DNA from: Cyclobacterium xiamenense
Lineage (GTDB): Bacteria > Bacteroidota > Bacteroidia > Cytophagales > Cyclobacteriaceae
Direction of reading: 5' to 3'
NCBI RefSeq assembly: GCF_009467825.1
Contig: NZ_WIOK01000029.1
Location: 1 to 41,127, forward strand
Length of the DNA: 41,127 bases
Position 1 is the first letter of the stretch; every line of letters starts with the position of its first letter. Under the pieces are notes generated by a model. The model searched no databases. It saw nothing but the letters and a program-made list of their open reading frames with translations, and was not told where the DNA came from. Below, in pieces: positions 1 through 41,127 of this stretch. The position numbers and the translations under genes are program-made.

Positions 1-214
1 TATGGATGGAATAATAAATAGCCACCAACACAGCGCAAGGGTTTTCAAATGCCTCATCTCATTTTTTGAGTGAAAGGTAGGTATTTTGGCCCGTTTATGT
101 GGCATTTTCAGGAGACGGGTTTATCAATCAGCGCTGTTTGATTTTACAGGGCTGGACCAGGTAGTTTTCTAAAAAAACGGTGGATTTCCCGCTCTCTACG
201 CAAAGAAAGGGGCA

Positions 215-243
215 TAAAAAAACCTGCCAAAAAAAGGCAGGCT
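215..243 (-). terminator. Intrinsic terminator downstream of tRNA-Pro
   Basis: On the minus strand a perfect 6-bp stem (CCTGCC at 223-228 with GGCAGG at 236-241) is followed by a run of T (A-run at 215-222 on the plus strand). It lies 14 bp past the 3' end of tRNA-Pro and is in the right orientation to end that transcript. I see no gene in 1-214. Confidence 0.75.
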
Positions 244-256
244 CTATAGCTTTGTG

Positions 257-331
257 TCGGGGTGGCAGGATTCGAACCTGCGACCTCCTCGTCCCAAACG
301 AGGCGCGATGACCGGGCTACGCTACACCCCG
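257..331 (-). tRNA. tRNA-Pro (anticodon TGG)
   Basis: Read on the minus strand, the 75-nt sequence folds as a tRNA. The 7-bp acceptor stem is CGGGGTG/CACCCCG with discriminator A. The anticodon stem CCTCG/CGAGG holds the loop TTTGGGA, giving anticodon TGG, and the T-loop is TTCGAAT. CCA is not encoded, so it must be added after transcription. The gene has its own promoter upstream and a terminator downstream, so it is probably a single-gene unit. Confidence 0.96.
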
Positions 332-354
332 TGCTTATACTCTCAAAGCGATGA

Positions 355-384
355 CAAAAGTAATTCTTTTTTTGGCAATTCAAA
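355..384 (-). promoter_or_regulatory. Bacteroidota-type promoter of tRNA-Pro
   Basis: On the minus strand, TTTG (plus coordinates 381-384) is separated by 18 bp from TACTTTTG (355-362). This matches the Bacteroidota sigma-ABfr consensus TTTG / TAnnTTTG. The expected start site near 348 would give a leader of about 16 nt before the tRNA at 331. No experimental start site is available. Confidence 0.65.
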
Positions 385-457
385 AATGATAAAAACAATT
401 TATCGGATTATTTGACCGGCAAACGCCTTGCTTTCGCGAGATTACCTTTGGCTGGCA

Positions 458-1036
458 CTAGAGTTCGGGAAAAACATTGCTTTTGAAGATTTTGATGGCG
501 ATGGAAAGCAGGATAATCCCAAAAATCCGTCGCAATACATCCAGGCCGGTTTGCCCCAGTTTTCGCTCCAGCCAATTGGTACTTTTGAGCACCACGTAAA
601 TGATGATCAGGTTTAGGACGATACCCACGGCAAGGTTGGATTGGGAATATTCGGATTTGAGCGTCAGGATGGTGGTCAGCGTGCCCGCGCCGGCGATCAG
701 GGGGAAGGCGATGGGTACGATGGACGTGCTGGTAGAGCTGGCTGCCGGATCGGGTTTGAATATCTCAATGCCGAGGATCATTTCTGCCCCCAATGCAAAA
801 ATGATCAAAGCCCCCGCAATGGCAAAATCTTCCACCCCAATCCCAAATAGTTCCAGGATGGACTTTCCCAGTATGAGAAAGAGCACCATTAGGATGCCGG
901 CAGCGATGGTGGCCTTTCCACTTTGGATATGCCCTACTTTCTTGCGCAGATTGATGACAATGGGTATGGAACCCAGGATATCAATCACCGAAAAGAGAAT
1001 CAGTGTGACCGAAAGTATTTCCCTGAAATCAAACAT
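458..1036 (-). CDS. MarC (UPF0056) family integral membrane protein
   Basis: A 192-residue, strongly hydrophobic protein with about six predicted membrane helices. It carries the family signature IPIVINL near residues 24-30 and, mid-protein, IVPIAFPLIAGAGTL, the conserved re-entrant-like region of MarC proteins. Length matches the family (about 190-215). The biochemical role of MarC proteins is unresolved; the old link to multiple antibiotic resistance was not upheld. The gene starts 13 bp after the aminotransferase stop and is the last gene of the aroQ operon. No terminator is evident before tRNA-Pro. Confidence 0.88.
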   Translation of the reverse strand: MFDFREILSVTLILFSVIDILGSIPIVINLRKKVGHIQSGKATIAAGILMVLFLILGKSILELFGIGVEDFAIAGALIIFALGAEMILGIEIFKPDPAASSTSTSIVPIAFPLIAGAGTLTTILTLKSEYSQSNLAVGIVLNLIIIYVVLKSTNWLERKLGQTGLDVLRRIFGIILLSIAIKIFKSNVFPEL

Positions 1037-1048
1037 GTAGCCATGGTA

Positions 1049-2107
1049 TCAATAAGCCTCCAGAAAGTGGATCAATTTGGTAAATTCGGTATCGGTAATG
1101 GCCGGAAAGTTGGCAATCCGAAAACTGGTGGGTTTAAGGGGGCCGTAGCCACTACCCATTTGCATGCCCTGGCCTTCTGCGGCCTTTTTGATAGACTGGA
1201 TAAAGGCCTCCTCCCCGCCAACACCCAAAACGGTGCGGCTGCGGTTACCGGCTTCGCTCACCAGAAAAGCCAGCGCCGGGGAGTTTTCTACCAGTTGCTC
1301 CAACTGCCTCATCCTGCGTTCGGTTTGCTCCTGTAGCGTGCGTATACCTGGCATGTCCCGCAATACGCGGTTGAGCAAGTAGATGCCCAGTACATTCGGG
1401 GTATAGTGGGTTTGGTAATTGTCGGCATTTTCCAACATGAAATTCAGGCTATTGTAGCGGCCGTATTCTCCTTTCCGCTTTGCTTTTTCGATGGCTTTCG
1501 GAGAAAGCAGCAGGATACCAAGCCCGGCAGGTAGGCCAAAACATTTTTGCACCGAGGCAAACCACACATCTGCAAGGGCAAAGTCCAGGTAGATGCCACC
1601 CATGGAGGAGGTGGTGTCGACGGTCAGCATTTTTTCCGGAAATTTCTTTGCGAGCGCAGCCAGTGTCTCATTCGACACCTGGGTGGCGTTGGACGTTTCG
1701 TTTTGGGTGATGGCGAGCACGTCGAAATCATCGCTCACGTCCAGGTCTTCCTCAGAAAAGGGCTGGTTTTTGTCCAGGACCAGGGAGCCAGTTTCCGGAA
1801 GGATGTGTTGGGCAAAACCGAACCATCTTTTCCCGAATGAGCCCGAAAAAACATGAAAAGAAGCCTTTTCTACCAGGGATTGGGTGATGATCTCCCAGTT
1901 TTCCGTGGCACTGGACGTGAACAATAGCCGGTAATCGGTCGGAATTTCCAATTTTTCCTTGATCCGATTTTCGGTGTCCCGGTACAAATCCATGAAACCG
2001 GCACTGCGGTGGTTGGCACTTAGGATTCCCTCCCGGTACGCATCCTGAAAATAGTCGGGCAGCTTATCGTAAACTTTGGAAGGCCCCGGAGCAAATGTTA
2101 ACATCAT
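1049..2107 (-). CDS. Class V PLP-dependent aminotransferase, SerC/alanine-glyoxylate aminotransferase-like
   Basis: 352 residues. The N-terminus has the fold-type I class V signature FAPGPS and NHRSAGF (near residues 5-10 and 32-38). VDTTSS (163-168) supplies the aspartate facing the PLP ring nitrogen. SVQKCFGLPAG places the Schiff-base lysine at K188. The closest families by motif are phosphoserine aminotransferase (SerC) and serine/alanine-glyoxylate aminotransferases; the substrate cannot be fixed from sequence. The ATG overlaps the aroQ stop codon (ATGA), which implies translational coupling. A 2-aminoethylphosphonate transaminase (PhnW) role was considered because PhnW is also class V, but the gene is 12 kb from the phosphonate genes and the motifs look more SerC-like. 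Confidence 0.85.
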   Translation of the reverse strand: MMLTFAPGPSKVYDKLPDYFQDAYREGILSANHRSAGFMDLYRDTENRIKEKLEIPTDYRLLFTSSATENWEIITQSLVEKASFHVFSGSFGKRWFGFAQHILPETGSLVLDKNQPFSEEDLDVSDDFDVLAITQNETSNATQVSNETLAALAKKFPEKMLTVDTTSSMGGIYLDFALADVWFASVQKCFGLPAGLGILLLSPKAIEKAKRKGEYGRYNSLNFMLENADNYQTHYTPNVLGIYLLNRVLRDMPGIRTLQEQTERRMRQLEQLVENSPALAFLVSEAGNRSRTVLGVGGEEAFIQSIKKAAEGQGMQMGSGYGPLKPTSFRIANFPAITDTEFTKLIHFLEAY

Positions 2108-2538
2108 TGGTTGGAATTTTCTTTTTCGATAAAATACTGTAATCCCAGGTCATACCCCAATAAACCCAGTCCTGCGATCATGCCCACACATTGGCTGGAC
2201 AGAAAGCTTTTGTGTCGGAACGCTTCCCGCTTGTAAATGTTTGAAATGTGAATTTCCAACGCTGGGCTAGAAATAGCAGCCAAGGCATCGCCAATGGCAA
2301 CGGAGGTATGGGTATAGGCACCGGCATTGATCAGAATGCCGTCCACCTCAAACCCCACTGCATGTAGTTGGCTTACCAATTCCCCTTCCCCATTGCTTTG
2401 GAAATAAGAGAGGTCCAGTTGGGGGTATTTTTGAACCAGGGTCTCAAAATATTCTTCAAACGAGCGGCTGCCGTAAATTTCCGGTTCCCGTTTCCCTAGC
2501 AGGTTCAGATTGGGTCCGTTAATGATCGCTATTTTCAC
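2104..2538 (-). CDS. aroQ: Type II 3-dehydroquinate dehydratase
   Basis: 144 residues, the usual length for the type II enzyme, which dehydrates 3-dehydroquinate to 3-dehydroshikimate in the shikimate pathway. Visible signatures are INGPNLNLLGKREPEIYG at the N-terminus with catalytic Y22 and the flexible-loop arginine, NAGAYTHTS starting at N71, and EIHISN with H97 followed by R108 near KREAFRHKS. It is the first gene of a three-gene minus-strand operon and overlaps the aminotransferase ATG by 4 bp. A good -7 promoter element lies about 37 bp upstream. Confidence 0.97.
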   Translation of the reverse strand: MKIAIINGPNLNLLGKREPEIYGSRSFEEYFETLVQKYPQLDLSYFQSNGEGELVSQLHAVGFEVDGILINAGAYTHTSVAIGDALAAISSPALEIHISNIYKREAFRHKSFLSSQCVGMIAGLGLLGYDLGLQYFIEKENSNQ

Positions 2539-2574
2539 GTTTTCTGGCGTTTAAAATGGGACTGAAGCAAGCGA

Positions 2575-2582
2575 CAAAGGTA
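2575..2582 (-). promoter_or_regulatory. Possible -7 element upstream of aroQ
   Basis: The minus-strand sequence TACCTTTG matches TAnnTTTG exactly and lies 37 bp before the aroQ ATG. No TTTG is present at the expected -33 spacing, so only half of the promoter consensus is satisfied. Confidence 0.4.
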
Positions 2583-2797
2583 AACAAATGCCAGTAATTT
2601 GGGGATTTATTCCGGTAGATTTTGTTCGTTTATTCCGGCTGCCCACTAAAAATGGGCGGCGTCCCGAGGATTATTCCGGGCCCGCTTGCTTTACGCTAGG
2701 GAAGGTACGGCTGGTAGTTGGCTTTTTTTCTGTTTTCCGGGTTGTGGTTCCCGTTGCGCTCTTTTCGATTTTGACCGGAACCCCGTACATTTACTGC

Positions 2798-3703
2798 ATG
2801 AGTTGGGAAAAGGAGATCAGTGGTTTTGGCTATTACCTTAAAATTGAGCGATCGCTGAGCGAAAATTCCTTGTTGGCTTACCGACAGGACGTGGAAAAGC
2901 TGGCGGCCTTTATGAGCGAGCACTTTCCGGACCGAACACCCCTAACCACCGAATTGCATCATTTACGGTTATTTGTCGATTCGCTGGCAAGTGGAACCAT
3001 TTCCGAATTTACTCAAGCCCGTATCGTTTCGGGTGTGAAGGCATTTTACAAGTACCTGCTCTACGAGGACAAGCTTCGGGATAGCCCTGCCCTGCTGTTG
3101 GAGGCGCCCAAGCTAACGCGTACACTGCCCGATACGCTGAGTTATCCCGAGATCGAACGCATCCTGGAAGCCGTACCGCTGGGCACACCGGGAGGACACC
3201 GAAACCGTGCCATGCTGGAGATGCTGTATGGCAGTGGACTGCGGGTATCCGAATTGATTCACCTGAAAAAGAGTCATTATTTTGAGGACATAGGTTTTTT
3301 GCGTGTGATGGGAAAAGGGAGCAAAGAACGGCTGGTCCCTGTGGGAAAGGCAGCGGCCCATTACCTACGGATATATCTGGAGGAGGTGCGGAAACATGGC
3401 CCCATTGCAAAAGGGCACGAGGAATACCTCTTTTTAAACAACCGGGGAAAGAAACTCTCCCGGGTGATGGTGTTTTTGATGATCAAAAAGACGGCCGCAA
3501 GTGCCGGAATTACCAAAAAAGTCAGTCCGCATACGTTCCGACATAGCTTTGCCACCCATCTGGTAGAAGGTGGGGCCGACCTTCGGGCTGTGCAGGAAAT
3601 GCTGGGGCACGAAAGCATCACTACGACGGAAATTTACACCCACCTGGACAGGGATTACCTGCGGCAGGTGCTGAACGAATTTCTTCCTGGAAATGGCTCC
3701 TAG
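2798..3703 (+). CDS. xerD: Site-specific tyrosine recombinase XerD
   Basis: 301 residues from the ATG at 2798. The longer frame back to 2588 adds 70 non-conserved residues, and the core-binding domain begins right after MSWEKEI, so I reject it. The N-terminal SAM-like DNA-binding domain (about 1-90) is followed by the catalytic domain with the full set: R149 in GSGLRVSEL, the beta-hairpin lysine in GKGSKERLVPV, HTFRH, a second His in LGHESITTT, and nucleophile Y280 in EIYTHLD. Length and motifs fit the chromosomal dimer-resolution recombinase rather than a mobile-element integrase. It is divergent from aroQ, and no integrated element is adjacent. Confidence 0.93.
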   Translation: MSWEKEISGFGYYLKIERSLSENSLLAYRQDVEKLAAFMSEHFPDRTPLTTELHHLRLFVDSLASGTISEFTQARIVSGVKAFYKYLLYEDKLRDSPALLLEAPKLTRTLPDTLSYPEIERILEAVPLGTPGGHRNRAMLEMLYGSGLRVSELIHLKKSHYFEDIGFLRVMGKGSKERLVPVGKAAAHYLRIYLEEVRKHGPIAKGHEEYLFLNNRGKKLSRVMVFLMIKKTAASAGITKKVSPHTFRHSFATHLVEGGADLRAVQEMLGHESITTTEIYTHLDRDYLRQVLNEFLPGNGS

Positions 3704-3775
3704 TGCATTTTTCTGAAACATCGGGAGCTAGGGAAGCTTTGGGCATGTTTTTTGAATAGGGCTAAATTCCAGTAA

Positions 3776-4282
3776 ATGACAGCAGGTATGGAACGGAAAC
3801 GCAGTAGCAGTAATAAATACGTGTATTTTTTCGGACTGGTGCTATGGCTAATGACCCTGCCCTCTCTGGCGGTAGCGCAGGAGAAATTAAACAAATTGCT
3901 TCGGGAAAGGGAAACGTTGCATCGGGAATGGCAGGTTTCGGAAAGTAAAAAATCGGGCCTTTTTGGTAACCGGACCAAAAAAGACATGAGTGCTACCAAC
4001 GAGTGGATGGATCGCATCATCCGCAAGGACAATCAGATCATGCAGGAGCTCGAAATGCTGAAGGATATCGAAACCACGGAGATTAGCTATGAAAAAGAGG
4101 ATTACAAGTACGTGGCCCAAAAGGCAGAAGCCGATATTGTGAAATTAAAACGCGCGCTGTCGGAAAAGGACGAAGCCATCCGTAAGGAAGAAGACGAGAA
4201 ACGAAGGTATGAGTGGACGACTTTGTTGTTTTTTTTGAGCACGCTGGTACTCGGCTTCTTGTATTACCGGAAAAAAAGGTAG
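3776..4282 (+). CDS. Hypothetical coiled-coil protein with N- and C-terminal membrane segments
   Basis: 168 residues; a start at 3788 (MERKRSSS) is equally possible. A hydrophobic segment ending in LPSLAVAQ looks like a signal peptide or anchor. Residues of roughly 35-145 are highly charged with heptad-like Leu/Ile spacing, predicting a long helix or coiled coil. A second hydrophobic stretch (TTLLFFLSTLVLGFLYY) is followed by a basic tail, KKR, giving a periplasmic helical domain anchored at its C-terminus. I recognise no catalytic motif or named family. It follows xerD by 72 bp and could be cotranscribed. Confidence 0.7.
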   Translation: MTAGMERKRSSSNKYVYFFGLVLWLMTLPSLAVAQEKLNKLLRERETLHREWQVSESKKSGLFGNRTKKDMSATNEWMDRIIRKDNQIMQELEMLKDIETTEISYEKEDYKYVAQKAEADIVKLKRALSEKDEAIRKEEDEKRRYEWTTLLFFLSTLVLGFLYYRKKR

Positions 4283-4382
4283 CGGTTTCGGCCCGGCAGT
4301 TTGGGTTGAGGGGTTTTGTTCCGATTTTCTTTTTAAAATCAATGGGGTTTTGATACATTTATTTTTTATAACCAACCCAACA

Positions 4383-4847
4383 ATGAGCAAACTGATCATA
4401 AATAGCTTTGAAGATTTCCAGCAGTACATTGGCGAGGAACTGGGCCAGTCGGATTTTCACCGGGTGAGCCAGGAACAGATCAATCTGTTTGCAGATGCCA
4501 CCCTGGACCATCAGTGGATTCATACGGATCCGGAAAAAGCCCGGGCAGAAGGCGCTTTTGGCGGCACGATTGCCCATGGGTACCTGACCCTTTCCCTGGT
4601 CCCGTTTCTCTGGAACCAGATCGTACAGGTAAACAATCTCAAAATGATGGTCAACTATGGGATCGAAAACCTCCGTTTTGCCAATCCGGTAAAGGTAAAC
4701 GATGAGATTCGAATGATCGCGACCCTGGCAAACATCAGCGACCTCAGGGGTACAATTAAAACCGAAATGAAGGTAAAAATTGAGATCAAGGGAGAGCGAA
4801 AGCCAGCCTTATCTGCCCATTTGATTTTTCTCTACCACTTTTTGTAA
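4383..4847 (+). CDS. MaoC-like hotdog-fold (R)-specific enoyl hydratase
   Basis: 154 residues from the ATG at 4383; the in-frame start at 4350 adds only 11 residues that do not fit the family. The hydratase 2 motif is clear: FADATLDHQWIHTDPEKA, with the catalytic pair D42 and H47 at the usual D-x4-H spacing, then GTIAHGYLTLS forming the hotdog helix. Family members hydrate trans-2-enoyl-CoA to (R)-3-hydroxyacyl-CoA in fatty acid or polyhydroxyalkanoate metabolism; the precise substrate is unknown. A strong bidirectional terminator 35 bp downstream separates it from the convergent TonB-type receptor. Confidence 0.9.
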   Translation: MSKLIINSFEDFQQYIGEELGQSDFHRVSQEQINLFADATLDHQWIHTDPEKARAEGAFGGTIAHGYLTLSLVPFLWNQIVQVNNLKMMVNYGIENLRFANPVKVNDEIRMIATLANISDLRGTIKTEMKVKIEIKGERKPALSAHLIFLYHFL

Positions 4848-4881
4848 GCGGATCGGTGGCGGTTCCATTTCGGGAATAAAC

Positions 4882-4910
4882 AAAAACAGCATCCACCGGA
4901 TGCTGTTTTT
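4882..4910. terminator. Bidirectional intrinsic terminator
   Basis: A perfect inverted repeat, AACAGCATCC (4885-4894) with GGATGCTGTT (4898-4907) around a 3-nt loop, is flanked by A on the left and T on the right. It can therefore terminate both the maoC-like gene (+) and the convergent receptor gene (-). Confidence 0.85.
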
Positions 4911-4937
4911 AGCGATGTTAAAAAACCTAATCTAAGC

Positions 4938-7373
4938 TTATTCCAGTCGGTTTCGTTCTTCGGTACTTCCGCTCCGCTGACTCACCTTGAATTGCTCTCC
5001 CTGGGCGAATTTCCAGCGTAGCGTAAACCGAATACTTTGCATGCTGTTGTACTGCTGCACGTCGGTATTGATGCGGTCAAAATCGATGTTTCCCTTAAAT
5101 TTCATCGTTCGGAGAATATCGGAACCGTTCACCGTCAGGCTCAATTTGTCCTCGTAAAAGGTTTTGGTGATTCCGGCATCTACCCAACTCATGCCGTTGA
5201 TGACCAGCTGTCCGTCCCGAAAGGGGCTCCGGTAGATTCCCACCAATTCCAGCTTAAAGCCTTTGGGAAGCAATACGTTGTGCTGGCTGCGCACCATGAA
5301 TGAAAATTGCTTTTCGTCCAGCAGTTCTTCCCCCAGTTGCGATTGGAAGGTATTGCCGTTGAGCTGCAGCATGTTGCTGCTGCTGTACCATTCGGCAAAC
5401 TCCACCGGCACCACCGCCCGCAGGCTCAGGTTTCGGGTACGGTCCAGGTTTTGCATCTGAATGCTTGTTTTCCGGTTTTCCTCGTCTTGTACCATGATTT
5501 GACCAAAGGCATTTTCGGTTTGTGAAAAGGAAAGGGAAAACTGGTACGCGTTTTTGAGGATATGGTTCATCTCCAGGTTGTTTGCATACTGCGGTTGGAG
5601 GTTGGGATTGCCTTCTTCGGTGGTTAAGGGGTCGATGTAGAAAACAAAGGGGTTGAGCTGCCGGTAGTAGGGCCGGGTGATCCGGCGATTTACGTTGTAT
5701 ACGATTTGGTAGTCGTCCGATACCTGGTGCTGCAGGTAGGCGCTGGGAAAAAGGTCCAGGTATTCCTGGGTATTGATTTCCGAGCGGGTGACCGAATTAC
5801 CCTCAATGGCTGCATATTCTGCCCGAAGGCCCGCTTGCAGCGCTAGTTTTTCGGTCAGTGGCGTCTTATAGGAAGCGTAGGCAGCGAGCACATTTTCGCG
5901 ATAGATGAAATGATTGCTATTGGGGTCCGGCACAAAGGGGCCTTCCGCTGTGCTTTTGGAGATATCCAACAGGTTATCGGAGCGTACCCAACTTCCCTTA
6001 AGGCCGGTTTCCAGTTCTTTCTCGGCTCCCATAGGCTTTGTGAAGTCGACCTTCGCGGTAAAGATGGAATAGTCCATTTCGTTTCCGGTACGGATTCTGT
6101 CTGAACTACCCTGAGAGGTGTTTTCATTTTGCCAGTACCGGTTATCCAGCATGCTCAGACTGCCGGCATCCATGCGGGTATAGTCGATATCCGCCGAGAT
6201 CTTTGTTCCGAGCGTATCGAGTTTGCCGGTATAATGGAAGTTACCAAATATCCGGGCATTGTCCGATTCGGAATCGTTCAGGGCGTTAAGGTAGTTGAGG
6301 TCTGTATTGTCGGGATTGGAGATAGCGGTCAAGGAATTTCCATCCTCGGTTCCTTTTTGTCCGGATGCCTGCAGGTTGATTCCCAGGGAGTGCCTGTCAT
6401 TGATTTGGTATTCCGTTCCTCCGGAGAAAAACAGGTTGTTTCGAAGCAGTTTTAGCCGTGCATTCTGGTCAAAGGCAGACAGTCCGTTTTCCAATTGAAA
6501 CCGTCGCAAAATTTCCAGGTCGGTAAACCTCCCCCATTGGTTGTAATTTAAGCTGGCATTGGAGGTCCATTTGTTCTGTTTTATGTTGAGGGTGGCTCCG
6601 GCAGAAGGGGTATGCAATCCGTTGAATTGACTCCCGGCATGCACGTTGCCATTGGTACCGTTAAAGTTGTTTTTCTTCAAAACCAGGTTGATTACCCCGG
6701 CAGCACCTTCGGCATCGTATTTTGCCGGAGGGTTTTGGATCACTTCGATGCTTCGGATATTATCGGCTGGCATGGCACGGAGAAAATTCGCCAGGTCAGC
6801 TGCGCTCATGTAGGTTTGCCGATCATCGATCAGCACGATAAGTCCCGTACGCCCGTTCAATTGAATGTTCCCATCCGCGTCAACAAACACGCCAGGAGAA
6901 CGGCCGATTACGTCCAGGGCGTTGTTTCCCTCCGCCATGACGGTACCTTCTACGGTTACCACCGTCTTGTCGGCTTGAATTAACACATTCGGACGGGCAG
7001 CGTTTACCGTTACCTCGTCCAGTCCCGCCATTTCGGATTCCAAACGCAAGCTGCCAAAATCTTTTTTTGTCCCGGGGCTTAGCCGGAAGGGCTGGCTTCG
7101 AAATGACTCGAAGCCAATGCTGGAGATACCAAGAATTAGTTCCTGGGGGTAGGGAGTCGTAAGCAGAAAATTACCCGCTTCGTCGGTAACGGCCCCGGTT
7201 ACCAAGTCTCCGGTAGCGGCTTGAAGTAGCAAAACATTTGCAAAGGGTACCGATGCGTCTGCCTCGTCCCGGACACTACCGGTGACGGTAGCGCTCTGTT
7301 CCTGTGCCGCCAGGTGGCTGAGTCCGAGTAGAAATAAGAAGGCGGTAGTAAAAATGTACCTGGTAAAGTTCAT
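4938..7373 (-). CDS. TonB-dependent receptor-like outer membrane beta-barrel protein
   Basis: 811 residues from the ATG at 7373, which places the signal peptide (MNFTRYIFTTAFLFLLGLSHLAAQ) at the very N-terminus; an ATG four codons upstream is the alternative. Order: signal peptide, CarboxypepD_reg-like Ig domain (about 25-110, with GSVRDEADASVPFANV), a plug-like domain (about 115-235, with GRSPGVFVD, LIDDRQTY, IEVIQNPPAKYDAEGAAGVINL), then a long barrel of the OMP_b-brl_3 type rich in alternating aromatic strands. No SusD partner or sugar-active enzyme is next to it, so it is an orphan receptor. The ligand is unknown. Confidence 0.88.
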   Translation of the reverse strand: MNFTRYIFTTAFLFLLGLSHLAAQEQSATVTGSVRDEADASVPFANVLLLQAATGDLVTGAVTDEAGNFLLTTPYPQELILGISSIGFESFRSQPFRLSPGTKKDFGSLRLESEMAGLDEVTVNAARPNVLIQADKTVVTVEGTVMAEGNNALDVIGRSPGVFVDADGNIQLNGRTGLIVLIDDRQTYMSAADLANFLRAMPADNIRSIEVIQNPPAKYDAEGAAGVINLVLKKNNFNGTNGNVHAGSQFNGLHTPSAGATLNIKQNKWTSNASLNYNQWGRFTDLEILRRFQLENGLSAFDQNARLKLLRNNLFFSGGTEYQINDRHSLGINLQASGQKGTEDGNSLTAISNPDNTDLNYLNALNDSESDNARIFGNFHYTGKLDTLGTKISADIDYTRMDAGSLSMLDNRYWQNENTSQGSSDRIRTGNEMDYSIFTAKVDFTKPMGAEKELETGLKGSWVRSDNLLDISKSTAEGPFVPDPNSNHFIYRENVLAAYASYKTPLTEKLALQAGLRAEYAAIEGNSVTRSEINTQEYLDLFPSAYLQHQVSDDYQIVYNVNRRITRPYYRQLNPFVFYIDPLTTEEGNPNLQPQYANNLEMNHILKNAYQFSLSFSQTENAFGQIMVQDEENRKTSIQMQNLDRTRNLSLRAVVPVEFAEWYSSSNMLQLNGNTFQSQLGEELLDEKQFSFMVRSQHNVLLPKGFKLELVGIYRSPFRDGQLVINGMSWVDAGITKTFYEDKLSLTVNGSDILRTMKFKGNIDFDRINTDVQQYNSMQSIRFTLRWKFAQGEQFKVSQRSGSTEERNRLE

Positions 7374-7526
7374 GGTTGTATGCATTTATTCGTTTCATAC
7401 CATGCCATGGGAAAAAGGTGCCAAAACATAAAAAGCTATGTAAAACGCTGAAAAACAGACAAATGATAAAGTGCCGGCTTTAGCTACTGTATCAATACCG
7501 AACACATGCCCTGTACGGTATGCGGA

Positions 7527-7568
7527 CAAAAAAAATAATCCGCCCGGTAATCGCCGGGCGGATTTTTA
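7527..7568. terminator. Bidirectional intrinsic terminator downstream of sodA
   Basis: An 11-bp perfect stem (AATCCGCCCGG at 7537-7547 with CCGGGCGGATT at 7554-7564) has an A-run on its left and a T-run on its right. In minus orientation it sits 30 bp past the sodA stop. The rest of the 7374-7596 gap shows nothing gene-like. Confidence 0.88.
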
Positions 7569-7596
7569 TAGCAAACGAAATAGGTTTGTTTCTTGC

Positions 7597-8202
7597 TTAG
7601 ATGGCAGCAGCGTATTTTTTGGCTACTTCTTCCCAATTGACCACGTTCCAAAAAGCGGCGATGTAGTCCGGTCGTCGGTTTTGGTAATTCAGGTAGTAGG
7701 CATGTTCCCATACGTCCAGACCCAGGATGGGTATTCCTTTAGTTTCCGCGATGTCCATCAGGGGATTGTCCTGATTAGGCGTCGAACTTACCTGCAATTC
7801 TCCATTGGCTACACTCAACCAGGCCCAACCGGAACCAAAGCGCGTAGCTGCGGCGTTGGCAAATTCCTCTTTGAATTTGTCAAACGATCCGAATTTTTTA
7901 TCGATGGCGGCAGCGAGGTCGCCGGTGGGGGCGCCTCCTCCATTTGGAGAAAGGATGGTCCAGAAAAGTGAGTGGTTGTAATGGCCTCCCCCGTTATTTC
8001 TAACGGCTCCTGATGCGGAAGATATCCCCTGCATGATTTCTTCGATGCTTTTGGAGGCCAGGTCGGTTCCCGCCACGGCATCGTTAAGCTTGGTTACGTA
8101 GGCATTGTGGTGTTTTCCATGGTGTATTTCCATGGTCTTTGCATCGATGTGGGGTTCCAATGCATTCTTTTCATAAGGTAAACTAGGAAGTTCAAAAGCC
8201 AT
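7597..8202 (-). CDS. sodA: Superoxide dismutase, Mn-type (Fe/Mn family)
   Basis: 201 residues, typical for the cytosolic Fe/Mn enzyme that converts superoxide to hydrogen peroxide and oxygen. The metal ligands are all present: H27 in EIHHGKHH, H77 in HYNHSLFW, D163 and H167 in [15 protein letters not shown]. Glycines before the second histidine and the Gln in TPNQDNPLM follow the Mn pattern (outer-sphere Gln in the C-terminal domain) rather than the Fe pattern, but cambialistic use cannot be excluded. There is no signal peptide. It appears to be a single-gene unit with its own terminator. Confidence 0.96.
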
Positions 8203-8316
8203 TTGTTGTGTTTTTTAGTGAAACATAAAGTTAGTTGATGGTATAGGTTCGTCGTGAAAAACCTACTAGTACAAACCAATGAATCTTAAAAATGGTTCTT
8301 TTATTCCCTTGAATAT

Positions 8317-8760
8317 CTAATTTCTAAGATTTTTAAAAAATGCCTGCAATAAATTCTTGGATTCATCCGCTAAAAGGCCGCTGGAGATTTTCGTTTTTGG
8401 GTGGAGCAGCGGCTGGGAAATTCGGCTATATCCGCGTTGAGGGTCCGCGCTGCCGTAGTGTAGTTCGCCCAGTTGAGCCCAAAAACACGCGCCGGCGCAC
8501 ATCGGGCAAGGCTCAAGGGTGACGTATAGTTTGCACTCGGGCAGGTACTTCGCGCCCAGGGCGTTGGAGGCAGCGGTGATAGCGAGGATTTCCGCATGAG
8601 CGGTCACGTCGGTTAGTTTTTCGGTTTGGTTGTAAGCGCGGGCGATGATTCGGTCCCGAACGACGATCACAGCTCCCACGGGGATTTCCCCCTCTTCAAA
8701 GCCGATTGCCGCCTGCTTGAGGGCTTCGTTCATCCAATATTGGTCCGAGTAGCGTTCCAA
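8317..8760 (-). CDS. tadA: tRNA(Arg) adenosine-34 deaminase
   Basis: 147 residues of the cytidine/deoxycytidylate deaminase fold. The zinc site is visible as TAHAEI (H55, proton-shuttling E57) and TLEPCPMCAGA (C85, C88). The enzyme makes inosine at the wobble position of tRNA-Arg(ACG). Guanine deaminase is a paralogous alternative, but the N-terminal MNEALKQA and GEIPVGAVIV blocks favour TadA. The start lies 7 bp after the stop of the PiT-like permease gene, so they are likely cotranscribed. Confidence 0.92.
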   Translation of the reverse strand: MERYSDQYWMNEALKQAAIGFEEGEIPVGAVIVVRDRIIARAYNQTEKLTDVTAHAEILAITAASNALGAKYLPECKLYVTLEPCPMCAGACFWAQLGELHYGSADPQRGYSRISQPLLHPKTKISSGLLADESKNLLQAFFKNLRN

Positions 8761-8767
8761 ACCTCGG

Positions 8768-9898
8768 TTAAAAAAACAGGTCTAGAATTTCTTTGCGCAC
8801 GCCTTCGTTAATAATCAAGGCCAAAATCAACGATACGATCAATCCAATCCCTGCCTTGACCAAATCATTTTTGGCCAGACGGTAGGCGCGTACCAGTCGG
8901 GCTTTGCGTTTTTTCAATTTTCTGGATTTAGCCAGCGCGATGGAAAGTTCCCGGCCACCCAACAGTCCGATAAACACCCAGGTCGTACTCATGGGCATGT
9001 TGCTATAGGCTTTGAAATAGAACAAAATGACGGCATACACCAAATCCACAATGGTAGCAGCCCGTACGTCCGTCACCCGGGTTTTCTCGTTGACGATGCC
9101 CTGTATTTTATCGCCTTTCATGTAAAAAAGTACCCCCAAACCCAGGAAAACAAAACCTGTATAGACCGAAAATTCCCATACGCCCAACTGCCTGGGGAGA
9201 AACACGGCAATATTCGCCGCATCCTGCATGATCCACACGGCCCAGAGGCATCCGGAAGTGACCCACTGCAGCACGTACCAGTAGTTTCCGGGCTTTCCCT
9301 TCAGGTAATTGGTTACAAATTTTTCGAGAATGTACCAGACAATGATCGCCGCAAAAAAGGCCAAAAAGTATCCAATAAAACTTTTTTGCATCACCCCCAG
9401 TATGGTTCCGGCTTTATAGGTAAATACATTTAGTAGGAGGAAGGTCGTTGACACCGGCATCCGGAGCCGGGTCATGATCAACAGCACAATCGGAGCAGCA
9501 ATTTGTAAGAAGACGAAGCTTTGCGGGGCTTTGTCCAAGCCGTCTACTTGCAGGCGTTGGTAGCTAACATCTCCATTGTAGGTAAACCAACTATAGGTCA
9601 CCGTTGCGACAAAAATCAACCCCATAAACAGCCAAAGGTAGTACCATTTCCTATTCTGGTTGGAAGCGATAAACGTACCGATGGTCTGAATGCTGTCGTT
9701 TGCGATGGCTGAATAAGCGGCCAATGCAAACCCAAACCACATGGCAGCATAGGTATACGGCGTAATGATTCCAGCGATGGATATCAGAATACAAATGATC
9801 AAAAGAAAGGATTTCTCTTTTTTGGTAAAATCAAAAAGGGAATAGGCTGCTTTGGATAAGGCATCCTGGTTGATGTTTTGATCTTTCAGTTTGGCCAT
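8768..9898 (-). CDS. Divergent PiT-like inorganic phosphate permease (predicted)
   Basis: 376 residues with about 10 membrane helices, of a type usually annotated as hypothetical. Two internal half-repeats recall PiT/SLC20 transporters. The first has AIANDSIQTIGTFIAS (AND at 66-68) and then MPVSTTFLLL (P148). The second has MQDAANIAVFLPR (about 224-236) and MPMSTTWVFIGLLGG (about 301-315). AND and P(V/M)STT are the hallmark PiT motifs, so phosphate or another tetrahedral anion is the likely substrate. It is divergent from a Na/Pi symporter across 309 bp, which strengthens the phosphate link. The Pi role is inferred, not shown. Confidence 0.65.
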   Translation of the reverse strand: MAKLKDQNINQDALSKAAYSLFDFTKKEKSFLLIICILISIAGIITPYTYAAMWFGFALAAYSAIANDSIQTIGTFIASNQNRKWYYLWLFMGLIFVATVTYSWFTYNGDVSYQRLQVDGLDKAPQSFVFLQIAAPIVLLIMTRLRMPVSTTFLLLNVFTYKAGTILGVMQKSFIGYFLAFFAAIIVWYILEKFVTNYLKGKPGNYWYVLQWVTSGCLWAVWIMQDAANIAVFLPRQLGVWEFSVYTGFVFLGLGVLFYMKGDKIQGIVNEKTRVTDVRAATIVDLVYAVILFYFKAYSNMPMSTTWVFIGLLGGRELSIALAKSRKLKKRKARLVRAYRLAKNDLVKAGIGLIVSLILALIINEGVRKEILDLFF

Positions 9899-10207
9899 AA
9901 GCTGGATTTGCCGGTGAAATACGGTCGCAAATTAAACAAGAATTTCTAAGGATAATGTTACCAAATTGTTAAGTCCCAGGCCAAAGGTATAAAGTACGCC
10001 GAAATGTACCGGCATTTTCGCCCTCCTTCTTTGGTCAAAAATAGAAAATTTTATTTTTACCCAAGCTTTTTTGTTTTTTATCGATTCTGCGGCAGGTTTG
10101 CAGAAGATTTAAATTTTAACACAAGTTTTATCCGAAAAGTGTGCATTTCTCTGTAGTCTGTCCGTATTTTGCAAGTTGAAAGGGCCAATTTCTAATCCCA
10201 TTTTTGA
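9899..10207. other. Divergent intergenic region between two phosphate-type transporters
   Basis: 309 bp, AT-rich and without a credible reading frame. It must carry promoters for both transporter genes. An exact TAnnTTTG match (TACCTTTG, minus strand, 9982-9989) lies 84 bp upstream of the PiT-like gene, and a near match (TATTTTGC, plus strand, about 10167) lies about 35 bp upstream of the Na/Pi gene. Neither has a convincing TTTG at the -33 spacing. Confidence 0.4.
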
Positions 10208-11323
10208 ATGACCACTACTCCTGCGGGCAATGCCTATAAGAAAAACCTGATTTTAGCAGTTACCGTCATCTTTGGTTTGCTGCTGTTCATGTTTTCCATT
10301 GATTTTTTGACGTACTCGCTGGCCCGCTTAAACAATGAGGTAGCCAATACACTATTTATGGCTACCAGCAATCCCTTTGTAGGCTTGTTTATTGGTTTGC
10401 TGACTACGGCCTTGATTCAGTCCAGTTCCACGGTTTCGGCCATGGTTGTGGTCTTGGTGGCCTCGGGTAACCTGACCCTCGCCCAGGCAGTACCTTTGAT
10501 CATGGGGGCAAACATCGGGACCACCCTGACCAGTACGCTCGTGGCCTTCGGCTACATCATGAAAAAGAAATCCTTCCGAAAGGCGCTTTCGGCAGGTGTT
10601 TTACACGATTTGTTTAATATTATTACCGTGATCTTATTGCTTCCCCTGGAGGTATATTTCGGATTGCTGAGTAAATTATCTGCCTGGATTACCCAGGGAT
10701 TTGGCGACGGAAGCACCACTTTTGAGGGAGAGCCGGGGTATCAGGGCTTTTTTCTCCGGCCGTTGAGCGTATACCTCTCCGAATGGATGCATTGGCCCTT
10801 GCTGGCGTTGCTGGTGGGGGTCTTGCTGTTGGTAGGTAGCATCAAGGTTCTTTCTTCCCTGGCATACCGTTCCCTGATTACGCCCAACTTTAAAAAGATA
10901 CGAAAACATATTTTTAATTTCCCCTACCGGTCTTTTGCCTACGGCATGTTTTTTACAGCTGCCGTTCAGTCAAGCACGGTGACCACCTCGCTGATGGTAA
11001 CCGCCGTGGCCACCGGCAAGGTGGCATTACGAAAGGTTTTTCCTTTTATCATGGGCGCCAATCTGGGGACTACCATCACTGCCGTGATCGCCGCGCTTTA
11101 CAAAACCGAGGCGGCCATTAGCGTGGCCATCGTCCACGTGCTCTTTAACCTGATCGGAGCCATGCTCTTTCTTCCTTACCCGGGATTACGGGAGATTCCG
11201 GTTCGCATGGCCCGAAGTTTTGGAAAGAAAACGGCGAGTACCCGGTTCATCGGCTTTGCGTACATCTTGCTGACCTTTTTTATCATTCCCTTTTTTCTCA
11301 TCTACTTCAACCAGTCCCGATGA
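10208..11323 (+). CDS. Na+/phosphate cotransporter (NptA/SLC34 type)
   Basis: 371 residues with two inverted Na_Pi_cotrans repeats. Repeat 1 has QSSSTVSAMVVVLVASG (71-87) and GANIGTT (100-106). Repeat 2 has QSSTVTTSLMVTAVATG (from residue 254) and GANLGTT. These QSSS/T motifs form the phosphate and sodium site. The C-terminal PhoU-like domain found in many bacterial relatives of about 550 residues is absent, so this is the short, core-only form. It is divergent from the PiT-like gene. Confidence 0.92.
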   Translation: MTTTPAGNAYKKNLILAVTVIFGLLLFMFSIDFLTYSLARLNNEVANTLFMATSNPFVGLFIGLLTTALIQSSSTVSAMVVVLVASGNLTLAQAVPLIMGANIGTTLTSTLVAFGYIMKKKSFRKALSAGVLHDLFNIITVILLLPLEVYFGLLSKLSAWITQGFGDGSTTFEGEPGYQGFFLRPLSVYLSEWMHWPLLALLVGVLLLVGSIKVLSSLAYRSLITPNFKKIRKHIFNFPYRSFAYGMFFTAAVQSSTVTTSLMVTAVATGKVALRKVFPFIMGANLGTTITAVIAALYKTEAAISVAIVHVLFNLIGAMLFLPYPGLREIPVRMARSFGKKTASTRFIGFAYILLTFFIIPFFLIYFNQSR

Positions 11324-11357
11324 TATTCGGATCTCTGTGCCAGGGGTACCCTGCCGA

Positions 11358-12023
11358 TCAATCCCCCTGGTCTAAAAAGGCGTCCATGATGCGGTGCCCA
11401 TTGCTGCTGCCAATCCGATCGGCTCCAGCGCGGATCATCTCCACTGCCTGCCCCAGGGTTTTGATGCCACCGCTGGCTTTGATCCCGACTTGGCTAGGCA
11501 GGAGCTGTCGCATCTCGCGGATGGTCGCTGCGTTGGCTCCTTCCGGGGCATATCCGGTGGAGGTTTTCACAAAATCGGCCCCTGCATCCCGGCAGAGCAG
11601 GCAGGCTTGTTTCAATTCTTCCGTACTGAGATAGGCCGTTTCTACAATCACCTTTAGCAGTTTTTCCTCCGCGTGTATGCGGCTGGCCAGTTGCGCTAGT
11701 TCTATTTTTGGCCAGTTCATCCCGGATTTAAATGCCGTCAGAGACCAGACCACATCCAGTTCATCGGCACCATCCTCCATCGCCTGCTGGCACTCGGCCA
11801 TTTTGGTCTGGCTCATGTTGTATCCAAAGGGAAAGCCAATGACCGTGACTACCTGAATGTCTTCGCCAGCCAGCTCCCGTTTGACCTTCCTTACCCAAAA
11901 GGGAGGAATGCAAACGGCGCGGAACCGGTAGCGACGCGCCTGCTGGATCAGTGTTTGGATGGCTTTTTCGTCCACAGCCGGATGCAAAGCAGTGTGTTCA
12001 ATATATAGCTGCAAATTTTTCAT
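11358..12023 (-). CDS. deoC: Deoxyribose-phosphate aldolase
   Basis: 221 residues from the ATG at 12023 (MKNLQLYIEHTALHP); the frame extends upstream to 12068 but the added 15 residues are outside the family. A TIM-barrel class I aldolase that splits 2-deoxyribose 5-phosphate into acetaldehyde and glyceraldehyde 3-phosphate. Catalytic residues are visible: D90 in ELDVV, Schiff-base K153 in FVKTSTGY, and K182 in GIKASGGI. No other deo or nucleoside-salvage gene is beside it. It is convergent with the Na/Pi transporter and divergent from the ICMT-like gene. Confidence 0.96.
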   Translation of the reverse strand: MKNLQLYIEHTALHPAVDEKAIQTLIQQARRYRFRAVCIPPFWVRKVKRELAGEDIQVVTVIGFPFGYNMSQTKMAECQQAMEDGADELDVVWSLTAFKSGMNWPKIELAQLASRIHAEEKLLKVIVETAYLSTEELKQACLLCRDAGADFVKTSTGYAPEGANAATIREMRQLLPSQVGIKASGGIKTLGQAVEMIRAGADRIGSSNGHRIMDAFLDQGD

Positions 12024-12054
12024 AATCAATCTTAATACGGATATTTGAACCTGT

Positions 12055-12642
12055 ATGGAATACCTCATTTTAGGATTTGGATGGGTGCTTTTTTATGGCA
12101 GCCATACCTTCCTGGCCAGCCTCAATATAAAAAGAAAAATCAGGTCCCTGCTAAAAGGTCTGTATAAATGGTACCGTTTGGCTTACAGTGTGTTTTCCGG
12201 GCTGTTTTTTCTGGGCTTGTTTTTTTATGCAGGCAGTATTTCGTCGCAAAGCCTGTTTGCCCCTGGACCGGGGAGCACCTACCTTGGGTTTATGTTTGCT
12301 ACCTTTGGTACCATTATCTGCGTGAAAAGCATGCGAAGGGTGTCGGTAACCCGTTTTATCGGGCTGCGCCCCCAGGACGATATTGCTGAAACCGAGCCCT
12401 TGGTGACCGAGGGATGGTACCGGCATCTGCGGCACCCGCTCTATGCCGGATTGATCCTGATCTTTGTCGGATATTTCCTGTATGTACCCAACTGGGCCTC
12501 CCTGATTCATTTGATAGCCTTGTTGGCATACCTTCCGTTGGGGATTCATTTCGAAGAGCAGAAGTTATTGGAAGTATACGGGCAGGAGTATGCTGCCTAC
12601 AAAACCGATGTTCCCGCCATTATTCCCCGATTCCAAAAATGA
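12055..12642 (+). CDS. ICMT/PEMT-like integral membrane methyltransferase (NnrU-like)
   Basis: 195 residues with about five membrane helices. The C-terminal half carries the membrane methyltransferase signature: GWYRHLRHPLYAG (about residues 121-133) followed by EEQKLLEVYGQEYAAYK, the SAM-binding arrangement of isoprenylcysteine carboxyl methyltransferases and phospholipid N-methyltransferases. The substrate is unknown; protein prenylcysteine is unlikely in bacteria, so a lipid or small molecule is more plausible. Its stop overlaps the ATG of the next small gene (ATGA). Confidence 0.82.
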   Translation: MEYLILGFGWVLFYGSHTFLASLNIKRKIRSLLKGLYKWYRLAYSVFSGLFFLGLFFYAGSISSQSLFAPGPGSTYLGFMFATFGTIICVKSMRRVSVTRFIGLRPQDDIAETEPLVTEGWYRHLRHPLYAGLILIFVGYFLYVPNWASLIHLIALLAYLPLGIHFEEQKLLEVYGQEYAAYKTDVPAIIPRFQK

Positions 12643-12836
12643 ACGAACTGATAGGGTATGCTGTCGCGTTGCTGCTGGTACTGGCTCATTTGGTTATGGC
12701 CAGCCTCTTTTACCGGCATATCAACAAAAACCCCCGGCTTTCTTTTCATGAGAAGAACGACTGGCGGCTAAAAGCCCTGGTTTTTCCGGCCTATTACTGG
12801 TTTCGTTACAAACGGGAGCAGGGCAGCTCCTCCTGA
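12639..12836 (+). CDS. Small membrane protein coupled to the ICMT-like methyltransferase
   Basis: 65 residues, starting at the ATG at 12639 that shares bases with the upstream stop. One strong membrane helix (about residues 5-24, IGYAVALLLVLAHLVMASLF) precedes a basic, aromatic soluble part (KNPRLSFHEKNDWRLKALVFP, then AYYWFRYKREQ). I recognise no named family. The 4-bp overlap argues for translation coupled to the methyltransferase, so a partner or accessory role is plausible. Confidence 0.7.
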   Translation: MNELIGYAVALLLVLAHLVMASLFYRHINKNPRLSFHEKNDWRLKALVFPAYYWFRYKREQGSSS

Positions 12837-12881
12837 ACGGGGGGATGGCAGCGGCTTATCGGAAACCTTCCGTTATTCGAC

Positions 12882-14204
12882 TCAGGGGATTATTCTGTGG
12901 AGGGGCTTTGGATCGGCTAGCAGCTGGTAGGCCCGCAGTTTACGGAAAAAATAAATCCCACTTCCGGCCATTAGGAGCACACTCAGACTCATCAAGACGA
13001 GTAGTCCTTGCGAATAAAATCCAAACCAACTCATGCTTTCATAGTTGCCAAATTGCTTGAAAATCAAGATGCCGGAAGAGCCCAGGTAGCCAAAGCTGTC
13101 TACCAGATACATCAGAAAGCCTACATTTCCCGCGTACTTAAACGAAGCAAGTAGCCGGTCAAACAGGAGGCAATTGAAGGGGATGTAGGCCATGTAGGTG
13201 CCAGTGCCGGTGGCCACCATCCAATAAAACGGCGAAAGCCAACCGTTTACCATGGCCAGGGTGGCTGCCAGGGCGAGTACCAGGCCGGATACAATGATCA
13301 AATGGTAGATAAACAGCGCTTTGAAGTTGTTTTTAACGAGTACCAGCAGGCCCATCATCAGCAAAAGGATGAGGGTGATGGGAATTTCCGTCTGGGTGAG
13401 TAATTCCGGTGCGGCCGTAACCTTTAGGTCTTTCCATATCTCCACCACAAAATTATCGCGAATATCCCGAAAGGCCGTTAAAACCATGTAGACGAGAACC
13501 AGTATGATCAGTCCAGGCCTGAAACGTCGAAAAAACGTGCGTCGGTCTTTCCCATTCATGGATTTTCGCTCCGTTTTCAGCGCAATATCCGCGCTGCTGG
13601 GTGACGGCGTATGATCCAGGAAAAAAACACTGGTGAGCAATAAAGGTATAAACAGGGTACCGGTAAGAAAGGGCATCCAATAGGGGTCTACCCCCCAATC
13701 CACCAGGAGGTAACGACCGACTGTCTTTACAAAGCCCGAGGAAAACACGAAACTGACAGCCAATATACTGCCCATCATTTCCGTAAATCTTCTGCCTTCC
13801 AGGTAGTGGAAGACCAATCCCCAAATCAAGCCCAACGGAAAACCGTTGATCAGGAAACAAAGGATGTTCCAGGGAGCGGGGAGCAAAGCGAATCCCAGCA
13901 AGCCCAGCCAGGAAATACCAATCAGGCGCAGGGTCAGTCGGGCCCGGTGTTCGGCTTTGAGCTCGGCAATGCGCTTAATTCCATAAAATTTGCTGGCCAT
14001 GTACCCCAGCGTTTGCAAGAGGATCAACCAAACCTTCAGGTCTATTCCCCACCATTCCTCGCCGGCAAAAGTCGCCGAAGCAAAGGGCTTGCGAAAGGCA
14101 TACATGCAGCTGTAGGTCAAAAACGCCATGGAGCCGGCAAAAAGGCTCATGACCAGAGGAGGCGCTGACGTCAGTTTTTTTGTAAGCGAGGGAAAGGTAA
14201 TCAT
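12882..14204 (-). CDS. DUF5690 family MFS-like transporter, candidate phosphonate transporter
   Basis: 440 residues with about 12 membrane helices in two halves split by a charged loop (about 215-240, with KTERKSMNGKDRRTFFRRF). An N-terminal AFRKPF motif recalls organophosphate:phosphate antiporters, which often read YxFRK here. I assign it to DUF5690 from overall pattern. Its ATG overlaps the stop of the phosphonatase-like hydrolase (ATGA), so the two are translationally coupled. From this I infer uptake of the phosphonate, or of its precursor. No experimental function is known to me. Confidence 0.75.
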   Translation of the reverse strand: MITFPSLTKKLTSAPPLVMSLFAGSMAFLTYSCMYAFRKPFASATFAGEEWWGIDLKVWLILLQTLGYMASKFYGIKRIAELKAEHRARLTLRLIGISWLGLLGFALLPAPWNILCFLINGFPLGLIWGLVFHYLEGRRFTEMMGSILAVSFVFSSGFVKTVGRYLLVDWGVDPYWMPFLTGTLFIPLLLTSVFFLDHTPSPSSADIALKTERKSMNGKDRRTFFRRFRPGLIILVLVYMVLTAFRDIRDNFVVEIWKDLKVTAAPELLTQTEIPITLILLLMMGLLVLVKNNFKALFIYHLIIVSGLVLALAATLAMVNGWLSPFYWMVATGTGTYMAYIPFNCLLFDRLLASFKYAGNVGFLMYLVDSFGYLGSSGILIFKQFGNYESMSWFGFYSQGLLVLMSLSVLLMAGSGIYFFRKLRAYQLLADPKPLHRIIP

Positions 14205-14920
14205 TCGCGCACGGGCTCACCAATTTCCGCTGCTACCAGTGGCAGAATATCGATCAGCCGGTGTACGATGTGGGAAGGCTTGTGTGGCGCTAATTGTGCC
14301 TCCGTGTACGCACCTGTGGTCACGGCTATGCTGAGGAGGCAACCTGAGTTTAGGCCCTCGTTGATATCCACCTCGGTATCTCCGATTTTAATGACCTCGC
14401 TGGGGCTACCTATGCCGAGTGCGGCCATCATTTTTAGGATCATATCCGGGTGAGGACGCCCCTTGCCGACCTCGTCGCTACATACCGTGATGTCGATGAG
14501 CGGGTGATTTTTCCAGCCGATGCGTTCTAAAATGACATCGGCAATGGGCCTGCTGAAACCCGTGTCCAGTCCCACCTTAATCCCCATTTGCTGCAAGGAC
14601 TCGAACACCTCCAGGGCATCGTCCATGGGTGCGATATCCGGACTCTTCTTATAAAACTGAATCATTTCATCCACAAAGCTGTCATGAATCGTATCCACCA
14701 GCTTTTCTGATACACGCTCTCCTTCCGGTGTATGGGCTACCAGCATTTCCTTGATCGCCAGTGGTTTTGGGTAACCCATTTTTTCGTTTGCTTCCTTTAG
14801 CGTGACCGCCGTGTATCCATGTTTGGAAAAAGCCCTGACAAACGCTTCCGCTACATTGCTTTGGTCTTTTATGGTGGTACCAGCCATGTCAAATACGGCC
14901 AGCTTGATGGGTTTTTTCAT
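14201..14920 (-). CDS. Phosphonatase-like HAD hydrolase (PhnX-like)
   Basis: 239 residues from the ATG at 14920 (MKKPIKLAVFDMAGTT); the frame reaches 15010 but the extra 30 residues are not family-like. Phosphonatases cleave the C-P bond of phosphonoacetaldehyde. Seen here: nucleophile motif DMAGTT at residues 11-16 instead of the usual DxDxT, cap-domain lysine K52 in KMGYPKPLA (the Schiff-base lysine position), arginine in GRPHPDMI replacing the usual HAD lysine, and GDTEVDINEG. These fit the PhnX-like subfamily (TIGR03351 type), which typically lacks a PhnW neighbour. No transaminase or FAD oxidase able to make the aldehyde is adjacent. It is the first gene of a pair with the DUF5690 transporter. 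Confidence 0.85.
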   Translation of the reverse strand: MKKPIKLAVFDMAGTTIKDQSNVAEAFVRAFSKHGYTAVTLKEANEKMGYPKPLAIKEMLVAHTPEGERVSEKLVDTIHDSFVDEMIQFYKKSPDIAPMDDALEVFESLQQMGIKVGLDTGFSRPIADVILERIGWKNHPLIDITVCSDEVGKGRPHPDMILKMMAALGIGSPSEVIKIGDTEVDINEGLNSGCLLSIAVTTGAYTEAQLAPHKPSHIVHRLIDILPLVAAEIGEPVRE

Positions 14921-15211
14921 TTGTTTAAACGTGTTTTTTAATAGTCCTAACTTGTCCTGCACCAAAAATCGCATCGCCCATCGCCAGGCTTGCTTGTGAG
15001 AATCGCCCACGCTTACATCATGTCTGCCTTAGGCAGGGCCGATTTCATGCCTTTTGGAGAACCGCGATGAAGGCGGATAATTTGCGGGATAAATTACTTA
15101 AAAAAAGTCGCAGTAGAAAGCCAAAGGCCTTCATCCTTCCGTTAATTTATCGTGAATTTGGTTAGGCATTGATCGGGAATATGAGTAGTTTTCTTTCAAA
15201 ATACGAAAGCT
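14921..15211. promoter_or_regulatory. Divergent control region between phosphonatase-like and PhnZ-like genes
   Basis: 291 bp without a credible gene. It holds a palindrome CTGCCT-T-AGGCAG (15024-15036) and a distant 9-bp inverted repeat, GATGAAGGC (15066-15074) with GCCTTCATC (15127-15135). Either could be an operator or RNA hairpin. No perfect TTTG/TAnnTTTG pair is seen; TAGTTTTC just upstream of the PhnZ-like gene is a one-mismatch -7 candidate. Confidence 0.35.
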
Positions 15212-15775
15212 ATGAAAAAAACAGCCCGGGAAACGGTGGACGAGGTCTTTTCCTTGTACGAAGCGCATGGAGATGCGGACTACATCGGTGAACCTGTTTC
15301 CCAGTTGGAACACATGAGTCAGGCCGCGCAACTGGCCGAATCCGAAGGATATGGACCCGAAGTGGTATTGGCCGCTTTTTTTCACGACCTGGGCCACCTT
15401 TTTGCACAGCGGGAGGCGTTGGAGCAGATGGGTGGATTTGGGGTAATGGACCACGAAAAGCTGGGGGCAGACTACCTGCGGCAACTGGGCTTTCCCGAAT
15501 TGGTGGCGCGCCTGGTGGAAAGCCATGTGGAAGCCAAGCGGTACCTGACCTATAAAAATCCGGATTATTTCAACCGACTCTCGGAGGCAAGCAAGCAAAC
15601 CCTCAACTACCAGGGAGGCGTGATGAGTCCGGAGGAGGCGGCGGCATTTGAGGCCGACGAAAACCATGTACTAATCCTCAAAATGCGGGAATGGGACGAA
15701 AAGGCCAAAGAAACCCAGGTACCAGTCCCCCCTTTGGATCCCTATAAGAAGATGGCACTGGAACTGTTGGCCTGA
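15212..15775 (+). CDS. PhnZ-like HD-domain mixed-valent diiron oxygenase
   Basis: 187 residues, the length of PhnZ. PhnZ cleaves 2-amino-1-hydroxyethylphosphonate to glycine and phosphate with O2. The diagnostic block YIGEPVSQLEH gives Y24, E27 and H34, the same numbers as the substrate-gating Tyr/Glu and first iron ligand of PhnZ. The other ligands follow as H58-D59 (FFHDLGHL), H81, H105 and D162 (MREWDEK). HD phosphohydrolases lack the Tyr-x-x-Glu pair, so oxygenase chemistry on a hydroxyphosphonate is likely. No PhnY-type dioxygenase is nearby to make the hydroxylated substrate. It is divergent from the phosphonatase-like gene. Confidence 0.87.
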   Translation: MKKTARETVDEVFSLYEAHGDADYIGEPVSQLEHMSQAAQLAESEGYGPEVVLAAFFHDLGHLFAQREALEQMGGFGVMDHEKLGADYLRQLGFPELVARLVESHVEAKRYLTYKNPDYFNRLSEASKQTLNYQGGVMSPEEAAAFEADENHVLILKMREWDEKAKETQVPVPPLDPYKKMALELLA

Positions 15776-15796
15776 TTGTTACGCGTCTGTTTGGAA

Positions 15797-16828
15797 TCAG
15801 GGTTCGGAGGTGACCAGATCCTTCACACAGTGTACCCAGGTATCCCGCGAGTTCAGGCTGGGCACCAGGTCCCAACGTTCGCCGCCTTGTTCGATAAACT
15901 GTTCCTTATACTCTTCGCCCACTTCCACGGTGGTTTCCAGGCAATCGGCAACAAAGGCCGGTGAAAAAACGAGGACTTTTTTGATTCCATCTGCCGCCAT
16001 TTCTCGAATGAGGTCTTCGGTGTAGGGCTTAATCCAGGGATCCTTCCCCAGCCGGGATTGAAAGCAGGTCACTACCTTTTCCTGGGGCAACTGGAGCTTT
16101 TCGGCAATCAGTCGGGTGGTGTGAAAGCATTGTGCCCGGTAGCAAAACTGGTTCTTTTTGGTATAGTGGGCACAACAATCGCCCAAACGGCAGTAGCCAT
16201 CCACGGATCCTTTTCGTATCTGTCGCTCGGGGAGGCCGTGGTAGGAAAAAAGAAACCGGTCGTATTCCTGGTCGGCCATCATTTCCTTGCCCAATTCGGC
16301 CCAGGCTTCCAGAAACAGGGGATGGTCTACGAAATTGCTGATAAAGCGGATGTTTGGGATAATCTGCCAGGTACGGGCGAGTTCCATGACCCGATCGATC
16401 ACCGAGCCGTTTGTGGCGGAGGCGTATTGTGGAAACAGCGGCAATACCACGATTTCCTTTACATTGGCTTTGTTTAACGCTTTCAATCCCTCCTCAATTC
16501 CCGGCGATTGATAGCGCATGGCTATTTCCAATTGGTACTTGGAATGATCGATCAAAGGGAGCAATTTTTCTTTTAAGTCCTGGGTGTGGAAAAGCAGGGG
16601 AGAACCCCGTTCGGTCCAGAGTTTTCGGTACTCTCCGGCCGATTTGGGTGCCCTAAAGGGGGCAATGATCAGGTTTACCAGCATCCACCGGGGGATAAAC
16701 GGAAAGTCGATTACCCTTCCGTCCATTAAAAATTCTCTCAGGTATTTTCGGACATCTCCGGTAGCGGTGCTATCAGGCGTACCCAGATTTACCAGCAAGA
16801 TGCCTGTTTTGGCTTTATTTTGACTCAT
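15797..16828 (-). CDS. hemH: Ferrochelatase
   Basis: 343 residues. Inserts Fe(II) into protoporphyrin IX (or coproporphyrin III) at the end of haem synthesis. The N-terminus ILLVNLGTPDS and GSPLLFHT are family signatures. Catalytic H197 lies in SYHGLPE and the conserved acidic residue E298 in CLETTVEV. Between them are five cysteines (C213, C218, C219, C229, C234) in GYCRLGDCC and NQFCYRAQC, an insert I recognise from Bacteroidota ferrochelatases; whether it binds metal is unknown to me. It is convergent with the PhnZ-like gene, 21 bp apart, with no obvious terminator. Confidence 0.96.
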   Translation of the reverse strand: MSQNKAKTGILLVNLGTPDSTATGDVRKYLREFLMDGRVIDFPFIPRWMLVNLIIAPFRAPKSAGEYRKLWTERGSPLLFHTQDLKEKLLPLIDHSKYQLEIAMRYQSPGIEEGLKALNKANVKEIVVLPLFPQYASATNGSVIDRVMELARTWQIIPNIRFISNFVDHPLFLEAWAELGKEMMADQEYDRFLFSYHGLPERQIRKGSVDGYCRLGDCCAHYTKKNQFCYRAQCFHTTRLIAEKLQLPQEKVVTCFQSRLGKDPWIKPYTEDLIREMAADGIKKVLVFSPAFVADCLETTVEVGEEYKEQFIEQGGERWDLVPSLNSRDTWVHCVKDLVTSEP

Positions 16829-17033
16829 GAGTTGTTGCTAACCTTTAATTTTATTTCAGTAAACCGAAATTACAAGCTTATGTTAGAAAATACCAGCAAA
16901 ATATAGCCGCTTTGCGGAATTTGCAATCCCGGGGTCCAGATAAAAAAGAGGTTTGTAGTCCCCATAGCGAGAATGTACACGATCGAGAACATTTTTTATT
17001 ACTATATTGGGAAAGAGTAGGTCCTTGAAAACT

Positions 17034-17204
17034 ATGAAACTAGACAAAAAAGCTTTTACCATCCAAAGTTTCGAAGAAGCTGCGGATCACCAAAAACAGC
17101 ATAAAAGCCTTTCGGAGGAAGAGAAAAGGGATGTTTTTCTTCACCTGATGCAAGCTGCCTATGGGTTTGTAGGTACTGCCTGGCCTAAGATGGATATGAG
17201 GTAA
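17034..17204 (+). CDS. Small putative partner protein of a nucleotidyltransferase module, possibly frameshifted
   Basis: 56 residues from the ATG at 17034. The sequence (MKLDKKAFTIQSFEEAADH at the start) resembles the short charged proteins that precede AbiEii-like nucleotidyltransferases in Bacteroidota; an antitoxin role is inferred only. The protein stops at 17204, but another frame across the stop reads on as RSLIKDGSTS to a stop at 17236. The natural C-terminus may therefore have been lost to a frameshift. The neighbouring nucleotidyltransferase is clearly broken, which fits decay of the whole unit. Confidence 0.5.
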   Translation: MKLDKKAFTIQSFEEAADHQKQHKSLSEEEKRDVFLHLMQAAYGFVGTAWPKMDMR

Positions 17205-17219
17205 GAAGTCTGATCAAAG

Positions 17220-17635
17220 ATGGTAGCACTTCTTAATCTGTTTAATTCTGGTTTTAAAGACTTTATTGAAAGCCTGCACAAGTTTGATGTGGCGTATATC
17301 CTAATTGGAGGATATGCAGTAGTTCTGCACGGTTATCTCAGAACGACCGGAGATTTGGGTAAAAGCAACAAAAGAAAACTATAGAAAACTAATGAAGGCA
17401 TTTTCATTTTTTGGATTACCCACCAATGCTATACGTCTTGATCAATTTTTGAAAAATGACAGGTACCAAGTTTTTTTTGTTTGGAAGATCCCCTATGGCT
17501 ATCGATAGTGTGACTGTAATTCAAGGTATTGACGTGAAACTCATAAACATTTCTGATTTGGTAAAAACCAAAAAAGCCAGCGGCAGGTATACGGATTTAG
17601 ATGATCTTGAAAATTTAAAGAGCAATGAAGAATAA
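17220..17635 (+). pseudogene. Decayed AbiEii-like nucleotidyltransferase (two frameshifts)
   Basis: Three consecutive frames join into one recognisable nucleotidyltransferase. Frame 1 (17220 to about 17357) reads from MVALLNLFNSGFKDF to ILIGGYAVVLHGYLRTTGDL. Frame 2 (from 17359) continues VKATKENYRKLMKAFSFFGL up to RYQVFF. Frame 3 (from 17480) gives FGRSPMAIDSVTVIQ and ends DLVKTKKASGRYTDLDDL ... NEE at 17635. The first lesion looks like a deletion of about 8 nt that removes the residues after GDL, including the second Asp of the catalytic D-x-D. The second looks like one extra base (G at 17479) after a T8 run. The product must be inactive. Its end overlaps the start of the flavodoxin gene by 11 bp. 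Confidence 0.8.
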
Positions 17636-18215
17636 AAAGCTCAGGCATCTCCTAATTTTATTTTTTTTATTGGTTCTTAGCGGAAATGTAATGGCACAGG
17701 GCGTTCCAAGCATCCTGATCGCTTATTACTCCGGTTCGGGCAACACCCAAACCATGGCGGAGGCGGTAGCAAGTGGAGTGGCACAAGTGGAGCATGTCAA
17801 TTATACCATCAAACGCGTTGAAGAGCTGACCGAGCGGGAGGTCTTGAAGGCTTCCGCCATCATTTTGGGTTCTCCCGTATACAATGCCAATATGGCGCCC
17901 CAGGTGCAGGCGTTTATCAATAGCTGGCCATTTGAAGGGAGACCCCTAAAAGATAAAATCGGTGCTGTATTTGTCACGGGTGGTGGCTTTTCCATAGGGG
18001 AAGAATCGGTCATGCTTGCCATGATCCGTGCCATGCTGGTTCATGGGATGCTGATCGTAGGAGGAGCCGAAACAGAAGCAGCATTTGGAGCCTCGGCAAT
18101 TACCGGAGAGGGTGAATTTGCCGGAAAAGAGGTGAATCCACTGTTTTTGAATAAAGCAGAAGGGCTGGGAAAAAGAGTAGCGGAGTGGGTAGTAACGTTG
18201 AAAAAGGAAAGGTAG
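17625..18215 (+). CDS. Flavodoxin-fold protein with N-terminal signal peptide
   Basis: 196 residues. A classic Sec signal peptide (MKNKKLRHLLILFFLLVLS, cleavage near VMAQ|G) precedes a WrbA/flavodoxin-like domain. The FMN phosphate loop SGSGNTQTMAEAV is at about 36-48, and GSPVYNANMAPQVQAF and FVTGGGFSIGEE form the isoalloxazine-side loops. Export is unusual for an FMN protein because FMN and NAD(P)H are cytosolic. An internal ATG at 17691 would give a 174-residue cytosolic form, but the preceding 22 codons look too much like a real signal peptide. It could reduce quinones or act as an electron carrier; its partner is unknown. Confidence 0.78.
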   Translation: MKNKKLRHLLILFFLLVLSGNVMAQGVPSILIAYYSGSGNTQTMAEAVASGVAQVEHVNYTIKRVEELTEREVLKASAIILGSPVYNANMAPQVQAFINSWPFEGRPLKDKIGAVFVTGGGFSIGEESVMLAMIRAMLVHGMLIVGGAETEAAFGASAITGEGEFAGKEVNPLFLNKAEGLGKRVAEWVVTLKKER

Positions 18216-18245
18216 CGATGACTGAATTATCTGAGTTTTCCCGCG

Positions 18246-18632
18246 TTAGTAAAGAATTATCTCACCTTTTCGTTTGTTGTTGCCGGCATTTGCATCTTTG
18301 GTGTGGATGATAAGCCGGTACTTCAGCTTTTTCCCCGGTTGTCGGGCCGGAATCTTTTCCGGGGCGGTGTAAACGATCGTTTGCCCCGGTTCAATGGCAT
18401 CTGTTTTGGTATCAAAACTCATCATTTTTCCATTTACTTTAAAAAACACCCGGTAACTCTCGGCCGGAGCCGTGACGGTACCCGCGTTTTTAACGGAAAA
18501 GCGGAATATCCGGCTTCCCTCTTTTTCTGCTTCCAGGTAGACTTCCGCAGCCTCCAGATCAAATAGCGGGGCCTCTTGCCCCCAAAAGGCGGGTGAAGCA
18601 AGCAAAAAAACACCAAGGATTCGTAAAAACAT
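18246..18632 (-). CDS. Small secreted protein with CARDB-like Ig domain
   Basis: 128 residues from the ATG at 18632 (MFLRILGVFLLASPAFWGQ, signal peptide); the frame extends to 18716 but the extra part is not signal-like. The mature part is all beta, with FRFSVKNAGTVTAPAESYRVFFKVNGK followed by EPGQTIVYTAPEKI. That is the pattern of CARDB domains (adhesion-type Ig folds found in bacterial envelope proteins). It ends KGEIILY. No partner gene is evident. It is convergent with the flavodoxin gene, 30 bp apart. Confidence 0.68.
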   Translation of the reverse strand: MFLRILGVFLLASPAFWGQEAPLFDLEAAEVYLEAEKEGSRIFRFSVKNAGTVTAPAESYRVFFKVNGKMMSFDTKTDAIEPGQTIVYTAPEKIPARQPGKKLKYRLIIHTKDANAGNNKRKGEIILY

Positions 18633-18881
18633 GTTGCTGTAGGTTTGGAAAGAAAGATAAACCGGACATCGAGCGCTTCGGTAGTCAACGGCAGCGATGC
18701 CATTAGCCCAAGCCAAAGTCGATCGGTTTATTCAGAAACGTAAGTTACCATTTTTTCTGTTTGGGAAGTTTTGTGGGCAGGTATTTTTTTGGCGAGAGGA
18801 TCGGTTGGTTCCGATCCAATGCGGAAAGGCGTATTTGCAGAAGTGTACCCCTTGTTTCCGGAAACCGGACCGCGGTTAACC

Positions 18882-18912
18882 AAAAAAAGCCCGACTACCG
18901 AAGCAGCCGGGC
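18882..18912 (-). terminator. Terminator of the yqeY-bamA-ompH gene run
   Basis: On the minus strand an 8-bp stem with one mismatch (plus-strand arms GCCCGACT at 18889-18896 and AGCCGGGC at 18905-18912) is followed by a run of seven T. It lies 24 bp beyond the stop of the last ompH gene. Confidence 0.78.
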
Positions 18913-18936
18913 ATGGACATGGTATGCATGCGATGA

Positions 18937-19491
18937 TTAATTACTTCCTGGAGCGGGTGCCGGGGTTGCCGGAGCCTCCAGACCCAATTTGGCCAATACC
19001 AGATCGGTAAAGGGGTCGTTGTCCTTGGTATACAAAAGAACGGGCGACTGCCCTGCTGCTTCCGAAAACACATGGGTGTAGTTGTTTTCGGCAGCTACTG
19101 CGTTGATGGCGTTGTACACCTTTGTCTGTACCGGCTCCAACAGTTCCTGCAGCTTCCGTTGATAGGAAGATTGAGCATCCTGTTGAAACTTCTGAATTTC
19201 CTGCTCCATGCCCTGCAGCTCACGCTCTTTGGCAGCACGTGCTTCGTCGGTCATGGTCTGGGCAGACTGCTGATAGGATGCCACTTGCTGCTGGAAACTC
19301 TGCGTTTTGGTTTGGATTTGCTGTCCCAACTGATTGCTATAATCCTGGATATCAGCGTCAATTTGCTCCATCTCCGGCATCAGGCTCATAATATATTCCA
19401 CGTTGGTGTACCCGATTTTCAAATCCTGAGCACTTGCTACAAATCCAAAGCAAAAGAGGGCTATTGCTGATAGGATGATTCTTGCTTTCAT
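18937..19491 (-). CDS. OmpH/Skp family periplasmic chaperone, copy 2
   Basis: 184 residues. Signal peptide MKARIILSAIALFCFGFVASAQ, then LKIGYTNVEYIMSLMPE, the conserved N-terminal OmpH strand and helix. A long Gln-rich coiled coil (about 45-120) would form a Skp-type tentacle, and a C-terminal strand region follows with HVFSEAAGQSPVLLYT. An Ala/Pro tail (APATPAPAPGSN) is added. Skp holds unfolded outer membrane proteins on the way to the BAM complex. It sits 21 bp after the other ompH copy and ends the operon. Confidence 0.92.
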   Translation of the reverse strand: MKARIILSAIALFCFGFVASAQDLKIGYTNVEYIMSLMPEMEQIDADIQDYSNQLGQQIQTKTQSFQQQVASYQQSAQTMTDEARAAKERELQGMEQEIQKFQQDAQSSYQRKLQELLEPVQTKVYNAINAVAAENNYTHVFSEAAGQSPVLLYTKDNDPFTDLVLAKLGLEAPATPAPAPGSN

Positions 19492-19512
19492 AATTGTTAA
19501 ACTTTGTTAATT

Positions 19513-20037
19513 TTAATTGTTTTCTTCTAATCCTAATTCTTCTATGATAAAATCCGAGTAATCGTGCCTGGGGTCCGTATAGATTATGGACGTGGGGCTG
19601 CTTGCTTTGTCGAACAAAATAGCCAGCCCGTTTCGTTTGGCTACCCGGTCTATCGCATCGTAAATGGTGGATTGCAAGGGTTGCAGCAGTTCCGATTGTT
19701 TTTGGTACAATTGGCCATTTTCGCCAAAAATACGGTTGTTAAAGGCCCTTGCTTCCCGTTGTTTTTCCCTAATCAGTTCCAGACGTTCCTGGTACATCTC
19801 ATCTGTCAGCAATACCTGCTCTCCTTGCAGGTCACTGTACATTTGCTGTATTTCCTCTTCCAAATTTTGTGCCTCTTTTCGCCACTCCGAACTCACCGCC
19901 TCCATTTCTTCCTGAATCTTCTTGTAATCCGGGTGTTTATTGAGAATGTACTCGGTATCCACATAGCCCATCTTCTGCGCCGAAAGCAACATGGGGAAAA
20001 GGGAAAGCAAAAGTAACAAATTCAGGGATTTTTCCAT
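19513..20037 (-). CDS. OmpH/Skp family periplasmic chaperone, copy 1
   Basis: 174 residues. Signal peptide MEKSLNLLLLLSLFPMLLSAQ, then KMGYVDTEYILNKHPDYK (OmpH signature), a charged coiled coil of about 45-110, and a C-terminal part with LAILFDKASSPTSIIYTDP and a very acidic end (DFIIEELGLEENN). The tentacle here is Glu/Lys rich, whereas copy 2 is Gln rich, so the copies have diverged and may prefer different clients. The gene starts 2 bp after bamA. Confidence 0.92.
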   Translation of the reverse strand: MEKSLNLLLLLSLFPMLLSAQKMGYVDTEYILNKHPDYKKIQEEMEAVSSEWRKEAQNLEEEIQQMYSDLQGEQVLLTDEMYQERLELIREKQREARAFNNRIFGENGQLYQKQSELLQPLQSTIYDAIDRVAKRNGLAILFDKASSPTSIIYTDPRHDYSDFIIEELGLEENN

Positions 20038-20039
20038 AA

Positions 20040-22751
20040 TTATCTGAATTGTTGCCCGATGGTAAAGTGGAACATGCCTCCACTTGGTCCGGGATTGGGG
20101 TTGCTGATGGATGGAACTTCGTCAAATCCATAGCCCCAATCGATACCCAGCAGGCCAAAAGCCGGCATAAATATTCGGGCACCAAAACCTGCAGATTTTT
20201 TCAGGTCATACGGATTGTAGTCCGCATAGTTGCCCCAGTTGTTTCCGGCCTCGGCAAATCCCAGCAGGAAAATGGTCGCCGAGGGATTGGGTGATACCAG
20301 AAATCGGAGTTCCATCACGTGCTTGTTATACACCACTCCTCCATACGGAACCGGTGCATTTGGCTGCCCGCGGAAGTCTCTTCCGGGAGTAATGGACTGG
20401 TTTTCGTAGCCCCTAAGCCCGACGATCTCCTGCCCCAGGGCGAAGTTCATCATGTTCATGCCGTCGCCTCCCAGCACAAAGCGTTCCAACGGTATGATGC
20501 CGATGCGGTCTCCATACGAGCCCAGGAATCCCAGGTGGGTACGGGCACTTAGTACCAGTTTATTGGAGCCAAATACCGGGGTGTATAGGGATGCATCAAA
20601 CATCCATTTGTGGTACTCCAGCCACTGGTATTTTTCCTCATCCTGAGATTCCTGATTGATATTCGGATTCATCGAGGTATAAGGCGGTGTGAGGGTTGCA
20701 CTCAAGGTGATATTCGACCCGAACCGCGGGTAGATGGGGTTATCGATGTTGTTTCGCGCAATCGTGGTGTTCAGTGCTACACTTCGTGCGGTTCCCGTAT
20801 TATAGGTCAGCCCGAAGAAATTTCCGTATTCGTCAAAATCGTATACCTGAAACTGCAGGTTATTGCTGACCTGAAAGTAGTCATCCGGCCAGGTAACCCG
20901 TTTGGCCAATCCGATGGATGCCCCGGTAATCTTGAAAGAGCCCAATTCCTGACCAAAGTTATTCCGGTTAAAAAAATCAATCTGCCGCTGTACGGAGTGA
21001 TTGAAACTAAAGCTCAGGGCATTGGGTTTTCTTCCGCCAAACCAGGGCTCGGTAAAGGACATGCTGTAGTTCTGGAAACTTCGTCCATTGGCCTGTACCC
21101 GCAGGGAGAGCTTCTGCCCGTCACCTACCGGCAGGGGACGCCACTTGGAAAAGTCGTTGATGTTCTTAATCGAGAAGTTGTTGAAAGTCAGACCGACGGT
21201 ACCCACAAAGCCAAACAAACCTCCCCAACCTCCGGAAAGTTCGATTTGATCGTTGGGTCGTTCTTCCAGCTTGAAGGTAATGTCCACCGTTGCGTCCTCG
21301 AAATTGGGCCGCATGTCGGGTTCGATGTTCTCCGGGTTGAAGTACCCGATCTGGGAAAGTTCCCGGATGGTTCGTACCAGCGCACTTCGGTCAAATTTCT
21401 GTCCGGGCAGGATTCGAATTTCCCGCATGACCACGTGGTCACTGGTTCGCTCGTTGCCCTCGATGGAGACGCTATTTACGGTTACCTGCGGGCCTTCAAA
21501 GATCCGCATTTCTATGTCGATGGAATCGGCCTGTACGTTTACTTCTACCGGATCAATGGTGAAAAACAGGTATCCATTGTCTTGATACAGGGAGCTGACA
21601 TCGTCTCCCCGTTGGGGGTCGTAATTCAGCCGTTTGTCCAGCTTTTCCTTATCGTAGATATCTCCTTTGAAAATGCCCAGTTTGGCTTGGAGCTCTTGGT
21701 CCGTGTGGATGTAATTTCCTGAAAAACTGATGTTGCGGTAGTAATATTGCTGGCCCTCTTCGATGTCAATGTCAATGTTGATGCGGCTGTCGTCAAAGCG
21801 ATAGATGCTATCGGTGAGGATTTCGGCATCCCGGTAGCCCCGGCTATTGTAAAAATCGACGACCGAATTCTTATCGTCCCGGTAGTCACTTCGGACAAAT
21901 TTGGAACCATTAAAGAAATTGAGTTTGAAATTTTTGTTGATGTATTCTTTCACCTGATCGTCAGAGACGGGGTTTCGTTTGGTAACCGCTTGTCCAAGAT
22001 TTTTTGGATTGGCGTTGAGTAAACGGGAGACCAGGTCTTTGAAGATGTATACCCGGGCATGTTCATTCGTACCCTTCATTTTCTTTTTGATGCGGGTATC
22101 GGCGATGTTGTCGTTTCCGTAGAGCTTGATTTCGTTGATACGCACTTTCGTTTTCTTATCCACGTCAAAGCGCAGCTTCACGCTGTTGGGCAGGGTAGTA
22201 TCCCGCTCCTGGATCACCTTCACCTCTGCATTCAGAAAACCCTTGTCCACAAAATAATCCCGGATATTCCGTTGCGCGTTGTTCAAGACATCGTCCCGGA
22301 CCACTCTTCCCCGGATATTTACTTTATCTTCAAGTTCTCCTTCCTGAGTTTTGTTGATGCCGGAATATTCTACGCGGCTGAAGCGGGGTCTTTCGGTGAG
22401 ATCGAGCAGCAGGTAGATGTCGTCTCCTTCAATTTTGGTGACCAGGATTTTGACATCGCCGATGATTCCCTGTCCCCAAAGTTTTTTCAACGCACCCGAG
22501 ATGGCATCTCCGGGAACGGTGATCTGATCGTCTACCCGAAGACCGGCCAGTGAAATGATGGCGGTTTCATCCAGGGTACTCAGGCCCACGGCTTCTATTC
22601 CAGCCAGGCGGTACTTTTTTGGATTGGAATAATCCAGATCGATTATATCCACCGGCTCTTGACGGGTATACCGGCTTTGCCCCAATCGAATCTGGGCTTC
22701 TGCCACTCCGGTCACTAGCAGCAAATAAATAATCAGTAAATAGTTTCTCAT
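20040..22751 (-). CDS. bamA: Outer membrane protein assembly factor BamA
   Basis: 903 residues, longer than the E. coli protein (about 810) but normal for Bacteroidota. Signal peptide MRNYLLIIYLLLVTGVAEAQ. Five POTRA domains follow over about 50-450, with repeated hallmarks such as VKLRFDVDKKTKVRINEIKL and VTVNSVSIEGNERTSDHVV. The 16-strand Omp85 barrel (about 480-903) contains the lid-loop motif VLGGDGMNM ... LRGY, near the conserved VRGF position, and ends in an aromatic C-terminal strand (MFHFTIGQQFR). It folds and inserts outer membrane proteins and is essential. Followed closely by two Skp-type chaperones. Confidence 0.97.
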   Translation of the reverse strand: MRNYLLIIYLLLVTGVAEAQIRLGQSRYTRQEPVDIIDLDYSNPKKYRLAGIEAVGLSTLDETAIISLAGLRVDDQITVPGDAISGALKKLWGQGIIGDVKILVTKIEGDDIYLLLDLTERPRFSRVEYSGINKTQEGELEDKVNIRGRVVRDDVLNNAQRNIRDYFVDKGFLNAEVKVIQERDTTLPNSVKLRFDVDKKTKVRINEIKLYGNDNIADTRIKKKMKGTNEHARVYIFKDLVSRLLNANPKNLGQAVTKRNPVSDDQVKEYINKNFKLNFFNGSKFVRSDYRDDKNSVVDFYNSRGYRDAEILTDSIYRFDDSRINIDIDIEEGQQYYYRNISFSGNYIHTDQELQAKLGIFKGDIYDKEKLDKRLNYDPQRGDDVSSLYQDNGYLFFTIDPVEVNVQADSIDIEMRIFEGPQVTVNSVSIEGNERTSDHVVMREIRILPGQKFDRSALVRTIRELSQIGYFNPENIEPDMRPNFEDATVDITFKLEERPNDQIELSGGWGGLFGFVGTVGLTFNNFSIKNINDFSKWRPLPVGDGQKLSLRVQANGRSFQNYSMSFTEPWFGGRKPNALSFSFNHSVQRQIDFFNRNNFGQELGSFKITGASIGLAKRVTWPDDYFQVSNNLQFQVYDFDEYGNFFGLTYNTGTARSVALNTTIARNNIDNPIYPRFGSNITLSATLTPPYTSMNPNINQESQDEEKYQWLEYHKWMFDASLYTPVFGSNKLVLSARTHLGFLGSYGDRIGIIPLERFVLGGDGMNMMNFALGQEIVGLRGYENQSITPGRDFRGQPNAPVPYGGVVYNKHVMELRFLVSPNPSATIFLLGFAEAGNNWGNYADYNPYDLKKSAGFGARIFMPAFGLLGIDWGYGFDEVPSISNPNPGPSGGMFHFTIGQQFR

Positions 22752-22838
22752 TTCAAACGATAAGTTTAACCCCCTAATCCCGGGGATTAGTGAGCTGAAA
22801 TACCCCGAAAAACGACATGTGTTTTCGGGTGTGCACGG

Positions 22839-23582
22839 TCATTCGGAGGGCTTAATCTGGGCACCGGTTTTTCCAAACCTTCGTTCCCTTTTCTGATAGG
22901 CCAATATGGCTTCATGAAGGTGTTTCTTTCGAAAATCCGGCCACAATACTTCCGTGAAGTAGAGTTCGGTATAAGCCAGCTGCCACAACATAAAGTTACT
23001 GATCCGTATCTCACCACTGGTGCGTATCAGTAACTCGGGATCGGGAAAATCGGCAGTGTTCAAGTGGGAGGCAATGGCTTCCTGATTGATGTCTTTCTCC
23101 TGGATTTCCCCGCTGACTACTTTTTTGACAATTTCTTTTACAGCCTGGGTGATTTCCCAGCGGCCACTGTAGCTCAGGGCCAGTACCACGGTCATTCCGG
23201 TATTGGCATTGGTTTTTGCTTTTCCCAGGTTCAGGTGTTCCTTGCATTTGCCGGGAAGGCTATCCGTATCTCCTATGGTGGCGAGCCGGATGTTGTTTTC
23301 CATCATGGTGGGCACTTCGTCGGTGATGGCCTGTACCAGGATTTCCATCAGTGCATCCACCTCTTCCTTGGGCCGGGACCAGTTTTCGGTAGAAAATGCG
23401 TATAAGGTAATGAATTTCACGCCCAATTCGGCAGCTCCCTCAATGGCATCCCGAACGGCAGCAATTGCGTTTCGGTGGCCAAAGATTCGCATGGCACCCT
23501 TTTTTTGTGCCCACCTACCGTTGCCATCCATGATTACCGCAATGTGTTGAGGGATATTCCCTTTATCAATCACTTCCTTCAT
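22839..23582 (-). CDS. uppS: Undecaprenyl diphosphate synthase (cis-prenyltransferase)
   Basis: 247 residues from the ATG at 23582; an upstream TTG at 23600 is in frame but adds only six residues. Makes the C55 lipid carrier for peptidoglycan and O-antigen. Signatures: HIAVIMDGNGRWAQKKG with catalytic D19, GHRNAIAAVRD, TLYAFSTENWSRP, and the C-terminal DPELLIRTSGEIRISNFMLWQ and ELYFTEVLWPDF. Part of the long minus-strand run, 87 bp upstream of bamA. Confidence 0.96.
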   Translation of the reverse strand: MKEVIDKGNIPQHIAVIMDGNGRWAQKKGAMRIFGHRNAIAAVRDAIEGAAELGVKFITLYAFSTENWSRPKEEVDALMEILVQAITDEVPTMMENNIRLATIGDTDSLPGKCKEHLNLGKAKTNANTGMTVVLALSYSGRWEITQAVKEIVKKVVSGEIQEKDINQEAIASHLNTADFPDPELLIRTSGEIRISNFMLWQLAYTELYFTEVLWPDFRKKHLHEAILAYQKRERRFGKTGAQIKPSE

Positions 23583-23653
23583 TCCTGTGTACGCTTCCAA
23601 ATTGTAATGAATTACAAAAATGACACTTCTTTTCCAAAAATTCTATCCTGTGG

Positions 23654-24412
23654 TCAATTATTGTAGGGATAGCATTTGACTTGGTGGAAGGAATAGCTGA
23701 TAGAAACGCCCAAAAAATAGTACCAATCCCGGTCCGAGTGATTGCCAAAATTGATGGAATTGGGGTCTAGTGTTGGATTTCCCGTGCCGGGATCGGTTCG
23801 AAACCTCGGGATAGCATTTGGATCGTTGCCGATTTTATCCAGAAAGTCTGAAAAGGTAGCCTTGGCGCCGCCTTCAACCGAAAGGAGCAAGCGGTCCCGG
23901 AGCTTGTATTTGATTCCCAGACCAAAAGGAACGATAGCGGTACTAACCCGGTAGCTGCCTGGCTGTGGATCGGCTGCATAGGCCTGCCCATTACCAAAGA
24001 AGGTACCGATACCCAGGCCAAAGAAGCCGAAAGGGGAAAACCGGGAGGGGGACTGCTGGCTCATGTAATCCAGAAAATGGAATTCCATGGTGGCGGATGC
24101 TTCTACCATGGTGCCGGTAAAGTACGCGTCGCGAACCAAAGCTACCGGATCAATGGGATGAATGCTATCTGCCGCATTAAGCCTGCTCACGGAAAGCCCC
24201 ACCCGCAGACTCCAGGCATTGTCAAAATTTCGTCTGCCAAACAACGTTCCCTGAATACCCAGTTGGGTCGGGTCGATGGTCCGGATAATGTCTCCGGTAT
24301 AGGTCCCTGCTCCCAATCCCATTCCTACCTCGTACTGCTGTGCGCGGACAGTCAGGCCCTGCAGAAACAATACTGCGGTGAAAACGATCGTGTAATACCT
24401 GGTTTTATTCAA
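23654..24412 (-). CDS. DUF6089-like outer membrane beta-barrel protein
   Basis: 252 residues. Signal peptide MNKTRYYTIVFTAVLFLQG ending VRAQ, then a small barrel of alternating strands beginning YEVGMGLGAGTYTGDI, with glycine-rich turns (FGFFGLGIGTFF) and an aromatic-ended strand WYYFLGVSISYSFH near the C-terminus. The position directly before uppS-bamA matches where DUF6089 genes commonly occur in Bacteroidota. Function is unknown; an envelope role is inferred from the operon. Confidence 0.8.
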   Translation of the reverse strand: MNKTRYYTIVFTAVLFLQGLTVRAQQYEVGMGLGAGTYTGDIIRTIDPTQLGIQGTLFGRRNFDNAWSLRVGLSVSRLNAADSIHPIDPVALVRDAYFTGTMVEASATMEFHFLDYMSQQSPSRFSPFGFFGLGIGTFFGNGQAYAADPQPGSYRVSTAIVPFGLGIKYKLRDRLLLSVEGGAKATFSDFLDKIGNDPNAIPRFRTDPGTGNPTLDPNSINFGNHSDRDWYYFLGVSISYSFHQVKCYPYNN

Positions 24413-24486
24413 GTCGCTGCAATTTATAAACTACCCAACGAATAAAAAACCCCTCACAGTATATGCTGGGTTAAATATTGTTAAAA

Positions 24487-25362
24487 CTAATTCCGCATGT
24501 CAAAGCCCCAATTCAATTTTTGCCTCAGGGTGTCGAAGAAGCTGTAATTCGGGAACTTAACCAATTTGGCCACGAATTTTTCTTTTTTGATCTTTAAGGC
24601 CACCGAAGCATCAATGGGTGTAGACCTGGAGTCTAAAGATACCAGAAATTTTTCGCTTCGGCCTTCAATTTTGAAAGTGATTTCACTGTCATCCGAGACC
24701 ACGATGGGACGCACATTGAGGTTATGCGGACTCACGGGTGTGATGACAAAGTTTTTTGCTGCGGGGGAAATCAAAGGGCCTCCACAACTCAAGGAATAAC
24801 CCGTGGAGCCGGTAGGCGTGGAAACGATCAGTCCGTCGGACCAATAGCTATTGAGGTAGTCCCCGTCTATGTAGGTGTGTACCGTGATCATGGAGGAAGT
24901 GTCCCGCTTGTGAATGGTAAACTCATTGAGCCCAAAGTTCAGCCCGTCAAACAAAGGAATGCTGGATTCCAGGCATACCAGGCTTCGGTCTTCCAGTGAA
25001 TACCTTCCGGCCAGCAAGTCTTCTGCTGCAAGGGCGATTTCTTCTTTGGCAATGGTGGCTAAAAATCCCATTCTCCCGGTGTTGATTCCCAATACCGGAA
25101 TTTCCAGCGCACCGATGCGGGCAATGGTATCCAGCAAGGTGCCGTCCCCACCAATGGAAATGACAAAGTCCATCGCTTTTATCCCAACTTCGCCTTCCTG
25201 AAGTACCGATGTACCCGGCGCAAATTCCGTGTCCCGGATGGATTTGAACAGGCTTTTGGTAACCCACACTTCCTGCCCCTGTTTTTCAAAGGCCTGGATT
25301 AATTGCTGTATGTAGGTGTGAAATTCGGGAACTATTGCGATGCCGTGAAGTAGGACGTTCAT
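24487..25362 (-). CDS. nadK: NAD kinase
   Basis: 291 residues. Phosphorylates NAD to NADP. The ATP/NAD site motif GGDGT is at 71-75 inside ISIGGDGTLLDT. The downstream GLNEFTIHKRDTSSMI carries the conserved NE, and DGLIVSTPTGSTGYSLSCGGPL is the glycine-rich signature. The C-terminus has FVSLDSRS. It starts 6 bp after the CBS gene, so the two are tightly coupled. Confidence 0.97.
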   Translation of the reverse strand: MNVLLHGIAIVPEFHTYIQQLIQAFEKQGQEVWVTKSLFKSIRDTEFAPGTSVLQEGEVGIKAMDFVISIGGDGTLLDTIARIGALEIPVLGINTGRMGFLATIAKEEIALAAEDLLAGRYSLEDRSLVCLESSIPLFDGLNFGLNEFTIHKRDTSSMITVHTYIDGDYLNSYWSDGLIVSTPTGSTGYSLSCGGPLISPAAKNFVITPVSPHNLNVRPIVVSDDSEITFKIEGRSEKFLVSLDSRSTPIDASVALKIKKEKFVAKLVKFPNYSFFDTLRQKLNWGFDMRN

Positions 25363-25368
25363 GTACGA

Positions 25369-26034
25369 TCAGATGTCTAAAAATCGAAGCAAATTACCCA
25401 ACCGGTCCTGCTCGCTGCTGATGCCTCCTTCTTCCTGGTACTGGTCGATTATTTTGTAGCCAAAACGTTCCAAGGTTGCTTTGATATGCCGCAACTCTAC
25501 CTGATCCGTTTTTAACGTTACCTTGATTTTGCTATCGTCGAGGGGATCGTTGGAGATAAAGCTGCTGAGGATTTTGGCATTTTCGGACTCCACCACCCGG
25601 GCGATGTCGTAGAGGCTGTAATCGGTCATAAACATGGACAGAATCAGCACGCCACCCGGTGTTTGGATGGATATGGAGTCAGTGAACGCAGATACGGCAT
25701 CTTCCTCGGTGATCACCCCCTGGTATTTTAATTCCCGGTCCAACACGGCCACCATGTTTACCTGGTTTTCGGAGGAGATTCGCAACACCTCGTAGATGTG
25801 CCGGTCCAATTGCACCACACAAGAGTTCGCCAACAACTCCACTTCGCCAATGGTCAGCTCCGGGTTGTTGATATCGTAAATGATTTCGTCCGTGATAAAT
25901 CCTTTGAAAACACCCTTTTCTACCACGGGCAAAATAGTTGTTCGGATCTCTTCCATCCAGGATAGGGCCATCTTCACCTTGTCCGTGAATTTCAGGGGTG
26001 GGATCAGATGGTTGATAAAGTCTAGTGCCCTCAT
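25369..26034 (-). CDS. CBS-pair protein with C-terminal ACT-like domain
   Basis: 221 residues. Two CBS motifs fill residues of about 1-135 (LPVVEKGVFKGFITDEIIYDI and MVAVLDRELKYQGVITEEDAV). A C-terminal part of about 140-200 (GGVLILSMFMTDYSLYDIARVV, then KIKVTLKTDQVELRHIKATLE) looks like an ACT-type regulatory fold, as in AcuB-like proteins. Such domains bind adenine nucleotides. The 6-bp spacing to nadK suggests it senses or regulates nucleotide levels for NAD kinase; this is inferred from context. Confidence 0.82.
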   Translation of the reverse strand: MRALDFINHLIPPLKFTDKVKMALSWMEEIRTTILPVVEKGVFKGFITDEIIYDINNPELTIGEVELLANSCVVQLDRHIYEVLRISSENQVNMVAVLDRELKYQGVITEEDAVSAFTDSISIQTPGGVLILSMFMTDYSLYDIARVVESENAKILSSFISNDPLDDSKIKVTLKTDQVELRHIKATLERFGYKIIDQYQEEGGISSEQDRLGNLLRFLDI

Positions 26035-26137
26035 GTAGCTAAAGGTATTAAAAGGATTCGAAAAATAAAACGCCTGCTGCTGCTGCTTGGTTCAAATCCG
26101 GAAGAATACACTGGATTTATGCAAAAATACTTCCCAT

Positions 26138-26752
26138 TCAGGGTAGACCTGAGAGTGTGTCTGCCAGCAGCTGTGCCATTCCGCTTTTTTTTACGTAAAG
26201 GTCAATCCAATTTTGCAAAAGCTGCTCTCCGTGCTGCGTGAGATGGGCTTCCGGATGAAACTGTAGGCCCATGAGCGGCAGGTTTCGGTGGCAAAATGCC
26301 ATGAGTTCTCCCCTGTCTGTTTCGAGCAGCACCTCCAGTTCGGCCGGGAGATCCTGCAATTCCAGGGAATGGTACCGCGTCACCTCAAATTGCTCCGGTA
26401 AGCCCGCAAATACCGGGTGCCTGCTTTTCTGGGATACCGTAGAAACCTTTCCGTGCATGGGGCGCCGACTTTTCCGAAGACTGGCGCCAAAATGCATCCC
26501 CAATGCCTGATGCCCCAGACATACGCCCAGTACTGGAAGCCTGTGTACATAGGGGACCAGCAGCTTCATTAGGTTTCCGGCGCTAGCCGGTGTTCCCGGT
26601 CCCGGCGAGAGTACCATGGCCGAAAAATCCAGGGACTCCAGTTCGGCTGCCGATACGTCGTTACGAAGGACGCAAACTTCCTCCCCCGACCGCCTCAGGT
26701 AATCCGCCAGCATGTGCGAAAAGGAATCGAAATTATCAATTAACAGAATCAC
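26138..26752 (-). CDS. Class I glutamine amidotransferase (PabA/TrpG type)
   Basis: 204 residues. Delivers ammonia from glutamine to a chorismate-using synthase (aminodeoxychorismate or anthranilate synthase). Seen: LLIDNFDSFSHMLADYL at the N-terminus, oxyanion loop SPGPGTP, nucleophile C78 in GVCLGHQALG, and H166/E168 in LQFHPEAH. The usual motif is FHPES, so the serine is replaced by alanine here, a change outside the triad. No PabB or TrpE is in the window. It overlaps the CvpA-like gene by 17 bp. Confidence 0.88.
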   Translation of the reverse strand: MILLIDNFDSFSHMLADYLRRSGEEVCVLRNDVSAAELESLDFSAMVLSPGPGTPASAGNLMKLLVPYVHRLPVLGVCLGHQALGMHFGASLRKSRRPMHGKVSTVSQKSRHPVFAGLPEQFEVTRYHSLELQDLPAELEVLLETDRGELMAFCHRNLPLMGLQFHPEAHLTQHGEQLLQNWIDLYVKKSGMAQLLADTLSGLP

Positions 26753-27281
26753 CGATGGAGCTGTTTACGAGTTCTTTGATGGTGGCAATGGCGGTATCGA
26801 TGATGGGCGTATAATCGTCCAATATGGCCACCATCGTCGGGGCTATTGGTACCAACAAGGGATAAATGACAGAGCCTTGCCGCATTTCCTCAGGCACCTC
26901 AAATTCAAAAGAATGGGCTACCCAGATCAAAAGACTGATCATGATAGACCATTTGATCAGCCCCAGGATGCTGCCGGCAAAATTGTCAAAGGTACCCAAA
27001 ATGGTCAGGTCCAGCGCCTGCTTGACCAGGTAGGCCAAAATCCGGATGGTGATCGTCACTGCCAAAAAAATAAGAATAAACGCAACAAAAGGAAGCATAA
27101 AGGTCAGGCTCTCCACCCGCTCCGCCAATAGTTCTGCTCCCCAGTGCATGAACCGAAAAGCCAGAATGATGCCGATGAAAAATGCGATGATGGACAGGAG
27201 TCCAATAAATAGTCCCTGCCGGTACCCACTAAACGCCCCCACGGCCAATAGGCCCACTATGATCAGATCGATGGTGCTCAA
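26736..27281 (-). CDS. CvpA family membrane protein
   Basis: 181 residues with four membrane helices. The CvpA hallmark is at the N-terminus: IDLIIVGLLAVGAFSGYRQGLF, where a G-x-RxGL-type turn follows helix 1. Later comes GTFDNFAGSILGLIKW, the conserved FD/N-G-x-x-G-x-x-x-G helix. The soluble C-terminus of about 130-181 is short. CvpA proteins are linked to colicin V production and envelope stress in other bacteria; the mechanism is unclear. It follows yqeY by 8 bp and overlaps the amidotransferase start. Confidence 0.88.
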   Translation of the reverse strand: MSTIDLIIVGLLAVGAFSGYRQGLFIGLLSIIAFFIGIILAFRFMHWGAELLAERVESLTFMLPFVAFILIFLAVTITIRILAYLVKQALDLTILGTFDNFAGSILGLIKWSIMISLLIWVAHSFEFEVPEEMRQGSVIYPLLVPIAPTMVAILDDYTPIIDTAIATIKELVNSSIGDSVN

Positions 27282-27289
27282 GGTTGTGC

Positions 27290-27742
27290 CTATGAGTTAA
27301 GCATGGCTTTGACTTTTTGGGAAATGAGTTTCCCATCGGCCTTCCCTGCCAGTTTTTTGGTGGCAACGCCCATGACTTTGCCCATGTCCTTTGGACCCTC
27401 GGCCCCGGTTTCTGAGAGGATGGCCTGTAGTTCCGCTTCCAGTTCCGCTTCGCTCAGCTGCTGCGGCAGGAATTCCTGAATAACCTGCAATTCGGAATTT
27501 TCCAGGGCTGCCAGATCTTCCCGGCCCTGTTTCTCAAAAATTTCCAACGAGTCCTTCCGCTGTTTGGCCGCTTTGGTCAATAGCTGAATCTCGTCTTCTT
27601 CAGACAGGCCCTTATCCCCACTGCCTTTGGTTTCTTCGAGCAAGATAAGCGATTTTATCGCCCTCAGCGCCCGCAACCTGTCCTTGTCCCGGGCCAACAT
27701 CGCCTGCTTGATTTCTTTTTCTATGTTGATTTTTAGACTCAT
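27290..27742 (-). CDS. GatB/YqeY domain protein
   Basis: 150 residues, the size of stand-alone YqeY. The N-terminal helical part has DKDRLRALRAIKSLIL, with the conserved R-x-x-L-R-x-I/L arrangement. The C-terminal tRNA-contacting GatB-like helical part has EFLPQQLSEAELEAELQ and GPKDMGKVMGVATKKLAGKADGKLISQKVK. A role in tRNA amidation or tRNA binding is assumed from the GatB tail domain. It is the first gene of the long minus-strand run. Confidence 0.93.
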   Translation of the reverse strand: MSLKINIEKEIKQAMLARDKDRLRALRAIKSLILLEETKGSGDKGLSEEDEIQLLTKAAKQRKDSLEIFEKQGREDLAALENSELQVIQEFLPQQLSEAELEAELQAILSETGAEGPKDMGKVMGVATKKLAGKADGKLISQKVKAMLNS

Positions 27743-27798
27743 GGTATGCTAGTTAATGTTCGTTACCTGCGAAAAGCGATCCAAACCCGGATCCGGAC

Positions 27799-27830
27799 AA
27801 AAAAGGCGAAGGCCTAAACTTCGGCTTCGT
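27799..27830 (-). promoter_or_regulatory. Possible leader hairpin (attenuator-like) upstream of yqeY
   Basis: On the minus strand a bulged stem (plus-strand arms CGAA-G-GCC at 27807-27814 and GGCTTCG at 27823-27829) is followed by CC and six T. It lies about 57 bp before the yqeY ATG and downstream of a candidate promoter, so it would be in the 5' leader. It may be an attenuator or just a weak terminator. Confidence 0.35.
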
Positions 27831-27863
27831 TACCATTGTTTACGCAATATATTTAATTTAGTG

Positions 27864-27871
27864 CAAAATTA
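27864..27871 (-). promoter_or_regulatory. Candidate -7 element for the yqeY-bamA-ompH run
   Basis: Minus-strand TAATTTTG matches TAnnTTTG exactly, 122 bp upstream of yqeY. No TTTG is present at the expected -33 distance, which would fall near the pdxJ start codon. The intergenic region is shared with the divergent pdxJ. Confidence 0.35.
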
Positions 27872-27886
27872 ACGCATATTTGGAAC

Positions 27887-28603
27887 ATGACGAAATTAAG
27901 TGTCAACATAAACAAAATTGCCACCTTGCGGAATGCCCGGGGAGCCAACAACCCGGACCTGGTGAAAGTCGCCCTGGATGCAGAACGTTTCGGTGCTCAG
28001 GGCATCACCGTGCATCCCCGTCCGGACGAGCGCCATATCCGGTACTCCGATGTGATGGCCTTAAAGAACCGGATAACGACGGAATTTAACATCGAAGGCT
28101 ACCCCGATCGTCGCTACCTGGAGATCATCCGGGAAGCCCGACCCGCCCAGGCCACCCTGGTGCCCGATCCCCCGGAAGCCCTGACTTCCAATACCGGCTG
28201 GGACACGATCAGCCACCAGGACATGCTTCGGGATATTATCGCCGAATTGCACGACTATGGGGTTCGAACGTCGATTTTTATCAATCCGGAAGCCCGCTAC
28301 TTTGAAGCAGCCAAAGCTACCGGCACCGACCGGGTGGAGCTGTATACAGAGCCCTATGCCAGCGGGTATCCCAAGGACCGCGAAAAGGCCGTGGCTCCTT
28401 ATGTGGAGGTAGCCAAGCTGGCGCGGGAACTCGGCCTGGGACTGAATGCCGGTCACGACCTGGACCTGCACAACCTGAAATTTTTGAAAGAAAACATTCC
28501 CTATCTGGACGAGGTGTCTATCGGCCATGCCCTGGTATGCGATGCCCTGTACTATGGCCTGGAAAACACCATACAGATGTACCGCAGGCAATTGGACGTA
28601 TAA
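27887..28603 (+). CDS. pdxJ: Pyridoxine 5'-phosphate synthase
   Basis: 238 residues. Condenses 3-amino-2-oxopropyl phosphate with 1-deoxyxylulose 5-phosphate to pyridoxine 5'-phosphate. Signatures: [16 protein letters not shown] at the N-terminus, the active-site block [40 protein letters not shown], and the phosphate loop [16 protein letters not shown]. The full length matches the family. It is divergent from yqeY and followed 12 bp later by a hydrolase gene. Confidence 0.97.
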
Positions 28604-28615
28604 AAACAAACGACG

Positions 28616-29377
28616 ATGAAACTCAATTTCAAAAAAAGCGGCAACGGGAAACCCTTTTTGATTCTCCACGGATTATTTGGCTCTGCGGACAATTGGCTGG
28701 GGATCGCCAAAAATCTGGAGGAAAACTATACCCTGTACCTCATCGACCTCCGCAACCACGGCGACTCGCCGCATTCCGAAGAATGGAATTACCAGGCGAT
28801 GGCGGAAGATCTCCGGGAATTGCTGGATGCCGAGGGATTGGATAGCGTCTACCTGCTGGGTCATTCCATGGGCGGAAAAGCCGCCATGAAACTGGCGTTG
28901 ATGTACCCGGAACGGGTGGCTAAACTGATTGTGGCAGACATTGCCCCCAGGCCCTATCCCGTTCATCACCAGCACATCCTGGAAGCGTTAAACGCCGTGG
29001 ACCTGGACGCCGCCGATTCCCGAAAGGCGGCAGAAGCTCAATTGGAGGAATTCATTGATGAAAAAGGTATCCGGCAATTTTTACTGAAAAACCTGACCCG
29101 AACCGAGGGGAAATTTGCCTGGAAAATAAACCTGCCGGTGATTACCGAAAACATAGAAAATGTAGGTGAAGCCATCGATTCGGAGAAGCCTTTCGACAAG
29201 CCCGTATTGTTTTTGGGCGGGGTCAATTCTGATTACATCCAGGAAAAGGACAAGGCCGATATCGACAGGATCTTTCCGGAAAACCACCTGGTTTACATCA
29301 AGAATGCCGGCCACTGGCTGCATGCCGAGCAGCCAGATGCGGTAGTGGCTACGTTGAAGGCCTTTCTTGACGCGTAG
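28616..29377 (+). CDS. Alpha/beta hydrolase, YbfF-like esterase
   Basis: 253 residues. HGLFGSADNW (18-27) provides the oxyanion hole, and nucleophile S84 is in LLGHSMGGKAAM. The catalytic histidine is in NAGHWLHAEQP, with the aspartate probably in FLGGVNSDYI just upstream. Close in pattern to E. coli YbfF, an esterase active on acyl-CoA-type thioesters; the true substrate is unknown. It is probably cotranscribed with pdxJ (12-bp gap). Confidence 0.9.
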   Translation: MKLNFKKSGNGKPFLILHGLFGSADNWLGIAKNLEENYTLYLIDLRNHGDSPHSEEWNYQAMAEDLRELLDAEGLDSVYLLGHSMGGKAAMKLALMYPERVAKLIVADIAPRPYPVHHQHILEALNAVDLDAADSRKAAEAQLEEFIDEKGIRQFLLKNLTRTEGKFAWKINLPVITENIENVGEAIDSEKPFDKPVLFLGGVNSDYIQEKDKADIDRIFPENHLVYIKNAGHWLHAEQPDAVVATLKAFLDA

Positions 29378-29624
29378 GCGATCTCGCCATTAAAAAAAGC
29401 AGTGGGATTGGAAATGCACCTATGGATCCGTTCAGACTGCCGCGGGTGCATGGCTATTTTCGATTCCTTTTTATTCCCATCTGCACCCTCGCAGGAAGGG
29501 CAGAACCCGCCATAGGTAATAAATTTCCAAATCGATCTCAACCAAAATCCCCCTTTCTCTTATGGAAACAGGGGGATTTACTACCAAAATAAAAAATCGA
29601 CCGAGAAATATACCTTTCATTCCC

Positions 29625-29658
29625 AAAAAAAAGCCGCTTTAATCAGCGGCTTTTTTTT
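29625..29658. terminator. Strong bidirectional intrinsic terminator
   Basis: A perfect 14-bp inverted repeat (A8-GCCGCT at 29625-29638 with AGCGGC-T8 at 29645-29658, 6-nt loop) serves both the pdxJ/hydrolase unit and the convergent DUF1080 operon. A second hairpin (AATCCCCC at 29546-29553 with GGGGGATT at 29571-29578) lies upstream. The rest of 29378-29624 shows no gene. Confidence 0.9.
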
Positions 29659-29675
29659 GCTTTTACTAACTACTA

Positions 29676-30413
29676 TCACAATCTTTTGATGCGGATATTC
29701 CTGAACCAGACATCGTCATTGTGGTCCTGCAAGGCGATTTTACCTTCCTTGAAGGTAGCAAAATCTTCCCATTGGGCGAACTTGCTATCTGCCACCATGG
29801 CTTTCCATTGCTCGTCCCAAAGGGTCGTTTCTACCGTTTTTACACCGTTGAGAAAGAACTGGAGTTGACCGTCTTCGACTTTGATTTCCGTAAGGTTCCA
29901 TTCACCTACCGGTTTGGCGGCCTCCTCGGAGGATTCAATCAGGTCGTACAAGTCACCGGTGCGGTGTGTCACGATCTGCCCGTCCCGGTGGCCGTCGTTA
30001 TCGAGCAACTGGTATTCCGGGCCCGTATGGTACGGCGCACCGTAGTTGCCGGTGTCTTGCACATGAAACATGATGCCACTATTTCCGTTTTCAGAAATCT
30101 TCCATTCTATCTGGAAGTGGAAATCCCCGTAGGAATCACGTGTCACCAAATCACCACCGGTAGTGCCACTTTTCTTCTTTTCGGAATTAAAGTACAGCAC
30201 ACCGTCTGCCGCTTCCCAGGCTTCTCCGGGCTGATCTTTTCCATAACCGGTCCAGCCGGTAAGGCTGCTTCCGTCAAAAAGGCTGATCCATTCTTCTTCC
30301 GTCACGATAATTTCTTCGATTTGTTCGTCAGAGGCGGTTTTCTCCTGGGTGCCGGGGCCGCAGCCCCAAACCAGCATTGAGCCCAACGCCAACGACAGCG
30401 ATAGTTTGTTCAT
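29676..30413 (-). CDS. DUF1080 (3-keto-disaccharide hydrolase-like) lipoprotein
   Basis: 245 residues. Lipoprotein signal peptide MNKLSLSLALGSMLVWGC with lipobox LVWGC (lipidated C18). The mature part is a concanavalin-like jelly roll of the PF06439 type, seen in WISLFDGSSLTGWTGYG, DFHFQIEWKISENGNSGIMF and DDVWFRNIRIKRL. Characterised relatives hydrolyse or eliminate 3-keto-glycosides. Its place after a cytochrome c and a sugar isomerase, opposite a GMC dehydrogenase, fits that role here. The acidic linker (TASDEQIEEIIVTEEE) suggests a tethered, surface or periplasmic domain. Confidence 0.88.
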   Translation of the reverse strand: MNKLSLSLALGSMLVWGCGPGTQEKTASDEQIEEIIVTEEEWISLFDGSSLTGWTGYGKDQPGEAWEAADGVLYFNSEKKKSGTTGGDLVTRDSYGDFHFQIEWKISENGNSGIMFHVQDTGNYGAPYHTGPEYQLLDNDGHRDGQIVTHRTGDLYDLIESSEEAAKPVGEWNLTEIKVEDGQLQFFLNGVKTVETTLWDEQWKAMVADSKFAQWEDFATFKEGKIALQDHNDDVWFRNIRIKRL

Positions 30414-30417
30414 AGAC

Positions 30418-30846
30418 TTATTTTTTTAACAAAAGTACATAACGCACCATGTCTTCGGCATCTTCTTTGGACAATGCCGGATGCGCGGGCATCGGTATTT
30501 CTCCCCAGACCCCCACGTTGCCGGCAATTACCCGTCCGGCAAGCATTTCCACGTTCTCGTCCGTCGTTTCGTACTTCGCAGCTACATCCGCATAGGAGGG
30601 GCCTACGATTTTTCGTTCGATCATGTGGCAACTGGGACAGTCGTTCTGCTTCATCAATTCCACACCCCGTATGAAAATGGGATCGTCTTTGTACTTTTCC
30701 TCCAGGCTGATTTCCTTCGCAGGTTCAGGCGCCGGAGGCGTGTTGGAAGAGGAAGTGGATTCGGAACTGCCGCCAGAACCACCACAGGATACAGCCATCA
30801 TTGAACCGGCAATGAGGGCCAGGCTTAACTTAAGATTTAACTTCAT
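30418..30846 (-). CDS. Cytochrome c lipoprotein
   Basis: 142 residues. Lipobox in IAGSMMAVSC (lipidated C21), then a Ser/Gly/Pro-rich linker of about 22-45, then a class I cytochrome c domain. The haem site is CPSCH in QNDCPSCHMIERKIVGP, and the distal Met is in IPMPAHPALSKEDAEDMVRYVL. It is a single-haem electron carrier anchored to a membrane. It probably accepts electrons from the GMC dehydrogenase encoded on the other arm of this locus and passes them to the respiratory chain. Only 4 bp separate it from the DUF1080 gene. Confidence 0.93.
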   Translation of the reverse strand: MKLNLKLSLALIAGSMMAVSCGGSGGSSESTSSSNTPPAPEPAKEISLEEKYKDDPIFIRGVELMKQNDCPSCHMIERKIVGPSYADVAAKYETTDENVEMLAGRVIAGNVGVWGEIPMPAHPALSKEDAEDMVRYVLLLKK

Positions 30847-30863
30847 TGTTTGTTATAAATAGA

Positions 30864-31919
30864 TTAATTGATTCCCAATATTTTCTTGTTCAATCCTTCG
30901 TCCGCTCCCGTAGAAGCAAAGTCGTCAAAGGTTTTCTCAGTGACGCGAATGATTTTTTCACTAATAAATTTGGCTCCTTCGATGGCACCATTTTCCGGGT
31001 GTTTCAAGGCACATTCCCATTCCAATACGGCCCATCCGTCAAAATCATACTGCGATAACTTGCTGAAAATAGCATTGAAATCCACCTGTCCGTCACCCAG
31101 GGAACGGAACCTTCCGGCGCGTTCTACCCAGCTGGAATAACCGCCATACACACCTTGTCTGCCGGTGGGATTAAATTCCGCATCTTTGACGTGAAACATT
31201 TTGATCCGGTCTTTGTAAATATCGATAAACGATACGTAATCCAGACACTGCAATACAAAATGGCTGGGATCGTACAGTATGTTTGCGCGTTTGTGGTGAT
31301 TTACTTTTTCCAGGAAACGCTCGAAGGTTACCCCGTCGTGTAGGTCCTCGCCCGGGTGCAACTCATAACACACGTCCACGCCATACTTGTCAAACTCGTC
31401 CAGAATGGCCAGCCAGCGTTTCGCCAGTTCCTCAAATCCGGTATCCACCAAACCAGCGGGTCGCTGGGGCCAGGGATACACCGTATGCCACATCAATGCC
31501 CCGCTAAAGGTCGCATGCGTGGTCATGCCGAAGTTTTTAGAAGCCTTGGCTGCCCACATCAACTGCTGGGTGGCCCACTTTTGCTTTCCTTTCAAGTCCC
31601 CGGCAAGTTCCGCGGGCGCAAACGCGTCGAATAGTTCGTTGTAGGCAGGATGAACCGCCACCAACTGTCCCTGCAGGTGGGTGGAAAAATCCGAAATCTC
31701 CACTCCCGCCTCTTTCACGGTAGCCTTGATTTCGCTGACATAGTCCATGTCCTCTGCCGCTCGCTGCAGGTCAATCAACCGGGCATCCCAGGTGGGGATT
31801 TGAACGGCCTTGTAGCCAATGCTCGCTGCCCAGGTACAAATGTCTTTCAAGTTATTAAACGGTGCGGTATCGTCCGCAAATTGAGCCAAAAATAAGGCGG
31901 GTCCTTTAATGGTTTTCAT
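30864..31919 (-). CDS. Sugar phosphate isomerase/epimerase-like TIM barrel protein
   Basis: 351 residues of the xylose isomerase-like (AP endonuclease 2) family. Candidate metal ligands are the Glu in VCYELHPGE, the Asp/His in LYDPSHF, the His in MFHVKDAE and the Glu in VLEWECA. No signal peptide, so cytoplasmic. Family members isomerise or epimerise keto sugars, and some act on 3-keto sugars, which would suit this locus. It is 14 bp after the Gfo/Idh gene and 17 bp before the cytochrome gene. Confidence 0.9.
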   Translation of the reverse strand: MKTIKGPALFLAQFADDTAPFNNLKDICTWAASIGYKAVQIPTWDARLIDLQRAAEDMDYVSEIKATVKEAGVEISDFSTHLQGQLVAVHPAYNELFDAFAPAELAGDLKGKQKWATQQLMWAAKASKNFGMTTHATFSGALMWHTVYPWPQRPAGLVDTGFEELAKRWLAILDEFDKYGVDVCYELHPGEDLHDGVTFERFLEKVNHHKRANILYDPSHFVLQCLDYVSFIDIYKDRIKMFHVKDAEFNPTGRQGVYGGYSSWVERAGRFRSLGDGQVDFNAIFSKLSQYDFDGWAVLEWECALKHPENGAIEGAKFISEKIIRVTEKTFDDFASTGADEGLNKKILGIN

Positions 31920-31933
31920 AAGGGTTTGTCGTT

Positions 31934-33100
31934 TTAAAGTTCAAATTTAGTCCATTTTTCATTAGATTTCCCACTTTTCACCACATGTTCCACAAAGGCC
32001 ATGCCGCGCAGTCCGTCTTCCGATCCGGGGAAGTCTTCCCATTCCTTTTTGGGGGTCTCCCCGTTTTTGCGCGCATACAGACAGCGGGCAAAATTACGGT
32101 AAAGATTGGCAAATGCTTCCAGGTAGCCCTCCGGATGCCCGCCCGGGGTCCGAAGGTTTTCCATTGACCAGGAGGACAAATAGGGAACGTTCCCTCCGGT
32201 ACGGTAAATCTGATCGGGCGCTTCGGGGTGCCGCACAATCAGCGTATTGGCATTGTCCTGCTCCCATTCCAAACCAGCCTTATCTCCAAACACCCGGATT
32301 TTGATATTGTTTTCGGCACCCGTGGCTATTTGCGTTGCCATCAAGACGCCAGAGGCGCCGTTGTCGAACTTGAGCAGTACTGCCCCGTCATCGTCCAGGG
32401 TCCTGCCTTCCACCACAATGTTTAGATCGGCGCAGAGCTTGGTCAGCTTCAGCCCGCTAACGTACTCCGCCAGGTTGAAGGCATGCGTACCGATGTCCCC
32501 CATGCAATTGGCAATTCCGCTTTTGGACGGGTCGGTTCGCCAGATCGCTTGTTTGTAATCGGTCTTTTCCAGACTGGTCCACAGCCAGCCCTGTGGGTAT
32601 TCCACGTATACTTTCCGAATTTCCCCCAGGACTCCCGAGGCGATCAGGTGTCGGGCTTCCTTTACCATGGGGTACCCGGTGTAGGTATGCGTTAGGCAAA
32701 AAAGGAGGCCGGTATCTTCGATGATTTTATTGAGGGTTTTCGCTTCCTCGTAATCAAAGGTCATGGGCTTGTCCAGTACCACATGAAAGCCGTTTTCCAG
32801 GGCTTTTTTGGTTGGGTCAAAGTGAACGTGGTTGGGCGTAACAATGGCAACGAAATCAATTCGTTCTTCTTCCGGCAACTGCTTTTCTTTCTCAAACATC
32901 TCGTCGTAGGAGCCATAGACTCGCGTTGCTGGCAAAAACAGTTCCTTACCGGTTTCGGCGGATTTTTCCGGACTGCTGCTAAACGCCCCGGCGGCGAGTT
33001 CGATCATTCCGTCCATGGCAGCGGATATCCTGTGTACGGCTCCGATAAAAGAGCCCGGTCCGCCACCGATCATGCCCATTTTAAGTTTTCTGTTGCTCAT
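31934..33100 (-). CDS. Gfo/Idh/MocA family NAD(P)-dependent oxidoreductase
   Basis: 388 residues. N-terminal Rossmann domain with MGMIGGGPGSFIGAVHR, then DFVAIVTPNHVHF and the substrate-side lysine in VVLDKPMT (the EKP-type motif). The C-terminal alpha/beta domain has GDIGTHAFNLAEYVSGL, containing the conserved D-x-x-x-H of the active site. No signal peptide, so cytoplasmic. Likely interconverts keto and hydroxyl sugars, for example reduction of a 3-keto sugar after import. It is the first gene of the minus arm, 237 bp from the divergent permease. Confidence 0.92.
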   Translation of the reverse strand: MSNRKLKMGMIGGGPGSFIGAVHRISAAMDGMIELAAGAFSSSPEKSAETGKELFLPATRVYGSYDEMFEKEKQLPEEERIDFVAIVTPNHVHFDPTKKALENGFHVVLDKPMTFDYEEAKTLNKIIEDTGLLFCLTHTYTGYPMVKEARHLIASGVLGEIRKVYVEYPQGWLWTSLEKTDYKQAIWRTDPSKSGIANCMGDIGTHAFNLAEYVSGLKLTKLCADLNIVVEGRTLDDDGAVLLKFDNGASGVLMATQIATGAENNIKIRVFGDKAGLEWEQDNANTLIVRHPEAPDQIYRTGGNVPYLSSWSMENLRTPGGHPEGYLEAFANLYRNFARCLYARKNGETPKKEWEDFPGSEDGLRGMAFVEHVVKSGKSNEKWTKFEL

Positions 33101-33337
33101 TAGTCCAATCTTTGGTTTTTTGGTTTTTAAAGTTGCTGTATAACGTCTATATTTCTCAGGGAATAAGCGAAATCAAGGTCCCCCACCGAACGTAGCTACG
33201 GACCATGGAATTGGTTTCCTTACTTTCTGAAGTGATAAATTTACATTAAATTGGCTTAATTTTAAATATTTCCCAGAATAGTTTGAAGGTCGGTACCCAC
33301 CGCTTTTCAACAGACAAAAAACATAATTCGACCTACC

Positions 33338-34618
33338 ATGACGACTGCCAACCGCTTTAAGCTTTCCCTAATGATGTTTCTGGAGTTTTTTGTCTGGGGC
33401 TCCTGGTACGTGACCCTGGGTACCTTCCTGGGAAATAACCTGGAAGCGAACGGGGCGCAGCTCGCCGCCGCGTTTTCCACCCAGTCGTTTGGTGCCATCA
33501 TCGCTCCATTCATTATCGGACTAATCGCCGACCGCTACTTCAATGCAGAAAAAATTCTCAGCGTGTTGCATCTGCTCGGAGCCGTGCTGATGTATTTAAT
33601 GTATCAGGCGGACAGCTTCACAGCCTTTTACCCCTTTGTACTGGTATACATGCTCATTTACATGCCCACGCTTGCGCTGGCCAATTCGGTTTCCTTCAGC
33701 CAAATGAAGGATCCCTCCACCGAGTTTAGCAGCATACGGGTATGGGGCACCATCGGCTGGATCGCCTCGGGTCTGATGATTAGTTATTTCTTTGTGTGGG
33801 ACAGTCCGGGAGCCATCGGAGAAGGCGCGCTACGCTACACCTTCCTGATGGCCTCTATTTCTTCCGTGGTATTGGGCTTGTTTGCTTTAAGCCTGCCGGC
33901 CACCCCTCCCGCCACCAAACGCGCCGGAAAACAGACACTCTCCGACCTGCTGGGCCTGGATGCCCTGAAACTCCTTAAAGACAAAGACTTCGCTATTTTC
34001 TTCGTGTCTTCGGTGCTGATTTGCATTCCACTGGCCTTTTACTACCAAAATGCCAACCCCTTTCTATCGGAGGTGGGGCTTTCCAATCCAACCGGAAAAA
34101 TGACCATCGGCCAGGTGTCGGAAGTCCTTTTTCTGCTACTCATGCCCTTCTTTTTCCGAAAGTTTGGCCTCAAGGTTACGCTGATTGTCGGCATGTTGGC
34201 CTGGGTTGTGCGGTACGTACTATTTGCGTTCGGCGATGCCGGCGAGGGCACCTACCTCTTGCTCATCGGCATTGCGCTGCACGGCATTTGCTACGATTTC
34301 TTCTTTGTATCGGGGCAAATCTATACCGATTCTAAAGCCGGCCCCCGCTACAAAAGTGCCGCCCAGGGATTGATTACACTAGCGACCTATGGCATCGGCA
34401 TGCTGATCGGTTTTTGGATCGCCGGCATCGTTTCTGACCTGTATTTTGATGGCACTGTACACCAGTGGGACAAAATTTGGCTGATCCCTTCCGGGATTGC
34501 CCTGGTCGTAACCATCTTATTTACATTTTCCTTTACGGACAACGATTTTCGAAAAGCCAATGCGCTACGAAAGCAGGAGAAAAACATTCAGGAATCCAGC
34601 AAGTTATCCTTAGAGTAG
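33338..34618 (+). CDS. MFS permease of the nucleoside:H+ symporter (NupG-like) family
   Basis: 426 residues, about 12 membrane helices. MFLEFFVWGSWYVTLGTFL at the N-terminus and SSIRVWGTIGWIASGL after helix 4 are typical of the NupG/XapB-like family. Bacteroidota homologues in sugar loci probably carry sugars or glycosides rather than nucleosides; I infer that from the neighbours. The charged loop KRAGKQTLSDLLGLDALK separates the halves. It opens the plus arm of the oxidation locus. Confidence 0.87.
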   Translation: MTTANRFKLSLMMFLEFFVWGSWYVTLGTFLGNNLEANGAQLAAAFSTQSFGAIIAPFIIGLIADRYFNAEKILSVLHLLGAVLMYLMYQADSFTAFYPFVLVYMLIYMPTLALANSVSFSQMKDPSTEFSSIRVWGTIGWIASGLMISYFFVWDSPGAIGEGALRYTFLMASISSVVLGLFALSLPATPPATKRAGKQTLSDLLGLDALKLLKDKDFAIFFVSSVLICIPLAFYYQNANPFLSEVGLSNPTGKMTIGQVSEVLFLLLMPFFFRKFGLKVTLIVGMLAWVVRYVLFAFGDAGEGTYLLLIGIALHGICYDFFFVSGQIYTDSKAGPRYKSAAQGLITLATYGIGMLIGFWIAGIVSDLYFDGTVHQWDKIWLIPSGIALVVTILFTFSFTDNDFRKANALRKQEKNIQESSKLSLE

Positions 34619-34745
34619 AAACAAATAAACCTAATTTAGAGCAATTATAAATTGGGAAAAGGGAAAAGAGGAAAAGGAAAAAATCTAACGTTTTCTTTGA
34701 AAATATCAATATAATTGCACTACCTAAAATAAAAAAGTAAAGTAT

Positions 34746-36425
34746 ATGGCCAATCAAAGTTATGACGCTATTGTCGTTGGGTCTGGAATCAGCGGCGGAT
34801 GGGCGGCAAAGGAACTCACGGAGAAGGGATTAAAAGTTCTTCTGTTGGAAAGAGGTCCGGACGTAAAACACGTGCAGGATTATAAAAATGCTACCAAAGC
34901 TCCCTGGGAAATACCGCATAGAGGGAGAAGAACGATTGAAATGTTGGAAAACCACCCCAACCTACGCAGGGATTACGTGCTTAACGAACTCAATCTGGAC
35001 TGGTGGGCACACGAAGACGAATCGCCTTACATTGAAAAGAAACCGTTTACCTGGTTTCGCGGCTATCAGGTGGGCGGGCGCTCCCTGCTATGGGGAAGGC
35101 AAAGTTACCGTTGGGCAGACATTGATTTTGAAGCCAATGCCAAGCAAGGCATCGCGGTAGACTGGCCGATTCGGTACAACGACCTGGCTCCCTGGTACAG
35201 CTATGTGGAGAAATTTGCGGGCATATCTGGAAACCGAGACGGCCTGGATATACTTCCAGATGGAGAATTTATGCCGGCCATCCCACTCAACTGCGTGGAA
35301 AAAGACATTGCCGGACGTATAAAAGATCATTTCGGTGGTTCCCGGGTGATGACCAATGCACGGGTAGCGAACATTACCCAACCCCTGCCAGGAAGACCTG
35401 GATGCCAATACCGGAACAAGTGTTCGCTGGGTTGTCCATTTGGTGGGTATTTCAGTACGCAGTCGTCCACCCTTCCTGCTGCCGTTGCCACAGGAAACCT
35501 GACGTTACGACCCTGGTCGATCGTTACTCGCTTGCTCTACGACAAAGACTCCAAAAAAGCCACCGGCGTAGAAGTCCTAGACGGGGAAACCAACCAAACC
35601 TACGAATTTGACGCCAAAATCGTATTTCTTTGCGCCTCTGCGTTTAACTCCACTGCAGTTTTGATGCGTTCGGCGACAGATATTTGGCCGGAAGGACTGG
35701 GTAGCAGCTCCGGGGAATTGGGCCATAACGTAATGGATCACCATTTTCGTCTTGGCGCCAACGGCACCGTGGAAGGATACGAAGACAAATACTATTTCGG
35801 CAGACGTCCGGGCGGATTTTATGTACCCCGCTACCGAAACACCGGAAATGAAAGCCGAGATTACCTGCGCGGATTTGGCTATCAGGGTGGCGCAAGCCGG
35901 CAGGGCTGGAGCCGAACCGTGGCCGAACTGGACTTCGGTGCGCCTCTGAAGGCAGAGCTTACCGAACCAGGCGCATGGTCCATCGGAATGACGGCCTTCG
36001 GAGAAATCCTTCCTTACCACGACAACACCATCAAGCTCAGCAAAACCGAAAAGGACAAGTGGGGCATGTACGTGTTGGAGATGAGTGCCGAAATCCGCGA
36101 TAACGAAAAGAAAATGCGGGTAGACATGATGAACGATGCGGCCGAAATGCTGGAAGCCGCCGGCGTTAAGAATGTCACGACCTACGACAGGGGGTATACC
36201 TTTGGACAGGGAATTCACGAAATGGGTACGGCCCGCATGGGAAGGGATCCCAAATCTTCCGTGCTCAATGGAAACAACCAGGTATGGGATGCCAAAAACG
36301 TATTTGTCACCGACGGTGCCGCCATGGTATCTGCCGCTGCGCAAAACCCATCCCTTACTTACATGGCGATGACTGCCCGTGCGGCTGACTTTGCTGTGAA
36401 AGAACTGAAAAAAGGTAATTTGTAA
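34746..36425 (+). CDS. GMC family FAD-dependent sugar dehydrogenase, catalytic subunit
   Basis: 559 residues. FAD-binding IVVGSGISGGWAAKEL at the N-terminus. A three-cysteine loop, CQYRNKCSLGC (C220, C226, C230; C-x5-C-x3-C followed by P), matches the Cys-rich segment of FAD glucose dehydrogenases that holds a 3Fe-4S cluster. The C-terminal active site has H491 in GIHEMGTARMG and N534 in AAAQNPSLTYMA. There is no signal peptide; export probably rides on the Tat-signal partner encoded 19 bp downstream. Likely a glucoside 3-dehydrogenase-like or glucose dehydrogenase-like enzyme passing electrons to a cytochrome c. Confidence 0.92.
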   Translation: MANQSYDAIVVGSGISGGWAAKELTEKGLKVLLLERGPDVKHVQDYKNATKAPWEIPHRGRRTIEMLENHPNLRRDYVLNELNLDWWAHEDESPYIEKKPFTWFRGYQVGGRSLLWGRQSYRWADIDFEANAKQGIAVDWPIRYNDLAPWYSYVEKFAGISGNRDGLDILPDGEFMPAIPLNCVEKDIAGRIKDHFGGSRVMTNARVANITQPLPGRPGCQYRNKCSLGCPFGGYFSTQSSTLPAAVATGNLTLRPWSIVTRLLYDKDSKKATGVEVLDGETNQTYEFDAKIVFLCASAFNSTAVLMRSATDIWPEGLGSSSGELGHNVMDHHFRLGANGTVEGYEDKYYFGRRPGGFYVPRYRNTGNESRDYLRGFGYQGGASRQGWSRTVAELDFGAPLKAELTEPGAWSIGMTAFGEILPYHDNTIKLSKTEKDKWGMYVLEMSAEIRDNEKKMRVDMMNDAAEMLEAAGVKNVTTYDRGYTFGQGIHEMGTARMGRDPKSSVLNGNNQVWDAKNVFVTDGAAMVSAAAQNPSLTYMAMTARAADFAVKELKKGNL

Positions 36426-36444
36426 CACCCAAAAGGAAATCAAC

Positions 36445-37014
36445 ATGAATGCAATGAATAGAAGAGAGGCCCTGAAAAGCGTGGTGCTTATGATGGGAGG
36501 CACCATGGTAGGAGCCAACGTAATCCTAACCGGTTGCGCGCCGGAAAAACAGATTGAAGGCCTGGATTTTTCTGAGGAAGAGCTCGCTTACATGGATGAA
36601 ATCGGCGAGGCCATTATTCCGGAAACGGACACTCCCGGGGCCAAGGCTGCGGGTATCGGTGGCTTTATGGCCATGATGGTAAAGGATACCTATACCGAAG
36701 AACAGCAAAAAACCTTTATCAACGGGCTAAACAGCCTGAAAGCCGATTTTAAAGCTGAAACGGGAAAGGCATTTATGGACGCTTCGGTAGAAGAACGAAC
36801 CGCCTTCCTGAATCAGCTTAACAAAGCGGCCATGAAACAGGCAGGCGAAGGGAACAACGCTCCCAACTACATACTGATGATCAAAGATTTAACACTCTTG
36901 GGCTATTTCACATCGGAAGTGGGCGCCACCCAGGCCCTCCGCTACATTGAGACGCCCGGTAGATACGATCCCTGTATCGAGTACAAAAAGGGCGACAAAG
37001 CCTGGGCCATCTAA
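36445..37014 (+). CDS. Gluconate 2-dehydrogenase subunit 3-like protein (small subunit of the GMC dehydrogenase)
   Basis: 189 residues. The start shows a twin-arginine signal (NRREALKSVV) with a lipobox (VILTGC, C31), so the protein is likely exported folded and lipidated. The mature part has LDFSEEELAYMDEIGEAIIPETDTPGAKAAGI, the hallmark of this family, and TLLGYFTSEVGATQAL near the C-terminus. In FAD glucose dehydrogenases the equivalent subunit carries the Tat signal for the whole complex. A terminator follows at 37043. Confidence 0.92.
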   Translation: MNAMNRREALKSVVLMMGGTMVGANVILTGCAPEKQIEGLDFSEEELAYMDEIGEAIIPETDTPGAKAAGIGGFMAMMVKDTYTEEQQKTFINGLNSLKADFKAETGKAFMDASVEERTAFLNQLNKAAMKQAGEGNNAPNYILMIKDLTLLGYFTSEVGATQALRYIETPGRYDPCIEYKKGDKAWAI

Positions 37015-37042
37015 TCGTATCTGAACAAATACCGTGTAAACC

Positions 37043-37077
37043 AGCGTAGCTTTCCTATCGGGGAGCTACGCTTTTTT
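37043..37077 (+). terminator. Terminator of the MFS-GMC-subunit 3 arm
   Basis: Perfect 9-bp stem (AGCGTAGCT at 37043-37051 with AGCTACGCT at 37064-37072) followed by T6, 29 bp past the stop. The rest of 37078-37242 contains no recognisable gene. Confidence 0.88.
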
Positions 37078-37242
37078 ATGACCAGGAACGGGCTGTGCTG
37101 CCCTTCGTCAGACTGAGTCGGGAAAGCCTCCATTCCTTCGACTTTTAGCGCTCCCGATTGGTACAAAAAGGTCTGTCCGAACCAACGCGAGAATCTACTA
37201 AACCCGAAGCCATTGGTTTATTGGATGCGCTTTTTTTATTTT

Positions 37243-38079
37243 TCATGTTTTAGCCTGAAGCAGGCACAGGACGTACTTTTTATAGGTAGCAAAATTTGCC
37301 CCATTTCGTTGATTGGTGAAGTGCTTGTTTTCCATCTTGGCTAATTTCTTCCTGTACTTCCATTTTACCAGCTTCATCAACAGTGGAAACCTGTCTTCCG
37401 CGAGCAGAAAACCTGCCTTCCAAACGGGGTGGACCACCTCATTGGTAAATTGGTTGACCACCTCAATCGTTTTGGAAGTTTCTTCGGTGATGTCCTTTTC
37501 GAGCAGTATGTCGACATCAAAAGTGTGCAATTTACGCTCCCACTCGGTCCATTCATGGCCTCCTCCGATGGGATGCTTTCCCGGTATAGGCCTGCGGAAG
37601 AAATCCGCAAGCAGGATGTACCCGCCTTTATTCAAAAAACTGAGCGCCCGCAGAATGGATTCATCGATGGGGATATACTGAAAGCTCTCGTTAAACATGA
37701 TCAGGTCGTATTTGTCGCTGCTTTCGTAGGTTTCAAATTTACTGGTGTACACCTTTCCCTTGCCGGAGAGCAATTCTTCCGCGATTTTGTTAAGCGAAGC
37801 GGAAGGCGAAACACAGTCGACCGTATATCCCCTATGAATCAACTCCTCTGCCATTTTTCCTGAACCGCATCCCACATCCAGAATCGTTTTCACTCCTTCA
37901 GGAATGCAGGAAAATATAAGCTCATTATAGCGTTTCTGCGCTTCATTCAGTTGGGCGACATCCGCTTCCAGCCCGTCGCTGAAATACCCGTAATGCAGGT
38001 ATTCCGATTTCAAAAAGAATTTAAAAACCAGAAAACCCAGCTCTAGGCCTACTTCTTTCGAATCGACTTTTTTTGCCAT
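37243..38079 (-). CDS. Class I SAM-dependent methyltransferase
   Basis: 278 residues from the ATG at 38079 (MAKKVDSKEVGLELG); a GTG at 38103 is in frame but less likely. Motif I is ILDVGCGSGKMAEEL (about 67-80), with the post-I acidic stretch VDCVSPSAS and motif II/III in YDLIMFNESFQYIPIDE and LNKGGYILLADFF. The N-terminal helices (LVFKFFLKSEYLHYGYFSDGLEAD) and length suggest a small-molecule methyltransferase of the UbiE/cyclopropane synthase-like group. No pathway partner is adjacent. Confidence 0.87.
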   Translation of the reverse strand: MAKKVDSKEVGLELGFLVFKFFLKSEYLHYGYFSDGLEADVAQLNEAQKRYNELIFSCIPEGVKTILDVGCGSGKMAEELIHRGYTVDCVSPSASLNKIAEELLSGKGKVYTSKFETYESSDKYDLIMFNESFQYIPIDESILRALSFLNKGGYILLADFFRRPIPGKHPIGGGHEWTEWERKLHTFDVDILLEKDITEETSKTIEVVNQFTNEVVHPVWKAGFLLAEDRFPLLMKLVKWKYRKKLAKMENKHFTNQRNGANFATYKKYVLCLLQAKT

Positions 38080-38500
38080 GGAGTAAACTATTTTGGGTGA
38101 CACGAAAGGAACAAGCCGGATTTTCCTCAGGCAGGAAAGAGCTCTTTTCTTGCATTATTGCATGTTCTCCTGCCTCACCCGGAACGGGTGTATCAACTAC
38201 TTTTCGATTTGTGTGTTTAAAGATAAACTTTTTATCCTTGATAATCTGAAATGGGCAAATAAAAATCTGTCTACCCTTCAACACGCGTACCATACCAATA
38301 AAGATCTAGGTCCCAGCATCAAATCCAAAAAGAAAGAAGATCCGTTGACAAAGCCTGGCTCATCTAATCGGAGTACTGTGTGGCTTCGCAAGCCTACCAA
38401 TAGCCCCGCTTTCTGGAAGGCTATTTTCGTTTTATTCGGCATATTTTTTGGATAGGAACGTGATAATTGCTATACTGAAGATGAATATTACGCTGCAAAC
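38080..38500. other. Intergenic region, no gene supported
   Basis: 421 bp between divergently read genes. An open frame of 120 codons (38093-38455, plus) lacks any conserved feature, has a composition unlike neighbouring genes and no start signal, so I do not call it. No terminator-type hairpin is clear. It should contain the promoters of the flanking genes, but no good TAnnTTTG pair is seen. Confidence 0.45.
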
Positions 38501-39205
38501 ATGACCTATTTTGTACTGAATGCCCTGTTTTCGCTTCATTTTCTTTTGATATACAATTTCAGCGATCTGATCGACAAAAACGAGCCCATAAATCCCCCAT
38601 CCAAAACGGAGATCGACAAGGGAGACCTGGAACGCTTCTCCAAAAACAAAACCATTCCTCAAGAAATCAGGCAGGTGGTATTGGAAGCTTTGTCTTATTT
38701 TCCAGACTTGATTCATACCGAAATTGATTTTCAGTTTAAAAACGCCATACACGGCTCCGTGATGCAAGCGCAGCCCAAAATTTCCTCCCTACTCTTTCAA
38801 AATAAGCAAAACAGAGCCTATCGTATCAAAATCAGTAGATACCTTGCCTTGGAGGACGAAACCCTGCCGATTGAAAGCCTACCCAAGGAGGTGCTTCTGG
38901 GATGGATTGGCCACGAACTCGGTCACATCAAAGACTATCTTGATAGAAGTGCATTCAATTTGCTCGGTTTCGGCGTAAAATATTACCTATCGAATACCTT
39001 TATTTCCGAGGCGGAAACCGCTGCAGACAGCTATGCCGTCGCTTACGGCCTGGGGGAGAAAATTATCGCCACAAAAAACTTTGTGCTGAATCACGAAAAA
39101 ATCCCGCTGGATTACAAAAAGAAGATCGAAACCCTCTACCTATCCCCCGGTGAAATCCTATCCATGGTAGAAATGGCAGAAGAATCCCCAACGGAAGAAA
39201 ATTGA
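38501..39205 (+). CDS. Orphan membrane-anchored HELGH metalloprotease-like protein
   Basis: 234 residues. An N-terminal hydrophobic segment (VLNALFSLHFLLIYNF) anchors or exports it. The zinc motif is WIGHELGHIKDY (H138, E139, H142), followed 28-30 residues later by SEAETAADSYAVAYG, where E170, E172 or D176 can be the third ligand. The spacing is that of gluzincins such as M48-type peptidases, but the protein is short and I cannot place it in a named family. Neighbours give no substrate clue. Confidence 0.72.
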   Translation: MTYFVLNALFSLHFLLIYNFSDLIDKNEPINPPSKTEIDKGDLERFSKNKTIPQEIRQVVLEALSYFPDLIHTEIDFQFKNAIHGSVMQAQPKISSLLFQNKQNRAYRIKISRYLALEDETLPIESLPKEVLLGWIGHELGHIKDYLDRSAFNLLGFGVKYYLSNTFISEAETAADSYAVAYGLGEKIIATKNFVLNHEKIPLDYKKKIETLYLSPGEILSMVEMAEESPTEEN

Positions 39206-39346
39206 ATCTTTCTGGTAAAATTCGCAGCTACCGCCCCGCACGTGGAGCGTATGTAGTAGATTCCGCGCCCAAGCAAAACCATACGGCCACTTATGAGTTA
39301 AAAGGAATGAAAAGTCCTACGACAGCAGGATTCAAACCGGTAAACC

Positions 39347-39973
39347 ATGACGCAGGAATTGCCCCTCTTTCCTTTAAAACTCATCGCTTTCCCGGAGGAA
39401 AATCTAAACCTCCACATATTCGAGCCTCGGTACAAGGAGTTGATCAACGACTGCCTCCAGCATGGGCAGACCTTTGGCATTTGCACCTTTCTGGATAAAC
39501 TCATGCCGGTAGGTACGGAGGTGTCCTTGCTCGAAATCACCACTACCTACGAGGACGGAAGACTGGATATAAAAACCCGGGGCCTACGTACATTCAAAAT
39601 TCTGGGTTTCGAAAACCCTATGAAAGGAAAGCTCTACGCAGGAGGAAAAGTTGCGTTCCTTCCCCTGGAATTGGAAGCCCCACAGGAAAAAAAGATTGCC
39701 TTTCGCAATTCCCTCGAAGAACTGTTTAAATGGATGCAATTTTCAGCCGACCTCCAAAACCCTTCCCTTACTTCGTTTACCTATGCCCATAAGATCGGGC
39801 TAAGCCCGGCACAGGAATACCGGCTACTCGAACTCGAAACCGAAGAAAAACGCCTGGATTTCCTTTTTGCGCATTTGAAAAAAACCATCCCCATTCTCAA
39901 AGAAATCGAAGCGTCCAAGCACCGAATCAAAATGAACGGGCACTTTAAATACCTGGATCCCTTAAATTTTTGA
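39347..39973 (+). CDS. LON N-terminal (substrate-binding) domain protein
   Basis: 208 residues. The N-terminus LPLFPLKLIAFPEENLNLHIFEPRYKELIND is the diagnostic opening of the LON substrate-binding (PUA-like) domain. TRGLRTFKILGF follows, and the C-terminal half of about 125-200 is helical. The protease and AAA+ parts are absent, as in other stand-alone members of PF02190. Function is unknown; substrate or peptide binding is expected. Its 3' end overlaps the convergent gene by 12 bp. Confidence 0.9.
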   Translation: MTQELPLFPLKLIAFPEENLNLHIFEPRYKELINDCLQHGQTFGICTFLDKLMPVGTEVSLLEITTTYEDGRLDIKTRGLRTFKILGFENPMKGKLYAGGKVAFLPLELEAPQEKKIAFRNSLEELFKWMQFSADLQNPSLTSFTYAHKIGLSPAQEYRLLELETEEKRLDFLFAHLKKTIPILKEIEASKHRIKMNGHFKYLDPLNF

Positions 39974-40687
39974 CACGTCAGACTTTTTGATATAGGCATC
40001 CCGATTGCCCCAGCGAATGCGGTACCACATATCCTCGCTGGAATGGATGGTCACCCGGTGACCCATCTCCACCCGCTTCACCAGATTCCCCGCAGCAGAA
40101 GGACTATCCATGATCAAAACCGGGCTACCTGTAATGATCGCCTTTTCGGGAGGATCGGTAAAGTTATTGCCCACAAAAACCAATAGCAAAAAGATAAACG
40201 CAGGAACCAGAAACGGGGATTGCCTGGTCGATGACAGGTAGACCATGATCAACGACACCACCAGTAAAAGGGCGAAGAACGCCGTCAGCTCCATCTTATA
40301 ATCGAGGATCACCGATAGGAATCGATCCTGATCGGAAATCTCGTAACCCTCGAGTCGATTCTGATCCGTCAGGGACTTGATTTTATCGATAATCGACGGA
40401 TTTGGGTTGTAATCGTAATACTTGGACAGAAAAAGGGAGGCTTTTCCAAAATCTCCCATGCCCTCCGTAATGAAACTCATTTTTAACAACATTGCCGGAG
40501 AATACGTCTCCTCTTCGTAGAGGATCTGCTCGTAGATTTGCAGGGCCTCTTTGTATTGCTTTTGAGAAAATAAGCTATCCGCCTCTTGGAGTAGGGAAAT
40601 GCTCTGCCCCTGACAGTCAGCTTCCTGGGGATTAATCAGCGAAAAAGCTGACAAAAAAACAATAAAGATCCATTTAAGATTTGGCAT
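39962..40687 (-). CDS. BatE-like TPR and SH3 domain membrane protein
   Basis: 241 residues from the ATG at 40687 (a TTG at 40693 is also in frame). A hydrophobic N-terminus ending near INPQEADCQG looks like a signal peptide. TPR-like repeats cover about 30-110 (ADSLFSQKQYKEALQIYEQILYEE and FGKASLFLSKYY). Two membrane helices at about 135-185 are followed by an SH3-like domain with AIITGSPVLIMDSPSAAG and WYRIRWGNRDAYIKKSDV. The TPR / TM-TM / SH3 order is that of BatE in Bacteroidota aerotolerance operons, but BatA-D are not in the window. Confidence 0.78.
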   Translation of the reverse strand: MPNLKWIFIVFLSAFSLINPQEADCQGQSISLLQEADSLFSQKQYKEALQIYEQILYEEETYSPAMLLKMSFITEGMGDFGKASLFLSKYYDYNPNPSIIDKIKSLTDQNRLEGYEISDQDRFLSVILDYKMELTAFFALLLVVSLIMVYLSSTRQSPFLVPAFIFLLLVFVGNNFTDPPEKAIITGSPVLIMDSPSAAGNLVKRVEMGHRVTIHSSEDMWYRIRWGNRDAYIKKSDVSKI

Positions 40688-40711
40688 TATCAATCTAGTG
40701 CTTTAAATTTG
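40680..40711 (+). promoter_or_regulatory. Bacteroidota-type promoter upstream of tRNA-Lys
   Basis: TTTG (40680-40683), 20 bp, then TAAATTTG (40704-40711), an exact TTTG / TAnnTTTG match. The predicted start near 40718 gives a leader of about 80 nt before the tRNA. The -33 element overlaps the start codon region of the convergently placed BatE-like gene. Confidence 0.65.
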
Positions 40712-40797
40712 CAGTCCAATTACGGAAAACTCGTGCGCAAAACCAAGTTTTCTTTTGAAATTATCAAGCGCTGAAAAGCAGGTAGTTGGCAAGATTC

Positions 40798-40873
40798 GAT
40801 TCCGTAGCTCAGCTGGTAGAGCATAACACTTTTAATGTTAGGGTCCTGGGTTCGAGCCCCAGCGGGATCACCA
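40798..40873 (+). tRNA. tRNA-Lys (anticodon TTT)
   Basis: 76 nt including an encoded CCA. The 7-bp acceptor stem is GATTCCG/CGGGATC with one G-T pair, discriminator A. D-arm AGCTCAGCTGGTAGAGC, anticodon stem TAACA/TGTTA with loop CTTTTAA (anticodon TTT), T-loop TTCGAGC. Unlike tRNA-Pro in this window, CCA is encoded. Its last 19 nt are the start of the tandem repeat that follows. Confidence 0.97.
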
Positions 40874-41127
40874 AAACAGAAAACTTGTTCTTCGGAGCAA
40901 GTTTTTTTTGTTTTTACAACTTTCAGGACTGGGCGAGAAGTTTATCCCGAAGAAGGGGAGCCAGAGCGCCGCTTCGGGAAGCCCCAGCGGGATCACCAAA
41001 ACAGAAAACTTGTTCTTAGGAGCAAGTTTTTTTTTGTTTTTACAACTTTCAGGACTGGGCGAGAAGTTTATCCCGAAGAAGGGGAGCCAGAGCGCCGCTT
41101 CGGGAAGCCCCAGCGGGATCACCAAAA
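40855..41127 (+). repeat. Tandem repeat (125-126 bp) starting in the 3' end of tRNA-Lys
   Basis: Three copies start at 40855, 40980 and 41106; the third is cut by the window end. Each begins with the tRNA-Lys 3' end AGCCCCAGCGGGATCACCA, followed by a terminator hairpin, a T-run and a spacer with an 8-bp stem (TCCCGAAG/CTTCGGGA at 40945-40952 and 40972-40979 in copy 1). Copies 1 and 2 are nearly identical; they differ at the terminator loop (TTCG versus TTAG) and by one T in the T-run. This is a recent or homogenised tandem duplication anchored in a tRNA gene. Confidence 0.93.
40880..40908 (+). terminator. tRNA-Lys terminator with a cTTCGg tetraloop
   Basis: An 11-bp stem with one G-T pair (AAAACTTGTTC at 40880-40890, GAGCAAGTTTT at 40895-40905) is capped by C(TTCG)G, an extra-stable RNA tetraloop, and followed by T8. 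It starts 7 bp after the tRNA CCA end. A copy with loop TTAG is at 41005-41030 in repeat 2. Confidence 0.9.

Follow-up and report, generated by a model that had tools for sequence, protein, structure and literature searches.

Short tandem units behind a tRNA-Lys gene of Cyclobacterium xiamenense and a proposed family of tRNA-loop insertions in Bacteroidota

Transfer RNA genes are a classic target of mobile DNA, and the elements known to use them are large and carry integrases. An integrative element that enters a tRNA gene supplies a new tRNA 3' end in place of the old, which is displaced. At the E. coli tyrT locus, rtT consists of 178-bp tandem repeats that follow the tRNA, each beginning with the tRNA 3' end. 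The tyrosine recombinases of integrative elements are the subject of a survey (available part of PMC8138268). In the fungal mitochondrial mORFs, known from Glomus atp6, atp9, cox2 and nad3 and from Allomyces atp6, the 3' end of a gene is replaced: an endonuclease ORF is inserted together with a replacement gene end and the native end is pushed downstream (accessible portion of PMC3630166). Small mobile hairpins have also been proposed in organelle DNA as the Allomyces double-hairpin elements, to go by the title of that work. Phage T6 SegB, a free-standing GIY-YIG homing endonuclease whose gene adjoins tRNA genes, has been implicated in cutting tRNA-containing DNA and in driving tandem amplification of the tRNA together with the nuclease (accessible portion of PMC13096335).

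We analysed a 41,127-nt stretch of C. xiamenense DNA (contig NZ_WIOK01000029.1), here called the window, at the end of which an array of short tandem units follows a tRNA-Lys gene. As in rtT, with which it was compared by description of the E. coli locus, tandem repeats stand behind a tRNA, start with the last 19 nt of that tRNA and contain a terminator-like hairpin; the units are 125-126 bp here and 178 bp in E. coli. With integrative elements the array would share the regenerated tRNA 3' end and the displaced old one, whereas the units described here are short (~60-150 bp), begin exactly at tRNA nt 59 and have no integrase between the repeated ends, the short units lacking coding space. Among the published systems found, the fungal mORFs come closest in logic and SegB in activity. 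The mORF arrangement of a replacement end upstream and a native end downstream was found at the tRNA-Leu of the same host; an endonuclease ORF inside the unit is absent from the window units and present in the related units L301 (incomplete), L236, L312 and a tRNA-Pro array. The mORFs differ in residing in mitochondrial protein genes rather than bacterial chromosomal tRNA and tmRNA genes, and, as far as the available text goes, the units here differ from them in their constant junction hairpin, their tandem arrays and the lack of a nuclease in most T-loop units. SegB likewise adjoins tRNA genes as a GIY-YIG nuclease, but it belongs to a phage and amplifies whole tRNAs, and the accessible part of that report describes neither a tRNA-arm hairpin nor tail replacement (PMC13096335). 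A literature search covering titles and abstract openings returned no description of such units, and the motif described below occurred in no paper found.

The tRNA-Lys array and its counterpart at tRNA-Leu(CAA)

All features of the array lie on the + strand. An intact tRNA-Lys(TTT) gene occupies 40798..40873 (Rfam tRNA, 69.1 bits); on the insertion reading set out below, its sequence from nt 59 onward would be the latest-acquired tail. Unit 1 (40856..40980, 125 bp), as delimited by repeat analysis and the module pattern, comprises tRNA nt 59 to the 3' end, a terminator, a spacer, a left arm and a hairpin module, and repeat analysis gave the same layout for unit 2 (40981..41106, 126 bp). A terminator-like stem search placed the stems at 40878..40907, with loop TTCG, and at 41003..41032, with loop TTAG. 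The left arm CTGGGC (40929..40934) is the complement of nt 59-65 of the next tRNA copy with one bulge, as seen by eye and in the family pairing statistics. The modules were located by motif search at 40935..40980, where the sequence is GAGAAGTTTATCCCGA-loop-TCGGGAA, and at 41061..41106. A third copy of the tRNA 3' end (41107..41127) is followed by a scaffold gap of 97 N and by at least one further unit at 41225-41340 of the contig (C28), which is 99% identical and ends at CCCCAGC.

The array thus has at least three units, and probably more than three, because the two sides of the gap would overlap if it held none. Tandem Repeats Finder reported period 126, 2.2 copies and 98% matches at 40855-41127, and a repeat search returned a 100-nt block (100%, spacing 126) and a 61-nt block (95%, spacing 125). 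The 3'-end 19-mer of the tRNA, AGCCCCAGCGGGATCACCA, is repeated at 40980 and 41106. Every unit holds an 8-bp spacer hairpin, TCCCGAAG/CTTCGGGA, and a terminator-like stem with a T run; three such stems were counted in positions 1-900 of L003 against a shuffle mean of 1.4. These analyses bear out a sequence-only reading of the window, which had described tRNA-Lys 3'-end repeats at a 125-126 bp period, each with its own terminator and 8-bp hairpin, and a change of terminator loop from TTCG to TTAG between copies; its comparison to rtT is fair as a description. It erred in taking position 41127 for the contig end. An assembly artefact at a contig end, which it had named as a possible refutation, was rejected in general, since a genome assembled as one contig (G106) contains arrays built in the same way.

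Rfam recognised the tRNA in the window array, otherwise giving only matches below the gathering score and none to an intron; the arrangement also departs from that of a group I intron in that an intact tRNA stands before the units. The tRNA-Lys arrays within the window contain no nuclease gene. On contig C26 the host has a second tRNA-Lys, without an array, so that one site is filled and the other empty, and the tRNA-Lys of empty relatives is followed by a similar terminator. The encoded CCA is replaced by CAA or CAT in several relatives and is therefore not essential for the feature. The last tRNA-Lys unit is followed in several species of the genus, as at L009, L017 and L019, by another conserved stretch, GCGGGAGGACAAGCCGTTAA..AATGTCC..GGACATTTTTAGGCTTGGGCCAGG.

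The sequence-only reading had also proposed looking for the spacer elsewhere in the genome. With the 71-nt query we obtained ten weak partial matches (E up to 10), two of which belong to a second array, at tRNA-Leu(CAA). Units at this tRNA are absent from five of the 12 genomes of the genus (G001, G002, G004, G006 and G011), where one terminator directly follows the tRNA. Alignment of the host with G002 revealed a 221-bp insertion, corresponding to two units, inside the tRNA-Leu T-loop, and the gap was identical in the other four genomes. In the host, the original terminator and flank now follow the last 3'-end copy, and the same terminator stands after the distal copy in L072, L080 and L082, which are from other genera. 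The six remaining filled genomes of the genus lack the original terminator behind the distal copy, and several of their modules have decayed. The 300 bases upstream of tRNA-Leu reached only 0.48 of the full score between G000 and G002. Since the insertion is in the T-loop and the original terminator lies downstream, the proximal tail would be the newcomer and the distal copy the original; if instead the empty sites arose by loss, the units exit cleanly. The tRNA-Lys units may have arisen as the tRNA-Leu units did, a history that we extend to them by inference because the distal flank of the tRNA-Lys array is rearranged. In G003, G009 and G010 (L248, L250, L252), the working tRNA-Leu has the acceptor CCTTGG/CCAAGG and the displaced distal copy a CTGG-type acceptor strand.

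Distribution of the module and its place in tRNA genes

The spacer hairpin contains the module motif GAGAAGTTTA-YCCCGA-loop-TCGGGR-A. With up to two mismatches, the pattern GGGYGAGAAGTTTAYCCCGA matched 31 sites in eight of the 12 genus genomes (reversed control, 1). The sites inspected in the genus were at tRNA-Lys and, in G000 and G007, also at tRNA-Leu(CAA), where the flanking stem is altered to fit tRNA-Leu. When the hairpin was required, the motif occurred in 34 of 390 family genomes and 14 of 84 genera (reversed control, 0), and in 6 of 296 sampled Bacteroidota genomes (control, 0). This patchiness, together with the absence of units at tRNA-Leu in five of 12 genomes, argues against a required role in tRNA processing. 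Some 85,000 species genomes were scanned, giving at least 118 stretches with the module. Among the matches listed, record titles mostly named Bacteroidota groups or genera, with some Neomarinimicrobiota, Chlorobiota, Balneolia and Delongbacteria, the phylum of the titled contigs being in part presumed. The remaining titles among those matches were two unspecified bacteria, two Magasanikbacteria, one Blastomonas and two contigs of a 'Bifidobacterium' MAG. The last two look misassigned, and the Blastomonas match was taken as chance because no tRNA was found there. In one of the Magasanikbacteria loci (L228), the tRNA upstream of the module seems by eye to be split by an intron of group I, a possible reason for its being missed by ARAGORN.

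Carriage on phages or plasmids was rejected: the bare 16-mer occurred in 27 viral contigs, in none of which it adjoined a tRNA 3' end by eye, and plasmid and phage records gave no match to one 40-base query. In viral contig L103 the TCGGGA is distant and apparently lies inside coding sequence.

Modules are placed mainly behind tRNA genes. Among the matches listed (at least 118 stretches), 115 of 155 exact modules had a same-strand tRNA or tmRNA no more than 600 nt upstream, at a distance of up to 100 nt in 92 cases; another 21 were near the start of the locus, six were farther off and 13 had no tRNA found, several of these last showing tRNA remnants by eye. In the family loci, a tRNA or tmRNA lay within 600 nt in 25 of 30, and the other five were at contig starts. 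The hosts of the module among the matches listed represent 20 anticodons and tmRNA (e.g. L150, L171, L204). The tRNA-to-module gap is 1.1 kb in L179. In L216, from a Bacteroidales MAG, a tRNA-Met is followed by genes that appear Fic-like by eye and by two modules separated by 5 kb, an arrangement suggestive of genes flanked by module-marked tRNA ends.

The copied block begins at a fixed point of the tRNA. In 110 of 114 first units among the matches listed it starts at nt 59, directly after the T-loop TTCGA; at least 12 of its first 14 bases were alike in 100 of these 114, and 99 combined this likeness with the TTCGA start. The position of the distal copy after TCGGG and two purines was fixed by construction of the search. 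In the 90 units in which at least 13 of the first 14 bases matched, identity most commonly ended at C74 (18 units), a base that is general in these tRNA genes (133/140). Trailers could be compared in 60 units, and the proximal and distal ones were alike, that is, above the 99th percentile of mismatched pairs, in 25 and not in 35. Alike trailers fit duplication and unlike trailers fit insertion.

Hairpin pairing and GIY-YIG relatives

Pairing of the left arm tracks the host tRNA. It involved nt 59 in 140 of 149 cases (shuffle mean 103, maximum 113), nt 60 in 131 of 149 (97.5; 106) and nt 63 in 89 of 149 (51.7; 67). At nt 59, 60 and 63-65 pairing was more frequent than in any of the shuffles among loci, and at nt 66 this held in the larger of two sets only; at nt 61-62 it was not above all shuffles. 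The foot pair of the inner stem, where the search pattern admitted T or C opposite A or G, was T-A in 158, T-G in eight, C-G in two and C-A in none (n=168), with more C-G in distant genomes. Of 147 distinct loops, 34 carried the motif GCGNAGC (shuffles: mean 0.77, maximum 4) and none its reverse complement. The reversed motif was also high (13/147 vs 0.63), an effect of motif overlap and of the common ancestry of the loops. GNA loops with closing G-C pairs have exceptional stability in DNA, according to the part available of PMC4686876. Loops of the RNA-stable type were not enriched (CTTCGG, 1/147; CGNRAG, 5 vs 7.0 expected). Folding z-scores were modest for DNA (-0.6 to -2.3, + strand) and were -0.36 and -1.47 for RNA. 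The nested hairpin was the centroid structure for L092, L095 and L128; it is not the minimum-energy DNA fold of the window unit.

A related palindrome, TCCCGATnnnnATCGGGA, occurs at a number of loci in D-loops, anticodon arms and variable loops of partial tRNAs standing beside intact ones, and other copies are far from a tRNA. Near modules we counted 10 GIY-YIG ORFs (seven loci, six genomes) in 200,774 bases, compared with two in 736,473 bases beyond 700 nt, tandem copies and fragments each being counted; 147 of 154 module loci, a partly redundant set, had no nuclease gene within 700 nt. A GIY-YIG reading frame lies between the tRNA 3' end and the module in L301 (incomplete frame), L236 (upstream tRNA broken) and L312.

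A search of 14 genomes with PF01541 uncovered tandem GIY-YIG arrays. Downstream of the host tRNA-Pro(GGG), at about 17550-19350 of contig C18 (L320:800-2600), stand four tandem units of ~364 bp, each with a GIY-YIG gene and a tRNA-Pro fragment in which a hairpin takes the place of the anticodon arm. Scores relative to the first unit were 0.99, 0.93 and 0.85, dropping with distance from the tRNA. Upstream of the same gene are two partial tRNA-Pro copies, their anticodon arms replaced by hairpins. In the one-contig genome G106, a tRNA-Asp (L340, G106:C1:3225000-3231800) is followed by 14 hairpin-marked GIY-YIG units of ~346 bp and preceded by six hairpins at 78 bp. We examined 27 of the 30 GIY-YIG loci listed: 14, representing 10 arrays, stood after a tRNA and 13 had no tRNA just upstream. 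An Rfam scan of 14 GIY-YIG loci gave one tRNA, and five array proteins were GIY-YIG in Pfam (44-70 bits). Layout and hairpin sequence are what link the nuclease arrays to the T-loop units as kin, because the nuclease hairpin lacks GAGAAGTTTA and is mostly in the anticodon arm in the arrays inspected.

A possible insertion mechanism and its rivals

These observations are best read as traces of a broad family of insertions into tRNA loops that extends through Bacteroidota and allied phyla and whose larger members carry a GIY-YIG gene in each unit. It is somewhat more probable than its negation, in our judgement, that the window units are nuclease-less members of such a self-restoring family, inserting into tRNA genes as follows. 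A small unit would enter the T-loop of tRNA-Lys between nt 58 and 59. Its left end would supply nt 59-74 of the tRNA anew, together with a fresh terminator, by which the tRNA would stay functional, and its right end the hairpin module. The displaced old tRNA 3' end would then lie directly after the module, its T-stem strand pairing with the module left arm, presumably as single-stranded DNA folds. Tandem arrays would arise as later units join beside the intact tRNA (polar growth) or through amplification by unequal recombination; distal ends are decayed or truncated in several arrays. The short units are probably nuclease-less derivatives that would rely on a GIY-YIG nuclease, perhaps cutting the tRNA loop, or on ordinary recombination. 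The intact proximal tRNA would stay a target, so immunity after insertion is unexplained. The fuller proposal, on which we place somewhat less than an even chance, is that these are mobile cassettes of tRNA and tmRNA loops in which the hairpin marks the displaced remnant and leaves the intact tRNA as sole target, the GIY-YIG nuclease of the larger cassettes drives polar growth, and the short units are mobilised in trans. The sequence-only reading had listed a mobile-unit footprint at the tRNA end among its options, next to small RNAs and a buffering of tRNA 3' processing, and it is the footprint option that the empty sites, the T-loop insertion, the spread to other tRNAs and tmRNA and the nuclease-bearing arrays favour.

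Several observations nevertheless sit uneasily with insertion. The empty sites may be losses through recombination between 16-bp repeats, the alike trailers in 25 of 60 units suit tandem duplication equally well, and nuclease genes are missing from the window tRNA-Lys arrays and from the surroundings of nearly all module loci (147/154, as above). The main rival is a recombinase-based, integron-like or Xer-like system, in which the module would be a folded single-strand site, the T-loop the receiving site and the short units empty cassettes. This would account for the sharp nt 58/59 boundary, a shared block that ends most commonly at C74, unrelated trailers in 35 of 60 units, the arrays, the genes between modules at one locus (L216) and the GCGNAGC mini-hairpins in 34 of 147 loops, a class that stabilises DNA (PMC4686876, available part). 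Outer and inner stems are paired in the module hairpin, and no GTTRRRY box was seen by eye. We nonetheless consider such a system unlikely: among the 25 largest ORF clusters around the 118 loci listed, no recombinase-like cluster was recognised by eye, and a recurrent neighbouring recombinase was rejected on this ground; the reversed loop-motif control was raised as well (13/147 vs 0.63); one 40-base query matched no plasmid or phage record; and in none of the 27 viral contigs with the 16-mer did it adjoin a tRNA 3' end. If nothing is mobile, replication slippage at hairpin-prone, highly transcribed tRNA genes could have duplicated the units passively, with template switching perfecting the inverted repeat. 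The alike trailers, a left arm that mirrors the tRNA and the existence of 5'-end arrays upstream of tRNAs all agree with this. Slippage leaves unexplained, however, a fixed 16-nt sequence beside many tRNA types in several phyla (the 16-mer having been the search query), the likeness of nt 59-74 where trailers are unrelated, and the single insertion at tRNA-Leu, which together make passive duplication a distinctly unlikely account.

A function at the RNA level, either as processed small RNAs resembling acceptor-T minihelices or in tRNA 3' maturation, as proposed for rtT, would suit units that lie on the transcribed strand and a left arm that by eye reaches the complement of the acceptor strand in some loci (L165, L167, L183). 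Over the whole set, however, this extension beyond nt 66 was not above shuffles, the units are patchy within one genus, Rfam at the gathering score in five loci gave tRNA and tmRNA only, and neither the RNA-type loops nor the RNA z-scores stood out; we regard this function as very improbable. Mobilisation as REP-like elements by a Y1 transposase (RAYT or IS200-type) would agree with single-strand hairpin biology and with a Bacteroidetes-specific TnpA subclass with atypical hairpins (accessible part of PMC6006769). Yet Y1 transposase genes are present in all 12 genus genomes, module-free ones included, none of the 25 Y1 loci checked had a module with fewer than three mismatches listed, and no GTAG foot, nor the broader GT[AG]G form, was seen in the motif by eye. 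The Y1 link was rejected on these grounds and is extremely improbable.

On the insertion reading, units of ~60-150 bp appear to break and rebuild tRNA genes of 20 anticodons as well as tmRNA genes, the hairpin staying fixed while its outer arm follows the host tRNA. If true, they would be the bacterial counterpart of the fungal elements that replace gene ends and a natural system in which tandem arrays grow in a polar manner, and they would give rise to replaced tRNA tails and to partial tRNA repeats.

Other repeats were seen upstream of tRNA genes. In L140 and L205, mirror-image arrays of tRNA 5' ends stand upstream of tRNAs, with the D-loop hairpin TCCCGAT..ATCGGGA. In Cyclobacterium roseum (L088/L159), three tandem partial tRNA-Arg-like copies with an 85-bp period and an anticodon-arm hairpin lie upstream of tRNA-Lys.
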